NCBI RefSeq assembly: GCF_006740685.1
Contig: NZ_CP035425.1
Coordinates: 473,687-537,686, forward strand
From: Candidatus Nitrosopumilus sp. SW
GTDB taxonomy: Archaea > Thermoproteota > Nitrososphaeria > Nitrososphaerales > Nitrosopumilaceae
Reading direction: 5' to 3'
DNA length: 64,000 nt
Shown here in pieces: positions 1-64,000 of this stretch (position 1 is the first letter of the stretch; each line of letters starts with the position of its first letter). The notes beneath the pieces are model-generated. The model was not told where the DNA came from, made no database searches, and worked only from the letters and a program-made list of their open reading frames with translations. Made by a program: the position numbers and the translations under genes.

Positions 1-504
1 CAGAATTTTGAGACTTCGACATACAGAATAAAGTGTCCGTTTCAGGTTCTTGTCAATTAGAGTATCCATTCTATTTTTGAGGACACGTTTTGCCTCATCA
101 CGTTCTGCGCCAGGAGGTAAAGACAATACCGTATTGATAAATTCTGGCAAGGATTCACGAATCCAGCCATCTAACATTGCATAGACCTTAGGCGGAATAA
201 GATCACATTTGTCTTGGTCAAGATCCAACACAGTTGCAAAGTTTTCATGTTCAACTCTATACACTAAAGCCAACACCACATTGTCAGGTGTCGGATGGGT
301 TAAAATCTCTAATGAGCGCTCACCAGTCTTTCCTTGTTCTACTTTATTTTTCAAACCAACTGGATTTACAATAACACCGCTGATTCCAACCTTTCTTCCC
401 TCAACTCCAGTAACGGTTGCAAAGATAAAGTCCTTGTAATTGCCATTTTCTTTTACAGAAAATACGTGAACCCCTTCTTTTAGTTGAGGTTTCTTGCCAA
501 ACAT
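1..504 (-). CDS. Conserved-looking hypothetical protein, 3' part cut by window edge
   Basis: An open frame runs leftward from an ATG at 504-502 to the first base of the window without a stop, giving 168 residues of an unfinished protein that begins MFGKKPQLKEGVHVF. The N-terminal ~80 residues look like a beta-rich domain; the following part is charged and helical, with no transmembrane segment or signal peptide. I do not recognise a family or catalytic motif. It diverges from the CBS-domain gene at 619, and the ~115-bp AT-rich gap must hold both promoters. The coding strand is favoured because the frame is long and the composition matches neighbouring genes. The function is unknown. Confidence 0.75.
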   Translation of the reverse strand, partial: MFGKKPQLKEGVHVFSVKENGNYKDFIFATVTGVEGRKVGISGVIVNPVGLKNKVEQGKTGERSLEILTHPTPDNVVLALVYRVEHENFATVLDLDQDKCDLIPPKVYAMLDGWIRESLPEFINTVLSLPPGAERDEAKRVLKNRMDTLIDKNLKRTLYSVCRSLKIL

Positions 505-618
505 AAGATGCCTGTATAGTATATTGTATTTAATGTATAGTAATGTGATTATTCTATTTGATTTTCATGGGTGGTAATTTGACGGTCTTTTTTATTATGT
601 AAGAAAACTTTGTAATTT

Positions 619-1467
619 ATGAAAAATGCAGGAGATTACAAAAACACACCTAGAACAATAAAGCTTGAATCCAATTTGGATCAAGTCCTCAAAAAAATAG
701 TAGACGAGAAGAAAAGTAGAATTCTAGTAACTGAAAATGACAAGGTTACAGGAATTGTGACTGAAAAAGACTTGGGAATTTTTCTGTTAACTGACGAGTC
801 TGAAAGAAAATTAGAAGACATTCCATTATCTGAAATTGTTGTAAAACCAATTATGATAGATGAAAAAACAGAACTTCACAAATGTGCTGAAACTATGCTA
901 AAAAACAAAATTGGATCGTTAGTGGTATCAACAAATGGTGAAGTCTCTGGAATCATAACTAAGACTGATTTGATCAGATATTACTCCAAAGAACACAAAG
1001 GGCAAAAAATTGTAGGAGAATACATGTCACCGTATTATGCATGGCAATATTCTGACACCCCACTTTACAAAGTAGTCAAGAAAATGATTGATGAAAAAAT
1101 TTCTCGAGTCATTTTACGAGACCATAATGAGATTCCAGTTGGGATTGTCACATTCAGAGATATGTTTGAACTAGCAATAAGTCTTGGAAACAAGGAAGAC
1201 ATACTTGACAATACTGATCCTGTAATTTCTGTAGTATTCCCAAGAAAAGGATTTGTTTCTGAATCAGGATTTGGAGGTTCTACCAAAATTGATGAGATAA
1301 TGAGTAAAAACATTATCTCAGTTGATTACGATGACGATATGGCAGATGCTGCAAAGATGATGATAGAGAAAAACATCAACGGTGCAGGGGTTCTATCAGG
1401 TCATGGAAATATTATTGGAATCATATCAAAGACAGACATCATAAAGGCCATGGCATTTATGAAATAA
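619..1467 (+). CDS. Protein with four CBS domains
   Basis: The 282-residue soluble protein consists almost wholly of four CBS modules (about residues 10-65, 75-130, 135-190 and 220-280). Each ends in the usual pattern such as VTGIVTEKDL, VSGIITKTDL, PVGIVTFRDM and IIGIISKTDI. CBS pairs bind adenine nucleotides or S-adenosylmethionine and usually act as energy-sensing regulators. No enzyme or transporter domain is attached, so the partner is unknown. Stand-alone four-CBS proteins are common in archaea. The gene is monocistronic or is followed by the sugar dehydrogenase 36 bp downstream. The family call is firm; the ligand and target are unknown. Confidence 0.93.
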   Translation: MKNAGDYKNTPRTIKLESNLDQVLKKIVDEKKSRILVTENDKVTGIVTEKDLGIFLLTDESERKLEDIPLSEIVVKPIMIDEKTELHKCAETMLKNKIGSLVVSTNGEVSGIITKTDLIRYYSKEHKGQKIVGEYMSPYYAWQYSDTPLYKVVKKMIDEKISRVILRDHNEIPVGIVTFRDMFELAISLGNKEDILDNTDPVISVVFPRKGFVSESGFGGSTKIDEIMSKNIISVDYDDDMADAAKMMIEKNINGAGVLSGHGNIIGIISKTDIIKAMAFMK

Positions 1468-1503
1468 AAAAATCATTTTAACAAAAAAGATTCTAGATAT
1501 TGT

Positions 1504-2706
1504 ATGAGAATAGCAACATCTTTTCTGATAATTTTTGTAATGGTTGGAACCGTTTATGCTCAAGAATATCCAGAACTCGGAGTTAAAGTAGATGTGATTG
1601 CAGATAATCTCAAAGTTCCATGGAGTATTGATTTTGCTCCAGATGGGAAGTTGTTTTTTACTGAACGGGTTGGAAAGTTAAGTGTAATTGATGATGATTC
1701 CATAGTTGAAATTCTGAATTTAGGAGTAGGTGGTGGAGAGGGAGGAATGTTAGGAATTGCACTAGATCCTAATTTTGATGAGAATCATTACATCTATGTG
1801 TATTATACTTACAATGAATTACTTGGAATCAAAAATAGACTGGTGCAGTATTCTGAATCAGATAATGTATTGACTGAAGAGAAAGTTTTGATTGAAGGAA
1901 TACCTGGTGCACCATACCATGATGGTGGAAGAATAAAGTTTGGACCAGATGGAATGCTATATGTCACAACAGGTGATGCAGTTCAACCAGATTTATCACA
2001 AGACCTGAATTCAGTTGCAGGAAAAATTTTGAGAATAAATTCAGATGGCAGCATTCCAAATAACAATCCATTTGGTTCAGCAGTTTATTCCATAGGACAT
2101 CGTAATCCACAAGGAATTGCATGGGATGAATTAGGTAATTTGGTTGCAACAGAGCATGGACCGTCTGGATGGCGCGGTGTTGGACATGACGAAATTAATT
2201 TGATAGTGCCAGGTGCAAACTATGGATGGCCAGACGTAATTGGAGATGAGGTTATAGATAGTGCAACAAATCCAATATTACATTCAGGAGATGACACTTG
2301 GGCCCCATCAGGTTCAACATTTTACTATGGAAAAGAAATGCCAATGTTTGATGGAAAATATTTTGTTGCAGCACTTAGAGGACAACACATACACATGGTA
2401 GAATTTGATGAAAGTTTTGGCGTGTTATTTCATGGGAAATTATTTTCAGGAGAATTTGGGAGAATCAGAGATGTTGTAAATGGTCCAGATGGATTGTACT
2501 TTATGACAAGCAATCAAGACGGTAGAGGAAATCCAAATTTGTACGATGATAAAATTTTGAGAGTATCTCCATTATACAACTATGAGAACAGTTCTTCATG
2601 GATACAAATTATTTCAGAATGGTACATTGAGGGTTTAATTTCAAAGCAAGAGTCAGTTAATGCACACAAATATCTAGTTGAGAGAGGAATAATTTCTCAA
2701 AATTAG
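1504..2706 (+). CDS. Secreted PQQ-dependent sugar dehydrogenase-like protein (GSDH family)
   Basis: The 400-residue protein starts with an N-terminal signal peptide (cleavage probably after VYA, ~residue 19), followed by a six-bladed beta-propeller of the glucose/sorbosone dehydrogenase family. Typical stretches are YHDGGRIKFGPDGMLYVTTG and GHRNPQGIAWD, and the His, Asp and Arg residues of the family active site appear present. Such enzymes oxidise aldose sugars outside the membrane using PQQ, though PQQ synthesis is not shown here. The last ~35 residues (from SSWIQIISEWYIEG) resemble the Trp-containing module repeated at the C-terminus of the S-layer-like protein at 49161-52343, suggesting cell-surface attachment. 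The stop codon overlaps the convergent neighbour's stop by 4 nt. Confidence 0.88.
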   Translation: MRIATSFLIIFVMVGTVYAQEYPELGVKVDVIADNLKVPWSIDFAPDGKLFFTERVGKLSVIDDDSIVEILNLGVGGGEGGMLGIALDPNFDENHYIYVYYTYNELLGIKNRLVQYSESDNVLTEEKVLIEGIPGAPYHDGGRIKFGPDGMLYVTTGDAVQPDLSQDLNSVAGKILRINSDGSIPNNNPFGSAVYSIGHRNPQGIAWDELGNLVATEHGPSGWRGVGHDEINLIVPGANYGWPDVIGDEVIDSATNPILHSGDDTWAPSGSTFYYGKEMPMFDGKYFVAALRGQHIHMVEFDESFGVLFHGKLFSGEFGRIRDVVNGPDGLYFMTSNQDGRGNPNLYDDKILRVSPLYNYENSSSWIQIISEWYIEGLISKQESVNAHKYLVERGIISQN

Positions 2707-3095
2707 AGACTGTCATATTCGGACCATTGTCTTCCCAGTTTGTTTAGTATCTCCCATGCAAAACGGTCTATGTTTATTCCAGGATTAGCCATTACTAGAA
2801 CGATGTATTTACCAAACGGAAAGCTAAGCATTACTGCATTTTCTCTTCGAGATGCAGAATATTTAACTCGCCCAAGATCTGCATCAAATCCTTGTCTGTT
2901 TGCAACCCTATGGGCTAGTTCCTGATACATCTGCCTTCTTTGTTTGTCATTTAACATTGGGACAATACTGCTATCAAATCCACCTGCAACTAATTCACCA
3001 TCAGGATCAATCAATCCACAAAATCTAATCTCAGGTTCTTTCAAAATAACATCTATTTTCTTTTTGATATCATCTGAGGAAAACTCTTCTACCAT
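2703..3095 (-). CDS. Hypothetical protein, possibly roadblock/profilin-like fold
   Basis: The 130-residue soluble protein has an N-terminal helix, then alternating strands around FCGLIDPDGELVAGG and a later hydrophobic strand FGKYIVLVMAN. This pattern resembles small regulatory roadblock/LC7-like or PAS-like folds, but no diagnostic motif is visible and I do not assign a family. It has no membrane segment. It converges with the sugar dehydrogenase (4-nt stop overlap) and lies 47 bp downstream of the zinc-type dehydrogenase start on the same strand. The function is unknown. Confidence 0.8.
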   Translation of the reverse strand: MVEEFSSDDIKKKIDVILKEPEIRFCGLIDPDGELVAGGFDSSIVPMLNDKQRRQMYQELAHRVANRQGFDADLGRVKYSASRRENAVMLSFPFGKYIVLVMANPGINIDRFAWEILNKLGRQWSEYDSL

Positions 3096-3142
3096 ATGAG
3101 ATAATTTCTCTTTTCTGTATTTAATGAATCCCCAAATTTCAG

Positions 3143-4093
3143 TTATGGTTTTAGAAATACCTTGAGGGTGTTAGGTTTTTTTGCATGTTCTATAGCTTCA
3201 GAAAATTTTTCCAAAGGAAATGTAGAATCTATCATAGAGTCAACTGAAACGATTCCAGTTGCAAGTGCATCAATTGCAGGTTTGAATAATCCACAACGAG
3301 AGCCAATCAGAGTAATTTCATTTACTACAGTTGGAGTCAGGTCAAGATTCTCTCGTGATGCAATTGTTGATTTTAAAATTACAGTTCCCCTAGGTTTTAC
3401 AAGTTTCATAGTATCTGCAAATCCAGAATTACTACCAGTGGCCTCAACTACTAAATCAAAGGATTGTTCATCTACAGCATCTATTCCAATTTTAGTTGGA
3501 ATCTCAAATTTTTCTAAATGCGCAAGTTTACTTTGATGTCTTCCAAAGCAAGTGATGTCACGACAATAATACTTTAGAACTTGGCATATCATTTGAGCAA
3601 GTCTACCATCACCTACAATTGCAACTCTCCAATCATTTTTCAGAGAGATTTGCTCTTTGATTTCAAATGCAGCTGCCAATGGTTCTACAAATACCGCTTG
3701 TTCATCTGTGATTGAATCAGGAATGACATGCAGATTTGTCTCAGGCAATGACAAGAATTCTGCAAATGTCCCATCTCGTTTTAAAATTCCAAGAACAGTT
3801 CTATTTGGACAGTGTCTCTGCATTCCTTTTTTACAGGAATCACAATTGTTGCATCCAGCATTAATTTCACCTACAACTCTTTTTCCAATCAAATCAGGAT
3901 TCTCTGATTTTTCCACAACCCCAACAAATTCATGTCCCAAAACTCCATTGTATGCCATGTATCCATCTAAAATCTCAAGGTCAGTTCCACAAATTCCAGC
4001 AAGGCTGACTCTAACTAGTACTTCCCCAGGTTTTGGGTCTGGATAATTATCATCGTATTTCATTTGCTTCCCATCAAAGGATATGGCTTTCAT
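3143..4093 (-). CDS. Zinc-type alcohol dehydrogenase-like oxidoreductase (MDR superfamily)
   Basis: The 316-residue protein belongs to the medium-chain dehydrogenase/reductase superfamily. The N-terminal GroES-like domain carries the catalytic zinc Cys-Gly-Thr-Asp motif (CGTDLE, ~residue 36), the GHE motif (LGHEFVGVV), and a four-Cys structural zinc lobe (CNNCDSCKKGMQRHC, ~residues 81-95). The NAD(P)-binding part is short, with a glycine-rich turn at VAIVGDGRLAQMI rather than the classical GxGxxG. At 316 residues it is shorter than the usual ~340-350. The substrate (sugar, polyol or alcohol) cannot be told from the sequence. The gene appears monocistronic and divergent from the histidine kinase. 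Confidence 0.88.
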   Translation of the reverse strand: MKAISFDGKQMKYDDNYPDPKPGEVLVRVSLAGICGTDLEILDGYMAYNGVLGHEFVGVVEKSENPDLIGKRVVGEINAGCNNCDSCKKGMQRHCPNRTVLGILKRDGTFAEFLSLPETNLHVIPDSITDEQAVFVEPLAAAFEIKEQISLKNDWRVAIVGDGRLAQMICQVLKYYCRDITCFGRHQSKLAHLEKFEIPTKIGIDAVDEQSFDLVVEATGSNSGFADTMKLVKPRGTVILKSTIASRENLDLTPTVVNEITLIGSRCGLFKPAIDALATGIVSVDSMIDSTFPLEKFSEAIEHAKKPNTLKVFLKP

Positions 4094-4267
4094 GAAAAAG
4101 GTTTAGAATCAATTCCATTTTAAAATATAGATTATTTTTTTCAAGTAAATTTTCAATTTTGTTTTGTCATTTACAATACTTGGACAAGGATAAGATAATT
4201 CCATTCAGAATCACATTACTAATTCATAATACCATTTAATATGAGAATCATAAGCGAAAAAATACAG

Positions 4268-5827
4268 ATGTCAAATAATTTTCTAAGTATAAAGACACAA
4301 ACAAATTCAAAAAGATATGCCAGTTTGATCTTATTTTCAATTTTTGCAATTGGTATGATAATAAGTTGGATGCTAGTAATTACCCCCATACTAAAAAACG
4401 ACAATTCAGCATTTGAGAACATTCGTGAATATATCGGAGAAGACAGATATGCAGAGAGCATAGGAGAGGAACTATCAGAACCAATTATTTCAAGTGATTT
4501 TGTAGAGTACAAGATTGTAAGTTCAAATGGAAATATTTTGGAAATAGATTCATCATATCTTACTACAGATATAGTCACAGGAGAAAAAATTTATGAAAAC
4601 CACCACACTTGGTTTGTAGATTCCACCACCAGAAAGCACGCGGACAATGATGAGTGGTATTTTACATTTCCAACAGACGTTAAAAAACAAGACTATCAGT
4701 TAATTGATCCAAATATGGAGGTTCCAACAATATTCGTTTTTGAAGGAACAAAACAGATTGGAGATTTAGAAGTCTACATGTTTTCATGTGAAAGTATAGG
4801 TGATGATTTCTCTAAGGCATGGCAAGAATTTGCACCAACAACAGTTTACGGGGATCAAACATGCAAAACAAGTATCGAGCCAACCACAGGAAAAACAATT
4901 CAATTTTTGATAACATGGGATATGTATGTAATAAACGATGGACAACATGTTTCAGTCGAGATTGGCCAAGCTGAGACCACAAAGTTCTCAGAACGTATCT
5001 TACTACAATCAGCAATAGAGACAAAGCAGTTATTTTACATCTATGATACGATTATTCCAATATTATTAGGATTAATTTTTGGTGCAATATTTTTCGTAAT
5101 TTTGTACAGCAACATCTCAAAAGAAAAAGAAAGGATAATCATAGAGCAATTAAAAAAATTACAAAAAACAGAAAAAATCAGTGCAATAGGCCAGTTATCA
5201 TCTCGCTTTGCTCACGATGTTCGCAATCCATTGACAGTTATCAAAGCATCAATGGGCATCATTAAGAACAATACGGAGATCAAAGAAAAGTACGGAAAAT
5301 TATTTGTACCAATTGATGAATCAATAGAAAGAATAAATCATCAAGTAAGCAACGTACTTGATTTCATACAACAAAAGCCACTAAAAATAGAGACAATCAA
5401 GTTATCAGAAATAATACACTCTGCAATAAAGAGTATAGAAATTCCAAAAGAAATATCAGTTGAGACTAACCTATCAGATCAAAAAATTGAAGGGGATCAA
5501 CATATGATCAGAATTGTATTTATCAATATAATAATGAATGCAGTCCAAGCCATTGGGAAAAAATCAGGCATCATACAGATTGATGTAGATTCAAAATTAG
5601 ATTCAAAGTTTACAAAAATAACAATCAGTAACAGCGGTGAAGAAATACCAAAAAAAGTATTGCCAAAAATTTTTGAGCCATTATTTACAACAAAACAAGA
5701 AGGAACAGGACTGGGTCTATCTAGCTGTAAAAATATTATCGAGCAGCACGGAGGAACAATAGACGTAGCAAACAACCCAACTAGATTTATGATTATTTTG
5801 CCAAAAATATCCAAAGAAAAACAATAA
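4268..5827 (+). CDS. Membrane sensor histidine kinase with PorA/DUF3068-like sensor domain
   Basis: The 519-residue sensor kinase has a first transmembrane helix at about residues 20-43, a ~220-residue external domain, a second helix at about 264-287, and a cytoplasmic kinase core. The H-box RFAHDVRNPLTVIK (phospho-His about residue 316), N-box NIIMNAVQAIG and G-box GTGLGLSS are intact, so it should autophosphorylate. The external domain (FVDSTTRKH, YFTFPTD, QIGDLEVYMF, EPTTGKTIQF) resembles the PorA/DUF3068 proteins of actinobacteria. No response regulator lies nearby. I prefer the ATG at 4268 because a TATA-like TTTAATAT covers the alternative start at 4241, which would add nine residues. 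Confidence 0.88.
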   Translation: MSNNFLSIKTQTNSKRYASLILFSIFAIGMIISWMLVITPILKNDNSAFENIREYIGEDRYAESIGEELSEPIISSDFVEYKIVSSNGNILEIDSSYLTTDIVTGEKIYENHHTWFVDSTTRKHADNDEWYFTFPTDVKKQDYQLIDPNMEVPTIFVFEGTKQIGDLEVYMFSCESIGDDFSKAWQEFAPTTVYGDQTCKTSIEPTTGKTIQFLITWDMYVINDGQHVSVEIGQAETTKFSERILLQSAIETKQLFYIYDTIIPILLGLIFGAIFFVILYSNISKEKERIIIEQLKKLQKTEKISAIGQLSSRFAHDVRNPLTVIKASMGIIKNNTEIKEKYGKLFVPIDESIERINHQVSNVLDFIQQKPLKIETIKLSEIIHSAIKSIEIPKEISVETNLSDQKIEGDQHMIRIVFINIIMNAVQAIGKKSGIIQIDVDSKLDSKFTKITISNSGEEIPKKVLPKIFEPLFTTKQEGTGLGLSSCKNIIEQHGGTIDVANNPTRFMIILPKISKEKQ

Positions 5828-5873
5828 CGCTCAATCGCTAATTCTTAATATTGGCAGGTGGCAGGTGTGAACA

Positions 5874-8543
5874 TTGGACAAAAAAGAGATTCTAAAAGAA
5901 TTTTCATCTGATCCTGACAAATACTACAAAGTCAAACTATTCCAAGAGCAAGGATTTGTCAGAAAATCATGTACCAAATGTGGCAGATTCTTTTGGACTC
6001 TAAATGCAGACAGAGATTTATGTCCTGATGATGGATTAGATACCTATTCTTTCATTGGAGAACCACCAACATCAAAGCGATTTGATTACACCCAATCATG
6101 GAAGCAAGTCGAAGAGTTTTTCGTAAAAAATAACCACACTTCAGTTAGTCGATATCCTGTAGTTTGCCGTTGGCGTGATGACCTGTACTTTACAATTGCA
6201 TCAATTGTTGACTTTCAAAGAATAATGGGAAGTAAAGTGGTATTTGAGTTTCCTGCAAACCCACTTGTAGTTCCACAAACTTGTTTGAGATTCAAAGATT
6301 TAGAAAATGTTGGTGTAACGGGCAGACATTTTTCATCATTTTGTATGATAGGACAGCACAGTGTTCCAGATAACAATGGATACTGGAAAGATGAATGTGT
6401 TGATTTGGATTATAGATTGTTAACTGATCAGTTTGGAATTAAAAAAGACGAAGTGGTATTTGTTGAAGATGTTTGGGCAGGTGGGGGCTCATTTGGTCCA
6501 TCACTAGAATATTTTGTACGAGGATTAGAGCTTGGAAACGCAGTATTTACTGAATTCCAAGGTGAATTAGGACAGCATACAACTCTTGACCAAAGAGTAA
6601 TTGACATGGGTGCAGGTCTTGAGAGATTTGCATGGATTACTATGGGGACACCTACAGCTTATGATTGCTGTTTTGGTCCAATTAATGAGAAATTATTTAA
6701 CACGATTGGAATTGATTCAGATTCAGAAATCTTACGCAAATATTTTACAGAAATTGCAAAAGAAATTGATCATTTTGATGATCTCAACCAAGTGAGACGT
6801 CTTGCAGTAAAGAATGCAGGAATTACAGATGAGCAGATGCAAAAGATGATCACACCACTAGAGGGAATGTATCTAATTGCAGATCACCTACGTACTTTGA
6901 TATTTGCAATTACTGATGGTGCTTTGCCATCAAATGTTGGTGGAGGATATAACTTGAGAATGATGTTGCGAAGAATTAATGCAACTATATCCAAATTGAA
7001 TTTGAAACTAAACATCGATGACTTGATTGATTTGCATGTTGATTATCTTAAAGATACGTATCCTGAACTTGACGAGAAAAGAGACGATGTAAAGTCAATA
7101 CTCAAACTAGAATCTGCAAGATACGAAGAATCCAAAGTTCACATGAAGAAAAAAGCAGACAAGATCAAAGAGAAAGGAACACCGTCAGTTGATGAACTAA
7201 TCACATACTACGAATCAGACGGAATTACACCTGAATATCTCAAAGAAGTTGATGCCATTTCTGAAATTCCTTCATCATTTTATTCCAAGTTATCTGATTT
7301 ACACCAATCAGACAAGAAAAAGGCAATTGCAGAACTTCCACTAGAAGGACTACCAGAGACTGAGACATTATTTTATCAAAATGACCCAATGTCTTTTGAC
7401 GCAAAGGTTCTCAAGGTAATTGATGATATGGTTGTACTCGATAGAACATCATTTTACGCACGGGGAGGAGGTCAAGAGCCAGACCATGGAAGTATTGCAG
7501 GATTCAATGTAATTGATGTAGATAAACATGCAAACATTATCGTCCACAAGTTAGAAGGAGGAATTCCAACAGAAGGGGAAATTGTTTCATGTAAAGTTGA
7601 TGAAACAAGACGGTCCAATATTACAAAGAATCATACCAGTACTCACATACTTAATGCATCATCACGCAAAGTCTTAGGTTCTTGGATTTGGCAACATTCA
7701 GCTTTCAAAGAAGATGATCATGCTAGATTGGACATTACACATCACTCCTCATTGTCAGATGACGAAGTAAAGAAAATTGAAGAAGCTGCAAACAAGATGG
7801 TTCAGCAAAATCTTAACGTAAACATAGATTACTATGACAGAGGAACTGCAGAGCAGACATACGGATTTAGAATTTATCAAGGTGGTGTTGTACCAGTAAA
7901 AGCAGTTAGAATTGTATCCATTGAAGATCAAGACGTAGAAGCTTGTGGTGGAACACATGTAAAGAAAACAGGAGACATTGAACTAATCAAAATTACAAAG
8001 ACTAAGCGTATTCAGGATGGTGTTGTTAGATTAGAGTTTGTTTCAGGTCCCAATGCATTTGAATATGAAAAACAACAAGAAGAAGAATCAAAACGCAAAA
8101 TTGAAGAAGCAAGGCAAAAAGAGCAACTAGAAAAACAACGTGAAGAAAATAAAGCCAAAGCTAGAGAAAAGATTCCTGCATTGTTAGAAAAGATTCTATC
8201 AGGAGAAAATGTAGAACCAGATGGAATCAATACAAAAGGTAAAGTGTGTTTTACGTCAAGTTCAGATTATGATGATTATTTCCATCAGAATTTTGGCAAG
8301 AAACTAGTTGGGAAAGATAGTGCCGCAGCATTTTGTGGAATTTTTGAATCAGGGCCAACAATTCGTGTTATGGTTTATGCAGGAGAACAATCAGGAGTAA
8401 ATGCAGGCGAGATTGCCAAGGAAATAGCCTCAATTTTAGGGGGTTCGGGTGGCGGAGATGCTAAATTTGCTCAAGGTGGAGGAAAAGACACATCTAAAAA
8501 AGACGAGGCAATAGCCAAAGCAAAATCTATGATTCTTGGGTGA
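5874..8543 (+). CDS. alaS: Alanyl-tRNA synthetase (archaeal type)
   Basis: The 889-residue cytoplasmic enzyme charges tRNA-Ala. It has the archaeal N-terminal zinc-like segment (CTKCGRFFWTL), the class II catalytic domain with GPSLEYF and GLERFAW, a tRNA-recognition region, the editing domain with HTSTHIL and the C-terminal metal ligand motif CGGTH, and a coiled-coil/DHHA1 end rich in glycine (GGSGGGDAKFAQGG). The length is normal for archaeal AlaRS. The likely start is TTG at 5874, preceded by GGTG-rich sequence. leuS follows at once, so the two synthetases probably form an operon. Confidence 0.97.
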   Translation: MDKKEILKEFSSDPDKYYKVKLFQEQGFVRKSCTKCGRFFWTLNADRDLCPDDGLDTYSFIGEPPTSKRFDYTQSWKQVEEFFVKNNHTSVSRYPVVCRWRDDLYFTIASIVDFQRIMGSKVVFEFPANPLVVPQTCLRFKDLENVGVTGRHFSSFCMIGQHSVPDNNGYWKDECVDLDYRLLTDQFGIKKDEVVFVEDVWAGGGSFGPSLEYFVRGLELGNAVFTEFQGELGQHTTLDQRVIDMGAGLERFAWITMGTPTAYDCCFGPINEKLFNTIGIDSDSEILRKYFTEIAKEIDHFDDLNQVRRLAVKNAGITDEQMQKMITPLEGMYLIADHLRTLIFAITDGALPSNVGGGYNLRMMLRRINATISKLNLKLNIDDLIDLHVDYLKDTYPELDEKRDDVKSILKLESARYEESKVHMKKKADKIKEKGTPSVDELITYYESDGITPEYLKEVDAISEIPSSFYSKLSDLHQSDKKKAIAELPLEGLPETETLFYQNDPMSFDAKVLKVIDDMVVLDRTSFYARGGGQEPDHGSIAGFNVIDVDKHANIIVHKLEGGIPTEGEIVSCKVDETRRSNITKNHTSTHILNASSRKVLGSWIWQHSAFKEDDHARLDITHHSSLSDDEVKKIEEAANKMVQQNLNVNIDYYDRGTAEQTYGFRIYQGGVVPVKAVRIVSIEDQDVEACGGTHVKKTGDIELIKITKTKRIQDGVVRLEFVSGPNAFEYEKQQEEESKRKIEEARQKEQLEKQREENKAKAREKIPALLEKILSGENVEPDGINTKGKVCFTSSSDYDDYFHQNFGKKLVGKDSAAAFCGIFESGPTIRVMVYAGEQSGVNAGEIAKEIASILGGSGGGDAKFAQGGGKDTSKKDEAIAKAKSMILG

Positions 8544-8544
8544 T

Positions 8545-11415
8545 ATGATGACAATAAACTGGACTGAGATTGAAAACAAATGGAGGACAATGTGGCAAGA
8601 TAACAAAGACTTTGAAACAAATCCAAACGATAAACCAAAAAAATTCATTACAGTAGCTTATCCATATCCAAACTCACCTCAACACATTGGACATGGCAGA
8701 ACATACACACTAGCTGATGTTCATGCAAGATATTACAGAATGAAAGGGTACAATGTTCTATTCCCAATGGGATTCCATTACACTGGAACTCCAGTACTGG
8801 GTATGGCAAGAAGAATTAAAGCTGGAGAAAAAGAGATTCTAGATGGATTGCGAAATATTTACCACGTTCCAGAAGATGCAATAAAATCATTTGTTGAACC
8901 AATAAAGATTGCAGACTATTTCCATGAAGAGATAAAATCAGGAATGATTGAGATGGGTTACTCTATCGATTGGCGTCGTGAATTTACGACTATAGTTCCA
9001 GGTTATCAGAAATTTATTGAGTGGCAGATTACCACACTCAAAGAAAAGGGCAGAATCATTCAAGGTAGTCATCCTGTTGGTTGGTGTCCTGTTGATCAAA
9101 ATCCAGTATCACAACACGATACAATGGGTGATGTGGAACCAAAGATTGATGACAAGAATTTCTTGATTAAATTCAAACTAGGTGATTCTGTATTTCCAAT
9201 TACAACATTACGTCCTGAAACTATCTTTGGTATAACGAATCTTTGGGTCAATCCAAATACCACATACAAAAAAGTGTCAGTTGATGGTGAAGAATGGATT
9301 GTATCTGAAGAATGTGCAAAAAAGATTTCATTCTTTGAGAAAAAAGTTGAGATTACAGGTGAAATTCCAGGATCAGAAATCATTGGCAAAACTGCTACTA
9401 ATCATGACGGACGAGAGATCCCAGTATTGCCTGCTGAGTTTGTAGAACCTGGTATGGGAACAGGATTGGTAATGTCTGTGCCTGCACACGCACCTAAAGA
9501 CTATCAAGCATTGATGGATTTGAAGGCAAAAGGCCACGAATTAGCCTCAAAATTAGAGCCCATTCCAATTATTGTAACCGAAGGGTACGGCTCCATCCCA
9601 GCCAAAGAGATTTGTGAAAAGATGGGTGTTTCTGATCAATCTGATGACAAGTTAGAAGAAGCAACCAAAGAGTTGTATCTCAAGGAGTTTACTGATGGAA
9701 AATTAAATAACAAATGTTTACAATTTGATGGTGAAAAGGTACAGTTTGGTCGAGACAAGATTCGAGATTGGTTGCAAGAAAATAACCATTTAGAAAAATT
9801 CCCAGTTTTAGAGAATGCTCCAGTAAGATGTCGTTGTGGAGCTGAATGTGTTGTCAAAGTATTGAACAATCAGTGGTTTTTGAATTATGGTGATGAAGAA
9901 TGGAAAGAATTAGCTAGAAACTGTTTAGATGAAATGAACATTCTACCAAACAACATCAAGACAGAGTTTGTGGAAGTAATTGATTGGTTACATGAGCGAG
10001 CGTGTGCAAGACAACAGGGACTTGGAACTAAACTACCATGGGATAATGACTGGATTGTTGAAAGCTTGTCTGACTCTGTAATTTACATGGCATACTATAC
10101 ATTATCTAGATTTGTAAATGATGGAACTGTACAACCAGAGAATCTCACCAAAGAATTCTTTGATTATGTTTTGTTAGATAAGGGAGATGTTTCACTAGCT
10201 GCTTCTACATCAAAAATTTCTGAGGATATTATTAATACGATGAAAAAAGAATTTACATATTTTTATCCTGTTGATTCAAGACATTCAGGTCGAGATTTGG
10301 TACAAAATCATTTGTCATTTTTTGTTTTGAATCACGTTGCAATCTTTGAGAAGAGTTTATGGCCACAAGAGATTGTTGTTAACGGTTCAGTAATGATGGA
10401 TGGTGCTAAAATGTCTAAAAGTATGGGAAACATAATTCCATTGCGAGCGGCAATCAAAGATCATGGTGCAGACCCAATCAGATTGGCAATCATTTCATCA
10501 GCTGAGTTACTCCAAGATGCTGATTTTAACATGGAATCAGTCTCAGGAATTCAAAACAAGTTAGAGTCTCTCTTGGAGGCATGTTCTAGCCTCAAAAAAG
10601 GCGAAATTGGGGATTTGGAGGCCGAAGACAGGTGGATTTTATCCAAAACTCAGAGCAAGATTGCAGAAATTACAGAAGCTGTCGAAAAAATGAGATTACG
10701 TGAAGCACTACATGATATTCTCTTTACATTTGAGACAGACTTGAGTTGGTATCAAAAAAGAATTACAGCTAAAAGTCGCGATAATATTTCAGGAATTTTA
10801 CACCAAATCAATTCAGATAGAGTTGCAATGTTGTCTCCATTTGCACCACATGTTGCTGAAGAAATGTGGGAAAGACTTGGAAACTCTGAAATGGTTTCAA
10901 AATCAGTTTGGCCTGAATATTCTGCTGACAAAGTTGATGCTGCATCAATTCAAGCTGAAGAGTTACTCAAAAGTACCATGGACGATATTGCAAATATTCT
11001 CAAAGTTACAAAAATTACTCCAAAAAAGATTGTAATCTATGTAAATTCAGATGAAACAAAATCCAAAATTTATCGCAAGATGCTCAGTATCATGGTAGGG
11101 GGGCAAAACAACATGGGAGTTGTAATGAAGGAACTCATTGCAGATCCAAATACTACGGATGCTAAAAAGATGCCAGATTTTGTTCAAAAAACAATCAAGG
11201 ATTTACACTCAGAGTCTGAGGATATCAAAAAAATGAAGCTTGAAGCTGAATCATTTGATGAAAAAGAATTCTTAAAATCAGAATTAAGCAGTATGGGACA
11301 AAAAGAATTTGGTGTGAATATTGAAGTGTATTCAGAATCAGATTCAGATATTTATGATCCTAAAGGAAAAGCAAAACATGCAAGGCCATTCAAGCCTGCA
11401 ATATTGATTGAATAG
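8545..11415 (+). CDS. leuS: Leucyl-tRNA synthetase (archaeal/eukaryotic type)
   Basis: The 956-residue class I synthetase charges tRNA-Leu. HIGHGRTYTLAD (HIGH motif, ~residue 45) and KMSKSMGN (KMSKS motif, ~residue 620) frame the Rossmann fold, and the CP1 editing insertion with TTLRPETIFG and GTGLVMSVPAHAPKD lies between. The C-terminal anticodon-binding helical domain and tail are present. I place the start at the ATGATG of 8545, 2 nt after the alaS stop, because the overlapping GGGTGAT can act as ribosome binding site; a TTG at 8536 would add three residues and overlap alaS by 8 nt. The spacing indicates co-transcription and translational coupling with alaS. Confidence 0.97.
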   Translation: MMTINWTEIENKWRTMWQDNKDFETNPNDKPKKFITVAYPYPNSPQHIGHGRTYTLADVHARYYRMKGYNVLFPMGFHYTGTPVLGMARRIKAGEKEILDGLRNIYHVPEDAIKSFVEPIKIADYFHEEIKSGMIEMGYSIDWRREFTTIVPGYQKFIEWQITTLKEKGRIIQGSHPVGWCPVDQNPVSQHDTMGDVEPKIDDKNFLIKFKLGDSVFPITTLRPETIFGITNLWVNPNTTYKKVSVDGEEWIVSEECAKKISFFEKKVEITGEIPGSEIIGKTATNHDGREIPVLPAEFVEPGMGTGLVMSVPAHAPKDYQALMDLKAKGHELASKLEPIPIIVTEGYGSIPAKEICEKMGVSDQSDDKLEEATKELYLKEFTDGKLNNKCLQFDGEKVQFGRDKIRDWLQENNHLEKFPVLENAPVRCRCGAECVVKVLNNQWFLNYGDEEWKELARNCLDEMNILPNNIKTEFVEVIDWLHERACARQQGLGTKLPWDNDWIVESLSDSVIYMAYYTLSRFVNDGTVQPENLTKEFFDYVLLDKGDVSLAASTSKISEDIINTMKKEFTYFYPVDSRHSGRDLVQNHLSFFVLNHVAIFEKSLWPQEIVVNGSVMMDGAKMSKSMGNIIPLRAAIKDHGADPIRLAIISSAELLQDADFNMESVSGIQNKLESLLEACSSLKKGEIGDLEAEDRWILSKTQSKIAEITEAVEKMRLREALHDILFTFETDLSWYQKRITAKSRDNISGILHQINSDRVAMLSPFAPHVAEEMWERLGNSEMVSKSVWPEYSADKVDAASIQAEELLKSTMDDIANILKVTKITPKKIVIYVNSDETKSKIYRKMLSIMVGGQNNMGVVMKELIADPNTTDAKKMPDFVQKTIKDLHSESEDIKKMKLEAESFDEKEFLKSELSSMGQKEFGVNIEVYSESDSDIYDPKGKAKHARPFKPAILIE

Positions 11416-11519
11416 TATACAAATCCACCTAAGAAATGGAATTAAATACAAAATTCAGGCACCAGATAGGATAAACATTACAAAATAACAGAAATGAAGA
11501 GATGTCAATTATAATGATA

Positions 11520-12341
11520 CTATGTAGTTTTGTAACTTTCAAAATCTTTGTCTTTTGATTTTAACTGTTCTGAAGTGTATTCTAAAACAAGGTTTCCTAC
11601 GGCAGCAGAGATCTTTGCAAGTTCTTTTGAAGAGATAATTAAATCTCTTTGATATAATGAAGGAGGTTTGTAAGTAATTAGAAAATGAGGAGTAACTACA
11701 GTTTTTTTGAAACCCATAGTAAGAATTTTCTTCATTTTAGATTCTTCCTCAAAATCAATAATAGCATATCTCAAAATTGTTTCAACTGGAATAGATATTA
11801 AACTAGGTTGAGAGTCGTCTCCAAAAACAACACGTTTTGTATTATCAAAGTTTTGAATAGACAAAACTCCATGTCGATTATGTGAAGTTATTGAGTCATC
11901 AGATTTTTTTAAAATGACAGAATAATTTACCACATGAAATTTTATGTGATCATAACAATCCTGACACAATAAACCATGAATGCCCCAATTTTTTTCAGGT
12001 GTTGATTTTTTGAAACCTAATCGTTCAGAACATCGGTAACATGTTTTTGATCCAGCAAGTTTGAATTTGTAAGCAGTTAGAATTTTGTTAAATTCATCAA
12101 TTTCTATTTTGGGAAATTCTTCTTTAGATTCAGATGTTTCAGATTTAAGTTGATACAATAATCGAATCAGGTACTCTTCGTCTTCAATTTTTAGGGGTTC
12201 GTTAAGACTGACCATTTTTTCAAGTTCTTCAATTCTATCAGGTTCCCCGATATTGGCTTTTTTGATTTTATTAATTATGTCCATTACATCAGAAGAGGGG
12301 TTAGTAGTCAAGTGATTTTCAAGGAATTCAAAACTATTCAA
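11520..12341 (-). CDS. Hypothetical zinc-binding protein with C-terminal beta domain
   Basis: The 273-residue soluble protein has an acidic helical N-terminus (to ~residue 95), then a treble-clef-like zinc site CYRC...CQDC (~residues 99-130, two CxxC pairs about 28 apart), then a beta-rich C-terminal part (~135-260) that reads like a PH/GRAM-type domain (VLSIQNFDNTKRVVFGDD, FLITYKPPS). I know no name for this architecture. The start is a TTG at 12341-12339; no good alternative ATG lies upstream in frame. It is divergent from the uracil-DNA glycosylase, with a 144-bp AT-rich promoter gap. The function is unknown. Confidence 0.8.
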   Translation of the reverse strand: MNSFEFLENHLTTNPSSDVMDIINKIKKANIGEPDRIEELEKMVSLNEPLKIEDEEYLIRLLYQLKSETSESKEEFPKIEIDEFNKILTAYKFKLAGSKTCYRCSERLGFKKSTPEKNWGIHGLLCQDCYDHIKFHVVNYSVILKKSDDSITSHNRHGVLSIQNFDNTKRVVFGDDSQPSLISIPVETILRYAIIDFEEESKMKKILTMGFKKTVVTPHFLITYKPPSLYQRDLIISSKELAKISAAVGNLVLEYTSEQLKSKDKDFESYKTT

Positions 12342-12485
12342 GTTTTTCTAAAAATTAGCCACAATGCTATTCATTATGAAGTAGTTTCAAAAAATGATTG
12401 TTCACTCATTAACTGTACAAATTTTTTAAAAACTGCTAGTTTTGCATAATTATAGATTGAAATTTTAGTCTAACATACAAAAAGA

Positions 12486-13151
12486 ATGAAACAAAATTCA
12501 ATTCTATCACTAAACAAAAAGATTAAGTCTTGTCAAAAATGTCCAAGACTCTCAACATACATCAGAGATGTTGCCAAAAACAAGGTTAGGCGATTCAAAG
12601 ATGAGCCATATTATGGCAAACCATTATCAGGGTTTGGAGATATCAAGGCAAAATTACTCATTGTTGGACTAGCACCAGCTGCACATGGTGGAAATAGAAC
12701 AGGTAGAATGTTTACAGGAGACTCTTCAGGAGATTGGCTTGCTAAAGTGATGTATAAAACTGGATTTGCAAATATCCCTACCAGTCAAACCAATAATGAT
12801 GGACTGACATTAAACAATGCTTACATTACAGCTGCAGTTAGATGCGCTCCGCCCCAAAACAAACCAACAAAAGAAGAAATGCAAAACTGTTTTGGATTCC
12901 TAGAGCAAGAATTCCAAATACTAGACAACGTTACAACAATTCTCTGTTTAGGAAAAATAGCATATGACGCAACCTGTAAACTATTAGATGTAAAACCAGG
13001 AAAATTTGGACACAACAAAGCATTCCAATATGATAAAACAACAATAATCACATCTTATCACCCATCAAAACAAAACACACAGACAGGGAGATTACTTTGG
13101 AAGGACTGGTTTGCAGTTTTCAAAAGAGCAAAAAAGATTGCAAACAAGTAG
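12486..13151 (+). CDS. Uracil-DNA glycosylase, family 5 (UDGb-like)
   Basis: The 221-residue iron-sulfur DNA glycosylase should remove uracil from DNA and start base-excision repair. Motif 1 GLAPAAHGGNRTGRMFTGD matches the family 5 (UDGb) signature, which lacks the catalytic Asp/Asn of other UDGs. The motif SYHPSKQNTQTGRL supplies the active-site His near the C-terminus. The 4Fe-4S ligands are probably CQKC at residues ~14-17 and the Cys residues of CAPPQNK and CLGK. The length is close to the family norm. Deaminated cytosine is a hazard for AT-rich archaea, so the role is ordinary housekeeping. Confidence 0.94.
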   Translation: MKQNSILSLNKKIKSCQKCPRLSTYIRDVAKNKVRRFKDEPYYGKPLSGFGDIKAKLLIVGLAPAAHGGNRTGRMFTGDSSGDWLAKVMYKTGFANIPTSQTNNDGLTLNNAYITAAVRCAPPQNKPTKEEMQNCFGFLEQEFQILDNVTTILCLGKIAYDATCKLLDVKPGKFGHNKAFQYDKTTIITSYHPSKQNTQTGRLLWKDWFAVFKRAKKIANK

Positions 13152-13173
13152 AATTATTGGCAAAAAATGAATT

Positions 13174-13515
13174 TCATTTCATAGTGACCAAAATCAAAAT
13201 TCTGCAGTTAATCTTGTTTTTTCGGGGCTCAAAAATCACATTTCCATTTTTAATGGAATAACTCTCTTTGAGATCCTCATCTTCAGGCAAAAATTCATAC
13301 CTAAAATCGCCTTTTTGCAGTGAATTTAGTATTGACTGTTTGATTAGATACCCTGATTCATCAAGGTCAATCTTATCTCGTCCTTTAGAAATAATCCTTG
13401 GATAATAGTCTCGCTCAAACTTTTCAAAGACATAATTTTTTAGAAATTTCTCATCTCTTCTTGCCTTTATCCACCAAGACGGCGATACATCCATAAAAAA
13501 TTCTAGATCCAACAT
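13174..13515 (-). CDS. Small hypothetical protein
   Basis: The 113-residue protein begins MLDLEFFMDVSPSWWIKARRD and continues with charged helices and a short beta-rich tail. It has no signal peptide, membrane helix or metal motif. Aromatic residues cluster near the start (SWW) and there are several Asp/Glu-Lys pairs. It faces the UDG gene across 22 bp in convergent orientation. No family is recognised; it reads as a genuine coding frame by length and codon use only. Confidence 0.65.
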   Translation of the reverse strand: MLDLEFFMDVSPSWWIKARRDEKFLKNYVFEKFERDYYPRIISKGRDKIDLDESGYLIKQSILNSLQKGDFRYEFLPEDEDLKESYSIKNGNVIFEPRKNKINCRILILVTMK

Positions 13516-13585
13516 ATTACTGTGAATATCTTTGCATTTATTGCTAGTCAGATCCTTGAAATAGGATAAGTAGATAATTACTCCA

Positions 13586-13708
13586 TTGAGTCAAGAATTC
13601 TTTTGCGGACACAAGCCAATTTTTCTTGTTAAAGAATCAAAAAAATTCAAAGGAATTACAATGAAGTTGTGCGCTGAATGTGCAGAGATTGATTGTATTG
13701 ATGATTAA
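13586..13708 (+). CDS. Tiny Cys/His-containing protein, possible zinc knuckle
   Basis: A 40-residue frame begins at TTG 13586 and ends at TAA 13706-13708. The product has Cys7 and His9 near the start and a CxxC (Cys29, Cys32) plus Cys37 toward the end, in the order CGHKP...LCAECAEIDC, which is a plausible single zinc site. It fills the otherwise geneless 13516-13826 stretch and lies in a neighbourhood full of small zinc-ribbon genes. No RBS is obvious. The call rests only on frame and Cys spacing; an alternative is non-coding DNA. Confidence 0.42.
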   Translation: MSQEFFCGHKPIFLVKESKKFKGITMKLCAECAEIDCIDD

Positions 13709-13826
13709 AGTGTAAAAAAAATTGTGTATATAATTACGTGAATCAGAAATTTAAATTGATATAACAATTCCCAAATTCATAGAAACCACAAAACCAATCA
13801 AATTAGAAAAGCGCGTTAATATTTAC

Positions 13827-14132
13827 ATGTCAGCAATACCAAATAGAAAAGTAAGAAAATCATCAAATTACAAAAATCATTTTATTGTAGCAGGAATTCT
13901 TGCAGGTATCGGACTCGCATTGCTAGCATATCTTATGTTCTATGTTGCACCAGTTGAAACCCTAGAAACTGTCAAAGTAGTTGCTGTTACTAGTCAGGGA
14001 TGTATTGGTGAAACATTAGATGGTTATGCAGTAAACATTGGAAATTGTAATGCAGAACCGGGTGATTTTATCAGTGCATTAGTTGATCAAAAACTCAAAG
14101 AAAGAGCTGCATTGATGAACCCAACAAACTAG
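13827..14132 (+). CDS. Small membrane-anchored protein
   Basis: The 101-residue protein has a basic N-terminus (about 17 residues), one strong transmembrane helix at about residues 18-41 (IVAGILAGIGLALLAYLMFY) and a ~60-residue external domain with two Cys (QGCIGETLDG and IGNCNAEPGD) that could form a disulfide. The topology should be N-in, C-out. I do not recognise the family. It converges with the zinc-ribbon gene at 14139 with a 6-bp gap. The 118 bp upstream contain several AT-rich TATA-like stretches. Confidence 0.78.
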   Translation: MSAIPNRKVRKSSNYKNHFIVAGILAGIGLALLAYLMFYVAPVETLETVKVVAVTSQGCIGETLDGYAVNIGNCNAEPGDFISALVDQKLKERAALMNPTN

Positions 14133-14138
14133 AATTTT

Positions 14139-14372
14139 TTAATTTTCTTTTATTCTTATTTCATCCATACATACAGGACAAATCTTTTCATTCTCATATT
14201 CTACTAAATTTCCTCTCAGATGTGCAGGCTTTCCGCATTTGGCACATGTTATAGAATAATACTCATCAAGCTCCAAAATACACTCTGAGCAAAGTAGTTT
14301 GTCTACACCATGCTTGTTGTATCTTTCAGTATTATCAACAGATTTTGAACATCTCTCGCATATTTCAACCAT
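14139..14372 (-). CDS. Small double zinc-ribbon protein
   Basis: The 77-residue protein consists of two adjacent zinc sites: CERCSKS...LCSEC (residues ~5-30) and CAKCGKP...ICPVC (~43-68), all with CxxC knuckles. Such modules bind nucleic acid or protein partners. The sequence has no enzyme motif. It is one of at least six tiny zinc-ribbon genes between 13.5 and 20 kb. The ATG start at 14372 is the only in-frame Met. The molecular partner is unknown. Confidence 0.8.
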   Translation of the reverse strand: MVEICERCSKSVDNTERYNKHGVDKLLCSECILELDEYYSITCAKCGKPAHLRGNLVEYENEKICPVCMDEIRIKEN

Positions 14373-14409
14373 AAAATATCATCAAAAATTTACAAGATAA
14401 AGGCATTAG

Positions 14410-14928
14410 CTAATTCTCATTATTGGTATCCTCAACAGAATACCCACCAAGTGTGATATGAGCATCTTTTTCTGTTGCAAACTTTTTGGATTGCAATGCA
14501 GATTCTGAAATTATTTCCAATCTTCCAATTATGATATAGTCTGTCATGTTTTGGTATGTTTTAGAATCTGCAGGATTTTCGGCATATACAATCTGGATGT
14601 ATGCACGAAGTGGATTCCACATAGAGGATTTTTTTTCTATCATCTGTTTGATTTTCCCATAGGTTCCTGTTTGACTCATGCCAGAGCGATAAAGTCCAAT
14701 ATTTTCACCGGAATCAGATTCTTGGTAAATGCAGATGGCATAAGTTCCATCTTCTTTTTCAATGAATGTAAGATGGATGTCTTTTGGCTTCCATGTCTTT
14801 ACTATTTCTGCAATCTTTTGAGACTCTTCTTTTTTTACAAACAATGGAACTGCAATTGGATTTCCAGCATTGCTCCGCCATGCAATTCCATAAAAGTTGC
14901 CATACCAAGAAAACTTTGCATTAGTCAT
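14410..14928 (-). CDS. Hypothetical soluble protein
   Basis: The 172-residue protein begins MTNAKFSWYGNFYGIAWRS. The pattern alternates strands and helices with two conserved-looking aromatic patches (SWYGNFYGIAW and SSMWNPLRAYIQIVY). It has no signal peptide, membrane helix or metal-binding residues. The start is supported by the TATA-like element at 14953-14959 (CTTTAAT on this strand), exactly 24 nt upstream of the ATG, consistent with a leaderless mRNA. The family is not recognised. Confidence 0.74.
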   Translation of the reverse strand: MTNAKFSWYGNFYGIAWRSNAGNPIAVPLFVKKEESQKIAEIVKTWKPKDIHLTFIEKEDGTYAICIYQESDSGENIGLYRSGMSQTGTYGKIKQMIEKKSSMWNPLRAYIQIVYAENPADSKTYQNMTDYIIIGRLEIISESALQSKKFATEKDAHITLGGYSVEDTNNEN

Positions 14929-14952
14929 TCATTAAATCTTAAGAATTTTTCA

Positions 14953-14959
14953 ATTAAAG
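14953..14959 (-). promoter_or_regulatory. TATA box of the 14410-14928 gene
   Basis: CTTTAAT on the minus strand is followed by 24 nt and then the ATG, the spacing expected if transcription starts at the start codon. The same geometry recurs at 15063, 15545 and 19885. Confidence 0.55.
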
Positions 14960-14979
14960 AGTATTGATGAGTTTAAAAT

Positions 14980-15063
14980 CTAAGGGTTAATTGTGTTCAA
15001 AACTAACAGAACACCTAGAATTATTCCTGCAACTATGATTACTCCTTTGAATAATGTCTTCAA
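14980..15063 (-). CDS. 27-residue single-helix membrane peptide
   Basis: A short frame starts at TTG (15063-15061) and ends with TAG (14982-14980). It encodes Lys-containing MKTLFKG followed by a hydrophobic helix VIIVAGIILGVLLVL and a short tail NTINP. A CTTAAG element at 15088-15093 lies exactly 24 nt upstream of the TTG, the same leaderless promoter geometry as its neighbours. This makes the short frame more credible than length alone would. It could be a small membrane protein; alternatively the promoter serves an RNA. Confidence 0.42.
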   Translation of the reverse strand: MKTLFKGVIIVAGIILGVLLVLNTINP

Positions 15064-15087
15064 TAAGTACACTCCACAGGATATCAA

Positions 15088-15093
15088 CTTAAG
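15088..15093 (-). promoter_or_regulatory. CTTAAG TATA-like box for the 27-residue frame
   Basis: The palindromic CTTAAG lies 24 nt upstream of the TTG at 15063. It matches the elements seen upstream of 15545 and 19885. Confidence 0.5.
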
Positions 15094-15122
15094 CGTATTG
15101 AATTTGCTTTTCAGTTTTGAGA

Positions 15123-15545
15123 TTATGAAGGGTCTGTTTCAACTACATGGTGTTCCAATACACCAATGCATTCGTCAAGAGATTCATTTTCAGAAATTGC
15201 CTTTGTCTCCTGGAGATTGAATTCTTGGCTTAGTTGTAAATCATATTCTTTCAAGTCATTTCTGTATGTGTTGCATGCAGAGCGAAGTAGACGCCAATAA
15301 TAATATCCCTTGTTCATCTCATCTTTCATCTGATCAGATTCCAAGATTCTTGATAGCCTCTCATAGTCTACTTTGTAATTGTCAAATTTTTCCCTAACAA
15401 TTGTAGGCAACTCAGCATACCAGTCACGCCCTTCATTTGTTTTTTCAACGTTGTTTAGTTTCTGCAGTTGATATGACACTGAATCCTTTAGAACATCCAA
15501 TGTATCATTTGTCTCAATGAGTCGCAAGAGTTCAGGGTTTATCAT
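15123..15545 (-). CDS. Hypothetical helical protein
   Basis: The 140-residue protein is predicted mostly helical and charged, with heptad-like Leu/Ile spacing (MINPELLRLIETND, then ERLSRILESDQ and LKEYDLQLSQEF). It has one Cys near the middle and one near the C-terminus, no membrane helix and no known motif. Basal promoter CTTAAG at 15570-15575 is exactly 24 nt before the ATG, supporting this start and a leaderless transcript. The function is unknown; the helical character suggests a binding or scaffold role, which is inference only. Confidence 0.72.
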   Translation of the reverse strand: MINPELLRLIETNDTLDVLKDSVSYQLQKLNNVEKTNEGRDWYAELPTIVREKFDNYKVDYERLSRILESDQMKDEMNKGYYYWRLLRSACNTYRNDLKEYDLQLSQEFNLQETKAISENESLDECIGVLEHHVVETDPS

Positions 15546-15569
15546 TAATCATATCCAAAATGTTCCAAA

Positions 15570-15575
15570 CTTAAG
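15570..15575 (-). promoter_or_regulatory. CTTAAG TATA-like box of the 15123-15545 gene
   Basis: CTTAAG is followed by 24 nt and then the ATG on the minus strand. This is one of four near-identical promoter-start spacings in this region. Confidence 0.55.
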
Positions 15576-15614
15576 AGTATTGATGATTCTCAAACTAATT
15601 CATCTATTGCATCA

Positions 15615-15818
15615 TTATTTTCCGCCACCAAAAAACTGAAAAATTTGTCTTTTTTGGTAGATTGCAACACCGATTAAAATTATCAGACCCACCAACAGAC
15701 TAACATATTCAGAAAAATATTCTGCTGAAACCTCCCAGATTCCTCGCCAGAATAATACAAGACCAATTCCTGTAAATAGTAGCAACACTGTTCTTTTGGT
15801 AAAAATCTTCGCCTTCAA
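15615..15818 (-). CDS. Small two-helix membrane protein
   Basis: The 67-residue protein has a basic start (MKAKIFTKR), a first helix TVLLLFTGIGLVLFW (~residues 10-25), a short loop RGIWEVSAEYFSEY, a second helix VSLLVGLIILIGVAIY (~residues 39-55) and a basic tail with GGGK. The loop FWRGIWE resembles a motif seen in small two-helix membrane proteins of bacteria and archaea, but no function is known to me. The start is TTG. The helices are expected to form a hairpin with both ends in the cytoplasm. Confidence 0.7.
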   Translation of the reverse strand: MKAKIFTKRTVLLLFTGIGLVLFWRGIWEVSAEYFSEYVSLLVGLIILIGVAIYQKRQIFQFFGGGK

Positions 15819-15867
15819 TTAACTACGAGTTTTTTCCGTATGGATCTTGGACTTAAGGATATTGTTT

Positions 15868-16122
15868 CTAATCATGTGTAGATTCTTGGTCAAAAGGGAC
15901 GGGTTTTTCATTTTCATCATGCCCTGTGTGCTCTGAGTGTCTTCGTTTGATAATTCTAGTAACTTCTGCAACTAGTTCCCTATCTTTTTTGACCAATGCC
16001 TCTAGTGCAGTACGGTATTCCTCATCACCCCACTTGTCTTGGGCAAACATCTGCTTTACCAAATTCACAATATCAGATTTGTTTTTCTGATGATCATGTT
16101 TTGCATTATCTAGATTATCCAA
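15868..16122 (-). CDS. Small charged helical protein
   Basis: The 84-residue protein is very rich in charged residues and His. The first 65 residues form probable helices (DIVNLVKQMFAQDKWGDEEY, then ALEALVKKDRELVAEVTRII); the last 20 are acidic, His-rich and disordered (HSEHTGHDENEKP). The His-rich tail might bind metal, but this is speculative. It has no membrane helix. The family is not recognised. It is separated from the downstream membrane gene by 49 bp and may be independently transcribed. Confidence 0.68.
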   Translation of the reverse strand: MDNLDNAKHDHQKNKSDIVNLVKQMFAQDKWGDEEYRTALEALVKKDRELVAEVTRIIKRRHSEHTGHDENEKPVPFDQESTHD

Positions 16123-16139
16123 TAAAATTACAAAATTTG

Positions 16140-16280
16140 TTAATCCTTATACTTTTTTGGTTTTCTTGTCTTTTTCTTTTTTTGTTGATCATTTTTGTAT
16201 TTTTGAATTCTCTGTTTTTCCCTGGCTTTTTTTTCTCCTTTTTTGAGTCGGTTGTCTTTTTTCTTTTTCTTTTCAGTCAT
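16140..16280 (-). CDS. 46-residue Lys-rich basic peptide
   Basis: An ATG at 16280-16278 opens a 46-residue frame ending in TAA at 16142-16140. About 20 residues are Lys, plus four Arg, giving a highly basic helix (MTEKKKKKDNRLKKGEKKAR). It could bind RNA or DNA. Its ATG overlaps the stop of the zinc-ribbon frame just upstream by 4 nt (ATGA), the signature of translational coupling, which supports both. Low complexity is a caution: A-rich DNA easily yields Lys codons. Confidence 0.5.
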   Translation of the reverse strand: MTEKKKKKDNRLKKGEKKAREKQRIQKYKNDQQKKKKTRKPKKYKD

Positions 16281-16417
16281 AATCCTTCTTCATTTACATC
16301 AGGTTCAGGATTTGCTCTCTCAAAAGACATCTCTTGTTTTTGACATGAAGGACATTTTTCCCACATGCCAAACTCGTTTCTAATTTTTCCCTTTCCATCA
16401 CATCGTAAACACACCAT
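16277..16417 (-). CDS. 46-residue zinc-ribbon protein
   Basis: The ATG at 16417-16415 opens a frame with CLRC (residues 3-6) and CPSC (residues 22-25), a CxxC pair arrangement with intervening DGKGKIRNEFGMWEK that resembles one half of the DnaJ-type zinc finger (CxxCxGxG). The C-terminal tail is acidic. It ends at TGA overlapping the ATG of the Lys-rich peptide gene by 4 nt, so the acidic zinc protein and the basic peptide are likely co-expressed. No further function can be read. Confidence 0.58.
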   Translation of the reverse strand: MVCLRCDGKGKIRNEFGMWEKCPSCQKQEMSFERANPEPDVNEEGL

Positions 16418-16499
16418 AATCTCTTAGAATAATTTTAAAACTTAAGGATTTTGAAAAATAGCAATAGAATTAGGGTAAATGCAAGATATGGCTAGTAAA

Positions 16500-16691
16500 T
16501 TACTTACTAGCCAGAACTTTTTTGAATTCTTCAACTGGAGTTATGAACTTGCATCTTTTGCAAAACAAAACCTCTTTGTCTTGCATTTTTTTTACTTTTG
16601 TTGGAATCTTTCCGCAGAAAAGAGACTCACTTTGACAGTTTGGACATTTTGCTAGTAATGAATTCATTCCGTATTCATCTGTCACATTCAT
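16500..16691 (-). CDS. Small zinc-ribbon protein
   Basis: The 63-residue protein has CPNC (residues 16-19) and CKRC (residues 44-47) separated by 24 residues, a classic zinc-ribbon arrangement, followed by a short helix VEEFKKVLASK. An additional Cys at FCGKIP lies between them. A TATA-like TTAATAA at about 16714-16720 sits 22 nt upstream of the ATG at 16691, supporting this start over the internal Met9. The role is unknown; small ribbons of this type often bind RNA polymerase or nucleic acid. Confidence 0.75.
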   Translation of the reverse strand: MNVTDEYGMNSLLAKCPNCQSESLFCGKIPTKVKKMQDKEVLFCKRCKFITPVEEFKKVLASK

Positions 16692-16751
16692 GAATTAGTT
16701 ATACAAAACTTGCTTATTAAAAAAATGAATAATTTCTACTAGTGCCAACAA

Positions 16752-16931
16752 TCACAGTTTTTGCCAACAATTAGTTGCACCACATTGACCACAGCTTGAC
16801 TTTTTGTTCCATTTTACAAAATCCTTGTCAGATGGAATTTTGACTACAGTAATTCTTTCACAACCACTGCATTTTACCTTGATTGGAATATTTCCCTCAT
16901 TGCCACCTACAAACAAATCTTTGAAGCCCAT
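16752..16931 (-). CDS. Small zinc-ribbon protein next to the helicase
   Basis: The 59-residue protein has CSGCERI (residues ~21-24) and CGQCGATNC (~47-53), so a zinc ribbon with an extra Cys. I take the ATG at 16931; a TTG at 16940 would add three residues. The ATG lies 9 nt past the helicase stop on the same strand, so it is probably the last gene of a helicase transcript and may serve the same DNA-handling process. No specific family is recognised. Confidence 0.72.
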   Translation of the reverse strand: MGFKDLFVGGNEGNIPIKVKCSGCERITVVKIPSDKDFVKWNKKSSCGQCGATNCWQKL

Positions 16932-16940
16932 GATTAACAA

Positions 16941-19577
16941 CTAAACAAATACTGCAAAAAAATCTATTGCATCCTTTTTTGATAGTTCCTTATTTTTTGT
17001 CTGGCAATAATTGTTAGTAAACGTGCATTTAGGACATCCACCCCATTTTTGACCATCTGTAATTGCCTTTTTCTGCTTTGAATCCACTGGACAATCACAA
17101 TCATGTAATAGTGAAAAACAGGTTTTTAATATTTTCTCAAAATCTTCATAAATAATCTTACTGCACCCATTAAAGCCATCTGAAGAATTATCATAAAGAT
17201 AGATTATTCCATTTTCATAGTACACGTCAATGTCATTTGACTCAGATTTTGTGATGATTTTTGCAGCATTAATCAATACATGACAAATGGTATGAATTCT
17301 AGAATCATTTGCAATCTGGCTCTTTGTTTCAGATGACTTTGTAATAAATTCAGATGGAACAATGATACTTACAGAGGAATGCTTTGACTTCCAGTTAAAA
17401 TTCCTCCAAGATGGAATTGTGCTTCCATTAAAAGTCTGAAAGTTCTCAGCTGCATCGTTATAGTTTCCTTTAAGATAACCAGTAATAGTCCGACTAAGTT
17501 CTATTATCCCATAACGTAAAGATAGTTTGTTCTTTTTCACAACAACATCTCTGTGTGCAGCATTTCTCTCAGATGTCTGCAAGATAGAGGTTCTAACAAT
17601 AGGAATTGTTCTTTTCTGATTCTCATATGATTTTTTCAGATATGCACGTGCGCCGTTCTGAGATTTTCTCAGAGAGATTACCTCATAGTTTTGTTTATTG
17701 AAATGATAAATTGCGTTTTGATGTAATTGGTAATATCCAACAGGAACTCCACGAGTTCCAATTTTTCTAGAATTCAAATAAATTGCAATCTCACCTGATG
17801 AACCACGAAGATTTACACTATTTGCAAAATCAAAGAACTGTGATTTGTCTGAAGACACGGAAGCTTCTGCCTCAACTTCAATTGATTCTTCATGTTTGTC
17901 TGAAATTATAGAGTTTTTCTTATTGATTGGAATTACATGGTCTTGTGAGAGATATTCATCTATGTGTCTAGCAAAGTAATGACACGCTGCATCATCAGGG
18001 TCAAGTACACAAATGGCATAAGATTTCTGTCCCATCCTACCTGCACGTCCTATTCTCTGTACAAAGGAATCATATTCATTTTTGAAGGCCGAAATTACCA
18101 CATCAACATGACCAATATCGATTCCAAGCTCCAAAGTAGGAGTACATGATAGTGCATCTAATTCTCCTGCCTTCATTTGTGATTCGTAGAGTTTTCTGTT
18201 ATTTTGATCCAAACCGCCACGATGAATTTGGATTCTAATCCCATCATTTGCAGACTCTACATTTGATGCAAGAAATTCTGCATCATTGTGTGAGTTGCTA
18301 AAGATTAGTTGTGTGGAATGATTCTTGTAGCAAATTGATGCCAGCATCTCCATTGTTGTTCTCTGTCCAAATTTACGAGGTATTACAAATAACATGTGCA
18401 TGTTTCTTTTTCGACGAGTTACACTTTTGATAAATGAGAATGATTCAGGAGGCAAATCAAACATGTTTGAGAAAAATTCTCTAGAGTTATCCAAAGTAGC
18501 TGAAGAACCAACAAACTGTACATCTCCCATGTATCTCTTCATTCTTTGCAAGACATGATACACATTGGAGCCATGAAAACTAGTGTAGGAGTGGGCTTCA
18601 TCCATAACTATTATCTTTGCATTCTTGAATAGTTCATTCCATTTTTTGTCTTGTAGAATCAAATGGTAATTGATAAAATCAAAGTTTGTTGCAATTATTA
18701 ATGATTTTTTTGCAGCATCTGCAATTATCATGTCTTTGTATTCAGAGCTTTGCCCTCCATGAATAGAATAGATATCAACTGTACTTTTCAATCCACAGTT
18801 TTCAATTAGTTTTGAGATTTTTGAAACTTGGTCATCAATTAGTGCATTTAATGGATATACAAAAAGAGCAAAGACTCCAGGTTTTTTTTCTTGTGAAATT
18901 TTTTCCAAAATTGGAATACTAAATGCTTCAGTCTTTCCAGAACCAGTGGGTGCAGAAATTATAGAGTTTTTTCCATCTAAAATCAAACGAACAGATTCTT
19001 CTTGAAAAGGCAATAATCCAGTAAAGCCATACTTTACAATTCCTTTTAGAATATTCTCAGATAGGACATCATCAAGTTTTGCAATTGGTATTTTTTCAGG
19101 TTCAGGGGAAACCATATTCTCATAATGAACTATACCTAAGGATTCTTCTTTGTGACCTTGAACTAATTCACGAATTATCAGATCATCATCAATAAGAGAT
19201 TGTGGGATTTTTGAAACATCGTAAAGAATTTCATTGGAGATAGGAATTACAATTTTTGGCGTAGTTTCTTTTTTCTTTATTTGTTTTATTTCATCAGGAA
19301 TGTATTCAGATTCTGCAGGGCCACCACAGTTGTGTGGTTCATCAGTCCTAGAATCAATTGGGATAAATTTTCCACTATCGGATTTGAATTCCTCATCCCA
19401 GTAAATTTCAGCTCCGCATCCTTTGGAACAGGGTTTTGTTTTTCCTGAATAATTCATTCCATATGTAGGGCGTTTTGGAATTATCATTTCAGGATTACAT
19501 TTTGGACAAATTCCAGGACCACCTACATCTTCAAAGTTTTGTGTAAGCTTTGTATCACATTTTGAGCAAAATTTCAT
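16941..19577 (-). CDS. Superfamily 2 DEAD/DEAH-box helicase, Lhr/Hrq1-like, with zinc ribbons
   Basis: The 878-residue ATP-dependent helicase starts with an N-terminal zinc ribbon (CSKCD...CPKC, residues 4-30). RecA-like domain 1 has Q-region/LPFQEE, Walker A TGSGKTEAF (~residue 210), motif II DEAHSYTS and motif III SSATLDN. Domain 2 has TPTLELGIDIG and motif VI QRIGRAGRMGQ. The C-terminal ~300 residues end in a Cys cluster (CDCPVD, CPKC, CQTK) like the MrfA/Hrq1 family with DUF1998-type tails. Such enzymes unwind DNA 3'-5' in repair. No endonuclease domain is present. It probably heads the transcript that also holds the small ribbon gene at 16752. Confidence 0.9.
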   Translation of the reverse strand: MKFCSKCDTKLTQNFEDVGGPGICPKCNPEMIIPKRPTYGMNYSGKTKPCSKGCGAEIYWDEEFKSDSGKFIPIDSRTDEPHNCGGPAESEYIPDEIKQIKKKETTPKIVIPISNEILYDVSKIPQSLIDDDLIIRELVQGHKEESLGIVHYENMVSPEPEKIPIAKLDDVLSENILKGIVKYGFTGLLPFQEESVRLILDGKNSIISAPTGSGKTEAFSIPILEKISQEKKPGVFALFVYPLNALIDDQVSKISKLIENCGLKSTVDIYSIHGGQSSEYKDMIIADAAKKSLIIATNFDFINYHLILQDKKWNELFKNAKIIVMDEAHSYTSFHGSNVYHVLQRMKRYMGDVQFVGSSATLDNSREFFSNMFDLPPESFSFIKSVTRRKRNMHMLFVIPRKFGQRTTMEMLASICYKNHSTQLIFSNSHNDAEFLASNVESANDGIRIQIHRGGLDQNNRKLYESQMKAGELDALSCTPTLELGIDIGHVDVVISAFKNEYDSFVQRIGRAGRMGQKSYAICVLDPDDAACHYFARHIDEYLSQDHVIPINKKNSIISDKHEESIEVEAEASVSSDKSQFFDFANSVNLRGSSGEIAIYLNSRKIGTRGVPVGYYQLHQNAIYHFNKQNYEVISLRKSQNGARAYLKKSYENQKRTIPIVRTSILQTSERNAAHRDVVVKKNKLSLRYGIIELSRTITGYLKGNYNDAAENFQTFNGSTIPSWRNFNWKSKHSSVSIIVPSEFITKSSETKSQIANDSRIHTICHVLINAAKIITKSESNDIDVYYENGIIYLYDNSSDGFNGCSKIIYEDFEKILKTCFSLLHDCDCPVDSKQKKAITDGQKWGGCPKCTFTNNYCQTKNKELSKKDAIDFFAVFV

Positions 19578-19651
19578 GAATGTGTTTTTGTTAGAGATAC
19601 CATTAATGAAGATATGATAATTTTCAAATTAACATGGGATCAATGTTGATT

Positions 19652-19885
19652 CTAGTTTACACCTTTTCTTCTAGAAAGTTTTTCTGCTGGAAAGTTTGAT
19701 GTTTTATCAAACTCTTCGGCTTTTACCTTTATAGCATCTCTTTCTTCTTGGGTCTGCTCACGAATTATCACATCTTCAGCATCAGTGTAATTTTGACATT
19801 TGTTGCACAACCAAAGGGTTCCCTTATCAGATTCACTATACTGAGGATAGCGTCGTTCTTCGCACTGCTTACAGAAAAGAGGCAT
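19652..19885 (-). CDS. Small zinc-ribbon protein (RPB9/TFS N-terminal-like)
   Basis: The 77-residue protein begins MPLFCKQCEERRYPQ, with CKQC (residues 5-8) and CNKC (residues ~27-30) separated by ~18 residues, followed by a charged helical tail. The opening resembles the N-terminal zinc ribbon of archaeal TFS/RPB9-type factors, but the C-terminal catalytic ribbon is missing. I choose the ATG at 19885 because the CTTAAT box at 19910-19915 is exactly 24 nt upstream; a farther start at 19909 would lie next to that box. The function is unknown. Confidence 0.75.
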   Translation of the reverse strand: MPLFCKQCEERRYPQYSESDKGTLWLCNKCQNYTDAEDVIIREQTQEERDAIKVKAEEFDKTSNFPAEKLSRRKGVN

Positions 19886-19909
19886 GATTTTAGATAAAAT
19901 ATTTCTCAA

Positions 19910-19915
19910 ATTAAG
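19910..19915 (-). promoter_or_regulatory. CTTAAT TATA-like box of the 19652-19885 gene
   Basis: CTTAAT on the minus strand is followed by 24 nt and the ATG of the zinc-ribbon gene. It fixes the choice of start codon. Confidence 0.55.
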
Positions 19916-19925
19916 CGTATTGGCT

Positions 19926-20120
19926 TCATTCCAATTCAGATAGAATCAGATCACGTTTTTTATGCAGATTCTCCAGATTCTTCTCCAATCGGCGCAGGGT
20001 TTCTGAATTATAATTGGATTTCTTGATTTCAGATTCTTTATGTTCTTTCAGTTTCTTGATTCGATTTTCAGTATCATCCAAAGCTTCTTTGAGTGCTGCA
20101 ACATCTTTTTCAAAAGACAA
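19926..20120 (-). CDS. Small coiled-coil protein
   Basis: The 64-residue protein is almost entirely heptad-patterned charged helix (VAALKEALDDTENRIKKL and LRRLEKNLENLHKKRDLI) with a short break around KSNYNSE, so a helical hairpin or antiparallel coiled coil is likely. It has no Cys and no membrane segment. The start is TTG at 20120, preceded at about 26 nt by CCTTAAT on the same strand. The partner is unknown. Confidence 0.7.
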   Translation of the reverse strand: MSFEKDVAALKEALDDTENRIKKLKEHKESEIKKSNYNSETLRRLEKNLENLHKKRDLILSELE

Positions 20121-20147
20121 GTTACATAATTTTGAATAATTATCAAA

Positions 20148-20402
20148 TTAAGGGTTTATGGAATAAAGATCTCTTTGACTCCACTGCTCTTTTTGATAAT
20201 CTGTCCCAAAGACATCAAGGGATTTTGTAATACATTCTTCTTGTTCAATTCCCTGTTGAAACAATTTTTTACAATCATCTACTGCAAGTTGTAAATTCCT
20301 TTGATTGCGTTCTGCAACATACAAATCATAATTTGAGCTGCCCATAATTCCAATAATTATTGCAACTACAACTACAACAGATAAAGGAATTAGTGGTCTC
20401 AT
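20148..20402 (-). CDS. Small membrane-anchored protein
   Basis: The 84-residue protein has an N-terminal hydrophobic helix LIPLSVVVVVAIIIGIMG (~residues 4-21) acting as signal anchor, then a ~60-residue external helical domain with two Cys (DDCKKLF and EECITK) that could pair. Its ATG overlaps the stop of the upstream 35-residue membrane frame by an ATGA junction, suggesting coupled translation. The family is not recognised. Confidence 0.7.
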   Translation of the reverse strand: MRPLIPLSVVVVVAIIIGIMGSSNYDLYVAERNQRNLQLAVDDCKKLFQQGIEQEECITKSLDVFGTDYQKEQWSQRDLYSINP

Positions 20403-20506
20403 CGTCCTGAAATATAAGCCACATACAATGCTATTGAAACAACACTAGATACACCAATAATAATTCCAAGTTCTCTTTTAGAAAAAACTGCAGTTCTGTA
20501 ACTCAA
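20399..20506 (-). CDS. 35-residue single-helix membrane peptide
   Basis: A TTG at 20506-20504 opens a frame of 35 residues: a short polar start (MSYRTAVFSKREL), a hydrophobic helix GIIIGVSSVVSIALYVAYI, and a basic end SGR. Its TGA overlaps the ATG of the downstream membrane gene by 4 nt, which suggests that the two membrane proteins are made together. The frame is short and the start uncertain, so confidence is limited. Confidence 0.42.
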   Translation of the reverse strand: MSYRTAVFSKRELGIIIGVSSVVSIALYVAYISGR

Positions 20507-20538
20507 TGAATAAGTTACGTTGTTACAGAATTTAGGGG

Positions 20539-21678
20539 TTAGGATTCACAACCAATTCCGTTATTGTCCCCATCAAAGTTGTGAGGATCAGGTGATAGTA
20601 CAGTAAATTTCTTGTAAACAACATCTACACAATTCAAGTCAGGTGGGGGTGATGGAATACAAAAATCAGGATATGATGCATCACAGTTGTTTTGACTATC
20701 AAGTGCAGGAGTTGAAGATGGAATGTGTTGACATCCATGTTTTTGAGCCCAAAAATAATGCTCAAATTCTGATTTTTCACAAAACTCTGAACTTAGATAT
20801 CCTAATCCCGAATCCAGTAATTCTTGATTAAGAGATAATCCATTACAGTATATTGCACCAAGCATTCTGCCATGACTTCCTTCAGTCTGTTTGTCATCTT
20901 CATCAACTAGCACAAAAGAGTCAACTGGGCATATTGTCTGAATAAAATTTCTAGCTTCAACGCCGTTTACCTCATCAAGTTCAGGAGCTGATGCCAATGC
21001 AAACCGAATTGATTTTCCATCAACATGAATTGTATCACCATCAACAATTTTGGTTACATACCCAGATAGGCATTCAGCATATCCTTTACAATCATCAGGA
21101 TTTGCATAATTTCTGAATTCAGGAATTCGTGGCTCTACATAACATTCACCACGATGTTTCATTGCCATGTGCTCGGCATTTAATCCACAAAGATTACCAT
21201 AAGTTATTCCATCAACACCACATACAGGGTTGTACTCCATTGTACATGCAATTGCAGGTTTTTCAGAATACCAACCACGATGTTTCATCTTTTCAATAGA
21301 TGTATTATTGATACAAACTGGTGTTGCATCATGTTTGAACATCAATTGTTTTCCCTCAACACAGATAATATTTTCAGCTGAAATTCCAGCATGTTTTTGG
21401 TGAAGTGGTCTGAGGTATTCTTTGATTACTCCATCCATCATGCATAATCTTCCGGCATATGCACCAGGTCCACATCTATCATCAAGTACACAAATCCCAT
21501 CCAAAGAAGCAAATCCAGGGGCACACATTCCCATGTAGGATTTGTGATGTTTCATCTCATTTAGCATTCCATGATGTCCAGAATATTCAGGATGTGAGGG
21601 TGCAAAGATAGGAGCAGGGATCAGTAAAACAAAGGCAATTACAACAATAATAATTTCTCTCAACAACATCACTAGCAT
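20539..21678 (-). CDS. Secreted Kazal-type domain fused to thermonuclease (SNase) domain with Excalibur-like tail
   Basis: The 379-residue exported protein has a signal peptide (~residues 1-26), a Cys- and His-rich region, a Kazal-type protease-inhibitor module with PVCGVDGITYGNLC (~145-180), then a staphylococcal-nuclease-like domain (~205-315) starting VTKIVDGDTIHVDG. By eye, the catalytic Arg (IRF), Glu (APEL) and Arg (HGRMLGAIYCNG) of SNase are kept, but the calcium ligand equivalent to Asp40 is Ser (ALASAPEL). The last ~20 residues (FDGDNNGIGCES) match the Excalibur calcium-binding pattern. The probable role is extracellular nucleic-acid cleavage, with the Kazal part protecting it or inhibiting proteases. 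The exact start within MLVMLLREI is uncertain. Confidence 0.85.
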   Translation of the reverse strand: MLVMLLREIIIVVIAFVLLIPAPIFAPSHPEYSGHHGMLNEMKHHKSYMGMCAPGFASLDGICVLDDRCGPGAYAGRLCMMDGVIKEYLRPLHQKHAGISAENIICVEGKQLMFKHDATPVCINNTSIEKMKHRGWYSEKPAIACTMEYNPVCGVDGITYGNLCGLNAEHMAMKHRGECYVEPRIPEFRNYANPDDCKGYAECLSGYVTKIVDGDTIHVDGKSIRFALASAPELDEVNGVEARNFIQTICPVDSFVLVDEDDKQTEGSHGRMLGAIYCNGLSLNQELLDSGLGYLSSEFCEKSEFEHYFWAQKHGCQHIPSSTPALDSQNNCDASYPDFCIPSPPPDLNCVDVVYKKFTVLSPDPHNFDGDNNGIGCES

Positions 21679-21699
21679 AATTCATTCAATTAAGAATAT

Positions 21700-22302
21700 C
21701 TAGAAAGAATTCTCAAATGCTACCTCATCCAAATGTAACTGGCCACCACGAGGTGCTGCATCTTCTGCTCTTTTGCCAACTACTACCATCATTACAATAA
21801 GATGACTTTCTGGTAGGTTGATCACTTTGGCAAGTTCATCATACTCAAAGCCTACCATTGGACATGAATCAAGGCCCATGTCTCTAGCTGCAAGCATTAT
21901 TGTTTGAGCTGCCATACCACAAGAGCGAATTGCTTCATCTCTTTGTGCTTGAGTATCAGAAGAGTATTTTCTCTCAAGACTAGCTTTTACTAGTTCTTGT
22001 TTTTCTGTAGGATGATTCTTCCAGTAACGTAGTGGTTCAGTCTTCCATGCAGTCATATCACCACAAAGTACAACAACTAAGGAACCGTCTTTTGGTTGAG
22101 CTTGTCCCCTAGCAGCTTCTGAAATTTTTTCTTTAACATCTTTTTCAGTGACATAAACAAATCTCCAGTTTTGTTGATTGTAACTAGTTGGAGACAGTAT
22201 TACATGCTCCATGAGTTTCTTGACTTCATCAAGACTCATCTTGTGATTAGGATCAAATTTTTTGATAGCACGTCGAGTTGATACTGCTTCAAAAACATCC
22301 AT
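21700..22302 (-). CDS. Nitroreductase-family FMN oxidoreductase
   Basis: The 200-residue protein matches the FMN-dependent nitroreductase fold. It has the N-terminal STRRAIKKFDP motif, SPTSYNQQNWRFVYV for FMN binding, MAAQTIMLAARDMGLDSCPM in the central helix region, and VVGKRAEDAAPRGG near the end. Family members reduce nitro compounds, quinones or flavins with NAD(P)H as homodimers. The length is normal. Upstream, an ATTAAA-type element lies at 22332-22337. It is divergent from the hairpin array and the flavoprotein at 22604. Confidence 0.93.
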   Translation of the reverse strand: MDVFEAVSTRRAIKKFDPNHKMSLDEVKKLMEHVILSPTSYNQQNWRFVYVTEKDVKEKISEAARGQAQPKDGSLVVVLCGDMTAWKTEPLRYWKNHPTEKQELVKASLERKYSSDTQAQRDEAIRSCGMAAQTIMLAARDMGLDSCPMVGFEYDELAKVINLPESHLIVMMVVVGKRAEDAAPRGGQLHLDEVAFENSF

Positions 22303-22354
22303 GTAGTAAATACAAAATTTATCTAAAATAAATTAAACGAAAAGACAATTGAGA

Positions 22355-22490
22355 TTAAGATCAAGACCAAAAAGTATCTTGATGACATCTCTTATCACTT
22401 AAGATCAGAGACGATTGTGCTCTGATGACAGTGATTTTATCTTAAGGCCTGAAACGAATGTTTTCAGACGACAGACTTGTCTTTTCTTAA
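22355..22490. repeat. Three tandem ~44-nt hairpin units of unknown function
   Basis: The 301-bp gap 22303-22603 holds three consecutive units starting at 22355, 22399 and 22442. Each begins TTAAG, then an inverted repeat, then GAC, then 12-14 nt to the next TTAA. The stems differ in sequence but pair internally: ATCAAGA/TCTTGAT (22360-22366 with 22377-22383), ATCAGAG/CTCTGAT (22404-22410 with 22420-22426) and CTGAAA/TTTCAG (22449-22454 with 22462-22467). Loops are 10, 9 and 7 nt. Varying stem sequences with kept pairing and constant frame suggest a structured RNA or a tandem protein-binding array. The strand is unknown. Confidence 0.7.
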
Positions 22491-22603
22491 ACAGATTATG
22501 TGAATTTGATATTTAACCGGTACTGATAATTTCTACTAGTGGTAAATGATCTGAACAAATTCAGATAGTCTATTTATTACACCCCCGAGATTCACAAAAT
22601 ATC

Positions 22604-23617
22604 TTGAAGATTGCAGTAATGGGAATGGGTGTAGCTGGTTCCTATCTAATGGCCAGACTAAAAGACTCTGAACATGATGTTACAGGGTATGAGTTGAATC
22701 CAAAAGAAAGACATGATTCTATTTGTGCATGGGGAACAATCAAACCAATACTTACTGAATACTGTAAAAAGACAGGTAGAGACTTTAACGACTTTTTAAT
22801 CCATGATGGAAAAAATATGCATGTCAAGATGAACAATGATGTCAAGTTTGACATCGGATTACATGGATTATGCACATATGACAAGATTGGTCTAATCAAA
22901 GATTTCATTAAAGATTCGAAAATTATCTATGGAAAACCACCAACACTTGAGGAATTAGAAAAAGAGTATGATATGATAGTTGACTGTACTGGATTTCACA
23001 GAGTGTATTTACCAAAACTAAAGGAAGATTTCTTTTTGCCAACATACGAGTACAAAGTAGAATATGAAAATGGAGTTCCATATGATGACTTTTACATTGA
23101 ACCATTTCCTGGAATGTCAGGATATTTTTGGTATTTCCCACTAGGTGAAAAATGGGCCCATATTGGAGCAGGGGATTACAACAAAAATCACATTAAAGCA
23201 ACTGATGATTTTTTGAAAAAACATGGAGGCAAAGTTCTCAAGACAAAGGGAAGACCAATCAGATTGGCAACTCCAGATAGATGCAAGCCATACTATTCAG
23301 GAAAAGTTGTAGGGGTTGGAGAATCAATTGGAACAGTATATGCATTGTTAGGTGAAGGAATCATTCCGTCAATGCAATGTGTAGAATTGTTCTTAGAGAA
23401 CATGCATGATGTTAAAGCATATGAAAAGGCAGTAGAAGAACATTACAAAGTATATGCCAAAGTTTTCAATTTTGTGAGAGCAAAAATCAAAAAAGATTTC
23501 AATTTCTTCAAATCATTACCAGATTTTCTTGCAATATTTCGTTACATGAAAAAGAACGAAGACAGATTTGGAATGGATATCAAGATTGCTGACTTGATGA
23601 AAGTAGCTAAGGCCTAA
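22604..23617 (+). CDS. FAD-dependent oxidoreductase, geranylgeranyl-reductase family
   Basis: The 337-residue flavoprotein has the N-terminal dinucleotide fold KIAVMGMGVAGSYLMARL, the VDCTG motif (~residue 127), and YFWYFPLGEKWAHIGAGDY (~residues 165-185), typical of geranylgeranyl reductases. Such enzymes saturate isoprenoid chains of archaeal membrane lipids. The chain is shorter than the ~400-residue norm. The start is TTG at 22604, ~28 nt after a TATA-like TTTATTA. The hairpin array lies 114 bp upstream. It converges with the YkgJ-type gene with a 4-nt stop overlap. Confidence 0.85.
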   Translation: MKIAVMGMGVAGSYLMARLKDSEHDVTGYELNPKERHDSICAWGTIKPILTEYCKKTGRDFNDFLIHDGKNMHVKMNNDVKFDIGLHGLCTYDKIGLIKDFIKDSKIIYGKPPTLEELEKEYDMIVDCTGFHRVYLPKLKEDFFLPTYEYKVEYENGVPYDDFYIEPFPGMSGYFWYFPLGEKWAHIGAGDYNKNHIKATDDFLKKHGGKVLKTKGRPIRLATPDRCKPYYSGKVVGVGESIGTVYALLGEGIIPSMQCVELFLENMHDVKAYEKAVEEHYKVYAKVFNFVRAKIKKDFNFFKSLPDFLAIFRYMKKNEDRFGMDIKIADLMKVAKA

Positions 23618-24318
23618 GAAAAACTGACAGAACCAAAACCTTCTCTGTTTGTTCTGTTTGATGCCATGTTGTAATCATAAATTATCTTCGAATATTCCTT
23701 GAACTCTTCTTTCATTGGTTCCAAGTCTTCAGCCAAGTAGAATCCAGGGCAATCACCAGTAAATTGGTATGTTGCATGAACGCGTGGCTTTCCTTTCTCA
23801 TTTTCAAGCCAGCTAGAAAAGGGATACAGATAGCACACTCCAGGACGGTCAGGATGCATAGAGCAACCTCCTTCCTCATTCAAAAATCTACAAGATATGT
23901 GAGTACCATCATCTGCTTCAGTTTCATCTGTTTTCCTTTTGAGGTTAATCGTAGTCATTGTGGTCATTTGTCCAGAGGGTCCTGGTTCAGAATAGGTAAC
24001 AGTTAGAGTTTCATTTTTGATAAACTCTGAGGGTTTTTGATATTTCAATCCCTTGCCAATTGTAATCAAATCATCAGAAGTTAGTGGTAATCTTCCTTGG
24101 CGGTCACAACAATTGTGACAATCAGGCCAAAAACATTTCCAAAGAATAAATTTTTTTTCAGAATTAAGATAAGGTACATGGAACACAACATCTTTTACTT
24201 TAATTGGTCTGTCAGATACATCAGTAATTTTTCCCAGCATAAAGTTTCGAAGTATAGGATCTACATCCCAATCTTTTTGTAGTAAATCTAGTGACTCTTC
24301 AATCTCCTTTTGGGACAA
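23614..24318 (-). CDS. YkgJ-family Cys-cluster protein
   Basis: The 234-residue soluble protein carries the zinc/iron-chelating Cys cluster of the YkgJ/UPF0153 type: CHNCCDRQGRLPLT (~residues 69-75) followed by CRFLNEEGGCSMHPDRPGVC (~residues 142-161), in which the spaced Cys residues should hold an Fe-S or metal site. A further Cys lies at TGDCPGFY. Biochemical function is unknown for the family. The N-terminal ~60 residues are helical. The gene is divergent from the 106-residue protein at 24350. Confidence 0.88.
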   Translation of the reverse strand: MSQKEIEESLDLLQKDWDVDPILRNFMLGKITDVSDRPIKVKDVVFHVPYLNSEKKFILWKCFWPDCHNCCDRQGRLPLTSDDLITIGKGLKYQKPSEFIKNETLTVTYSEPGPSGQMTTMTTINLKRKTDETEADDGTHISCRFLNEEGGCSMHPDRPGVCYLYPFSSWLENEKGKPRVHATYQFTGDCPGFYLAEDLEPMKEEFKEYSKIIYDYNMASNRTNREGFGSVSFS

Positions 24319-24349
24319 TAAGTTATAACATCATTTGCAGATGTTATTA

Positions 24350-24670
24350 ATGTTGAGTGAAAAAGGCAAGTATGCTTCAGCTACAGAAAACAGAAGATTT
24401 GTCTGGTCAGAAATAATTTGGCCTTTAATTTTAGAAATCAACGATGTTGCATTTACTTTAAAACAATTCCAAGATAAACGTGACAAGATTTGCCAACAGT
24501 ACAATCTCTCAATTAATGTCCCGTCAAGAGGATTGGCATCACTACAGCAAAAAGGAATCATACTCAAAGAAGGAACACTGTATTCCATTCACTACAAATT
24601 GATTCCATATATGAGATTAAGAGCAGATTGTGATTATGCAACTGCAATTAGAGAAGTTAGACTAAAGTAA
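24350..24670 (+). CDS. Hypothetical small protein, possibly winged-helix
   Basis: The 106-residue protein has a helical first half (FVWSEIIWPLILEINDVAFT), a DKRDKICQQYNLS stretch and a region VPSRGLASLQQKGIILKEG that reads like a recognition helix plus wing, so a winged-helix DNA-binding fold is possible but unproven. The TATA-like TTATAA at 24323-24328 lies 21 nt before the ATG at 24350; alternative starts at 24335 (TTG) and 24341 (ATG) would be closer to it. It is followed by the tRNA gene. Confidence 0.68.
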   Translation: MLSEKGKYASATENRRFVWSEIIWPLILEINDVAFTLKQFQDKRDKICQQYNLSINVPSRGLASLQQKGIILKEGTLYSIHYKLIPYMRLRADCDYATAIREVRLK

Positions 24671-24716
24671 TTACAACAAATGATTATATTCTAAACATTC
24701 AAAATTTCTTTCAAGT

Positions 24717-24807
24717 AGCCCGATAGTCTAGCGGTCAAGGATTCTGCCCTCTGGATCTCACAAAGTGGATATAGGCGGAGACGGCAGTTCGAATCTGCCT
24801 CGGGCTA
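24717..24807 (+). tRNA. tRNA-Gln (anticodon CTG) with intron
   Basis: The acceptor stem AGCCCGA (24717-24723) pairs with TCGGGCT (24800-24806), with discriminator A at 24807; an A1-U72 pair is typical of archaeal tRNA-Gln. The anticodon stem CTGCC (24744-24748) pairs with GGCGG (24774-24778) using one G-U. The T arm is GGCAG TTCGAAT CTGCC. The anticodon CTG is at 24751-24753. The loop is interrupted by 18 nt. The mature tRNA would be 73 nt. No CCA is encoded. A TATA-like ATTATATTC lies about 30 nt upstream. Confidence 0.93.
24755..24772 (+). other. tRNA intron, canonical position 37/38
   Basis: The 18-nt intron sits after the base 3' of the anticodon. CTCAC and GTGG within it can pair around a 3-4 nt loop to form the bulge-helix-bulge recognised by the archaeal tRNA-splicing endonuclease. 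Confidence 0.8.
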
Positions 24808-24828
24808 CTGAAATGATTTCTAAAAGTC

Positions 24829-25428
24829 CTATCTTGATGCTTGTGCGATTCTTTCTAACTCGTTCTTCTTCTTTACAGAAGGAGCATTAGGATCGTTATC
24901 TGCAGCCAAGATTAGTTGTTCTGCCATGTGTTCTTCAATTGGTTTTGGGTTAGAGAATGTTGATTCTTTGATTGCATCAGCAATGAATCTCAAAGCCAAA
25001 TCTACTCTTCTAATTGGTGCAACATCAACAGATACGTGATAAACAGTACCACCATAAACAATTCTAGTTGTGTCCTCATTAGGAGCTGAATTTTCAACTG
25101 CTCTAACTAGTACCTCTACTGGGTTTTTACCAGTTTTGAGTTCAATGATTGTAAATGCAGTTCTAACAGTATTGAGTACTTTGGTTTTCTTTCCAGTCAT
25201 TCGACCAGTGTTCTTTGCATATTTTTTACCAAAGTGCATTGTTTTGTTGATTAATCTTTCAACAATGTTAACATCTGCTTTGTTGAATCTTTTGAGTGCA
25301 GAACGACCAAATGTATAAGGTAAGATTTGTTTCCTAAGAGAAATTGCAGTTTTAAGACCAGGGTCTTTAACTTCAATATCAGACAAATCCCATTTTCTAA
25401 AGAGTAACAAGTTTTTTGTTTGTGCCAT
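24829..25428 (-). CDS. rps7: Ribosomal protein S7 (uS7)
   Basis: The 199-residue archaeal S7 initiates assembly of the 30S head by binding 16S rRNA. The conserved stretches include VERLINKTMHFGKKYAKNTG, AFTIIELKTGKNPVEVLVRA and APIRRVDLALRFIADA. It is the last gene of the rpl30e-nusA-rps12-rps7 run, 2 nt after rps12. The C-terminal extension is normal for archaeal S7. The tRNA-Gln gene converges from the other strand 21 bp away. Confidence 0.97.
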   Translation of the reverse strand: MAQTKNLLLFRKWDLSDIEVKDPGLKTAISLRKQILPYTFGRSALKRFNKADVNIVERLINKTMHFGKKYAKNTGRMTGKKTKVLNTVRTAFTIIELKTGKNPVEVLVRAVENSAPNEDTTRIVYGGTVYHVSVDVAPIRRVDLALRFIADAIKESTFSNPKPIEEHMAEQLILAADNDPNAPSVKKKNELERIAQASR

Positions 25429-25430
25429 TT

Positions 25431-25868
25431 CTATCTCCTTGGTTTTTCCTTCTTTCCAATTACTAGTTCATGAAGAGCAGTGCCATTTACTTTGAAGACT
25501 TTGAATCTAACACCAGGAATATCTCCCATTGCACCACCTTGAGTTGCACCCATTCCTTGAATATGAACTTCATCGTGTTCATCAATAAAGTTCATTGCAC
25601 CGTCTCTTGGTAAGAATGCTGTAACTGTTTTACCATTTTTAATTAATTGAACACGAACACATTTTCTAATTGCAGAGTTTGGTTGTTTTGCTGCAACTCC
25701 AACTTTTTCTAAAACAATACCTCTTGCTTGAGGAGCACCACCAAGTGGGTCTGCTTTTTTATCAATACCTAATTCTCTTCTCTTGTAAGTTGAGATTGCC
25801 CATCTCTGTTTCTTTTTTTTAGTAGTTAGAACTCTGCCTGCAAATAATCCAAGTGGTGATTTTCTCAT
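25431..25868 (-). CDS. rps12: Ribosomal protein S12 (uS12)
   Basis: The 145-residue archaeal S12 monitors codon-anticodon pairing in the decoding centre. The universal loop [15 protein letters not shown] and [13 protein letters not shown] are intact, as is the GDIPGVR end region. The length matches archaeal/eukaryotic S23-type S12. It sits 3 nt downstream of nusA and 2 nt upstream of rps7 in one transcript. Confidence 0.98.
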
Positions 25869-25871
25869 TTT

Positions 25872-26354
25872 CTACATCTCCAAAGTTTGTCTTTCAGGAC
25901 TGTTAATCAAGACACTAGTAATATCAAAATATCGTTTTGCAAGCATTCGTGCCTTCTCAGCATTTCTGCCTTCTCTTCCTACAACGATTCCTTTCTTTCT
26001 TGGGTCTACCATAACAATTGCCTGTTTTGTCCCATCTGCTCGTGTATTTATTTTTACTTCAGATACTAGTTTAGAATTAAGCAAATTAGACAAAAATTTT
26101 GCTGGATCCTCATCAAATTCTACGAGTTCCACATTTCTTTTTACAATGTTTTGCAATGATTTGATATGCATTCCACCCTTACCAATTGCAAGGCCCATCT
26201 TTCCTGTGTTAACTACAAAAATTACTCTATCTTGTTTTTCATCTTCAACACAATCACGTGCGGTTGCACCTGTAACATTTTGGAACAAAGACATCATACG
26301 CATTTGATCCGTTGTTAGTTTGATTGATTGTGTCATAATTCTTAATGTCTCCAA
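25872..26354 (-). CDS. nusA: NusA-like transcription factor (archaeal, two KH domains)
   Basis: The 160-residue archaeal NusA contains two KH domains and lacks the bacterial N-terminal and S1 domains. KH1 is centred on AIGKGGMHIKSLQ (~residues 55-70) and KH2 on VVGREGRNAEKARML (~residues 125-140), each with a GxxG RNA-binding loop. It is encoded in the conserved rpl30e-nusA-rps12-rps7 order. A shorter start at Met7 (MTQSIKL) is possible and would agree better with family alignments. Confidence 0.93.
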   Translation of the reverse strand: METLRIMTQSIKLTTDQMRMMSLFQNVTGATARDCVEDEKQDRVIFVVNTGKMGLAIGKGGMHIKSLQNIVKRNVELVEFDEDPAKFLSNLLNSKLVSEVKINTRADGTKQAIVMVDPRKKGIVVGREGRNAEKARMLAKRYFDITSVLINSPERQTLEM

Positions 26355-26390
26355 ACAAAAAATGTCTCATTTAAACTTTCAATAGTAACT

Positions 26391-26714
26391 CTAATCATTT
26401 TTTTCCTCAGCTTCTGTATCTTTTAAAATTGATTTGATGTTTGCATCATCAATTGATGTGAATGAGATTGTTGAAATTCTAAATTGTAAGCCACATAATC
26501 TACCCAATGCGACTGAGGTTCCTTGGAAGTTCACTAAAGGTATTTTTTCTTTTTTTGCATCTGATTCAATTTGCTCAATCATTTCTTTCTCTACAGATTG
26601 AGACAATACAATTAGCTTGGAATTTTTTACAGAGTTTAAAACTTGTTTAGTACCCATTGTTAGTTTCCCTTCTTTACGGGCATCCTTCAAAGATTTTTCA
26701 AGTATCTTACTCAT
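26391..26714 (-). CDS. rpl30e: Ribosomal protein L30e (eL30)
   Basis: The 107-residue L30e is of the L7Ae/L30e/S12e/Gadd45 fold that binds kink-turns in RNA. Typical features are LTMGTKQVLNSVKNSKLIVL and the Gly-rich VALGRLCG near the RNA-binding loop. I use the ATG at 26714, because a start at 26732 would add six residues that are not family-like. In most archaea this gene follows rpoA2 directly; here three other genes intervene. Confidence 0.94.
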   Translation of the reverse strand: MSKILEKSLKDARKEGKLTMGTKQVLNSVKNSKLIVLSQSVEKEMIEQIESDAKKEKIPLVNFQGTSVALGRLCGLQFRISTISFTSIDDANIKSILKDTEAEEKND

Positions 26715-26788
26715 GTTTTTCCTTATGAGCATCGTCGCAACAGGGCTTTATAGGTTTATGGAAAAATTACGCACACAAAAAACATAGA

Positions 26789-28477
26789 TCACTCACTAAA
26801 ACCAAACAAAGATGAAAATACGCGAGTTATTTCTTCAAAAAAGTTAGGTTGTTTTTCGTTTTCATTTTCTTTCGGAATTATTTTTTCAGGTAAAGTTTTT
26901 TCATTTGATAAAGTTTCAATTTCAGATTCTTCTACATTGCTCACCTCAGAAGTTTCTTGAATTTCTGATTTTAGTGAGAGGGCATTGTTAAGATTTGTTC
27001 TTGCAGTATAGTAATTTGGATTCTCTTCTATAATTTCATTATAAAGCATGATGGCCCCATCAAGATTTCCAAGATTTGCCAATGCATTTGCCTTGTTATT
27101 TTTTGCAGGTAGATAGTTAGGATCAAGAGCAATAGCATGATCATAGTATGCTATTGCTTCTAAAACATATCCAATTTTTCCTAATGTAGAGCCTTTGTTG
27201 ACAAGAACTTCAACATCATCTGGATTTTCAACTAGAGATTCATTAAAAAAATTCAAAGAATCATCAAATTGACATAATCTGTAAAGTGCAGGACCCATTC
27301 CATCATAGTAAGAAATTGTATCAATAAAAGTACTAGAATCACATTCAAGATTAATTTGATTTAATAATTTTCCAAGTTCAATATCATCTACAGAAAGATT
27401 ATCATGTTTTTTATTTTCTAAAATATTTTTTGAATCAATTTTTGTCTCAGTTTCTTTTGAGACAATTTTTATTTCTTTTTTAGTTTCTGGTTTTTCATTT
27501 ATGGTTTCTTTTTCTGAAACCATTGTTTCATTATTTGCTTCACTTGCAGGTTCTATTATTGTGTCATCAGTTGTTTGTGTTGTGTCATCAGTTGTTTGTG
27601 TTGTGTCATCAGTTGTTTGTGTTGTGTCATCAGTTGTTTGTGTTGTGTCATCAGTTGTTTGTGTTGTTTCTTCAGTTGTTTGTGTTGTTTCTTCAGTTGT
27701 TTGTGTTGTTTCTTCAGTTGTTTGTGTTGTTTCTTCAGTTGTTTGTGTTGTGTCATCAGTTGTTTGTGTAGTATGTTCTGTAGAATATTCAAAGAAATAT
27801 TGTGCATCAGTTTCAGCATAATGTGCTTTTATCGAATATGTTCCTTCAGCTTTAAAGTTTACGCCATCTTTAACCAAAAAGCTTGTAGAAAACTCTAAGT
27901 CATTGTTTATGTTTCCAAAATAAAATCCAGCAGGAGTTCCAAACGGATCATGAATACCAATTAAGACAGTAGGCGAATCTAAAGTAGATACACTTCCAAA
28001 AATTTTGATTGTGTCGCCATCAAAATAATGGTCCCTTTCAGTATAGAAAGATGTGATTTCAGGAACTATTACTTCTTGAGGAACAATTTCAGGTTCAGAT
28101 TCAACAGAATTCGCCTGAATTACAAAGTTATGTTCTTCAGTTACTTGTCCATAGTCCAATTTTATGAGATAGTTACCAGGTATTTCATAAAATGGTGATT
28201 CCAAAGAAATTGTTTTTGAGAAGCTTCCATCAGATGCAAGTTCCAAATTATTTGCAGATAATATTTTCGCATCAGGATCAAATATACTCATAGCAATTAC
28301 AGGCATTCCAAAATCAATTACCTGTCCAGAAATTACTAATGTTTCACCAGTTTGATAGATACTCTTGTTAAAACTTACATTAAACGAATCCGCAAAAATA
28401 TCATTGAATGCAAGTGGTGCAAAAGCTGTTAACACTAGAGTTATCCCTAGGATGAATCGCATCACAATAAAAAACAC
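26789..28477 (-). CDS. Secreted repeat protein with heptad Thr-rich repeat and TPR domain
   Basis: The 562-residue exported protein has a signal peptide (~residues 1-30), then two Ig/MG2-like beta domains (YQTGETLVISGQV and YFDGDTIKIFGSV) resembling those in the PEFG-CTERM proteins. A stretch of ten perfect seven-residue repeats TTQTTDD or TTQTTEE follows (~residues 236-305), then a Lys/Glu-rich linker, and at least three TPR units (NKGSTLGKIGYVLEAIAYYD and similar). A surface scaffold or protein-binding role is likely; this is inference. The repeat tract should be glycosylation-friendly. It sits inside the RNA polymerase-ribosomal protein cluster. Confidence 0.85.
   Translation of the reverse strand: MFFIVMRFILGITLVLTAFAPLAFNDIFADSFNVSFNKSIYQTGETLVISGQVIDFGMPVIAMSIFDPDAKILSANNLELASDGSFSKTISLESPFYEIPGNYLIKLDYGQVTEEHNFVIQANSVESEPEIVPQEVIVPEITSFYTERDHYFDGDTIKIFGSVSTLDSPTVLIGIHDPFGTPAGFYFGNINNDLEFSTSFLVKDGVNFKAEGTYSIKAHYAETDAQYFFEYSTEHTTQTTDDTTQTTEETTQTTEETTQTTEETTQTTEETTQTTDDTTQTTDDTTQTTDDTTQTTDDTTQTTDDTIIEPASEANNETMVSEKETINEKPETKKEIKIVSKETETKIDSKNILENKKHDNLSVDDIELGKLLNQINLECDSSTFIDTISYYDGMGPALYRLCQFDDSLNFFNESLVENPDDVEVLVNKGSTLGKIGYVLEAIAYYDHAIALDPNYLPAKNNKANALANLGNLDGAIMLYNEIIEENPNYYTARTNLNNALSLKSEIQETSEVSNVEESEIETLSNEKTLPEKIIPKENENEKQPNFFEEITRVFSSLFGFSE
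27561..27770 (-). repeat. 21-bp minisatellite, ten units, in-frame
   Basis: Ten head-to-tail copies of a 21-bp unit encode TTQTTDD/TTQTTEE. The units fall in blocks (five D, four E, one D in plus-strand order), which suggests block duplication. Unit length is a multiple of three, so copy-number change keeps the frame. Confidence 0.93.
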
Positions 28478-28517
28478 GTAATTTTCTATTTAATAATCAC
28501 GTATAATTGATACTTTT

Positions 28518-29696
28518 TCATTCTACGGAAATGGATCTTGTGATCGAATCAGATAATGCAGTTGGATCTTTTAGTGAAGTCCAAACAAATGTTTCAACGG
28601 TATAGTCTCCAGGATTTTTTGGAATCCATGATTGAGAAACATCAAGACTTTGTCCAGGAGATAACTGACCTTGAATCCACGAAAGAGATTCAACATGGTT
28701 TTGAGAATTTCTCACTTGAAAGAGATAAACAAATTTTTGATCATAATCTTGCAAATTTGACAAACTACCAACAATCTGAACTTGTCGTTCAGAAGAAATG
28801 GTTGTAAGATGATTTCCAAAACTATCAGAGATATTGATTTCAGAATTTTCTAATCGTTGAGTTGAAGGAACGGATGATTCTACTCTTGATTGAGCCTGAA
28901 TTTCCAAATTATCAGATTCAGAATATGGTTTTGGAAGAGTATAATCACGGTATTTGGCAGAAATTGTGTCACCAGGAATTGCATAAAGTCTATTTCCACT
29001 TGATGCAGAATTTTGAGTAAGAGATATTGTAGAAACAAAAGATCCAGAGTCTTCAGATGTTTCTATTGCATTTGCAGTGATTCCACCAACATCAGAGTCT
29101 GAAAAAACTTCAACTTCAATTTGATCAATTGCCTCAGGGTTTAGATTCATGTCAAGATCAATAACTCTAACCATCACAGAATCATCATTAAAGAAAACAT
29201 CATTAACAAATGCTATAGTTCCAAGATTCCAGGATATTGGTACAGACTCAGATAGCACTACACCATCAGCGAACTCAAAGGATACTGTAACTGCAGAATC
29301 TCTTTCAACTTCCAAGAATCCACTTGTAGGACCAGTTCCAACAGTCCTAGGTGTTGTATCATAATCACCATCACCATCTACATCATGTAAGAATCCAGTG
29401 AGAATTATTTCACCAGTAAATATCCCACTAGATACACTTGTTTCAGTCAGTTTGTATGGTTCTAATGAATGACTTCGTGTTGAAATTTTAATTGGGTTTT
29501 CATTGTCATCACCAATTGAATCAATCAAGTCTTTGTCAGTATTCCAACTAGGGGCAATTATTTTGATTTGAATTTTGTCAGTCCAAGAATAAATCGGTCT
29601 GTCAAAAAATATTGGAGCATATGGTTTATCATAATCTGGAATCTCTTGAGCAGTTGCAAACGGCAAAATAAAAATTAAAAATAAAAAATCAAGCAA
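28518..29696 (-). CDS. Secreted beta-rich surface protein
   Basis: The 392-residue protein starts with a signal peptide (MLDFLFLIFILPFATAQ, TTG start) and continues entirely as beta-sandwich-like repeats. Motifs such as SVSSGIFTGEIILTGF and TSEDSGSFVSTISLTQN (an ETxxxSGxF pattern) also occur in the S-layer-like protein at 49161-52343 (NSGVFSSS, GTGIFTGVF). The C-terminal ~100 residues form an Ig-like domain (SLSNLQDYDQKFVYLFQV) without a PEFG tail or membrane anchor. It probably belongs to the cell envelope. It lies between lsm and the TPR protein on the same strand. Confidence 0.8.
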   Translation of the reverse strand: MLDFLFLIFILPFATAQEIPDYDKPYAPIFFDRPIYSWTDKIQIKIIAPSWNTDKDLIDSIGDDNENPIKISTRSHSLEPYKLTETSVSSGIFTGEIILTGFLHDVDGDGDYDTTPRTVGTGPTSGFLEVERDSAVTVSFEFADGVVLSESVPISWNLGTIAFVNDVFFNDDSVMVRVIDLDMNLNPEAIDQIEVEVFSDSDVGGITANAIETSEDSGSFVSTISLTQNSASSGNRLYAIPGDTISAKYRDYTLPKPYSESDNLEIQAQSRVESSVPSTQRLENSEINISDSFGNHLTTISSERQVQIVGSLSNLQDYDQKFVYLFQVRNSQNHVESLSWIQGQLSPGQSLDVSQSWIPKNPGDYTVETFVWTSLKDPTALSDSITRSISVE

Positions 29697-29732
29697 TTAT
29701 TTTTCTTAAAGAACATTAAGATTTATGAGTTG

Positions 29733-29966
29733 TTAGTTTGATTCCTCTTCAGGAAGAGATATTGCCAAAATATTGTCTCCACGAAGCAAAACCTTGCCTA
29801 GTTGTTTTTTATTGTCTTCAGAAACATCTTCAGCGTTTTCTAGTGTAAGATTCATGTGAATATCAAAGTCTTTGAGAACTCCTTGGATTGTCTTGTTGTT
29901 TCTTAATCTAAGTAATACAACTTTATCTTTGGAGTTTGTCATTAATGTTGAAATTTCATCGGCCAT
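29733..29966 (-). CDS. Sm-like archaeal protein (LSm)
   Basis: The 77-residue Sm-fold protein forms a ring (hexamer or heptamer) that binds U-rich RNA. The Sm1 motif VVLLRLRNNKTIQGVLKDFD and the Sm2 motif LLRGDNILAIS are complete. I use the ATG at 29966; an extra three residues are possible. It sits 13 nt downstream of the rpoA stop on the same strand, so it probably shares the polymerase transcript. Confidence 0.95.
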   Translation of the reverse strand: MADEISTLMTNSKDKVVLLRLRNNKTIQGVLKDFDIHMNLTLENAEDVSEDNKKQLGKVLLRGDNILAISLPEEESN

Positions 29967-29979
29967 AATTATCATCCAG

Positions 29980-32900
29980 TTATTTCTTCTTGCTTACTTG
30001 CATGTACAAGTCAACAGTTCCACTTCCAATTGGAATGTTGCTTCCAACAATTACGTTTTCAGTAATACCTTTGAGTTGTTCAATTTCTCCGCCAAGTGCA
30101 GCATGTGCAATTGTTGGAACGGTAATCTCAAATGCTGCTCTTGCCAAGACACTATCTTTAGTTCCAGCAATTCCGTGTCTTCCAATTTGTTGCATGTAAC
30201 CACGAGAACACATCAAATCGGCTACTAACATGATGTATCTGTTGTCAACTTCAAGTCCTTGGTCTTCCAGAGTGCTGTTAAGTTCATTGATTAATGCATT
30301 TCTTGCAGCTTCAATACCAAGTGTTCCTGCAATTTCAAAGACGTTGTTTGTTCTAACGTTTCTCTTATCAATTCCTTTAACCTCCAAGACTTTGGCAACA
30401 TTAGAACCAGTTGTTTGGATAACCCACTCATCATCTTTTTGGACAAGTGTTACACGTTCAATGTCAGGTACGCCCTTGACAGTAGTGTTGAGAACCTTGT
30501 TTCTAATTGCAATTACTGTTGCAGTATCAGATTCCTCAACTAGTTTTAGAGTGATTAGTTCACCAGTTGTCTCCATCTTGAATTTCTTGTTAGAAGACAA
30601 TGCTGCTTCTACTTCTGCAATAGAACAGCCTCTTTCTTTGAGTCTATTTTCACTTAAAATTAGTTTAATTTCAGTTGCATAATCAGTTTCACTGTCTGCA
30701 ATCAAAGCACTTACTTTGGTTTGCAAAACATTTCTTGCAACTTCAATTGCTTTTTCTCTTGATTTCTTTGATTCCTCATCAAGATAGATATCCATAGTTG
30801 GTGTTACTGGTTTCTTTCTTGCATCAACAAGTTCAATTAATCTTGGAAGACCCAATGTAACGTTTCTTTCTTTAATTCCTGCAAAGTGGAATGTTCTTAA
30901 GGTCATCTGAGTACCAGGTTCACCAATTGATTGTGCAGTGATAATTCCTACTGCTTGTCCTGGTTCTACTTTGGCTTTGTTGTAAAGTAGCAATCCCTTC
31001 TTACATACTGCTTCAATACCATCTTTACTTAATTCTGAATTTAGTAATGTCTCAGTTACAAGAGAAGTTAATCTAGGATTGAATGTCTTTGTGTATTTTT
31101 TGGCTAGTGTTTCAATTTCGTCTTTTGTTGCCTTTTTACCAGAGTCAACAATTTTTTGAGATTCAATTAATCTACTAGGGTTAAATGCTTCACCATGATC
31201 ACTCTTTTGCACATCAATTCCATCTTCACCATAAAGGAATTGTACAATGTGTCCGTGAGGATCTCTAACTGTTCCATCATATTCTAATCTAATGTGTTCT
31301 AATGCGTTGATTAATCTACGCTGCATGTAACCACTTTGTTGTGTTCTAACTGCAGTATCTACAAGTCCTTCACGACCTCCCATTGCGTGGAAGAAGAATT
31401 CAAGTGCAGATAGACCTTCTCTATAATTGGATTTTACAAATCCATGTGCGTCTGGATTATTGTCATGTTCTTGATAATGGGTTAATGCTCTGTTGTTGTA
31501 ACCGTCATGTAGTCTGTTACCTCTTCTTGACTGTTGTCCAAGTGCTCCGGCCATCTGACCTACGTTAAGTGATGAACCTCTTGCACCAGTGGTAGCCATT
31601 ATTTTTCCTGCATTATCTGCTGGAAGACAATCATTTGCAGTGGAGCCTGCTTTGTCTCTTGCTTTACCTAATTCATTTACAATGTATGCTTCTAGTGCTT
31701 CTTCAGGTCTCATACCTCTTGTTAGTTTCAATGTACCTTTGTTGAATTGATCAGTCAAGTCATCTACTATATCATAAGTTTCTTGAATGTCATCGAGAAT
31801 CTGTTGTTTGTCTTTATCAGGTACGATAAGGTCGCCATAACCATAACTGAAACCATAGTGAGTGATGAATTGTTTTACCATGATGAGAATAGAGTTGAGG
31901 AAACTTTTTCCTACAGCATTACCATAATCTTTTGCAATTCTGTGAAGTACACTTTCAGGTTCTTCTGCACCAATTGAAGATTTATCAATTACGCCGCTGA
32001 TTAATTCACCGTTTTTAATTACAACATCTTTTGCTTGGCCTTTGGTTCCCTTTGACCACTTTGATGTAATGACATAGTTGAAGTCTTTTGGTAGGAATAA
32101 CGAGAATAGTTGTTTGCCAGTATAAGCTGGACCATCTTTAGTTTTAGTTGCAGGTTTTGGCAAAGGATCTGTATATCCACCAAGCATTGCAAGGTTTGAG
32201 AATTCTTGAACTGATAATGTTGTATCATCTTTAGTTAGAAGATATGCACCAGTTACAAAGTCTCTTAGTGCACCAATAATTGGGCCACCATATCTTGGTG
32301 AGATTAATTGATCTTGAACTCTCATCAAGAGAATTGCTTCTGCTCTTGCTTCCTCACTTTGAGGAACATGAAGGTTCATCTCATCACCATCAAAGTCTGC
32401 GTTATACGGAGGACAAACTGATGGATGGAGTCTGAATGTTTTTCCTGGAAGTACACGTACATAATGTGCCATAATTGACATTTGGTGAAGTGATGGTTGT
32501 CTGTTGAACATGACAATGTCACCATCTGCAAGGTGCCTTTCTACCAAGTATCCAATTTCAAGGGTTTCAGCAATTGTAGAACGATCTTCTACGAAATCAA
32601 GTCTAATCTTTACACCATCTGGTCTAACGATATAGTTTACACCTGGGAATTTCTCAGGTCCATTAATTACAAGTTTTCTCATTCTCTCAATATTCCATTC
32701 TGTAACAATTTCAGGAATGGTTAGTTTCATGGCAACTGCTTCTGGAACACCAACCTCACTCAAGTCTAAATTAGGATCAGGTGAGATTACAGTTCTACTT
32801 GAAAAGTCAACTCTCTTTCCAGATAGTGAACCTCTGAATCTTCCTTCTTTTCCTTTGAGCCTTTGAGTTAAGGTTTTGAGAGGACGTCCAGAACGATGAT

Positions 32901-33771
32901 GAGCTTGTGGGATTCCAGATACCTCGTTATCAAAGTATGTGGTTGTATGATATTGTAATAGATCTACCAAGTCTTGAACGATAAGAGGAGGAGTTCCTGC
33001 ATCTTTACTTTCTTTTAGTCTCTGATTAACTCTGATGATATCTACCATTTTGTGAGTCAAGTCGTCTTCTGATCTAATTCCAGTTTCTAAAATAATTGAA
33101 GGTCTTACAGTTACTGGTGGAACAGGGAATGCTTGTAATACAAACCATTCAGGTCTTGCAGTAATCGGATCATAGGATAATAGTTCTAGATCTTCATCAA
33201 TGATTTGTGAGAATCTTTCTCTAATTGTAATTGGAAGTAATCTGTGTTCTCCGATTTCTGTTTTTTCTACAAAGATAGTTGGTTTTGTGAATATTAGTTC
33301 GTATTGTGTTTTACCGCAATGAGGACATTCTTTTGCTTTCTTTGCTTTTTCAATAATTTGTTCTGGAATGCGTTTTTGAGAAATTACAGTATAAGCTGCA
33401 TGTTTTTCTTTGATAGTTTTGAAAACGTTAAGATCTTCTTGCGGAACTTTGAGTCTAGCACAAGAACGACATGTTGATTGTAACAGTTTGTAGATATTAT
33501 CAATAAATGCAATGTGTAAAACTGGTTCTGCTAATTCCAAATGTCCAAAGTGTCCAGGACATCTTGCTGCAGTATTTCCACAGGTTAGGCATTTTTGTCC
33601 AGGCTCTAATGTTCCTAGTCTGCCATCCATCAAACCTCCTTGAACAGGCATTCCATCCTCATCATAGGTTTCTGGAGCAGTGATTTCTGCAACAGAATAT
33701 TTTCTGATTTCAGTTGGAGACCAAACAGAGAATCTAATTCCGTCGATTGCTTTTACTGCTTGAATGGACAT
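29980..33771 (-). CDS. rpoA: DNA-directed RNA polymerase subunit A, unsplit (A'+A'')
   Basis: The 1263-residue subunit is the largest subunit of archaeal RNA polymerase in a single chain. N-terminal zinc sites (CLTCGNTAARCPGHFGHLE), the catalytic aspartate loop NADFDGDEMNLHVP, bridge-helix region and trigger-loop region (GIKERNVTLGLPRL) are all in one frame. In most archaea this protein is split into rpoA1 and rpoA2; the fused state is a known thaumarchaeal trait. Its ATG shares one base with the rpoB stop (TAATG-type overlap), so translation is coupled. Confidence 0.98.
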   Translation of the reverse strand: MSIQAVKAIDGIRFSVWSPTEIRKYSVAEITAPETYDEDGMPVQGGLMDGRLGTLEPGQKCLTCGNTAARCPGHFGHLELAEPVLHIAFIDNIYKLLQSTCRSCARLKVPQEDLNVFKTIKEKHAAYTVISQKRIPEQIIEKAKKAKECPHCGKTQYELIFTKPTIFVEKTEIGEHRLLPITIRERFSQIIDEDLELLSYDPITARPEWFVLQAFPVPPVTVRPSIILETGIRSEDDLTHKMVDIIRVNQRLKESKDAGTPPLIVQDLVDLLQYHTTTYFDNEVSGIPQAHHRSGRPLKTLTQRLKGKEGRFRGSLSGKRVDFSSRTVISPDPNLDLSEVGVPEAVAMKLTIPEIVTEWNIERMRKLVINGPEKFPGVNYIVRPDGVKIRLDFVEDRSTIAETLEIGYLVERHLADGDIVMFNRQPSLHQMSIMAHYVRVLPGKTFRLHPSVCPPYNADFDGDEMNLHVPQSEEARAEAILLMRVQDQLISPRYGGPIIGALRDFVTGAYLLTKDDTTLSVQEFSNLAMLGGYTDPLPKPATKTKDGPAYTGKQLFSLFLPKDFNYVITSKWSKGTKGQAKDVVIKNGELISGVIDKSSIGAEEPESVLHRIAKDYGNAVGKSFLNSILIMVKQFITHYGFSYGYGDLIVPDKDKQQILDDIQETYDIVDDLTDQFNKGTLKLTRGMRPEEALEAYIVNELGKARDKAGSTANDCLPADNAGKIMATTGARGSSLNVGQMAGALGQQSRRGNRLHDGYNNRALTHYQEHDNNPDAHGFVKSNYREGLSALEFFFHAMGGREGLVDTAVRTQQSGYMQRRLINALEHIRLEYDGTVRDPHGHIVQFLYGEDGIDVQKSDHGEAFNPSRLIESQKIVDSGKKATKDEIETLAKKYTKTFNPRLTSLVTETLLNSELSKDGIEAVCKKGLLLYNKAKVEPGQAVGIITAQSIGEPGTQMTLRTFHFAGIKERNVTLGLPRLIELVDARKKPVTPTMDIYLDEESKKSREKAIEVARNVLQTKVSALIADSETDYATEIKLILSENRLKERGCSIAEVEAALSSNKKFKMETTGELITLKLVEESDTATVIAIRNKVLNTTVKGVPDIERVTLVQKDDEWVIQTTGSNVAKVLEVKGIDKRNVRTNNVFEIAGTLGIEAARNALINELNSTLEDQGLEVDNRYIMLVADLMCSRGYMQQIGRHGIAGTKDSVLARAAFEITVPTIAHAALGGEIEQLKGITENVIVGSNIPIGSGTVDLYMQVSKKK

Positions 33772-36700
33772 TATAGTTTCTCCTTGATTAACAATCTTGG
33801 TGCAACATTGAGACTCTGCATCTCTTGTAAGAGTAGTTTAAAGGCATATGCAACTGAAACAGATGAGACTTTGGCTTTGTCACCACAGACTCTACAAACA
33901 TATTTTCTTTGTTTAACATCATGATAAGCTACAAGACCACATCTCTCACAAACAAAGATATCAGATTTATCAGATTCGTCAAGTAATCTGTCTTTAAGAA
34001 TCATAGAAGCACCATAAGCAATCAAACAGTCTCTCTCCATTTCACCGAATCTAAGACCACCGCCTCTTGCTCTTCCTTCTGTTGGTTGTTTAGTTAACAT
34101 CTGAACTTGTCCACGTGCTCTTGCATGAATCTTGTCTGCAACCATGTGGTGCAGTTTTTGATAATATACAACTCCAATGAATACCTCAACTGGGAATGAC
34201 TTTCCAGTTCTTCCATCATACATTATTTCTTTACCAGAATATTCAAAGCCATGTGCATCCATTACTTCTCTTACTTCATCCATCTTTTCTCCAACAAATG
34301 CAGAACCATCAAATCTCTTTCCACGTAATGCGGCAGATTTTCCACAGATAGATTCCATCATCATACCTACTGTCATTCTAGATGGGAAGGCGTGTGGATT
34401 AATCAAAACATCAGGAGACATTCCACTTGCAGTATATGGCAAGTCTTCTGCTTTAGCTAAAATTCCTAAAATTCCTTTTTGTCCATGTCTTGATGCAAAT
34501 TTATCACCAATCTCTGGAATTCTCATATCTCTTGCTCTAATCTTGTACATCTTTCCACCTTCGTTTGATTGAGTCATAACTACAGTATCAACAACTCCAG
34601 TTTCTGAGGGTCTAACACCAATTGATGTATCCCGTCTGTAAGGTCCAGATGATTCAAACTCTCTATATTCTTCCATGAATCTTGGAGGACTAGTTTTTCC
34701 AATTAAGATATCTCCACCTTTAACTGGTGCTTCTGCTGCAACAACACCGTCTTCTTCCAGTAATCTGTATGCACGTTCTCCTTTGTAGCCTCGGATGTTA
34801 TCTTCAGCATTTGGAATTTCAAACGCATCACGCATTCCACCAGGATATTGTTTTGCTTCAGCATCATAAATTCTAAAGAAGAATGTTCTTCCAAGACCTC
34901 TATCAACTGATGCTTTACTAAGAACAATTGCATCTTCAATGTTGTAACCATCAAATGGCAATACTGCAACTACACAATTCTGACCTGCAGGTCTGTCTTC
35001 CAATCCCAAAAGTTTCATTGCTTTTGTATTAACAATTGGAACTTGAGGATATAGCATAAAGTGTTGTCTAACATAGGTACTGGTATTCATCATAGGTGTT
35101 GAGAATCCTAAACTCTGTTTTGCCATTGCAGATTCGTATGTGTTTCTTGGAGATTGATTGTGTTCAGGATATGGAATGATTGATGCACCTGCTCCAAGGA
35201 TTGCGGGTGGGAAAACTTCAAGGTGAGTGTGTTTCTTTGTGTCTTTTTCATCTAGTGTTACATAGCAGTTCTCTTCTTCATTTGCGTCAATCATTTCTAA
35301 GACACCCATTCTCAAAAGATCAGTCCATGAGATGAGTTTCTTTGAAATTTTATCTAGTAAATCAGCAGTAAGTAATGGTTTGTTATCTTTGATTATGATT
35401 AACGGTCTTAAGACACGTCCTGCATTACAATTAACATAAAGTCTTCTTGTAGAACCTTCAATTTCAGATTTATGAAATGATACACCCACATGTGGATGAA
35501 TCTTTGAGTTTCTTCTCAAGTCTCTAAGGGATTCTGCTAGTTGTTCACCATCTTTGTAATATCCAATTAGTCTACCATCAACAAAGATTCTAGTTCCATC
35601 TTTCTTCAAATCTTCTTTTGCATCAAAGAAGTGAACAGTTCCAAGATCATAGAGTTTCTCTACAATTTCTTCAGATGGAACGTTTACAGAAATGATTCCA
35701 GATAATGCCAGATTCTTTACAAGACCACAGTTTGAACCTTCAGGAGTTTCACTTGGACAAATTCTTCCAAAGTGTGTTGCATGCAAATCTCTTGCTTCAA
35801 AGTTTGGCTGAGTTCTACTAAGTGGAGATTGAATTCTTCTAAGGTGACTGATTGTTGAAAGATAGTTTGTTCTGTCAAGTAGTTGAGTAACACCTACTCT
35901 ACCTCTACCCCAGTTTCCTGTGGCAATTGCATTGTTTAATTTATCAGTAATAATTCCTGGACGGATGGCAGCAGCTACTGCATTAATTCCACGTTTTTGT
36001 CCAGAACGTTCTAGTTGGTATTTCATATCACGAACAAGATTTCTAAATGCAGTTCTAAACAAGTCTGCAAGCATCTGTCCTGCGAATTTAATGACTTTGT
36101 TTCCATAGTGGTCTTTGTCATCAGGTTTAATCCAACCAAGTTTTAGTTCTAATAATTTACAAGCTGCTTCTCCTAAGAATTGTGCTTTTTCTTTTCTGTT
36201 TTCAGGATGTTTTCCCAAGTGAGGTAACAGACCCCAATCAAGTAAAGTTTCAGCACGTTTAATCTGGAATTCCTCTAGCATTCCCGGAGCAATTCTCTTA
36301 CTGATGTAAACAATAGCATCTTTTGCAGTTGGAACATCTCCTGCTTTTTCAAAAGAGCCTTCTAATTCATCTTGGAGTTCATCTACCAAAGAAACTGCGG
36401 CTGCAATCTCTCTATCAGATTCTAATCCAAGTGCTCTCATCAAAGTAACTACTGGAATGTCAACTGGAGAACCTGGAATTCTGGCAACAATTAATCCGTC
36501 ATTTTTCATGACAAGTTCTAATTTTGCACGATAACCAACAATGGAAGAATATACTTTGGCTTTATGGACAATGTTTCCACCAACTGTCTCTCTGTCAACT
36601 ATAATTTTGTTGTAAGAGAGATCCTCTAATCCAACAATGACTCTCTCAGAACCATTGATGATAAAGTAACCACCAGGATCATTTGGATCTTCGCCGTGTT

Positions 36701-37118
36701 CAACTAATTTTTGAGTAGAGAAATTATGTAAGATACATGCATTTGATTTTGCCATAACTGGGACATCACCAATGTGTACAAATCTTGATTCCAGTATTTT
36801 CCCATCTTCAACAACACTTGCTTCCATCATTACAGGTGCAGAGTAAGACACATTTCTCAATCTAGCTTCTGCAGGAGTGATATGTGTAATAGAACCATCA
36901 AGCTCCATCATTCTTGGTTGTTGAAGTTTAACTTTACCTAGTTGAATTTTGTAAGGATATTCAGCATTTTCAATATCAATCTGACCAACTTCGTTGATTA
37001 TACTTTGTAATCCTCTCTCTAAAAATTCATCAAATGAGTTTAGATGTTGACGTGCAATACCTTCTCTCTTCAAGATGTCTTGAATTACTGGCCAACGTTT
37101 GGTTGAAGGATCTGCCAT
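33771..37118 (-). CDS. rpoB: DNA-directed RNA polymerase subunit B
   Basis: The 1115-residue, unsplit second-largest subunit contains the universal motifs GSERVIVGLED, CPSETPEGSNCGLVKNLAL, FDGYNIEDAIVLSKAS, the hybrid-binding SRHGQKGILG and the C-terminal zinc ribbon CERCGLVAYHDVKQRKYVC. It follows rpoH with no gap and overlaps rpoA by one base. Confidence 0.98.
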   Translation of the reverse strand: MADPSTKRWPVIQDILKREGIARQHLNSFDEFLERGLQSIINEVGQIDIENAEYPYKIQLGKVKLQQPRMMELDGSITHITPAEARLRNVSYSAPVMMEASVVEDGKILESRFVHIGDVPVMAKSNACILHNFSTQKLVEHGEDPNDPGGYFIINGSERVIVGLEDLSYNKIIVDRETVGGNIVHKAKVYSSIVGYRAKLELVMKNDGLIVARIPGSPVDIPVVTLMRALGLESDREIAAAVSLVDELQDELEGSFEKAGDVPTAKDAIVYISKRIAPGMLEEFQIKRAETLLDWGLLPHLGKHPENRKEKAQFLGEAACKLLELKLGWIKPDDKDHYGNKVIKFAGQMLADLFRTAFRNLVRDMKYQLERSGQKRGINAVAAAIRPGIITDKLNNAIATGNWGRGRVGVTQLLDRTNYLSTISHLRRIQSPLSRTQPNFEARDLHATHFGRICPSETPEGSNCGLVKNLALSGIISVNVPSEEIVEKLYDLGTVHFFDAKEDLKKDGTRIFVDGRLIGYYKDGEQLAESLRDLRRNSKIHPHVGVSFHKSEIEGSTRRLYVNCNAGRVLRPLIIIKDNKPLLTADLLDKISKKLISWTDLLRMGVLEMIDANEEENCYVTLDEKDTKKHTHLEVFPPAILGAGASIIPYPEHNQSPRNTYESAMAKQSLGFSTPMMNTSTYVRQHFMLYPQVPIVNTKAMKLLGLEDRPAGQNCVVAVLPFDGYNIEDAIVLSKASVDRGLGRTFFFRIYDAEAKQYPGGMRDAFEIPNAEDNIRGYKGERAYRLLEEDGVVAAEAPVKGGDILIGKTSPPRFMEEYREFESSGPYRRDTSIGVRPSETGVVDTVVMTQSNEGGKMYKIRARDMRIPEIGDKFASRHGQKGILGILAKAEDLPYTASGMSPDVLINPHAFPSRMTVGMMMESICGKSAALRGKRFDGSAFVGEKMDEVREVMDAHGFEYSGKEIMYDGRTGKSFPVEVFIGVVYYQKLHHMVADKIHARARGQVQMLTKQPTEGRARGGGLRFGEMERDCLIAYGASMILKDRLLDESDKSDIFVCERCGLVAYHDVKQRKYVCRVCGDKAKVSSVSVAYAFKLLLQEMQSLNVAPRLLIKEKL

Positions 37119-37370
37119 CTAAACTTCCACCACGTATCTATAATACAGACTTTCACCAGCAGTTGGACTTTTTCTTGTGATTTTTATCATATCACCAGGT
37201 TTTACACCAAGCCCCAAGATTGCGGGATCGTTTACAAAGATTAATGGTAATTCAGTTGGCTTACAGTTGTATTTTTTTAAAACTTCCTCAGCTTCTTGTT
37301 TTGAAATGATTTCATGTTTTGGAACATAGATATGATCAGGTACAAGAATCTGGTTTTTCTTAGTTGCCAA
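37119..37370 (-). CDS. rpoH: DNA-directed RNA polymerase subunit H
   Basis: The 83-residue archaeal RPB5 C-terminal homologue stabilises the polymerase jaw. Key residues include VPDHIYVPKHEIIS and the end GDMIKITRKSPTAGESLYYR. It is the first gene of the polymerase transcript and touches rpoB. The start is TTG at 37370; no ATG is available near it. The 180-bp gap to the first PEFG gene at 37551 is divergent and holds both promoters. Confidence 0.96.
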   Translation of the reverse strand: MATKKNQILVPDHIYVPKHEIISKQEAEEVLKKYNCKPTELPLIFVNDPAILGLGVKPGDMIKITRKSPTAGESLYYRYVVEV

Positions 37371-37519
37371 TTACAAAGCCCCCACGTTGAACATTAAATG
37401 TAACAGTAATGAATACACACAAACTGTCAAAATCTCACGCTCAGGTTAATATATATCTAATCTGAAATTCGTCAAGAAAATAGTGTTTTTTCTATTTTGT
37501 CAATTAATCTTTTCACAAC

Positions 37520-37525
37520 CTTAAA
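37520..37525 (+). promoter_or_regulatory. TATA-like box of first PEFG-CTERM gene
   Basis: CTTAAA is followed by 25 nt and the ATG at 37551. This supports the 37551 start over an in-frame start at 37497 and suggests a leaderless mRNA. Confidence 0.55.
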
Positions 37526-37550
37526 TAGGATAAATTTAGGCGTAAAATCA

Positions 37551-38387
37551 ATGAAATCACAATTGATGGTGTTTGCATTATCTGCAATTCTAGTTGCAGG
37601 TATTGGTATGGCACCAGCATTTGGACAAATACAAAATACGATTGTTGTTACTACAGATAAAACATCCTATTCAGAGGGTGAAGTTATTATGGTAACAGGT
37701 GAAGTCAGAGATCTTTATTCAGGAACTCCTGTAAGTGTCATTGTTAAAGCCCCAAACGGTAACTTGGTATCAATTGCTCAAGTAACAGTTGGTGCAGACA
37801 AAAAATTCAGTACTGAAATAACTGCAGGAGGTTCATTGATGAGAGCAGAGGGATCATACACAATTACTGTTCAATATGGTAATGAAAATAGATCTGCTAC
37901 AACATCATTTGAGTATGGAGGATCTACAGTAGTTACACCACCAACAAACATGGGTAAGGTAACAAACACAACTGTTGAAATTGAAGGCTCATCAGACTTG
38001 ATTGGATATAAGATCACAGGTGCAAAATTACTTGGAATTATACCTGATGTTGATGCAAATTCATTGATCATCTCAATTGATGCCATGGAAGATGGTTCAC
38101 TCACTTTAACAATCCCTAGATCAGTATTAGATGCTACAATTAATGGTGCAGATGATGACTTTTTCGTTCTAGTTGACGGAGAAGAAGTAGACTTTGATGA
38201 AACAGCCACATCATCAGATAGAACACTCACCATAGCATTCCCGGCAGGGGCTGAAGAGATTGAAATAATCGGTACCTTTGTAGTCCCAGAATTTGGTACA
38301 ATTGCAGCAATGATTCTAGCAGTAGCAATTATCTCAATAATTGCAGTATCTGCAAAATCAAGACTTAGCATTATGCCAAGAATCTAA
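37551..38387 (+). CDS. PEFG-CTERM surface protein 1
   Basis: The 278-residue exported protein has a signal peptide (MKSQLMVFALSAILVAGIGM, cleavage near AFG), an Ig/MG2-like domain (DKTSYSEGEVIMVTGEVRD), a second beta domain, and the C-terminal VPEFGTIAAMIL followed by a hydrophobic helix and a basic end SRLSIMPRI. This is the PEFG-CTERM signal of Nitrosopumilus-type archaea, presumably processed by an archaeosortase and replaced by a lipid. An in-frame start at 37497 would add 18 residues before the signal peptide and is disfavoured. It is first of four tandem paralogues. Confidence 0.93.
   Translation: MKSQLMVFALSAILVAGIGMAPAFGQIQNTIVVTTDKTSYSEGEVIMVTGEVRDLYSGTPVSVIVKAPNGNLVSIAQVTVGADKKFSTEITAGGSLMRAEGSYTITVQYGNENRSATTSFEYGGSTVVTPPTNMGKVTNTTVEIEGSSDLIGYKITGAKLLGIIPDVDANSLIISIDAMEDGSLTLTIPRSVLDATINGADDDFFVLVDGEEVDFDETATSSDRTLTIAFPAGAEEIEIIGTFVVPEFGTIAAMILAVAIISIIAVSAKSRLSIMPRI
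38286..38381 (+). repeat. 96-bp identical PEFG 3' segment, copy 1
   Basis: The 96-bp stretch encoding the end of VPEFG through the final MPR is identical, base for base by eye, to copies at 39207-39302 and 40154-40249. Identity also extends upstream into ATTGAAATAATCGGTACC for copies 1 and 3. Confidence 0.95.
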
Positions 38388-38394
38388 AATTTCA

Positions 38395-38410
38395 TCTTTT
38401 TTCTCTTTTT
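38395..38410 (+). terminator. Oligo-T terminator after PEFG gene 1
   Basis: CTTTTTTCTCTTTTT directly follows the stop codon. Archaeal RNA polymerase stops at such T runs. The same arrangement follows genes 2 and 3. Confidence 0.6.
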
Positions 38411-38450
38411 AAATATACATAAATACCAAGGTAACTTGGGGAAAATTAGG

Positions 38451-39308
38451 ATGAATTTTAAACGTTCTACAACATCGATGGCAATAGCCCTTTTGGCAGT
38501 GTCATTAATTTCAGTGACCTCAATTCAACAAGATGCATTTGCTCAAACACAGGGAATGACCCTAACAGCTATGGCAGACAAAGGTTCGAAAACAATTACT
38601 GTAACAGGTAAAACAGTTTCAGGATATACTGATGTTTCATTTACTGTTAAGTCTCCAAGTGGAAATAACTTAGTTGCAGCTTGGCAAACAACACCAGATG
38701 CTAATGGAGAATTTGCTACAGAATTCAAAATAGGTCCAACATGGACTGAAAATGGATTCTATGAAATCAAAGCACAACAAGGCAACACAGCATTGTACAC
38801 AATGGCAGTTCTTGTTGAAGTAAATGGTGGAATGGCAGAAAAAACTTCTGTAACTGAATCCAATTTCTCTTCAGATGTGTTTGAACCAATCGAACCAAAT
38901 GTTGCAAGAGATGCAGGAATTGAAATTAGTACCGCCGAAACCGAAATGGGATCCGATACAATTGTAGTTACTGGAAGTACAGATAGAGTAAGTGCCGACA
39001 TCACATTAACCGTAACTGCTCCAAATGGAAATGTAGTATCAATTGATCAAGTATCACCAATGCTTGATGGAGAGTTTACAGCAACCATCACAACAGGTGG
39101 ACCATTATGGACACAAGATGGTATTTACACTGTTACAGCACAACAATTTAACGATCCAAAATATACTGCTTCAGCTGAAGTAGATATTCAAGACGGAGTG
39201 GTAGTGCCAGAATTTGGTACAATTGCAGCAATGATTCTAGCAGTAGCAATTATCTCAATAATTGCAGTATCTGCAAAATCAAGACTTAGCATTATGCCAA
39301 GATACTAA
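38451..39308 (+). CDS. PEFG-CTERM surface protein 2
   Basis: The 285-residue protein has a signal peptide (MNFKRSTTSMAIALLAVSLI, ending near AFAQ), two Ig/MG2-like domains (VTGKTVSGYTDVSFTVKSPS and VVTGSTDRVSADITLTVTAP) and the same VPEFG-helix-basic tail as its neighbour. The last 32 residues are nearly identical to gene 1. It appears to have its own promoter (TTTTTAAATATACATAAATA at 38406-38425) and terminator. I start at 38451 rather than 38436 because the upstream five residues precede a normal signal peptide. Confidence 0.93.
   Translation: MNFKRSTTSMAIALLAVSLISVTSIQQDAFAQTQGMTLTAMADKGSKTITVTGKTVSGYTDVSFTVKSPSGNNLVAAWQTTPDANGEFATEFKIGPTWTENGFYEIKAQQGNTALYTMAVLVEVNGGMAEKTSVTESNFSSDVFEPIEPNVARDAGIEISTAETEMGSDTIVVTGSTDRVSADITLTVTAPNGNVVSIDQVSPMLDGEFTATITTGGPLWTQDGIYTVTAQQFNDPKYTASAEVDIQDGVVVPEFGTIAAMILAVAIISIIAVSAKSRLSIMPRY
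39207..39302 (+). repeat. 96-bp identical PEFG 3' segment, copy 2
   Basis: This is identical to the segments at 38286-38381 and 40154-40249. Copies 2 and 3 also share the stop region and T-rich terminator for about 28 further bases. Confidence 0.95.
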
Positions 39309-39315
39309 AATCACA

Positions 39316-39331
39316 TCTTTTTTCATTTTTT
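39316..39331 (+). terminator. Oligo-T terminator after PEFG gene 2
   Basis: TCTTTTTTCATTTTTT follows the stop codon. It merges into TTTAAATATACATAAATA, which recurs from the previous intergenic region and may be the next promoter. Confidence 0.6.
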
Positions 39332-39370
39332 AAATATACATAAATAGAGACAGATTCAATTCGCAACAAG

Positions 39371-40255
39371 ATGAACAACCGTACGTCGTTCGCGCTACTA
39401 GCCGTTTTGACTGCAGTCGGTACTTTAACCATGTCATCAGCATATGCAGATGAAATTCCACAAGCATGTGTTGGGTGTACTATGGATGATGCAAGAGCAA
39501 CAGCAAACAAAATGTTGCTTGGAGACATCCCAATATCTGTTTGGACAGATAAGACAAGTTACAAACAAGGTGACATGATTAGGGTAAATGGGCAAGTAGC
39601 AAATGTAGCATCTGGATTTCCAGTTACAATTACTGTTGTGAGTCCTCTAAACTCCATTATTGCAGTTGATCAATTCGCTGTAGCAAATGATGGTAGTTTT
39701 GAGACAACTATAAACACATCAGGTAACATGTGGAAATACGACGGTACTTACACCATTAAGGCAAACTATGGCAGTGCTGATAAAAAGAACAGTGTCAAAG
39801 TTGAATTAACTGGTGGAGTTGCATACAAACCAACCTATGAAACACCAACAACGTCCAAACAATGTGGTTCAAATGAAATTACTGCAAATGGTCATTGTGT
39901 ACCATTTAGTATTTCAGGCGGTTCAATTACAAGTGCAACTCTCAATACAGACGATAACTCAATTGTTATCAACATCAGTGCCACTAATGATGGAACATTA
40001 ACTGTAACTCCATCAAAGACAGTCCAAGACGGTATCTTCATGGTACTAGTTGACGGAGAAGAATGGGATGATGTTGAGATTGTTGCAAACAAAGTAACAG
40101 TCATGTTCCCAGCAGGAACTGAACAAATTGAAATAATCGGTACCTTTGTAGTTCCAGAATTTGGTACAATTGCAGCAATGATTCTAGCAGTAGCAATTAT
40201 CTCAATAATTGCAGTATCTGCAAAATCAAGACTTAGCATTATGCCAAGATACTAA
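39371..40255 (+). CDS. PEFG-CTERM surface protein 3
   Basis: The 294-residue exported protein has a signal peptide (MNNRTSFALLAVLTAVGTL, cleavage near AYA), a CxxC pair after it (ACVGCTMDD), an Ig/MG2-like domain (DKTSYKQGDMIRVNGQVANV), a second domain with two Cys (CGSNEITANGHC), a third beta region and the PEFG-CTERM tail. Its last ~70 residues resemble gene 1, including LVDGEE and IEIIGTFVVPEFG. The extra Cys pairs distinguish it from the other three. The promoter element TTTAAATATACATAAATA lies 40-60 nt upstream, so a short leader may exist. Confidence 0.93.
   Translation: MNNRTSFALLAVLTAVGTLTMSSAYADEIPQACVGCTMDDARATANKMLLGDIPISVWTDKTSYKQGDMIRVNGQVANVASGFPVTITVVSPLNSIIAVDQFAVANDGSFETTINTSGNMWKYDGTYTIKANYGSADKKNSVKVELTGGVAYKPTYETPTTSKQCGSNEITANGHCVPFSISGGSITSATLNTDDNSIVINISATNDGTLTVTPSKTVQDGIFMVLVDGEEWDDVEIVANKVTVMFPAGTEQIEIIGTFVVPEFGTIAAMILAVAIISIIAVSAKSRLSIMPRY
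40154..40249 (+). repeat. 96-bp identical PEFG 3' segment, copy 3
   Basis: This is identical to copies 1 and 2. Upstream identity with copy 1 covers about 25 more bases, and downstream identity with copy 2 covers the terminator, so it shares different flanks with each. Confidence 0.95.
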
Positions 40256-40262
40256 AATCACA

Positions 40263-40285
40263 TCTTTTTTCATTTTTTCATTTTT
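40263..40285 (+). terminator. Oligo-T terminator after PEFG gene 3
   Basis: Three T runs (six, six and five T) lie directly after the stop codon. Confidence 0.6.
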
Positions 40286-40324
40286 GATAGTAAAAGAAAT
40301 ATACAAACATGTCATTCAAAATTT

Positions 40325-41128
40325 GTGGATTCTAGAATATTATACGGAGTGATTTCTTTATTAATAATTTCTACAGTACCTGCTTTTGCTCAAGAGTCAT
40401 TGATTTCAGTTCAAACAGATGATAAAAATTATGATGAAGGAGATACAATAGTAATATCAGGACAAGTTTCAACGATAGTTGGTGAAACACCAGTAACACT
40501 TCAATTATTCACAGAGGGGAATTTAGTAGATATAGCGCAAATTACAGTAGCCCAAGATGGAACATATTCACACACAGTTATTGCAGAAGGTCCATTATGG
40601 AACAAAGCAGGAGATTATCTAGTTAGAGTGTTATATGGGGAAGGCAATATTGCTGAATCTGAATTTAGTTACACACCAAAATCAGATGTAGTTGAAACCA
40701 CAACTAATTTTGAAGTTGATGCTGGAAGTCACGGAACATTTGATGTGGAATACACAATCAAAGGAGGAGTAGTCAAAGACATGATAGTTGATTCAGATAT
40801 TTTTGCATTAATAGTTCAAATTGATTCAACAGATGAGGGGAAAATTGATTTGGACTTGCCAAGAGAATTCATAGGAGCTGAAAAACAAGATGGGAAAGAT
40901 GATACTTTTATTGTTTTAATTGATGGAGTAGAGGTAGCATATCAAGAATCAGTTGTACATTCAGATTCAAGAGTAATTACAATCAATTTTGAGCAAGGAG
41001 ATTCAGATATTGAAATTATTGGAACCTATATTGTTCCAGAGTTTGGAACAATTGCAATGATGATTCTGATAGTTGGAATTATGGCAACAGTAGTCTTAAC
41101 AAGAAACAGATTTCAAATGAAAATTTAG
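40325..41128 (+). CDS. PEFG-CTERM surface protein 4 (diverged)
   Basis: The 267-residue protein has a signal peptide (MDSRILYGVISLLIISTVPA, GTG start), an Ig/MG2-like domain (DDKNYDEGDTIVISGQVSTI), a second domain with FIVLIDGVEV, and IIGTYIVPEFGTIAMMIL followed by a helix and a basic end NRFQMKI. The architecture matches genes 1 and 3, but its DNA is diverged and it lacks the identical 96-bp tail. Its stop codon overlaps the cysteine desulfurase stop by 4 nt. Confidence 0.9.
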   Translation: MDSRILYGVISLLIISTVPAFAQESLISVQTDDKNYDEGDTIVISGQVSTIVGETPVTLQLFTEGNLVDIAQITVAQDGTYSHTVIAEGPLWNKAGDYLVRVLYGEGNIAESEFSYTPKSDVVETTTNFEVDAGSHGTFDVEYTIKGGVVKDMIVDSDIFALIVQIDSTDEGKIDLDLPREFIGAEKQDGKDDTFIVLIDGVEVAYQESVVHSDSRVITINFEQGDSDIEIIGTYIVPEFGTIAMMILIVGIMATVVLTRNRFQMKI

Positions 41129-42291
41129 TTTTTTGAAAAAGAATACTTTTCTTTAAACGGTGATACAGATCTCAATTCATCTACAACTTTTTTTAGAATT
41201 TCCACAGTTTGTTCAATTTCTTTTTGATCATTAAATATTCCAGTTGTCAATCTTAGCGAACCAGTAATTTGCTCATGAGAAAATCCCATAGCCTGTAAAA
41301 CATGAGACGCTTTTTGAGTGTGAACAGAACATGCTGAACCAGTAGATGCGGCAATACCATACTCATCAAGTTTGATTATTAGATCTTCACCATTTACACC
41401 AAGAAAAGTAAAATGAGCATTATTTGGCAAATGGGATTCAGGATGACCATTAACAGTTACCTGAGAAATTTCATTGGACACATTTTGAACCAAAGTATCT
41501 CTAAGTTTTTTCATATGGGAAATATTCTCATTTAGATTAGTTTTTGCAATATCACACGCCTTACCAAAACCAACAATATTTGCCACGTTTTCAGTACCAG
41601 AACGCAAACCATGTTCTTGTCCACCACCTAAAATCATAGGATTGAGCATGACCCCTTTTTTGATATACAACGCACCAATGCCCTTTGGACCATATAGTTT
41701 ATGAGATGAAATAGACAACAAATCCACATTCAATTCATGAATGTCAATTGGTATTTTTCCTACGGCTTGTACAGCATCAGTGTGAAATACAACACCATGT
41801 TCATTACAAAGTTTAGCGATTTCTGAAATTGGTTGAATTGTACCAACTTCATTATTTCCAAACATAACTGAAACGATTCTAGTGTTTTCAGAAAGATATT
41901 TTTTTAGATCAGATAGACTAATCATACCAAACTTGTCAACTGGAAGATAAATCACATCAAAACCATCTTGAGATAATTTTTTACAGGGTTCTAAAATTGC
42001 ATCATGTTCAATTGAAGAAGTTATAATTTGACCAGAGGAGTGTTTAGTTGCAATCCCTCTTAATGCAGTATTATTTGATTCAGTACCCCCAGAAGTGATA
42101 AAAATTTCAGAGGGGTCAGCATTGATTAAAGATGCAATTTGTTTTCTTGCTTTTTCAACTGCCTTACGAGATAATCGCCCATAACGGTGAATGGACGAGG
42201 GATTTCCATATTGTTCTTTGAGATATGGAAGCATTGATTCTAAGACATCTTCATGAATTTGAGTGGAGGCAGCATTATCAAGATAAATCAA
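41125..42291 (-). CDS. Cysteine desulfurase (NifS/IscS family)
   Basis: The 388-residue PLP enzyme transfers sulfur from cysteine as a persulfide. The pattern YLDNAASTQ, the SGGTESNN cofactor loop, FHTDAVQAVGK and the PLP-Lys motif SISSHKLYGPKGIGALY are intact, as is the catalytic Cys loop STGSACS near residue 320. The ATG overlaps the larE stop by 4 nt (ATGA), so it is translationally coupled to larE. This suggests it supplies sulfur to that pathway or to tRNA/Fe-S assembly; the link is inference from position. Confidence 0.95.
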   Translation of the reverse strand: MIYLDNAASTQIHEDVLESMLPYLKEQYGNPSSIHRYGRLSRKAVEKARKQIASLINADPSEIFITSGGTESNNTALRGIATKHSSGQIITSSIEHDAILEPCKKLSQDGFDVIYLPVDKFGMISLSDLKKYLSENTRIVSVMFGNNEVGTIQPISEIAKLCNEHGVVFHTDAVQAVGKIPIDIHELNVDLLSISSHKLYGPKGIGALYIKKGVMLNPMILGGGQEHGLRSGTENVANIVGFGKACDIAKTNLNENISHMKKLRDTLVQNVSNEISQVTVNGHPESHLPNNAHFTFLGVNGEDLIIKLDEYGIAASTGSACSVHTQKASHVLQAMGFSHEQITGSLRLTTGIFNDQKEIEQTVEILKKVVDELRSVSPFKEKYSFSKN

Positions 42292-43085
42292 TCTGCAATC
42301 ACATTAATTTTTCCTGGTTTATACCCTTCTTGATCAATTTCAACTGAAGTAAATCCTATCATCTTTAATTTTTCTGTGATTTTATCTAATACAGCATCAT
42401 TGAATTCAGAAATATCATTTTTTTCTACTTCGATTTTTGCAGAGCCATTTAGATCACGAACACGAACTTGTTTAATTTTGGTTAATTGTTTAACAACAGT
42501 TTCACCAAATTCAATTCTAGTAAGTTTCTCAGCAGTCACTCTTTGGCCCCAAGGAATTCGAGATGCCAGACAAGAATTAGAAGGTTTATCATGAACAGAT
42601 AATCCAACTGATTTTGCGATTTGTCTAATTTGAGATTTTGAGAGATTTGTTTCAACAAGAGGACTCAGAATGCCATTTTGCCGTAATGCATCAATTCCAG
42701 GCCTATAATCACCTAAATCATCCAAATTTGTTCCATCAACAATCACATCTATATGATGTTCTTTTGCCAATTTTAGTAGATGATCTCCTAATTCAAGCCT
42801 ACAATGAAAACATCTAGTAGAATCATTTTTTGTAAACTCTTCATTTTCAAGTTCATCATAATCTAAGAAAAGTTGTGTTATTCCTATTTCAGAACAGATT
42901 TTTTTGGCTGTTTGTAGTTCCTCCTCAGAGAGGGTTTTGTAATCAGCAGTTACTGCAATTGCAGAATCACCTAGTTTTTGATATGCAGCATACGCAACAA
43001 GTGCACTATCCACACCGCCAGATAATGCAATCATAACTTTATCTTTATTAGCAAACCAATTTTCTAGTTCATCTAATTTTGTCAT
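42288..43085 (-). CDS. larE: LarE-type ATP-dependent sulfur transferase
   Basis: The 265-residue PP-loop enzyme adenylates and sulfurates pyridinium-3,5-dicarboxylate mononucleotide in nickel-pincer cofactor synthesis. It has the ATP motif ALSGGVDSALVAYAAY (residues ~19-34), a CFHC pair (RCFHCRLELGDHLL), GTNLDDLGDYRPG, and PSNSCLASRIPWG, which holds the Cys that LarE enzymes sacrifice as sulfur donor. Only a single Cys occurs in that motif, unlike the three-Cys Fe-S type. It lies immediately after larC and overlaps the cysteine desulfurase start by 4 nt. Confidence 0.92.
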   Translation of the reverse strand: MTKLDELENWFANKDKVMIALSGGVDSALVAYAAYQKLGDSAIAVTADYKTLSEEELQTAKKICSEIGITQLFLDYDELENEEFTKNDSTRCFHCRLELGDHLLKLAKEHHIDVIVDGTNLDDLGDYRPGIDALRQNGILSPLVETNLSKSQIRQIAKSVGLSVHDKPSNSCLASRIPWGQRVTAEKLTRIEFGETVVKQLTKIKQVRVRDLNGSAKIEVEKNDISEFNDAVLDKITEKLKMIGFTSVEIDQEGYKPGKINVIAD

Positions 43086-44306
43086 TTAGTTCTCCAATTT
43101 TTCAATCTCTTTTCGAAGTAAAGAGTCTGTTTCTTTAATTGACTTCTCAATAGTGTTTGAGATATACTTTAAATCATCAAACTCTATTTTGAAATCAGTT
43201 TTTCCTTTGAATGAGGATTTTTTGTATCTTACATCAAATGATTTTCCATTAATTGTCAATGAAGTATTTTCACTAGTTCTAGGTACAATAAATCTACTAG
43301 ATTCAGATATTCTAACACCTAATGTACCAGTTTCAAGGACCAACGTATCAACAATTTCATCAATATTTTGATCATCACATAGTACAGAAATTAGATTTGT
43401 AGGTCTTCCTTTTTTTGTAATCCCGTGATAGATTGAGACATCTTTAGCACCTTTTTGCATAATTTTTTCAATAAGATTTCCAAGTATTTCACCTGAAACA
43501 TCATCAACATTAGTTTCGATAATTTTTACAGAGTCACTTTCTAAATTATTTGTGGAGCCTCGAACTACCTTTAACACATTTGAAAAATTTTGAAAATCTT
43601 TTTGTCCTGCACCATAACCAATTGAATCAATTTTCATGGTAGGATAATAATCCATACAAGTATTAGTCAAATTAGCCAAAATGCAGGCACCAGTAGGAGT
43701 TGTCAATTCCTCATTAGCATCATTGCCTTTAATTTTGAGATAAGAGTTTTTGAAAATCTCAAGAATGGCACTTGCAGGATTAGACATTGTTCCATGTGAA
43801 AAAGTTACACTTCCACCACCTACAGAAACAGGCATGGAAATAATTTTTTCATCAAATAACTTCAAATCATCTAAAGCAATTGTAATTCCAACAATATCAA
43901 TTAGTGTATCAATACTAGATGCTTCATGAAAATGAACAGAATCTTCCGAGACCCCATGTATTTTGGATTCTGAAGAAATTAGTGAATTAATACAGGATTC
44001 AGCAAAGGTCTTTGCCTTCTCTGAAAGACCCAAGTTTTGTGTAGAGTCATTAATTGCTTTTTTAATTTCAGATCCTTTTCTTTCATGAGAATTCTCATCA
44101 ACATCTAAAATTAGTTGAAGAGCTTCAATTCCTCGTTTTTTGGTTTTTTGAAAATCAATTTCTTTAATGGTAGAATCTGAAAAAAATTTTTCAGATTTTT
44201 TGATTCCATCAATTACCTTTTCTTTATTGGCCCCCAAATCAATTAAAGATGAAAGAAGCATATCTCCAGATATTCCAGCAATTTGCGGATCAATTACCAA
44301 AACCAT
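43086..44306 (-). CDS. larC: LarC-type nickel insertion protein (pyridinium-3,5-bisthiocarboxylate nickel chelatase)
   Basis: The 406-residue protein is the LarC family nickel cyclometallase, which inserts Ni into the pincer nucleotide using CTP. Family features are GISGDMLLSSLIDLG near the N-terminus, SVHFHEASSIDTLIDIVG (~residue 125), LTTPTGACILANL, ETNVDDVSGEILGN (~residue 265) and KKGRPTNLISVLC. The usual His-rich metal loop seen in some LarC proteins is short here. It is first of the larC-larE-desulfurase transcript and divergent from the dehydrogenase gene. Confidence 0.93.
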   Translation of the reverse strand: MVLVIDPQIAGISGDMLLSSLIDLGANKEKVIDGIKKSEKFFSDSTIKEIDFQKTKKRGIEALQLILDVDENSHERKGSEIKKAINDSTQNLGLSEKAKTFAESCINSLISSESKIHGVSEDSVHFHEASSIDTLIDIVGITIALDDLKLFDEKIISMPVSVGGGSVTFSHGTMSNPASAILEIFKNSYLKIKGNDANEELTTPTGACILANLTNTCMDYYPTMKIDSIGYGAGQKDFQNFSNVLKVVRGSTNNLESDSVKIIETNVDDVSGEILGNLIEKIMQKGAKDVSIYHGITKKGRPTNLISVLCDDQNIDEIVDTLVLETGTLGVRISESSRFIVPRTSENTSLTINGKSFDVRYKKSSFKGKTDFKIEFDDLKYISNTIEKSIKETDSLLRKEIEKLEN

Positions 44307-44396
44307 TGATTAAAAATTATCAAAAATGCTTATAAATTCGTCTGATCGGTATGAAATTTCACTAGATTTAATTATTGAAAATTAACAGCGAATTTT
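44307..44396. promoter_or_regulatory. Divergent promoter region between larC and mdh
   Basis: The 90-bp AT-rich spacer holds both promoters. TTATAAATT (about 44330-44338) suits the minus-strand larC gene; TTTAATTATT (about 44368-44377) suits the plus-strand dehydrogenase at ~20-25 nt from its ATG. No repeat or operator is evident. Confidence 0.5.
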
Positions 44397-45311
44397 ATGA
44401 TTACTATAATTGGTTCAGGCAAAGTAGGCGGAGATGCTGCATTATTTTCAGCACTAAAACGACTAGATGATCAAATTTTGTTATTAGATGTTGCAGAAGG
44501 CCTACCTCAAGGAGAGGCAATGGACATCAACCATATGCTATCAGAACAAGGAATTGATGTCGAGGTTAAAGGTTCCAATAATTTTGAAGACATGAAAGGT
44601 TCCAATATTGTTGTAGTAGTTGCAGGTTCTGGAAGAAAACCAGGAATGACCCGTATGGACCTTTTGAAAATTAATGCATCAATTGTAAAAAGTGTAGTAG
44701 AAAATGTCAAAAAGTATGCAGATGACTCCATGATTATTCCAGTAACTAATCCATTAGACCCAATGGCATACATCACATACAAGGTATCAGGATTTGATAG
44801 AAGCAGAGTATTTGGAATGGGAGGTATGCTTGATTTATCAAGATTTAGACAGTTTATTCATGAAGCAACAGGACACTCTCGTGATTCTATTAGAGCACTT
44901 GTAATTGGAGAACATGGTGAAAACATGTTACCTTTACCAAGATTTTCATCTGTTTCAGGAATCCCTCTATCATCATTTCTACCAAAAGAAAAATTAGACG
45001 AGTTAGTTCAGAACACAAAACAAGTTGCAGCAAAAGTAATTGAATTAAAAGGTGCAACAGTACATGCACCAGGAAATGCAATTTCTGCAATTGTTGAATC
45101 TGTTGTAAGAGATAGAAAACAAGTGATTCCAGTAGCAACTTATCTTGATGGGGAATATGGTCATTCAGATGTAACAATTGGGGTTCCAGCAGTAATAGGA
45201 AAGAAAGGCGTAGAGAAAATTATCGAACTAGATCTTAATGATGATGAAAAACAGGTCTTTAACAAAGCAGTTGAGAGTGTTAAAGGTGCAATTTCAGGTA
45301 TTGAAATCTAA
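44397..45311 (+). CDS. Malate/lactate dehydrogenase family protein
   Basis: The 304-residue NAD(P)-dependent 2-hydroxyacid dehydrogenase has the Rossmann motif [14 protein letters not shown], Asp after strand 2 (LLLDVAEG), [15 protein letters not shown] (substrate Arg and loop), [10 protein letters not shown], and the catalytic His in IGEHGENM. It interconverts malate and oxaloacetate (or lactate and pyruvate). The Arg residues of the GMTRMDL loop favour malate. Its pairing with larB suggests shared expression with the nickel-pincer genes; the biochemical connection is not established. Confidence 0.94.
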
Positions 45312-45344
45312 GCCTTTTTTTATCGATAAAAAGAAAAACCATCA

Positions 45345-46121
45345 ATGGAAACTCATGAGATTCTAAAAGCTGTAAAATCAGGAAAGATTTCAGTTAATGA
45401 TGCAAAAAGACTACTATCATTATATTCTATAGAAGAGATAGAAGGAATTGCCAAGATTGATATCAATAGGAGAAAACGAAGAGGAATCCCAGAGATAGTT
45501 TTTGCAGAGACAAAAGAACTAGATGAAATTAAAAAAATCATAAAAAGAATTTTAGAAAAATCAAATTCTGTAATTGTTTCAAGGTTAAAGAAAGCAGACT
45601 ATCCAAAAATCCAGGCATTTGCAAAGAAACTAAAAGTCAAAGTCAAAACAGGAAAGAAATCATCTACATTATTGTTGTTTAAAAAACCAATTAAATTTCA
45701 AGGAGGCAAAGTAGGAATTCTTACTGCAGGAACTTCAGATATTGGAGTGGCGGAGGAAGCAAGAATTGTCTGTGAAGCAATGAATTGTAAATGCATCACA
45801 AGTTACGATGTGGGAGTAGCAGGAATTCAAAGAATTTTTCCAATTTTAAAAGAAATGGTAGAAGAGGATGTGGATTGCATTATAGTTGCTGCAGGGATGG
45901 AAGGAGCACTTGCAACACTAGTTTCCACACTAGTAGATATTCCAGTTATTGGAATTCCAACATCAGTAGGATATGGTTATGGTGAAAAAGGAATTGCAGC
46001 TCTTGCTTCGATGCTTCAAAGTTGTTCATTAGGACTATCAGTTGTAAACATAGATAACGGCATTGCAGCTGGTGGAATTGCAGCCAATATCGCAAATAGA
46101 ACAATAAGAAAAAGAGAATAA
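45345..46121 (+). CDS. larB: LarB-type carboxylase (pyridinium-3,5-dicarboxylate synthase)
   Basis: The 258-residue AIR-carboxylase-like protein carboxylates nicotinic acid adenine dinucleotide in nickel-pincer cofactor synthesis. It has an N-terminal helical part, then the LarB core with ILTAGTSDIGVAEEARIVCE (~residues 127-146), YDVGVAGIQRIF, VAAGMEGALATLVSTLVDIP and GIPTSVGYGYGEKG. It lies 33 bp after the dehydrogenase. With larC and larE across the divergent promoter, all three cofactor-building enzymes are present. Confidence 0.94.
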   Translation: METHEILKAVKSGKISVNDAKRLLSLYSIEEIEGIAKIDINRRKRRGIPEIVFAETKELDEIKKIIKRILEKSNSVIVSRLKKADYPKIQAFAKKLKVKVKTGKKSSTLLLFKKPIKFQGGKVGILTAGTSDIGVAEEARIVCEAMNCKCITSYDVGVAGIQRIFPILKEMVEEDVDCIIVAAGMEGALATLVSTLVDIPVIGIPTSVGYGYGEKGIAALASMLQSCSLGLSVVNIDNGIAAGGIAANIANRTIRKRE

Positions 46122-46193
46122 GTGAAAAATACAATTCAAGAGGCAAATTAACCTCGTAAATGATATATAACATAGTTAAACGAAATGTGATAG

Positions 46194-47774
46194 TTGGCTG
46201 GCAAACGTGTTGTACTTACTGCTGATCGTAGTTTAATGACAAATTATAGAGGAAATTTTCTTTATGGATTTATTGCATGTGGACCATATGAGGTTCTTCC
46301 TGAATGGGTTTTTGATAAGGTATTTTGTCCATCAGTTGAGACAGACCCAATCACAGGAGAGGCAAAGGTTGCACAAATTGGATTAAGAAGAATTGAAAGT
46401 TCATTGATTCAAGGTGGTTATAAGAGAGAAGACGTGTTCATCGGACATCCAGACATGTTACACAAATCAATTGGACCAGATACCAAAGTTGTAGGTATCA
46501 ACGTAATGGATCCATTAGGAATGGCACCAGTTACTACAACAATGTCACCAGAAAAATTGTCATATGTTGCAATGAAATTTAAAAAAATGTGTGCAAGTAT
46601 TATCCAACTCAAAAAGAAATATGATTTTAAAGTTGTTGTTGGTGGAAATGGAGCATGGGAATTAGCAAAATCAGATAGAATGAAAATTCATGGAATTGAC
46701 ACAGTAGTAGTTGGCGAAGCAGATGAACTAGCAGTTGATCTATTCCAAGATTTAGAGAAAAATGACGCACCAGAATTAATGCATTGTTTTGTAAGAAACC
46801 TTGAAAACATTCCAGTTATCGAAGGACCTACAATCAATTCTTTGATCGAGGCGATGAGAGGATGTGGAAGAGGTTGTGACTTTTGTGATGTAAATAAAAG
46901 ATCAAAAAAAGATCTTCCTATAGAAAGACTACAACATGAGGCAAAAACCAATTTAGATTACGGTTTTGATTCAATTTGGTTACATTCTGATGAAATGTTA
47001 CTTTATGGATGTGACAATAGAGACTTTGTTCCAAACAGAGATGCAATTACAGATTTGTGGAAGTCATTAAAAGGACTTGGTGCAAACTTTATTGGAACAA
47101 CACATATGACATTTTCTGCAGTTGCAGCAGATCCTACATTGATGCAACAAATTTCACACATTAACGGTCAAGATAAATCAGGAAGATGGCTTGCAACTAA
47201 TTTAGGAATTGAAACAGTTGCACCAGACATGGTAAAGAAACATCTTGGTGTAAAAACAAGACCATTTTCAACAGAAGAGTGGGGTAGTGTAGTTAGAGAA
47301 GGCGCAAAAATTCTTAATGAAAATCACTGGTTCCCAGCTGCTACAATCATTATTGGTTGGCCAGATGAAACACCAGATGATATTCAATATACGATTGATA
47401 TGATGAGTGACTTTAGAGAGATGGACTTTAGAGGATTGGTAGCCCCATTGTTGTATCAAGATTTTAGTGAAAAGAATTCAATGCATTTTGGAAACTTGAA
47501 TGAGGCTCAATTTACTCTGTTTTGGAAGTGTTGGGAGAATAATCTACGAGTAATCAATGATATTATTCCAATTATTCTTAGAAACAAGACATATGGTCCA
47601 CCAATGAAAGTTTTCATGTACGGAATTTTGAAAGCAGGAACTTGGGCAATTATGAGGTATCTAAGAGGATTGTGTAAAGATCTCTTTAATGGAAGAACCC
47701 CTGATGAAATAATTGACAAATATGCCAGAAGTAGATCAGTATCTGCTCCTAAAATTCAAACAAAGAAACTATAG
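46194..47774 (+). CDS. B12-binding-type radical SAM enzyme, possibly lipid-modifying
   Basis: The 526-residue protein has an N-terminal Rossmann/cobalamin-binding-like part (residues ~1-190; VVGINVMDPLG, VVVGGNGAWEL, VVVGEADELA) and a radical SAM core with CGRGCDFCDV (~residues 223-230, CxxxCxxC for the 4Fe-4S cluster). The TIM-barrel half contains GLETVAP-like LGIETVAPDMVKK and IIGWPDETPDD. The sequence opens LTADRSLMTNYRGNFLYGF, a pattern I associate with archaeal GDGT-ring-forming GrsA/GrsB-like proteins, but I cannot confirm the match; methylthiotransferase-type or other substrates are alternatives. The start is TTG at 46194. Confidence 0.88.
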   Translation: MAGKRVVLTADRSLMTNYRGNFLYGFIACGPYEVLPEWVFDKVFCPSVETDPITGEAKVAQIGLRRIESSLIQGGYKREDVFIGHPDMLHKSIGPDTKVVGINVMDPLGMAPVTTTMSPEKLSYVAMKFKKMCASIIQLKKKYDFKVVVGGNGAWELAKSDRMKIHGIDTVVVGEADELAVDLFQDLEKNDAPELMHCFVRNLENIPVIEGPTINSLIEAMRGCGRGCDFCDVNKRSKKDLPIERLQHEAKTNLDYGFDSIWLHSDEMLLYGCDNRDFVPNRDAITDLWKSLKGLGANFIGTTHMTFSAVAADPTLMQQISHINGQDKSGRWLATNLGIETVAPDMVKKHLGVKTRPFSTEEWGSVVREGAKILNENHWFPAATIIIGWPDETPDDIQYTIDMMSDFREMDFRGLVAPLLYQDFSEKNSMHFGNLNEAQFTLFWKCWENNLRVINDIIPIILRNKTYGPPMKVFMYGILKAGTWAIMRYLRGLCKDLFNGRTPDEIIDKYARSRSVSAPKIQTKKL

Positions 47775-48092
47775 TTTTTCTAGTGCTACATCTGCAATAG
47801 TATTTCTTTTCGGTGTTAAAGAAACAAAGTAAACTTTGTCTGCCCTTTCAATATTATCTACTTTTTTGTAAGATTTTGAGTGAACATCAAATTCATAGAT
47901 TCCAGGTTCCAATGAACCTTTTACATATAACATCAGATATGTTTCCCCAGTAGAAGGACTAAGTGGAATAAAGGACATCACATGATCCTTGTAAGAGTTA
48001 ATCGGAATAGTGTTCTTCATTGGAGGTGCAGCTGATGCCAAATACATGAAAATATCTTCAATTGAATCAAATTCTTCATATTCAATATGCAT
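47769..48092 (-). CDS. Hypothetical protein
   Basis: The 107-residue soluble protein begins MHIEYEEFDSIEDIFMYLAS and continues as a mostly beta domain (YLMLYVKGSLEPGIYEFDVH, YFVSLTPKRNTIADVAL). It has no signal peptide, membrane segment or Cys. It converges with the radical-SAM gene with a 6-nt stop overlap. No family is recognised. The strong beta pattern and lack of low-complexity sequence support a real gene. Confidence 0.73.
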   Translation of the reverse strand: MHIEYEEFDSIEDIFMYLASAAPPMKNTIPINSYKDHVMSFIPLSPSTGETYLMLYVKGSLEPGIYEFDVHSKSYKKVDNIERADKVYFVSLTPKRNTIADVALEKL

Positions 48093-48142
48093 GAAATAAG
48101 ATAAAGTGCTTCAGTATAATAACCTAGAGTAATTCTAGAAGA

Positions 48143-49111
<969 letters not shown>

Positions 49112-49160
49112 TCATGGGTTGTGAGTATTTATGTATTTGATGAAAGAAAAATTGACCAGA

Positions 49161-52100
49161 TTATATTCGAATTATACCTTTTTTGACCAAGTATTGGATT
49201 GACTTTAGGAATTCACCTTCTGGAATTTGATCGTCTGTCCACCACTTTGCAGTGTTTTTGATCCAATCAGGGATTTCTTGTTTTGCTGAACTTCTTTCTG
49301 AGGGTTCAATAGAAATTACACCAGTTTCAATCAGATGTTCTATTCCATCGATAAATTCGCCATCAGAGATATTGTCAGAAGACCACCAACGTGCATTATT
49401 TTTTACCCAATCAGGAACATTTTCAGAAACTACATCAAAAGAAAGAATTCCAATGTTTTTCCCATCATAGGAAAGATAAACAAAGTATGTTCCAGGCAAA
49501 GTGTTTGCATGAACAGTAAACATAGAACGATAACCTCCACTATTACTCAGAGATGCAGCAAAGTTTTGTTTTGTACCATCAGGATTTGTTAGTTCTATTG
49601 ATAATGGAATACCTCGTTTATGATTTTCAATACTTCCTGTCAAAATGATTTCTTTAGAACCAATTATTGGAATTGTCACTTTTTCTGAGCTTAATTTAGC
49701 AGGAACATAATATGATACAGAAGATTTTGAATCAAGTAAACTGAAAATATTTGCATTTCCAGAAGCATCACGAGAATCATAATAACGAACATCAAGACTT
49801 CCACCAGAAGTGTAGATTAGTTTTGAGCCTGTTTTATCACAAATCTGAGATGGCATTTTGAAGACTCCTGTAAAAATTCCTGTACCAGGTCCTGTTTCTA
49901 TAAGTGTAAATCCAGTAGAAGCCAAACCTCCATGTTCAACTCCATTTATAGTGCATCGTTTGTAACGAACATCTTTGATTTTTATCTCTAACAAAATTTC
50001 TCCATCTTTTCCTATAGTATCTACATTGTCAGAGTTAGGATCATTGATCACTTGATAAATTTCAACTGTGTCACTTTTCAAATTAAGATCAGAATCACTT
50101 AGGGTAATTGTCACAGGTTGACCAAATCGAAATGTTGTTGAAGTTGTAGAAACTTTTCCAGAGTTTGTTGCAACATCAGTTTTACTTGTTGTTGTAGTTG
50201 TTACCCCAACAGAATCTAAATCAGCATAAGATATTGCAACTCCTTCTTCATCAATTAATCTATCAGTAATGATAATTTTTATTTCATCATCAATTGTTTG
50301 TGCAATTCGAATAAAATCAGGATCAAGAATGTTTAATTGATTTGTAACTGCATATTCAAAAGTACCTTCAAAAATAGATGAGTTATCTTGAGTCTCTTCT
50401 AATTCAAAACGATAAATAGAATTGTTTATACTATCACTGTTTTCCAATCCAAATGAAAAGAAGTCAAAAACGATTGGAAGTTTATTTGATTCATTAGAAA
50501 CTTTAACTGTATCAGAAGAATCAAAATCAATTATTAGAAATACACTACCAGTTTTAGTCTTAATATCCTCTACATCATTATTATCAATTTGAATAAATCC
50601 TTGAGATGAAGACACATCACCATCATCAGCAATTACAATTTGAGGAGTGGAATCACGAGAACCAAATGCAAGAGCAAATGTGGTACTACTAAAATCAGAA
50701 ATTTCTAGTTCATTTTCAAGGGATCTTAAATCATAATTGATCCAATTTGTACCTTCAACGTTAGATTCTGAAGAATCAAGAAGAGATGATGCTAAAGATG
50801 AGGCAGAAATACCTAGATTAATTGAAATCATCTCATAGGAAGCATTTGAAACATTTGAGGTATCAATTAGTAAGATGTCAGAATTTGAGTCAGGAACAGA
50901 AGATTTGGAATCATCACCTCCAGATAGAGAAGGAGATAATGAGTGAAATTCAACGCTATGTGCATGCTCTAATGTGATAGGATTTCCAATGGTGATTGTA
51001 GGAATAATTGCAGAATCCCTAAAGACATCAAGATCATCTCTAGCACCAGTGTTCAAGTTTTGATCAGGATCAATCAATAGTATTGGATATTCAGTACCAG
51101 GTCTAAGAGAACCACCAGTTCCAATTGTTAGAACAGGATCTCCATCAAAAGACACAGAAGCAGTGGAGGATCCGGTAACAACAGAGATAGATTCTTTATT
51201 GTATGTTATTTGTCCAGTTTGTCCTCTAGGTGCGTTATCCAAAATACCAATTATAGATTGATCATTTGAATCAGAGCTAGAGAAAACTCCAGAGTTTGGT
51301 TCTTGTTCAGTTAAAGTAACTATGTTGGAGTAAGTGTTTGGAACTGCATCAGATACTGATAGATGGGGTTGATCATTATTTGTTTTTAATTCCATAATAT
51401 TACCAAGATTTAGAGATAATTTTCCATTATCTTCAAATCCCAAATTTGAAAGATGAGGAATCAGATTGACTAACCCTGCATTTCCATTTGCATCGTTATT
51501 ACCAGAATTATCAAATGCTTGGTAAAATGTACTTGAAGTTGAATTAATATTAAATGTCCAAGAATCTTCATCAGTTGGATCTTGATTTAATTGAATATCA
51601 TTAAGAGTCAGAAAAACTTCAGAATTTTCAGGATAAAGTTCCCTATCAAGTTCTAAAGAAATATTTTGAATTTCATCATAATCAAGATATACTTGTTGAG
51701 AAGGCCCACCAGGGTTGTATTGTATTGTTACATCATCAAAAGAATAAAGTTGGATTAATGGCCATGCATCAGCATCTAATCCAATTTGCCCAGAGGGGAT
51801 ATTGGAGTTTGTGTTGATAGATTTTGCATTTCTAACGACATTATTATGATTAGAAGTGTTTGTAGGACTAGAAGTGCATTGAGAGAAAGATGAATCACCA
51901 TTAGTAGAACCAGAAACAGAATCAGGCCTAGGAATTGCAAAACCATCAGTTTCACTAAGAGAAATTCCAAAAACAGATGTTGCAGTATCACGGCTGCAAA
52001 ACTCCCCAAAGTCTAATCCTTTTCCTGCTAAACCAACAGTTGCATCAGCAATTTTTGCCTTGTCAACATTTGCAAAATAAGCATACCAATTTCCATCTGT

Positions 52101-52343
52101 TGCTTGTACCATACGAAGGGTTTTTCCATTGAGGGTAACATCAGGTTCACCTTTTCCTTCGTCAGTATCAGAAATATTGGAATCACGGATAACTACTTCA
52201 ATTACCATAGAACCTGCAAAAACATTACCAAATTCTGAATTTTCAGCAGATACGGATAGATTAGGATTTGAGGCATGAGCATCCATTAACGGGATAAGCA
52301 TAATTGAGAAAAAGATTAGCAAAAATAACCAATTTTTGTCCAA
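49161..52343 (-). CDS. Large S-layer-like surface protein
   Basis: The 1060-residue exported protein resembles the major surface-layer proteins of Nitrosopumilus: after the signal (MDKNWLFLLIFFSIMLIPLM) come GEGKGEPDVTLNGKTLRMVQ-like, NWYAYFANVDKAKIA and VVRNAKSINTNSNIPSGQIG stretches, then a long series of beta-sandwich domains with Asp-rich calcium-type turns (DSDLNLKSD, DPDQNLNTG) and SGxF motifs. The C-terminus carries two Trp-rich modules (VPDWVKNNARWW, IPDWIKNTAKWW, each ~40 residues). It is shorter than the major S-layer protein known in the group, so a paralogue is likely. I prefer the TTG start at 52343; an in-frame start at 52457 would overlap the divergent CDF gene. Confidence 0.86.
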   Translation of the reverse strand: MDKNWLFLLIFFSIMLIPLMDAHASNPNLSVSAENSEFGNVFAGSMVIEVVIRDSNISDTDEGKGEPDVTLNGKTLRMVQATDGNWYAYFANVDKAKIADATVGLAGKGLDFGEFCSRDTATSVFGISLSETDGFAIPRPDSVSGSTNGDSSFSQCTSSPTNTSNHNNVVRNAKSINTNSNIPSGQIGLDADAWPLIQLYSFDDVTIQYNPGGPSQQVYLDYDEIQNISLELDRELYPENSEVFLTLNDIQLNQDPTDEDSWTFNINSTSSTFYQAFDNSGNNDANGNAGLVNLIPHLSNLGFEDNGKLSLNLGNIMELKTNNDQPHLSVSDAVPNTYSNIVTLTEQEPNSGVFSSSDSNDQSIIGILDNAPRGQTGQITYNKESISVVTGSSTASVSFDGDPVLTIGTGGSLRPGTEYPILLIDPDQNLNTGARDDLDVFRDSAIIPTITIGNPITLEHAHSVEFHSLSPSLSGGDDSKSSVPDSNSDILLIDTSNVSNASYEMISINLGISASSLASSLLDSSESNVEGTNWINYDLRSLENELEISDFSSTTFALAFGSRDSTPQIVIADDGDVSSSQGFIQIDNNDVEDIKTKTGSVFLIIDFDSSDTVKVSNESNKLPIVFDFFSFGLENSDSINNSIYRFELEETQDNSSIFEGTFEYAVTNQLNILDPDFIRIAQTIDDEIKIIITDRLIDEEGVAISYADLDSVGVTTTTTSKTDVATNSGKVSTTSTTFRFGQPVTITLSDSDLNLKSDTVEIYQVINDPNSDNVDTIGKDGEILLEIKIKDVRYKRCTINGVEHGGLASTGFTLIETGPGTGIFTGVFKMPSQICDKTGSKLIYTSGGSLDVRYYDSRDASGNANIFSLLDSKSSVSYYVPAKLSSEKVTIPIIGSKEIILTGSIENHKRGIPLSIELTNPDGTKQNFAASLSNSGGYRSMFTVHANTLPGTYFVYLSYDGKNIGILSFDVVSENVPDWVKNNARWWSSDNISDGEFIDGIEHLIETGVISIEPSERSSAKQEIPDWIKNTAKWWTDDQIPEGEFLKSIQYLVKKGIIRI

Positions 52344-52437
52344 TATTGAAAATGAGGTCTCTTTCCAAATAACGTTATCGCACGATTCATCCTTAGAAAC
52401 TTGTAATACATGATAGAAATTATTAGAAAATAAGAAA

Positions 52438-53790
52438 ATGTTTGTACAAAGAACCAAGGTTTTACAGATTTCGCTTTTAGCGATTTTTTCGGCATTTTTG
52501 GTAGAGTTAATTTTTGGTCTTGTTTCAAATAGTTTGGCACTAATTACAGACAGTATTCATGCATTACTAGATAGTGTAGTAACTTTGGTATTACTCTTAG
52601 CTGCTAGAATGGCAATAAAACCACCAGATGCAGAACATACCTACGGTCATGGAAAAATTGAATCATTAGGAGGGCTAATTGGAGGAATTGCAATTTTTCT
52701 GATTGCATGCTTTTTCATTTATGAGTCCATTAACAGAATACAAAGTCCTCCACCAAACATATTGCCTGGAATATTTGCAATAATTGGCGGATTATACACA
52801 ATAGGAATTGATATTTTTAGAATAATTCTTTTGAGAAGATCAATTCAAAGAATTGGCGGAACGACTCTCAAAGCAGATTTTTATCATGCATTCATGGATC
52901 TTGGTTCAACACTAGTAGCAATTATTGGAATTGTTTTAGCATCTTACGGCGTGTATCAAGGTGACTTTGTTGCAGCATTGATTTTAGGAGGTTTGTTAGC
53001 AGCACTTAGTGTTAAACTGGTTTACAAAACAGCTCTTGATTTGACAGATATTATTTCACCAGATCTTGTCAAAAATGTAAGAGGTATTGCTGAATCAACA
53101 GAAGGGGTAATTGGTGCAGACTCGGTATTAATGAGACGTTCTGGAGATACAATTTTTGCAGATGTTACAATATCATTAAGAGGAGACACCAGTTTTGATA
53201 GAGCACATGAGATAAGCAATAATGTTGAGAAAAATATCAAAAATGAAATTCCAAATGCTTCAATTACAATTCATTTTGAGCCGGATTGGGAAGATGTTCC
53301 TTTAGATGCAAAAATTCTAGATATTGCCAAAAGTGTAGAAGGAGTAAAAGGAGTACATAATGTTAGTACACATAAAACCAAAGGAAAGACATTTTCTAAC
53401 TTGCATGTGATGGTCGACAGAGAGAAAAATCTATCATCAGCTCACAAAATTTCAGAAGTTATAGAACAAAGAATTCGAGAAAACATTCCTGAAATAGAGC
53501 ATGCCACAATTCACCTAGAGCCATTTGTTACAATGCCAGAAAATTTTAATCTAGAAGATAAGGTCACTGAAGAAAAGATCAAGAGGATTTTGGAAAAATA
53601 TCCTGAAATTAAAAAAATTGGAAGAATTGTATCTTTGAATTTTGAGAACATACTCAAAATTGACATTGATTGTTCATTTGACAAAGAATCATCAATTGAA
53701 AAAGTTCATGATTTGACATCAGAAATAGAACATATCATAAGAGCAGAAATTAAAAATTCAGTAATTACGATTCATCCAGAACCAAACTAA
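52438..53790 (+). CDS. CDF-family metal cation efflux protein with three C-terminal domains
   Basis: The 450-residue cation diffusion facilitator probably exports Zn, Fe, Mn or Co by proton exchange. Six transmembrane helices span residues ~5-195, with metal-site motifs DSIHALLD (helix 2) and DFYHAFMD (helix 5). The cytoplasmic part holds three tandem ferredoxin-like dimerisation domains (~205-285, ~290-370, ~375-450), each ending in ITIHFEP, ATIHLEP or ITIHPEP; most CDFs have one. It converges with the ZIP gene by a 4-nt stop overlap. Whether it works against ZIP uptake is inference. Confidence 0.93.
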   Translation: MFVQRTKVLQISLLAIFSAFLVELIFGLVSNSLALITDSIHALLDSVVTLVLLLAARMAIKPPDAEHTYGHGKIESLGGLIGGIAIFLIACFFIYESINRIQSPPPNILPGIFAIIGGLYTIGIDIFRIILLRRSIQRIGGTTLKADFYHAFMDLGSTLVAIIGIVLASYGVYQGDFVAALILGGLLAALSVKLVYKTALDLTDIISPDLVKNVRGIAESTEGVIGADSVLMRRSGDTIFADVTISLRGDTSFDRAHEISNNVEKNIKNEIPNASITIHFEPDWEDVPLDAKILDIAKSVEGVKGVHNVSTHKTKGKTFSNLHVMVDREKNLSSAHKISEVIEQRIRENIPEIEHATIHLEPFVTMPENFNLEDKVTEEKIKRILEKYPEIKKIGRIVSLNFENILKIDIDCSFDKESSIEKVHDLTSEIEHIIRAEIKNSVITIHPEPN

Positions 53791-54965
53791 ACCAAAATAC
53801 TTGTCAAATACATTACAAGCATTCCTACAGCAAATCCAGATGCGACAGATGCACTAGATAGGTTTCTGTCACCTTCTTCTCTTAACCATTTCATCAATAC
53901 CACAATTACTTGAAAGATAGCACCGGCCCCTATTGCCAGAAATATCACAGAAGTGAATGGGGAATAAACAAAGCCTCCAATCCAAGCACCAAAAATTGCA
54001 GGAGCTCCTGCAATCATTCCCATAGCAGCAAGTTTTCCAATCATCAATTTACCCCTAGACATAGGTGCAGCAATTGCAATTCCTTCAGTAGTATTATGAA
54101 GTGCAAATCCAACAATCAAAAATGTACTAAATGCAATGGAGCCCATGCCTACTGCAGCCCCTATTGCCAGTCCTTCACCAAAATTATGCAATCCAATTCC
54201 AATAGAAATCATCAAAGCTATCGCAACGGGTTTTGCAAGTTTTGAGGAATTTGCCCTTTGGACTAATTTTTCGCCAGAATAATAGAGTCCTAAGAAAGAA
54301 AGAACAACAGCAGTTGCAACTAACAATGATCCATTAAAACTTCCAGCTAAACTTTCGTCAGAAACTTCAATTGCTTCTTCTATAGAATCAAAAGCTAAGA
54401 AGAGTAGCAATCCAGCAGTTAATGCCAAAAAGAAATGATATTTTGATTTACTAATTTTTTTGATAAAAGGTAGCCAAAGAAGGCCAATCATAACAGGAAT
54501 TATTCCAACATACGTTCCAATAATTGCAAAAAATACTGCAAGATCTAAAGTGGGTTGTAATGCAGGTGCAGCAGCTTCAATCTCTTTTTCAAATCTAGTT
54601 CCATCACCAACAGTAATTCCAATAATGTATGGTTCTGCTTCATTCCATTCAAATGGAATTCTAACAAGTGCTGCCTCATATCGTTCTAGAAATCCATCAG
54701 GTTCTACAGCTGCAGGATGAATCCTATCATTAACATCAGCCATTACAACTTCAACAGGAATAGGGCCAGTATTCCTCACAGTTGCTTGAATTTCAGAATC
54801 AACAAAATCTATCTTTTCAATAGTTATTTCGGGTAATGGGATTCCGAAATCAAGCAAGTCAGATCCAGGTCCAAAAATATAGGCCATCATGATAATGACA
54901 AAAGCAAAAGGAATGATTCCACTTGCGATTACTTTTACTCTAGATGTGTTATTGTTAAGTTCCAT
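53787..54965 (-). CDS. ZIP-family metal transporter with N-terminal extra domain
   Basis: The 392-residue ZIP protein has one N-terminal helix (~residues 11-31), a ~90-residue external beta domain (LPEITIEKIDFVDSEIQATV...PYIIGITVG), and the ZIP core with eight helices from residue ~130. Metal-binding motifs in helices 4 and 5 are HNFGEGLAIGAAVG and HNTTEGIAIAAPM. ZIPs import divalent metals such as Zn, Fe or Mn. Its start overlaps the multicopper oxidase stop by 11 nt, so the oxidase and transporter are co-translated. This pairing occurs in other ammonia-oxidising archaea, as far as I recall. Confidence 0.92.
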   Translation of the reverse strand: MELNNNTSRVKVIASGIIPFAFVIIMMAYIFGPGSDLLDFGIPLPEITIEKIDFVDSEIQATVRNTGPIPVEVVMADVNDRIHPAAVEPDGFLERYEAALVRIPFEWNEAEPYIIGITVGDGTRFEKEIEAAAPALQPTLDLAVFFAIIGTYVGIIPVMIGLLWLPFIKKISKSKYHFFLALTAGLLLFLAFDSIEEAIEVSDESLAGSFNGSLLVATAVVLSFLGLYYSGEKLVQRANSSKLAKPVAIALMISIGIGLHNFGEGLAIGAAVGMGSIAFSTFLIVGFALHNTTEGIAIAAPMSRGKLMIGKLAAMGMIAGAPAIFGAWIGGFVYSPFTSVIFLAIGAGAIFQVIVVLMKWLREEGDRNLSSASVASGFAVGMLVMYLTSILV

Positions 54966-56007
54966 AGTCTAGTTCCTGAGAATTATTTGGATTGTCTTGT
55001 ACAAGGAAAATTCCAACCCATCCCTTTTCAGAAAATTCTACTTTATGTGCGTGAAACAGATATTTTCCAGGATATTCATACTCAAATTCCATGATTCCAC
55101 GCTCAGTTTGAGATAAAGTTATCATATCAGTGTAAAATGATGGAACTACGTCAGTTCCTGTTGGATAGTATTTGTACAGATTTCCATGTAAGTGTAGATT
55201 GTTTATAGGATCAAATTCCACCATATTAACAACGTAAACTCGAATTAATTCATGAGTGTTGATTTGAATTGGATGGTGTTGATAATAGAATGGAATAGTG
55301 TTAGCTGCATAGAAATTATTTTCAGTATCAAAATCAGTATCAAGACCATTTAGAACCATAACCATTTCATCAGCTGGTGCGCGACCTTCTTTTGGATCTA
55401 CAATAAAGACACCATACAAACCGTGTACAATGTGTTCTTCAAGAGGCATAACATGGCAGTGATAAGGATGTACACCTACAGGGCCTGCCTCAAATTCATA
55501 AACAAATTGTCCACCATTTCCACCTACAGGTTCAAAGACACCATCCATTCCTGCAGGATGTATTCCATGAAAATGCATAGTGTGTTCCTTTGAACCATTA
55601 TTGATAAAGTGAATTCTAAGAAGATCTCCTTCAGTTGCTCTTATTGTTGGCCCAGGAACAGTTCCATTAAAGGTCCAAACATTGTAAAATACACCTGGAG
55701 AAATTTCTTGTATTTTATCATCTTCTGCAATTATGGTATATTCTCTAATGGTTTGACCAGTTTCAGAAGTAGACACTCGACCGTATTCAAAATTTCGTAA
55801 AAATTCATCAGGATCAAAGTCTACAGTTGAAACAGTGTAAAGCGGATCAATTACGTCACCAGAAGTTGTGATAACTGCACCTGAATGTGTGACAAATGTT
55901 TTTTGTTCTGATTGAGCTTCAGAAATTGTTGGAAATACTGCAATCAAAGAAAGCCCAACAGTAATTGAAACAAGCAAAATCATTGTATTTGAACGAGTAA
56001 TTTTCAT
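54955..56007 (-). CDS. Secreted two-domain multicopper oxidase
   Basis: The 350-residue exported protein has a signal peptide (~residues 1-31, ISEAQS) and two cupredoxin domains. Copper ligands include MHFHGIHPAG and HPYHCHVMPLEEH in domain 1 and LHLHGNLYK with LFHAHKVEFSEKGW in domain 2. Domain 1 supplies HCH of the T1 and trinuclear sites; domain 2 lacks the HCH Cys. The domain count fits two-domain laccase or nitrite-reductase-like enzymes; substrate (Cu(I), Fe(II), phenols or nitrite) cannot be decided. It heads the oxidase-ZIP transcript and follows an operator-like region. Confidence 0.91.
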   Translation of the reverse strand: MKITRSNTMILLVSITVGLSLIAVFPTISEAQSEQKTFVTHSGAVITTSGDVIDPLYTVSTVDFDPDEFLRNFEYGRVSTSETGQTIREYTIIAEDDKIQEISPGVFYNVWTFNGTVPGPTIRATEGDLLRIHFINNGSKEHTMHFHGIHPAGMDGVFEPVGGNGGQFVYEFEAGPVGVHPYHCHVMPLEEHIVHGLYGVFIVDPKEGRAPADEMVMVLNGLDTDFDTENNFYAANTIPFYYQHHPIQINTHELIRVYVVNMVEFDPINNLHLHGNLYKYYPTGTDVVPSFYTDMITLSQTERGIMEFEYEYPGKYLFHAHKVEFSEKGWVGIFLVQDNPNNSQELDYGT

Positions 56008-56041
56008 AAATCAACAAGGGAAATTCTTTATTTAAATTTAA

Positions 56042-56074
56042 CCTAAGCTAACTTTTTTAGCCTAATCTAACTTT
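56042..56074. promoter_or_regulatory. Direct repeats CCTAA(G/T)CTAACTTT, possible metal-regulator operator
   Basis: Two near-identical 14-nt elements (56042-56055 and 56061-56074) differ at one base and start 19 bp apart. They lie just upstream of the TTTAAAT TATA-like box for the multicopper oxidase. The TTAGGCTAA-like half sites resemble DtxR-type metal-regulator boxes. A related TTGGGTTAAATTAGC follows at 56081-56095. The protein that binds is unknown. Confidence 0.55.
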
Positions 56075-56142
56075 GTTAAATTGGGTTAAATTAGCAAATA
56101 AGGAAAAACTAGGTTTAAAGTAAAGAAAAAAAGTTCAAAATT

Positions 56143-56646
56143 ATGCAAAAAGCTGGAATCATCCTAGTTGTTTCAGGGGCATTAATTGCAATAGGATTAA
56201 TCTTACTTGCAGTTGGAAATCAAGTAATTCTAGATGGCGTATTTCAAGGAAATGGAAAAATTAGTTCAAACCAAGATTTGATCATCTCAGGAAAATTTAA
56301 CTCAGAAGAATCATCCAGAGGTGTTTTTGCAGTACAAGTAATGGAGTTTAAGGAAAATAGAATTTCGGCTAAAATATTAGATCCGTTTGAAAATGAAATA
56401 GTTTCAAAAAATATAGATGATGAAACTATTGAAGAGGAATTTGATATTTTCGACACAGGAGAATACAAACTGATCATTCAAAGTGATTCTAGTGAAGAAA
56501 CACAAGTGTTTGGTGCAATAGGACCACTTCCAGATGCAGGAAAAAAATCACTTAGTTTTGTTTCAGCATATATTTTGATAATCGGAATGGTTGGTTTGGT
56601 AGGTTCTGGAATTTACAGAATTAAAAGTAAGAAAAAATCAGTTTAG
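56143..56646 (+). CDS. Two-helix membrane protein with external beta domain
   Basis: The 167-residue protein has an N-terminal helix (ILVVSGALIAIGLILLAVG, residues ~6-24), a ~100-residue external beta domain with Asp/Glu-rich turns (FDIFDTGEYKLIIQS resembles GOLD/emp24-like or other beta-sandwich signals), and a C-terminal helix (~residues 139-159) before a basic tail KSKKKSV. The TATA-like TTTAAA at 56114-56119 lies 23 nt before the ATG, supporting a leaderless mRNA. Divergent from the multicopper oxidase, it might share the operator region. The function is unknown. Confidence 0.78.
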   Translation: MQKAGIILVVSGALIAIGLILLAVGNQVILDGVFQGNGKISSNQDLIISGKFNSEESSRGVFAVQVMEFKENRISAKILDPFENEIVSKNIDDETIEEEFDIFDTGEYKLIIQSDSSEETQVFGAIGPLPDAGKKSLSFVSAYILIIGMVGLVGSGIYRIKSKKKSV

Positions 56647-56946
56647 ATAGCTATCCATTTTTTCAAGACCACTGATGGTTTGATCAAAATTATCACTGCT
56701 TTCAACAATACTACTAAGTTTGTCAGAATTTGCAGAAAGGGTAATTTCACCATCAGTGTTTTTTAGGATAAATCCATGTTCTATCAAATAAGACAATCTT
56801 TCTAAAACTTCAGATTCAGGAATGGAGGCTTGCTTAGCCAAAAAAGAACTTGTTTTTTCACCATCTTCTAATTCTGCCAAAATCGAAGAGGTTATTGGAT
56901 CAAACATACAATCTACAACCTTTTCACGATCAAACGTTTCTGCCAT
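56638..56946 (-). CDS. Winged-helix DNA-binding protein
   Basis: The 102-residue protein has a helix-turn-helix pattern typical of ArsR/TrmB-like winged helices: FDPITSSILAELEDGEKTSS, then LAKQASIPESEVLERLSYLI (recognition region) and the wing EHGFILKNTDGEITLS. The C-terminal helix (SSDNFDQTISGLEKMDSYL) could dimerise. It lacks metal-binding Cys. It converges with the membrane gene at 56143 with a 9-nt overlap. The regulon is unknown. Confidence 0.82.
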   Translation of the reverse strand: MAETFDREKVVDCMFDPITSSILAELEDGEKTSSFLAKQASIPESEVLERLSYLIEHGFILKNTDGEITLSANSDKLSSIVESSDNFDQTISGLEKMDSYLN

Positions 56947-57026
56947 TTCAATAGAAATGAAGATGGGGAAAGTTATAACTTTTCAAAATCCAATAAGATA
57001 ATTAAGAAAAAAACCCACAAGAGACT

Positions 57027-57179
57027 ATGCAAAAGCTTTGTGGAAATGACCCATCTGGAAAGGGAGAACATTGTTTCTGTATAGATATTGATGCCCAACG
57101 AGGTGTCAAAAAATGCTGTCAATGCAATCAATGGAACGTTCAAGGTAACGATTGGACAAAGGATGAAGACTTTAGATAA
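57027..57179 (+). CDS. 50-residue Cys-rich protein
   Basis: An ATG at 57027 opens a frame of 50 residues ending at TAA 57177-57179. It has Cys at positions 5, 16, 18, 30, 31 and 33 (CFC and CCQC pairs), consistent with a small zinc or Fe-S site, and an acidic C-terminus. The start context is AT-rich without a clear ribosome binding site. The gene lies ~100 bp upstream of rps13 on the same strand and might be co-transcribed. The Cys pattern supports coding; the family is unknown. Confidence 0.55.
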   Translation: MQKLCGNDPSGKGEHCFCIDIDAQRGVKKCCQCNQWNVQGNDWTKDEDFR

Positions 57180-57278
57180 TCAAAACGATCAAGCCTACAT
57201 ACAAGAATACAATGTAAAAACATCAAAATTCACTCAAAATAGTGCCTAGCATGGTTTTTATCGGGGTTTCTTTGAATT

Positions 57279-57854
57279 TTGGAATACTTGAGCACTCAAG
57301 AATATAGACACATTGTTAGGATTGTGGGTAATGATATCCCAGGAGAGAGAAAAATGCTCGTGGGGCTAACTCAGATCAAAGGTATCGGATATAATTTCGC
57401 TACAGCAATTCTTGATACATTAAAAATTGATTCAAATTCCAACATAGGCCATCTTACTGATGAAAATGTTCAAGCAATTGAGAAACTAATCTCAAATCCT
57501 GTTGAAGGTAATTTTCCAACATGGTTCCTTAACAGAAGAAAAGATATTGAAACTGGTAGCGATTTACATTTACTAACATCAGATATTCCATTCACATTAA
57601 GAAATGATATTGAAAGAGAGAGAATTACTGCAAGTTGGAGAGGTTATCGTCATCTCAGTGGTCTCAAAGTAAGAGGACAAAGAACAAGAACATCTGGAAG
57701 AAAAGGAGGAGCAGTTGGTGTTGCAAAAGGCGGCATGGCAGCTCCTGCAAAGAAATCATCTTCTGATGCTCCAGCAGCAGTCGCAGCCCCAACAGCAGCC
57801 GCAGCTCCAGCAGCAGAAGCACCAGCTCCAGCAGCAGAGGAGAAAAAAGAATAG
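57279..57854 (+). CDS. rps13: Ribosomal protein S13 (uS13) with Ala/Pro-rich tail
   Basis: The 191-residue protein is archaeal S13, which contacts the P-site tRNA and the 30S head. The core ([57 protein letters not shown]) is normal; archaeal S13 is about 150 residues, so the C-terminal ~40 residues of Ala, Pro and Glu are an extension. The start is TTG at 57279. An upstream ATG at 57251 opens another frame and stops after 18 codons. It precedes rps4 with a 9-bp gap. Confidence 0.96.
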
Positions 57855-57863
57855 GTGTTTTGA

Positions 57864-58469
57864 ATGGGAGATCCAAAATATCCACGTAGAGTTTGGAGAA
57901 AACCAAAGAGACCTCTTAATTATGAATTAAAAATGGAAGAGTTGAAAACTCTTGGAACATTTGGATTAAGAACTAAAAGAGAATTATGGAAAGCACATAC
58001 AGAATTATCTAGAGTAAGACAACAAGCAAGATCATTACTTTCCTTAAGACAAGAAGTCAGAGCAGAAAAAGAACCAGTTCTAATGAATTCTCTTGCAAGA
58101 ATTGGATTAGTTAGTGGTGATGCAACATTAGATGATGTACTCAACCTGACTCCAAATGATTTGCTTTCAAGAAGATTACAAACTATTGTTACAAAAAAAT
58201 TAGGATTCAAAACACCATATCAAGCAAGACAAGCAGTAATTCATGGTCACATTATGATTGGTGAAAGAAAAGTGGATATTCCATCATATACAGTTACAGT
58301 AGAGGAAGAAGATAGTATTCATTTTGCCCCAGAATCAAAAATTCCAGCAATGCTAGAAAAGACAAAAACAGAAACACCTGCTGAAACAACAACAGAAGAC
58401 TCTGCTGAAGAGAAAGTTGAGGCTCCTGCTGAAGAGAAAAAAGATGAAAGTTCTTCAACAGAACAATAG
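57864..58469 (+). CDS. rps4: Ribosomal protein S4 (uS4) with acidic tail
   Basis: The 201-residue archaeal S4 is a primary 16S rRNA binder. It begins MGDPKYPRRVWRKPKRPLNY, contains the S4 domain (DVLNLTPNDLLSRRLQTIVT and ARQAVIHGHIMIGERKVDIP), and ends with a ~35-residue Glu/Ala/Thr extension similar in style to the tail of its neighbour S13. Archaeal S4 is usually about 180 residues. The order rps13-rps4 is the normal archaeal one; rps11 and rpoD do not follow here, since glmS is next. Confidence 0.96.
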   Translation: MGDPKYPRRVWRKPKRPLNYELKMEELKTLGTFGLRTKRELWKAHTELSRVRQQARSLLSLRQEVRAEKEPVLMNSLARIGLVSGDATLDDVLNLTPNDLLSRRLQTIVTKKLGFKTPYQARQAVIHGHIMIGERKVDIPSYTVTVEEEDSIHFAPESKIPAMLEKTKTETPAETTTEDSAEEKVEAPAEEKKDESSSTEQ

Positions 58470-58519
58470 AATAATTAGGCTTATCAGTAAATAACCCCCA
58501 ATTATCAGGTAGAATAGTT

Positions 58520-60280
58520 ATGTGTTCAATTATCGGTTATTACGGAAAAGGAGTCGCAGCCCCCATTATTGTGAAGGGTCTAAAGAGAATGGAATATCGA
58601 GGATATGATAGCGTGGGAGTTGCAACAGAATCAGAAAACCAAATTGAATTAAAAAAAGGAACAGGTAAAGTACAAGAAGTTAATTCAAAAGTGCAATTAG
58701 AGACACTTCCTGGAAAGATTGGAATTGGTCATACCAGATGGGCAACTCATGGAAAAGTAACGGATGCAAATGCACATCCACATCCTAGCAATTCAGGAAA
58801 AATTGCAATTGTACATAATGGAATCATAGAAAATTTTGAAGAATTGAAAAAACAACTAGAAGATGAAGGGTATGTTTTCAAAAGTGAAACTGACAGTGAA
58901 ATTATTGCAAATTTACTTCAAAAGAATTTTGAACAAACAAACGATGTTAAAGAAACAATTCTAAAAACAGTTTCAGTGTTAAAAGGGCATTATGCATTTG
59001 TTGCAATGTTTGAAAACGAACAATTAGCAGCTGCAAGATTTCATGAACCACTAATTATAGGAGTAGGAGAAAGTGATTTCTTTTTGTCAAGTGATGTTTT
59101 AGGTTTTATCGAATATACAGATAATGCAATTTACATGGAAAATGGAACTTTTGTGATATTAGACAAAAACAAATTCGAAATTTTGGATTTTGATGGAGAG
59201 AAAACAGGGTATGGAGTTACCAAAGTTTCAAAAGAATTTGGAGATGCATACAAAGGAGATTATGCACATTTTACATTAAAAGAGATTTACGAGCAACCCG
59301 ATACAATTTTGAAAGCAGGAGAAAAAACAATTTCCGATATTGAAAGGGCAACAGATTACATTAGACATTCAAAGAACATCTACATTACAGGAAGCGGGAC
59401 TAGCTATAATTCAGCATTAATTGCAAAGCAAATTTTGTCAAAATATGTAAAAATCAAGGCGGAACCAATCATGTCGAGTGAACTACAATTTGCTCCAAAC
59501 GCTATTGAAGAGAATTCCATTCTAATTGCAATATCGCAAAGTGGAGAAAGTGCAGATGTTTTAGAAGCAGTTAAAATTGCAAAAAATTCAAATTGTAAGA
59601 TTATTGCGATTGTTAATCTATTAACATCATCACTTGCACGAGAAGCAGATGTTGTAATTGGTTTGAATTGTGGTCCAGAAATAGGTGTAGCAGCAACAAA
59701 AAGTTTCACATCACAACTTGTAATATTATACAAAATCGTACAGAAATTAAGTAACAATGACATAACAATTGATTTTGAAAATTTTTCAAAATCAATTTCA
59801 AAAACATTAGACAATCCAAAAAGCATTCAAGAAATTGCAAAAGAATTGAAAGATGTTTCAGATATTTACATTCTAGGACGTGGAATAAATTATCCAATTG
59901 CAACAGAATCAGCATTAAAACTCAAAGAATTGACATACATCCATGCAGAAGGAATCGCAGGAGGGGAATTAAAACACGGACCTCTTGCCCTAATGGATTC
60001 CAAAGTATTTGTAATAATTCTAAATCCAAATGATTCAACATATTCAGATACTCTTACTAGTGCAAGAGAAATCAAAGCTCGTGGTGCAAAAATCATCGGA
60101 GTGTCAGATGTGAAAAGTGATGTTTATGATTACTGGATAGAAATGCCAAAAATCAGCGAAGTGTTGTATCCAATTTCAGAGATAATTCCAATTCAATTGT
60201 TATCATATTATGCAGCACTAGAAAAAGATGCAGACCCTGATTATCCAAGAAATCTTGCAAAATCAGTCACAGTCAAGTAA
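58520..60280 (+). CDS. glmS: Glutamine-fructose-6-phosphate aminotransferase
   Basis: The 586-residue enzyme makes glucosamine-6-phosphate from fructose-6-phosphate and glutamine, feeding UDP-GlcNAc for glycoprotein and envelope glycans. Cys2 (MCSIIGYYG) is the Ntn nucleophile; GHTRWATHG and HNGIIENFEELK complete the glutaminase domain. Two SIS domains follow (YITGSGTSYNSALIAKQIL and YILGRGINYPIATESALKL), with AEGIAGGELKHGPLALMD and a C-terminal RNLAKSVTV. The length is typical for the family (~600). It overlaps the convergent CobT-like gene by 8 nt. Confidence 0.97.
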   Translation: MCSIIGYYGKGVAAPIIVKGLKRMEYRGYDSVGVATESENQIELKKGTGKVQEVNSKVQLETLPGKIGIGHTRWATHGKVTDANAHPHPSNSGKIAIVHNGIIENFEELKKQLEDEGYVFKSETDSEIIANLLQKNFEQTNDVKETILKTVSVLKGHYAFVAMFENEQLAAARFHEPLIIGVGESDFFLSSDVLGFIEYTDNAIYMENGTFVILDKNKFEILDFDGEKTGYGVTKVSKEFGDAYKGDYAHFTLKEIYEQPDTILKAGEKTISDIERATDYIRHSKNIYITGSGTSYNSALIAKQILSKYVKIKAEPIMSSELQFAPNAIEENSILIAISQSGESADVLEAVKIAKNSNCKIIAIVNLLTSSLAREADVVIGLNCGPEIGVAATKSFTSQLVILYKIVQKLSNNDITIDFENFSKSISKTLDNPKSIQEIAKELKDVSDIYILGRGINYPIATESALKLKELTYIHAEGIAGGELKHGPLALMDSKVFVIILNPNDSTYSDTLTSAREIKARGAKIIGVSDVKSDVYDYWIEMPKISEVLYPISEIIPIQLLSYYAALEKDADPDYPRNLAKSVTVK

Positions 60281-61331
60281 ACAATCTTTGATATTCTTTT
60301 TCAACTAAACTCAAGAAATGTTCAGAATTATTACCAGTTTTTAGCATTGAAGAAATAATACTACCACCAGCACCAACTCCTTCTTTTACAAATCCTTCAG
60401 AAAATGCCTTTAGACCAGAAAATTGGGAATTTTTCATGCCTGGATCTACAGAGATAACAGGAATGTCTGCAATATCATGAACCAATTCTTTGAAGTTTGC
60501 AGTCTTGTCATTTGTGATATAAGATGTAGTTCCAATTGCAGTGTTTTCTTCATTGAATCCAATTTTTGATGCAAATGCTAAAACTGCAGCCATCTGCGTT
60601 CCACCTGCCAACATTACTTTAGACACACTAGAAGCAGAGCTTAGCATTCCAGCAACAAAGGGAATCATAGGATCACCTATTTTTGCAACAATACTGTATG
60701 GATGTTCAGAATCAATTCTCTTAAGTGCAGAATTTACAATTTGATTTTTTAATTCAACAGGATTATCAGGTATGCTTGAACTAACCTTTGCATCATAATC
60801 TAATGCTTTTAACAATGCCAAAGCAGTAGTTGTTCCACCAGGGACACATTCGCCAATTATCAGACAATCGGTTAATGACGCTAAACTTCTTCCAATAATT
60901 TGTCCATATTCAACTGCATGAGAAACTACAGTGTCAGTCATTGCATCTTGAATTGATATATTTTTTCCAAAAGGCAGACCAGATTCAATAAACGGTAATT
61001 GAGGAGCAATTTTACTTCCAGCATTAATTGTTAAATGAGAAATACTTGCAGATTCTAGAGCAGTTTTAGTTAATACACCAGGAGTTGGTTTTCCATCAGG
61101 AGTCATTGGAATTTTATCAATAGTCTTACAATATCCATAATGAAGATATTCTGCATCAGCTGGAGGAGTAAATTGAATGGAATCCTTATCAGATCCAGCA
61201 AAAGTTATTCCAGGAATTTCAGAGGTTTCAGTATACGAAATAACAAATGAAAAAAGAAATCTACCGGATTTTACAGAATCAATGAAACTTTGAGCCAGAT
61301 CAATATTTCCATGTAATTCAAAATCTTCCAA
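60273..61331 (-). CDS. CobT-like nicotinate-nucleotide phosphoribosyltransferase family protein
   Basis: The 352-residue protein matches the archaeal CobT-like (TIGR00303-type) family of cobalamin lower-ligand activation, which transfers phosphoribose to an alpha-ligand base. Visible motifs are GECVPGGTTTALALLKAL (~residue 165), AGGTQMAAVLAFASKIG (~residue 240) and KEGVGAGGSI near the C-terminus. Ammonia-oxidising archaea make cobalamin, so the role fits. It is last in a three-gene minus-strand run with the MBL hydrolase and NAD(P)HX epimerase, 7 nt after the MBL stop. Confidence 0.88.
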   Translation of the reverse strand: MEDFELHGNIDLAQSFIDSVKSGRFLFSFVISYTETSEIPGITFAGSDKDSIQFTPPADAEYLHYGYCKTIDKIPMTPDGKPTPGVLTKTALESASISHLTINAGSKIAPQLPFIESGLPFGKNISIQDAMTDTVVSHAVEYGQIIGRSLASLTDCLIIGECVPGGTTTALALLKALDYDAKVSSSIPDNPVELKNQIVNSALKRIDSEHPYSIVAKIGDPMIPFVAGMLSSASSVSKVMLAGGTQMAAVLAFASKIGFNEENTAIGTTSYITNDKTANFKELVHDIADIPVISVDPGMKNSQFSGLKAFSEGFVKEGVGAGGSIISSMLKTGNNSEHFLSLVEKEYQRLFT

Positions 61332-61338
61332 AAAATCA

Positions 61339-61947
61339 CTAACCCATCATATCAAGAAACTGTTGTTCAGTCCTTTTTTGCATTACCATGTTTGTAATTT
61401 TTTCTTGCCCTATTGTAGATGTCTCTTTATGACCATAATTATGTCCAGGATATAGAACCAGATCATCATCTAATTGGTAAAGAACATCAAACAGACTATG
61501 ATAGAGTTCTTTTGCACTGCCACCAGGCAAATCAATACGACCACAATTTCCAACAAATAAGGTATCACCTGAAAAAATTTTCCCATCACCTATCAAACAA
61601 ATGCTATCTTTTGAATGACCAGGAGTGTGGAGAACTTTTAATTTTGAATTACCAAATTTAATAACATCCCCATCTTTTACAGCAACGTCATGTTTTAATT
61701 CTGAATTTTCATGTTGAATGATTGGAGCTTTGGTAGATTCTACCATTGCTTCATTTCCAAGAGTATGATCAAAGTGGTGATGAGTGTTAACAATGTATTT
61801 GATTTTCAAATTATTTTTTTTAATTATCATCTCTAACTCAATAAGATCCCATGATGGATCAATTATGATAGATTCACGAGTATCTTCATCCTCAACAATG
61901 TAACAGAAATTTTGCATGTTTCCAACTTGGATTTGATGAACTATCAT
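61339..61947 (-). CDS. MBL-fold metallo-hydrolase (glyoxalase II-like)
   Basis: The 202-residue protein has the metallo-beta-lactamase fold with THHHFDHTLG (His-x-His-x-Asp-His metal site, ~residue 56), HTPGHSKDSICLIGDGKIFSG (third His, then Asp of the bridging site) and PGHNYGHKET (last His). It could hydrolyse thioesters as glyoxalase II or act on related substrates; the substrate is undetermined. Its ATG overlaps the epimerase stop by 4 nt. The length is normal for small family members. Confidence 0.92.
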   Translation of the reverse strand: MIVHQIQVGNMQNFCYIVEDEDTRESIIIDPSWDLIELEMIIKKNNLKIKYIVNTHHHFDHTLGNEAMVESTKAPIIQHENSELKHDVAVKDGDVIKFGNSKLKVLHTPGHSKDSICLIGDGKIFSGDTLFVGNCGRIDLPGGSAKELYHSLFDVLYQLDDDLVLYPGHNYGHKETSTIGQEKITNMVMQKRTEQQFLDMMG

Positions 61948-62591
61948 AAAATTCCCTCCTCTGCTTCTGGTGGAATTCCAATTTTTTCTGCAAATAATTC
62001 ACCTGTCAAATCTTTTCGTTTTGGAATTCCTTGTTTCATTTTGTGAAATGTTACAGTCATATTACATTTTGTGAAAATGTTTGCAGTTTCGCCTGTCTGA
62101 GGATCCAATCCAGATGGGACATCAACAGCAAATTTGTAACAATCAGTTTGATTGATATAATTAATTGCAGATGCATATGGTTCTCGTATTTCTCCAGAAA
62201 TACCAGTACCTAAAATCCCATCAACGATTACATCAGGTTTAAAATTAAAATCAGTAGAACCACCGGTCATTAGTTTTACAGAAGGCATTTTTTTCAAAAT
62301 AGACCAATTCCAATTACTCTCCTCAGTTTTGATATTTTCAGGATTTCCAAGAAGCATTACAGTAACTTTTGCACCATATCCAGCAAGATGTCTTGCCATA
62401 ACTAATCCATCACCACCATTATTTCCCATTCCAGCAAAAATCAAGATATTTTTTGAATCTACGTTTCCAAGTTTTCCAACTAATCTTTTGACTGCAGCAG
62501 CACCTGCATTTTCCATCATGAATTTTTTTAAAAATCCCATATCATGACCTTTATTTTCAATATTGTACATTTGTTCAACAGTAATTTCCAT
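61944..62591 (-). CDS. NAD(P)H-hydrate epimerase (YjeF_N domain)
   Basis: The 215-residue enzyme epimerises damaged (R)-NAD(P)HX so that a dehydratase can repair it. The fold shows LIFAGMGNNGGDGLVMARHLA (~residues 49-70, cofactor loop), VIVDGILGTGISGEIREP (~residues 118-135) and VDVPSGLDPQTGE (~residues 156-168). The usual partner ADP-dependent dehydratase domain is not fused and not in this window. It is first gene of the run toward the MBL and CobT-like genes. Confidence 0.92.
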   Translation of the reverse strand: MEITVEQMYNIENKGHDMGFLKKFMMENAGAAAVKRLVGKLGNVDSKNILIFAGMGNNGGDGLVMARHLAGYGAKVTVMLLGNPENIKTEESNWNWSILKKMPSVKLMTGGSTDFNFKPDVIVDGILGTGISGEIREPYASAINYINQTDCYKFAVDVPSGLDPQTGETANIFTKCNMTVTFHKMKQGIPKRKDLTGELFAEKIGIPPEAEEGIL

Positions 62592-62691
62592 AATTTACCT
62601 GAGAATCATATCCAAAATAAGAGCTTTGAAAATACGAAATATGGCTAAAATAGGCTAATTTTTGTAAATTTTCCTAATCTCATTCTAAGGG

Positions 62692-63090
62692 TTACTGGAG
62701 TACAGTTACAGGTTTTTTGAATACTTGTTTGTAATTTCTCTTTTGGCCATCTTTGAAAACAGTTTTTGGATAATGTTTCATGGAAAATGCAGCCATTTGA
62801 TCTATAATTCCTTGGAGATCTTTTCCTTTTTTTGTTAATGTATACTCTATTCGTATAGGGGTTTCATCATAGACAGTTCTTTCAATAAGATTTGTTTCTT
62901 CTAATTCCTTTAATCTCAAAGAAAGTGTTTTAGGATTGATATTTTCTATTCCCAAAAATTCATTGAATCTAGTTTGATTTCTCATGGCCATATTTCTAAT
63001 AATATGAAATGTGAATTTTTTTCCAATTATTTTAAAAGTATTATCCACTGGACAGTTTTTTATCATGTGTTCTAAAGTGGCATTAGTCAT
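62692..63090 (-). CDS. HxlR-family transcription regulator
   Basis: The 132-residue winged-helix regulator has the HxlR signature: Cys near the N-terminus (NCPVDNTFKIIGKKFTFHII), IRNMAMRNQTRFNEFLG, INPKTLSLRLKELEETNLIE (recognition helix) and the wing ERTVYDETPIRIEYTLTKKG. Several HxlR proteins sense redox or reactive carbonyls through that Cys. An operator copy (63121-63140) sits just upstream of its own TATA-like box, and two further copies flank the divergent operon at 63237, so autoregulation and control of the neighbour are likely. Confidence 0.94.
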   Translation of the reverse strand: MTNATLEHMIKNCPVDNTFKIIGKKFTFHIIRNMAMRNQTRFNEFLGIENINPKTLSLRLKELEETNLIERTVYDETPIRIEYTLTKKGKDLQGIIDQMAAFSMKHYPKTVFKDGQKRNYKQVFKKPVTVLQ

Positions 63091-63120
63091 GATTATGAAA
63101 TTATCAAAAGTGTATTAATA

Positions 63121-63140
63121 CTTACCTTAGTATAGTTACT
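63121..63140 (-). promoter_or_regulatory. Operator copy A (inverted), next to HxlR promoter
   Basis: On the minus strand it reads AGTAACTATACTAAGGTAAG. It matches copy C outside five central bases and lies immediately upstream of the TATTAATA box at 63112-63119. Confidence 0.75.
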
Positions 63141-63147
63141 AATAAAG

Positions 63148-63167
63148 AGTAACTAACCTTATAGTAA
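63148..63167 (+). promoter_or_regulatory. Operator copy B
   Basis: AGTAACTAACCTTATAGTAA shares its first 14 bases with copy C. It lies ~25 bp upstream of the TATA box at 63192-63202. Confidence 0.75.
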
Positions 63168-63191
63168 TCAAGTATAGAGTTGTTCCCTTTC

Positions 63192-63202
63192 TGCTATAAA
63201 TA
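63192..63202 (+). promoter_or_regulatory. TATA box of the 63237 operon
   Basis: GCTATAAATATAG is the strongest TATA-like element in the gap. Copy C begins 11 bp downstream, over the expected transcription start. Confidence 0.6.
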
Positions 63203-63212
63203 TAGTATTGAT

Positions 63213-63232
63213 AGTAACTAACCTTAGGTAAG
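63213..63232 (+). promoter_or_regulatory. Operator copy C, over the predicted transcription start
   Basis: AGTAACTAACCTTAGGTAAG contains the near-palindrome ACCT-T-AGGT. Its place between TATA box and GTG start fits a repressor site. Confidence 0.75.
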
Positions 63233-63236
63233 TAAG

Positions 63237-63395
63237 GTGAGAACAACTCAAACAAAAATTGCAGAAAAATCATTTGATGAATTGATTGAAATTTGTAAAG
63301 AATATTCATCAATGGTCGAAGTTATCACAAAAACGTCCCCTACATCAGTTGTTCAAAATCTAACTTCCTTTGAAAATATAGGAGGTGAAACATAG
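63237..63395 (+). CDS. 52-residue hypothetical protein, first of two-gene operon
   Basis: A GTG at 63237 opens a frame of 52 residues ending at TAG 63393-63395. It is polar, mostly helical in its first half (IAEKSFDELIEICKEYSSMV), with a single Cys20 and a Thr/Ser-rich second half. Upstream AAGGTGAG overlaps the start, and a strong GGAGGTG lies near its 3' end, serving the next gene 1 nt downstream. Placement directly under three operator copies supports it as a real regulated gene. The function is unknown. Confidence 0.6.
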   Translation: MRTTQTKIAEKSFDELIEICKEYSSMVEVITKTSPTSVVQNLTSFENIGGET

Positions 63396-63396
63396 T

Positions 63397-63714
63397 ATGG
63401 CATTATTTGGAATATACGGAAGACATGAAATTGACGCTTGCCCAATCAACAACTCCAAAAATAGAGAGATGATGGTAAAAATTGGAAAACGAGATATGAA
63501 AGCAGTCTGCTCTAATTACAAAATCAACAAGATAATTGGCAGATTCCATTCTGCACTAGAACACACATTCTTGTGGATAGTTGATGCAGAAGATCCTCAT
63601 TTAATTCAAAAACTAGCAATGGAAGGAGGAGTTGCAAGCTTCAATGAAGTCAAAATCGTACCACTAATCGAATTTGAAAACGTGGTAGAAATGTTAGAAA
63701 AAATGGACAAATAG
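63397..63714 (+). CDS. Small alpha/beta protein, DUF3303-like
   Basis: The 105-residue protein (MALFGIYGRHEIDACPINNS) has an N-terminal strand, a Cys-Pro motif, a helix with HSALEHTFLWIVDAEDPHLIQK and a C-terminal strand-helix (FNEVKIVPLIEFENVVEML). The pattern resembles the ferredoxin-like DUF3303 proteins, often linked with stress or metal responses; I cannot verify it. I start at the ATG 63397, with Shine-Dalgarno-like GGAGGTG 12 nt upstream; the longer form adds four residues overlapping the previous stop. It is followed by a T-rich terminator. Confidence 0.78.
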   Translation: MALFGIYGRHEIDACPINNSKNREMMVKIGKRDMKAVCSNYKINKIIGRFHSALEHTFLWIVDAEDPHLIQKLAMEGGVASFNEVKIVPLIEFENVVEMLEKMDK

Positions 63715-63720
63715 ACAGGA

Positions 63721-63745
63721 TTTTTTTCCTTCTTTTTCTTTTTTT
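63721..63745 (+). terminator. T-rich terminator after the two-gene operon
   Basis: Runs of seven, five and seven T follow the stop codon within 25 nt. Confidence 0.6.
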
Positions 63746-63898
63746 AGATTTGAATCAGTTGAGGTTAAAAATACAATTTTAGGAATAGAGTGTATAGTAT
63801 TCCTAAGAGCTTTGAAAGTAGTAATTATGGCTAAAATATCAATTTCAGACTTGCAAATCAGATACAGAATTTTATGGTAAAAATCATTATTGTGTATA

Positions 63899-64000
63899 AT
63901 GGCCTTTGAATTTGATGTTGTTCCTACAATTATAGGAGTATTGTTTTTGGTCTTACCTGCACTTCTTTTAGGAAGACTATGCGCTCGTTTTAGAATATCC
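63899..64000 (+). CDS. N-terminal end of a membrane protein, cut by window edge
   Basis: An ATG at 63899 opens a frame to the window end (34 residues). After a short polar start (MAFEFDVVP) comes a hydrophobic helix TIIGVLFLVLPALLLGRL, then CARFRIS. The arrangement is like the first helix of a cation/proton antiporter (CPA2-type), where a GRL/ACRF-type loop follows helix 1, but the fragment is too short to assign. Confidence 0.6.
   Translation, partial: MAFEFDVVPTIIGVLFLVLPALLLGRLCARFRIS

Follow-up and report, generated by a model that had tools for sequence, protein, structure and literature searches.

In bacteria the CsrB/CsrC and RsmX/Y/Z RNAs act by titration, GGA sites in their hairpin loops being bound by CsrA. 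Archaeal guide RNAs, which can have several hairpins, form two further classes of small structured RNA: C/D box guides carry a C (RUGAUGA) and a D (CUGA) box with the guide between them on the transcribed strand, and H/ACA guides have a variable guide pocket, a kink-turn in the upper stem and an ACA box 3' of the hairpin. From the Euryarchaeota, Tan1 (Thalassoarchaea ncRNA 1), an RNA of 229 nt, has been described from transcripts (PMC5069720). The locus reported here lies in a stretch of 64,000 nt (the window) of the single-contig, 1.50 Mb genome of Candidatus Nitrosopumilus sp. SW. Like CsrB/CsrC and RsmX/Y/Z, it would specify a free small RNA that repeats a short hairpin and has further gene copies in the genome, the binding being putative here; unlike CsrB and RsmZ, its constant part is a NUC/CUUA internal loop and its lone hairpins are apparently genes of their own. 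No GGA motif is shared by the apical loops of its arms in the alignment. With the guide RNAs it has in common that it is a small archaeal RNA with stems, internal loops and several hairpins, but boxes and kink-turn are missing and the internal loop is constant rather than variable. Like Tan1, it would be a lineage-specific structured ncRNA of abundant marine archaea, from which Tan1 is set apart by its description, namely its length and its euryarchaeal source (PMC5069720). Finally, its short, imperfect and dispersed palindromes recall REP and MITE-like elements; unlike in these, compensatory change is strand-biased, the three-arm copy has a fixed place and promoter-like sequences stand in front.

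An earlier note, made from the sequence alone, had described three tandem self-pairing units, read on the plus strand as hairpins separated by plain spacers of 12-14 nt. At 22351-22476 there are indeed three such units whose stems pair with themselves, and by fold z-score they lie above chance, but the strand has to be reversed: for 22340-22500 the minus-strand RNA fold has z = -5.11, none of 200 shuffles being equally stable, versus z = -2.15 for the plus strand, which 4 of 200 shuffles equal. On the minus strand 22339-22486 forms one compact RNA made up of a closing stem and three arms (Table 1). In each arm two stems, outer and inner, flank a 3 x 4 internal loop, and an apical loop caps the inner stem. 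This internal loop has the strands GUC / CUUA in the window's own arms, the general form being NUC / CUUA. Of the layout first proposed the hairpins stand; the spacers are not plain, since the outer stem and the internal-loop strands lie in them and in the flanking TTAA(G). The extent of three units is likewise upheld, the enclosing stem, a perfect 10-bp pairing around the whole array, having been missed.

Table 1. Features of the three-arm locus and its surroundings, in window coordinates
Feature	Position	Strand	Sequence	Remarks
Predicted three-arm structured ncRNA	22339..22486	-		5' end near 22486, 3' end near 22339
Closing stem, 5' strand	22477..22486	-	GAAAAGACAA	10/10 complementary to 22339-22348
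Closing stem, 3' strand	22339..22348	-	TTGTCTTTTC	complementarity and partner permutation test
Arm 1	22439..22476	-	GTCTGTCGTCTGAAAACATTCGTTTCAGGCCTTAAGAT	covariation and single-arm model match
Arm 2	22394..22435	-	ATCACTGTCATCAGAGCACAATCGTCTCTGATCTTAAGTGAT	covariation and single-arm model match
Arm 3	22351..22391	-	GAGATGTCATCAAGATACTTTTTGGTCTTGATCTTAATCTC	covariation and single-arm model match
Predicted TATA box of ncRNA	22510..22516	-	TTAAATA	
Conserved upstream promoter element (predicted)	22518..22542	-	CCACTAGTAGAAATTATCAGTACCG region	kept in orthologues
Predicted TATA box of geranylgeranyl-reductase-like gene	22571..22579	+	TATTTATTA	
Geranylgeranyl-reductase-like flavoprotein gene	22604..23617	+		divergent
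TATA-like T-rich stretch	22323..22337	-	TTTAATTTATTTTAG	between ncRNA and nitroreductase
Nitroreductase-family gene	21700..22302	-		PF00881; downstream of ncRNA

Orthologous loci were located via the protein encoded at 22604. At the DNA level the region has matches in 29 of 61 genomes, and the regions upstream of the 22604 orthologues align well; the array, whose presence ahead of this gene in close relatives had been singled out for checking, is there in the loci examined. Across 24 orthologous loci (alignment A1, with L011, L013, L014, L004 and L030 left out) standard pairs are formed in 95.3% of pair cells. Two-sided change is seen in 15 of 38 pairs and in 55 cells, where shuffles average 7.5 and 16.0 and none of 500 reaches the observed values; in slid controls the paired fraction falls to 28-42%, and RNAalifold recovers the arms unaided. 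The closing stem, which is one column out of register in A1, was tested separately by exchanging partners between species: none of 5000 permutations paired as well as the native partners. The selection on RNA structure that the earlier note had read from the three units is borne out by covariation between species. Three of the loci left out (L011, L013 and L014) retain arms 1 and 2 but have a degenerate arm 3 or none.

The same alignment speaks for the strand. Read on the minus strand A1 contains 64 G-U/U-G cells versus 7 A-C/C-A cells, and as the plus-strand reading would turn the 64 G-U cells into mismatches, the predicted RNA is that of the minus strand. Lone copies of the module, described below, give 56 G-U to 9 A-C when counted at positions not needed for their selection. 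Alignment A3 was collected by a pattern demanding the loop and a minimum of pairing, which makes its counts partly circular, and A1 is the clean test. Only the internal loop and its flanking base pairs are near-invariant in the module, the stems covarying; the internal loops are constant among close relatives, where in arms 2 and 3 the apical loop varies without restraint. In the lone copies the apical part is rather constant, with the form ACNAAYCGU.

On the minus strand, TTAAATA or TTATATA precedes the closing stem by 28-30 nt in 27 of 29 loci; an intact element is missing from the remaining two. By the usual archaeal TATA spacing this distance fits transcription starting at the closing stem. 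The conserved upstream element is similar to the ATCAGNAT element that precedes lone hairpins. Covariation, G-U bias and the position of the TATA box all bear out the non-coding RNA that had been offered as one option among several: the stretch from 22486 to 22339 on the minus strand is very probably a free-standing structured ncRNA gene with its own promoter, holding three copies of the module within a closing stem. On its 3' side the nitroreductase gene follows on the same strand, 40-50 nt downstream, in most loci. The element is kept without an adjacent nitroreductase match in six loci (L007, L010, L023, L024, L025 and L027), and hence the ncRNA is not tied to this gene. The T-rich stretch between the two, conserved in position in 19 aligned loci, is a possible terminator and promoter. 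A scan for sigma-70 promoters and terminators, which is ill-suited to archaea, found none. Further along, window positions 20539-21678 (-) encode a protein that looks secreted and combines a Kazal domain with a nuclease-like C-terminal part. On the other side, the 22604 protein scores 52.4 bits against TIGR02032, under the cut-off of 158.8, and the TATA box of its gene lies 27-28 nt before the start codon in 29 of 29 loci; given this spacing the gene is probably leaderless, with the array outside its expected transcript.

To follow the module elsewhere, we used covariance models of the three arms (R1) and of the single arm (R2). Such a search of thaumarchaeal genomes, which the earlier note had recommended, gives matches across the Nitrosopumilaceae with compensatory changes. 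R1 matches the window at 22485-22338 with 139 bits and recurs in the majority of the genus's genomes and also in another genus, g23 (G067, G110, G156 and G266), the three-arm copy holding its place across both. Genome G104, for example, carries the three-arm form at 324578-324724 (+) and lone hairpins at 520106-520146 (-) and 1004150-1004190 (-). Weaker partial R1 matches are, on inspection, lone hairpins with the same internal loop. In the organism's own genome R2 has exactly five matches at E <= 10, namely the three arms and two lone copies (C1:1330102-1330142 and C1:312607-312647, both on the plus strand), and all five lie at E <= 1e-8, the E-values being rough as they come from a short calibration. 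In the class R2 matches 144 of 400 genomes, which carry between 1 and 17 copies and, with one exception, belong to the window's family; in the phylum it matches 53 of 398, all in that family. By name, a scan for the module returned Nitrosopumilus, Nitrosarchaeum, Nitrosotalea, Thaumarchaeota and a few bins titled Nitrososphaeraceae. Across Nitrosopumilaceae genomes the module very probably makes up an RNA family, found in lone and double hairpins besides the three-arm form. A virus scan with a degenerate arm pattern gave at least 80 loci; among the 80 listed, only two matched the model, weakly (21.9 and 20.9 bits), which we take as chance, and no geranylgeranyl-reductase-like protein was found in viral contigs.

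Several variants were met along the way. A second three-part copy stands upstream of a DUF6659 gene (L093:3457-3601, L094:4124-4267 and L101:4054-4193); its arms 1 and 3 are canonical, and its middle arm has another structure without the NUC/CUUA loop. In genus g29, with genomes of 1.0-1.2 Mb, there are two nearly identical arms instead of three (L099:3880-3988 and L100:3985-4093), preceded by a CACTAGTTAAATATCA promoter. A contig titled Phycisphaerae (L247, JAJDDX010000191.1) carries two lone hairpins; its isolate prefix OFTM is common to a Nitrosopumilus bin, and the contig is probably mis-binned or contamination.

The lone copies occupy diverse contexts. At 22 loci a cupredoxin gene and a small orphan gene flank the lone copy, which is antisense to the two; at 5 loci the hairpin stands 92 nt upstream of a PAC2-family gene, and at 5 others about 110 nt downstream of a gene that we take to encode EF-2, an assignment made by recognition of its sequence and not by a family search. 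Some forty other places were each seen once or a few times, and neither a common target or neighbour gene nor a definable regulon emerged from the lone-copy loci. The pattern TCA[G/T]NR-N4-5-YTAAATA precedes 27 of 88 lone-copy records, some of which are redundant, and ends mostly 22-25 nt from the hairpin. By pattern search of the organism's own genome, ATCAGNATNNNCTAAATA has a single exact occurrence, which precedes the lone copy at 312607. Two positions distinguish it from the three-arm promoter ATCAGTACCGGTTAAATA, and sites within two differences of ATCAGNATNNNCTAAATA number 68 genome-wide versus 17 for the reversed control. These sequences point clearly to a common promoter within one group of lone copies, and are suggestive of one common to the window's three-arm copy and the lone copies. 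The shared promoter is absent from the cupredoxin and EF-2 loci. Just 3' of the EF-2 lone hairpin there is a second conserved palindromic stretch, GGTTCAGACCCCGAGGGGAAACTCAAGTCTGAACC (L102, L104, L118, L120, L175, L183 and L191), for which Rfam gave no match in L102 and L104.

A constant internal loop among covarying stems and drifting apical loops (those of arms 2 and 3) resembles recognition by a protein (or a ligand) rather than the signature of a guide or seed, and the multiplication of the module within one RNA fits a multivalent binder. The constant internal loop would be the recognition site of a putative RNA-binding protein, and the three-arm RNA would bind that protein multivalently, sequestering or assembling it, while the lone copies may be further small decoy RNAs or docking sites. 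The working mode would be like that of CsrB/RsmZ on CsrA, without relatedness. Multivalent protein binding is the mechanism that we prefer, and we advance it tentatively, as a serious possibility short of a probable one. As a combined explanation, ncRNA identity together with a protein-binding mechanism seems to us somewhat likelier to be right than wrong. The multimeric binding array that the earlier note had considered survives in part: its DNA or cruciform form is disfavoured by the ratio of 64 G-U to 7 A-C, and a multivalent protein-binding RNA is possible. A more tentative proposal again is that the Nitrosopumilaceae possess a modular RNA family of single, double and triple units, with partly dedicated promoters, which might constitute a protein-titrating post-transcriptional network around the putative RNA-binding protein. 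Marine ammonia-oxidizing archaea are among the sea's most abundant microbes, and a multi-copy conserved RNA module with promoter-like sequences offers a handle on post-transcriptional control in them.

The best-surviving alternative is a base-pairing small RNA, whose apical loops would pair with target mRNAs and whose internal loops would only bind a chaperone. A small, free-standing RNA with its own promoter would suit this role, as would the rather constant apical part of the lone copies; yet in arms 2 and 3 it is the apical loops that drift among close relatives, and not the internal loops, and we regard this alternative as unlikely. Distinctly less probable is that the element acts in cis on the nitroreductase gene, as its leader or as a riboswitch whose ligand site would be the repeated internal loop. 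Cooperative ligand binding is conceivable with three identical loops, and the strand and short distance agree with it in most loci, but a TATA-like box stands between the element and the ATG, the six loci noted above keep the element with no nitroreductase match beside it, the lone copies have no downstream gene in common and no riboswitch family matches.

That the module acts as DNA, either as a mobile palindrome (REP-, MITE- or attC-like) or as a cruciform protein site, we consider very improbable. Mobility would agree with the large number of lone copies found at non-orthologous loci and with the similarity of their ends, ATTGGAAC..GTTCCAAT, but the G-U excess is on one strand only (64:7, and 56:9 in lone copies), where a cruciform would show none; moreover the three-arm copy is fixed in place across the genus and g23, stems diverge with compensation, and a promoter stands at fixed spacing before many copies. 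Integron attC cores have the form RYYYAAC..GTTRRRY, which the ends, judged by eye, do not fit.

A known archaeal guide RNA of the C/D or H/ACA type is more improbable still. TGATGAC in two plus-strand units resembles a C box, and several hairpins would be in keeping with such RNAs, but UGAUGA is confined to the unsupported plus strand, there is no D box partner arrangement and no kink-turn, no Rfam family matches, and the internal loop, constant in sequence and measuring just 3 x 4 nt, cannot serve as a variable guide pocket; nor do the alignments reveal an ACA box at a fixed place. Least probable of all is a plus-strand leader of the geranylgeranyl-reductase-like gene, the tandem regulatory leader of the earlier note, which agrees with where the array lies in the loci examined, namely ahead of the gene, but has against it the gene's own TATA box between array and start codon in all 29 loci, the strand bias and the more stable minus-strand fold.

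Among described families, Rfam 15 at gathering cut-offs returned only a tRNA elsewhere in the window, a relaxed search of the array region gave chance-level matches only, and ten loci including relatives gave only tRNAs. The literature on Nitrosopumilus and thaumarchaeal ncRNAs that was covered, bioRxiv and most subscription papers being outside its scope, yielded no matching description. The tRNA of the window, at 24717-24807 (+), spans 91 nt against a model of 71 positions and possibly contains an intron; ARAGORN at default settings makes no call there. At 27559-27769, inside the ORF 26789-28477 (-), lies a 21-nt tandem repeat of 10 copies with 97% matches, which encodes a TTxxTTQ-rich linker.
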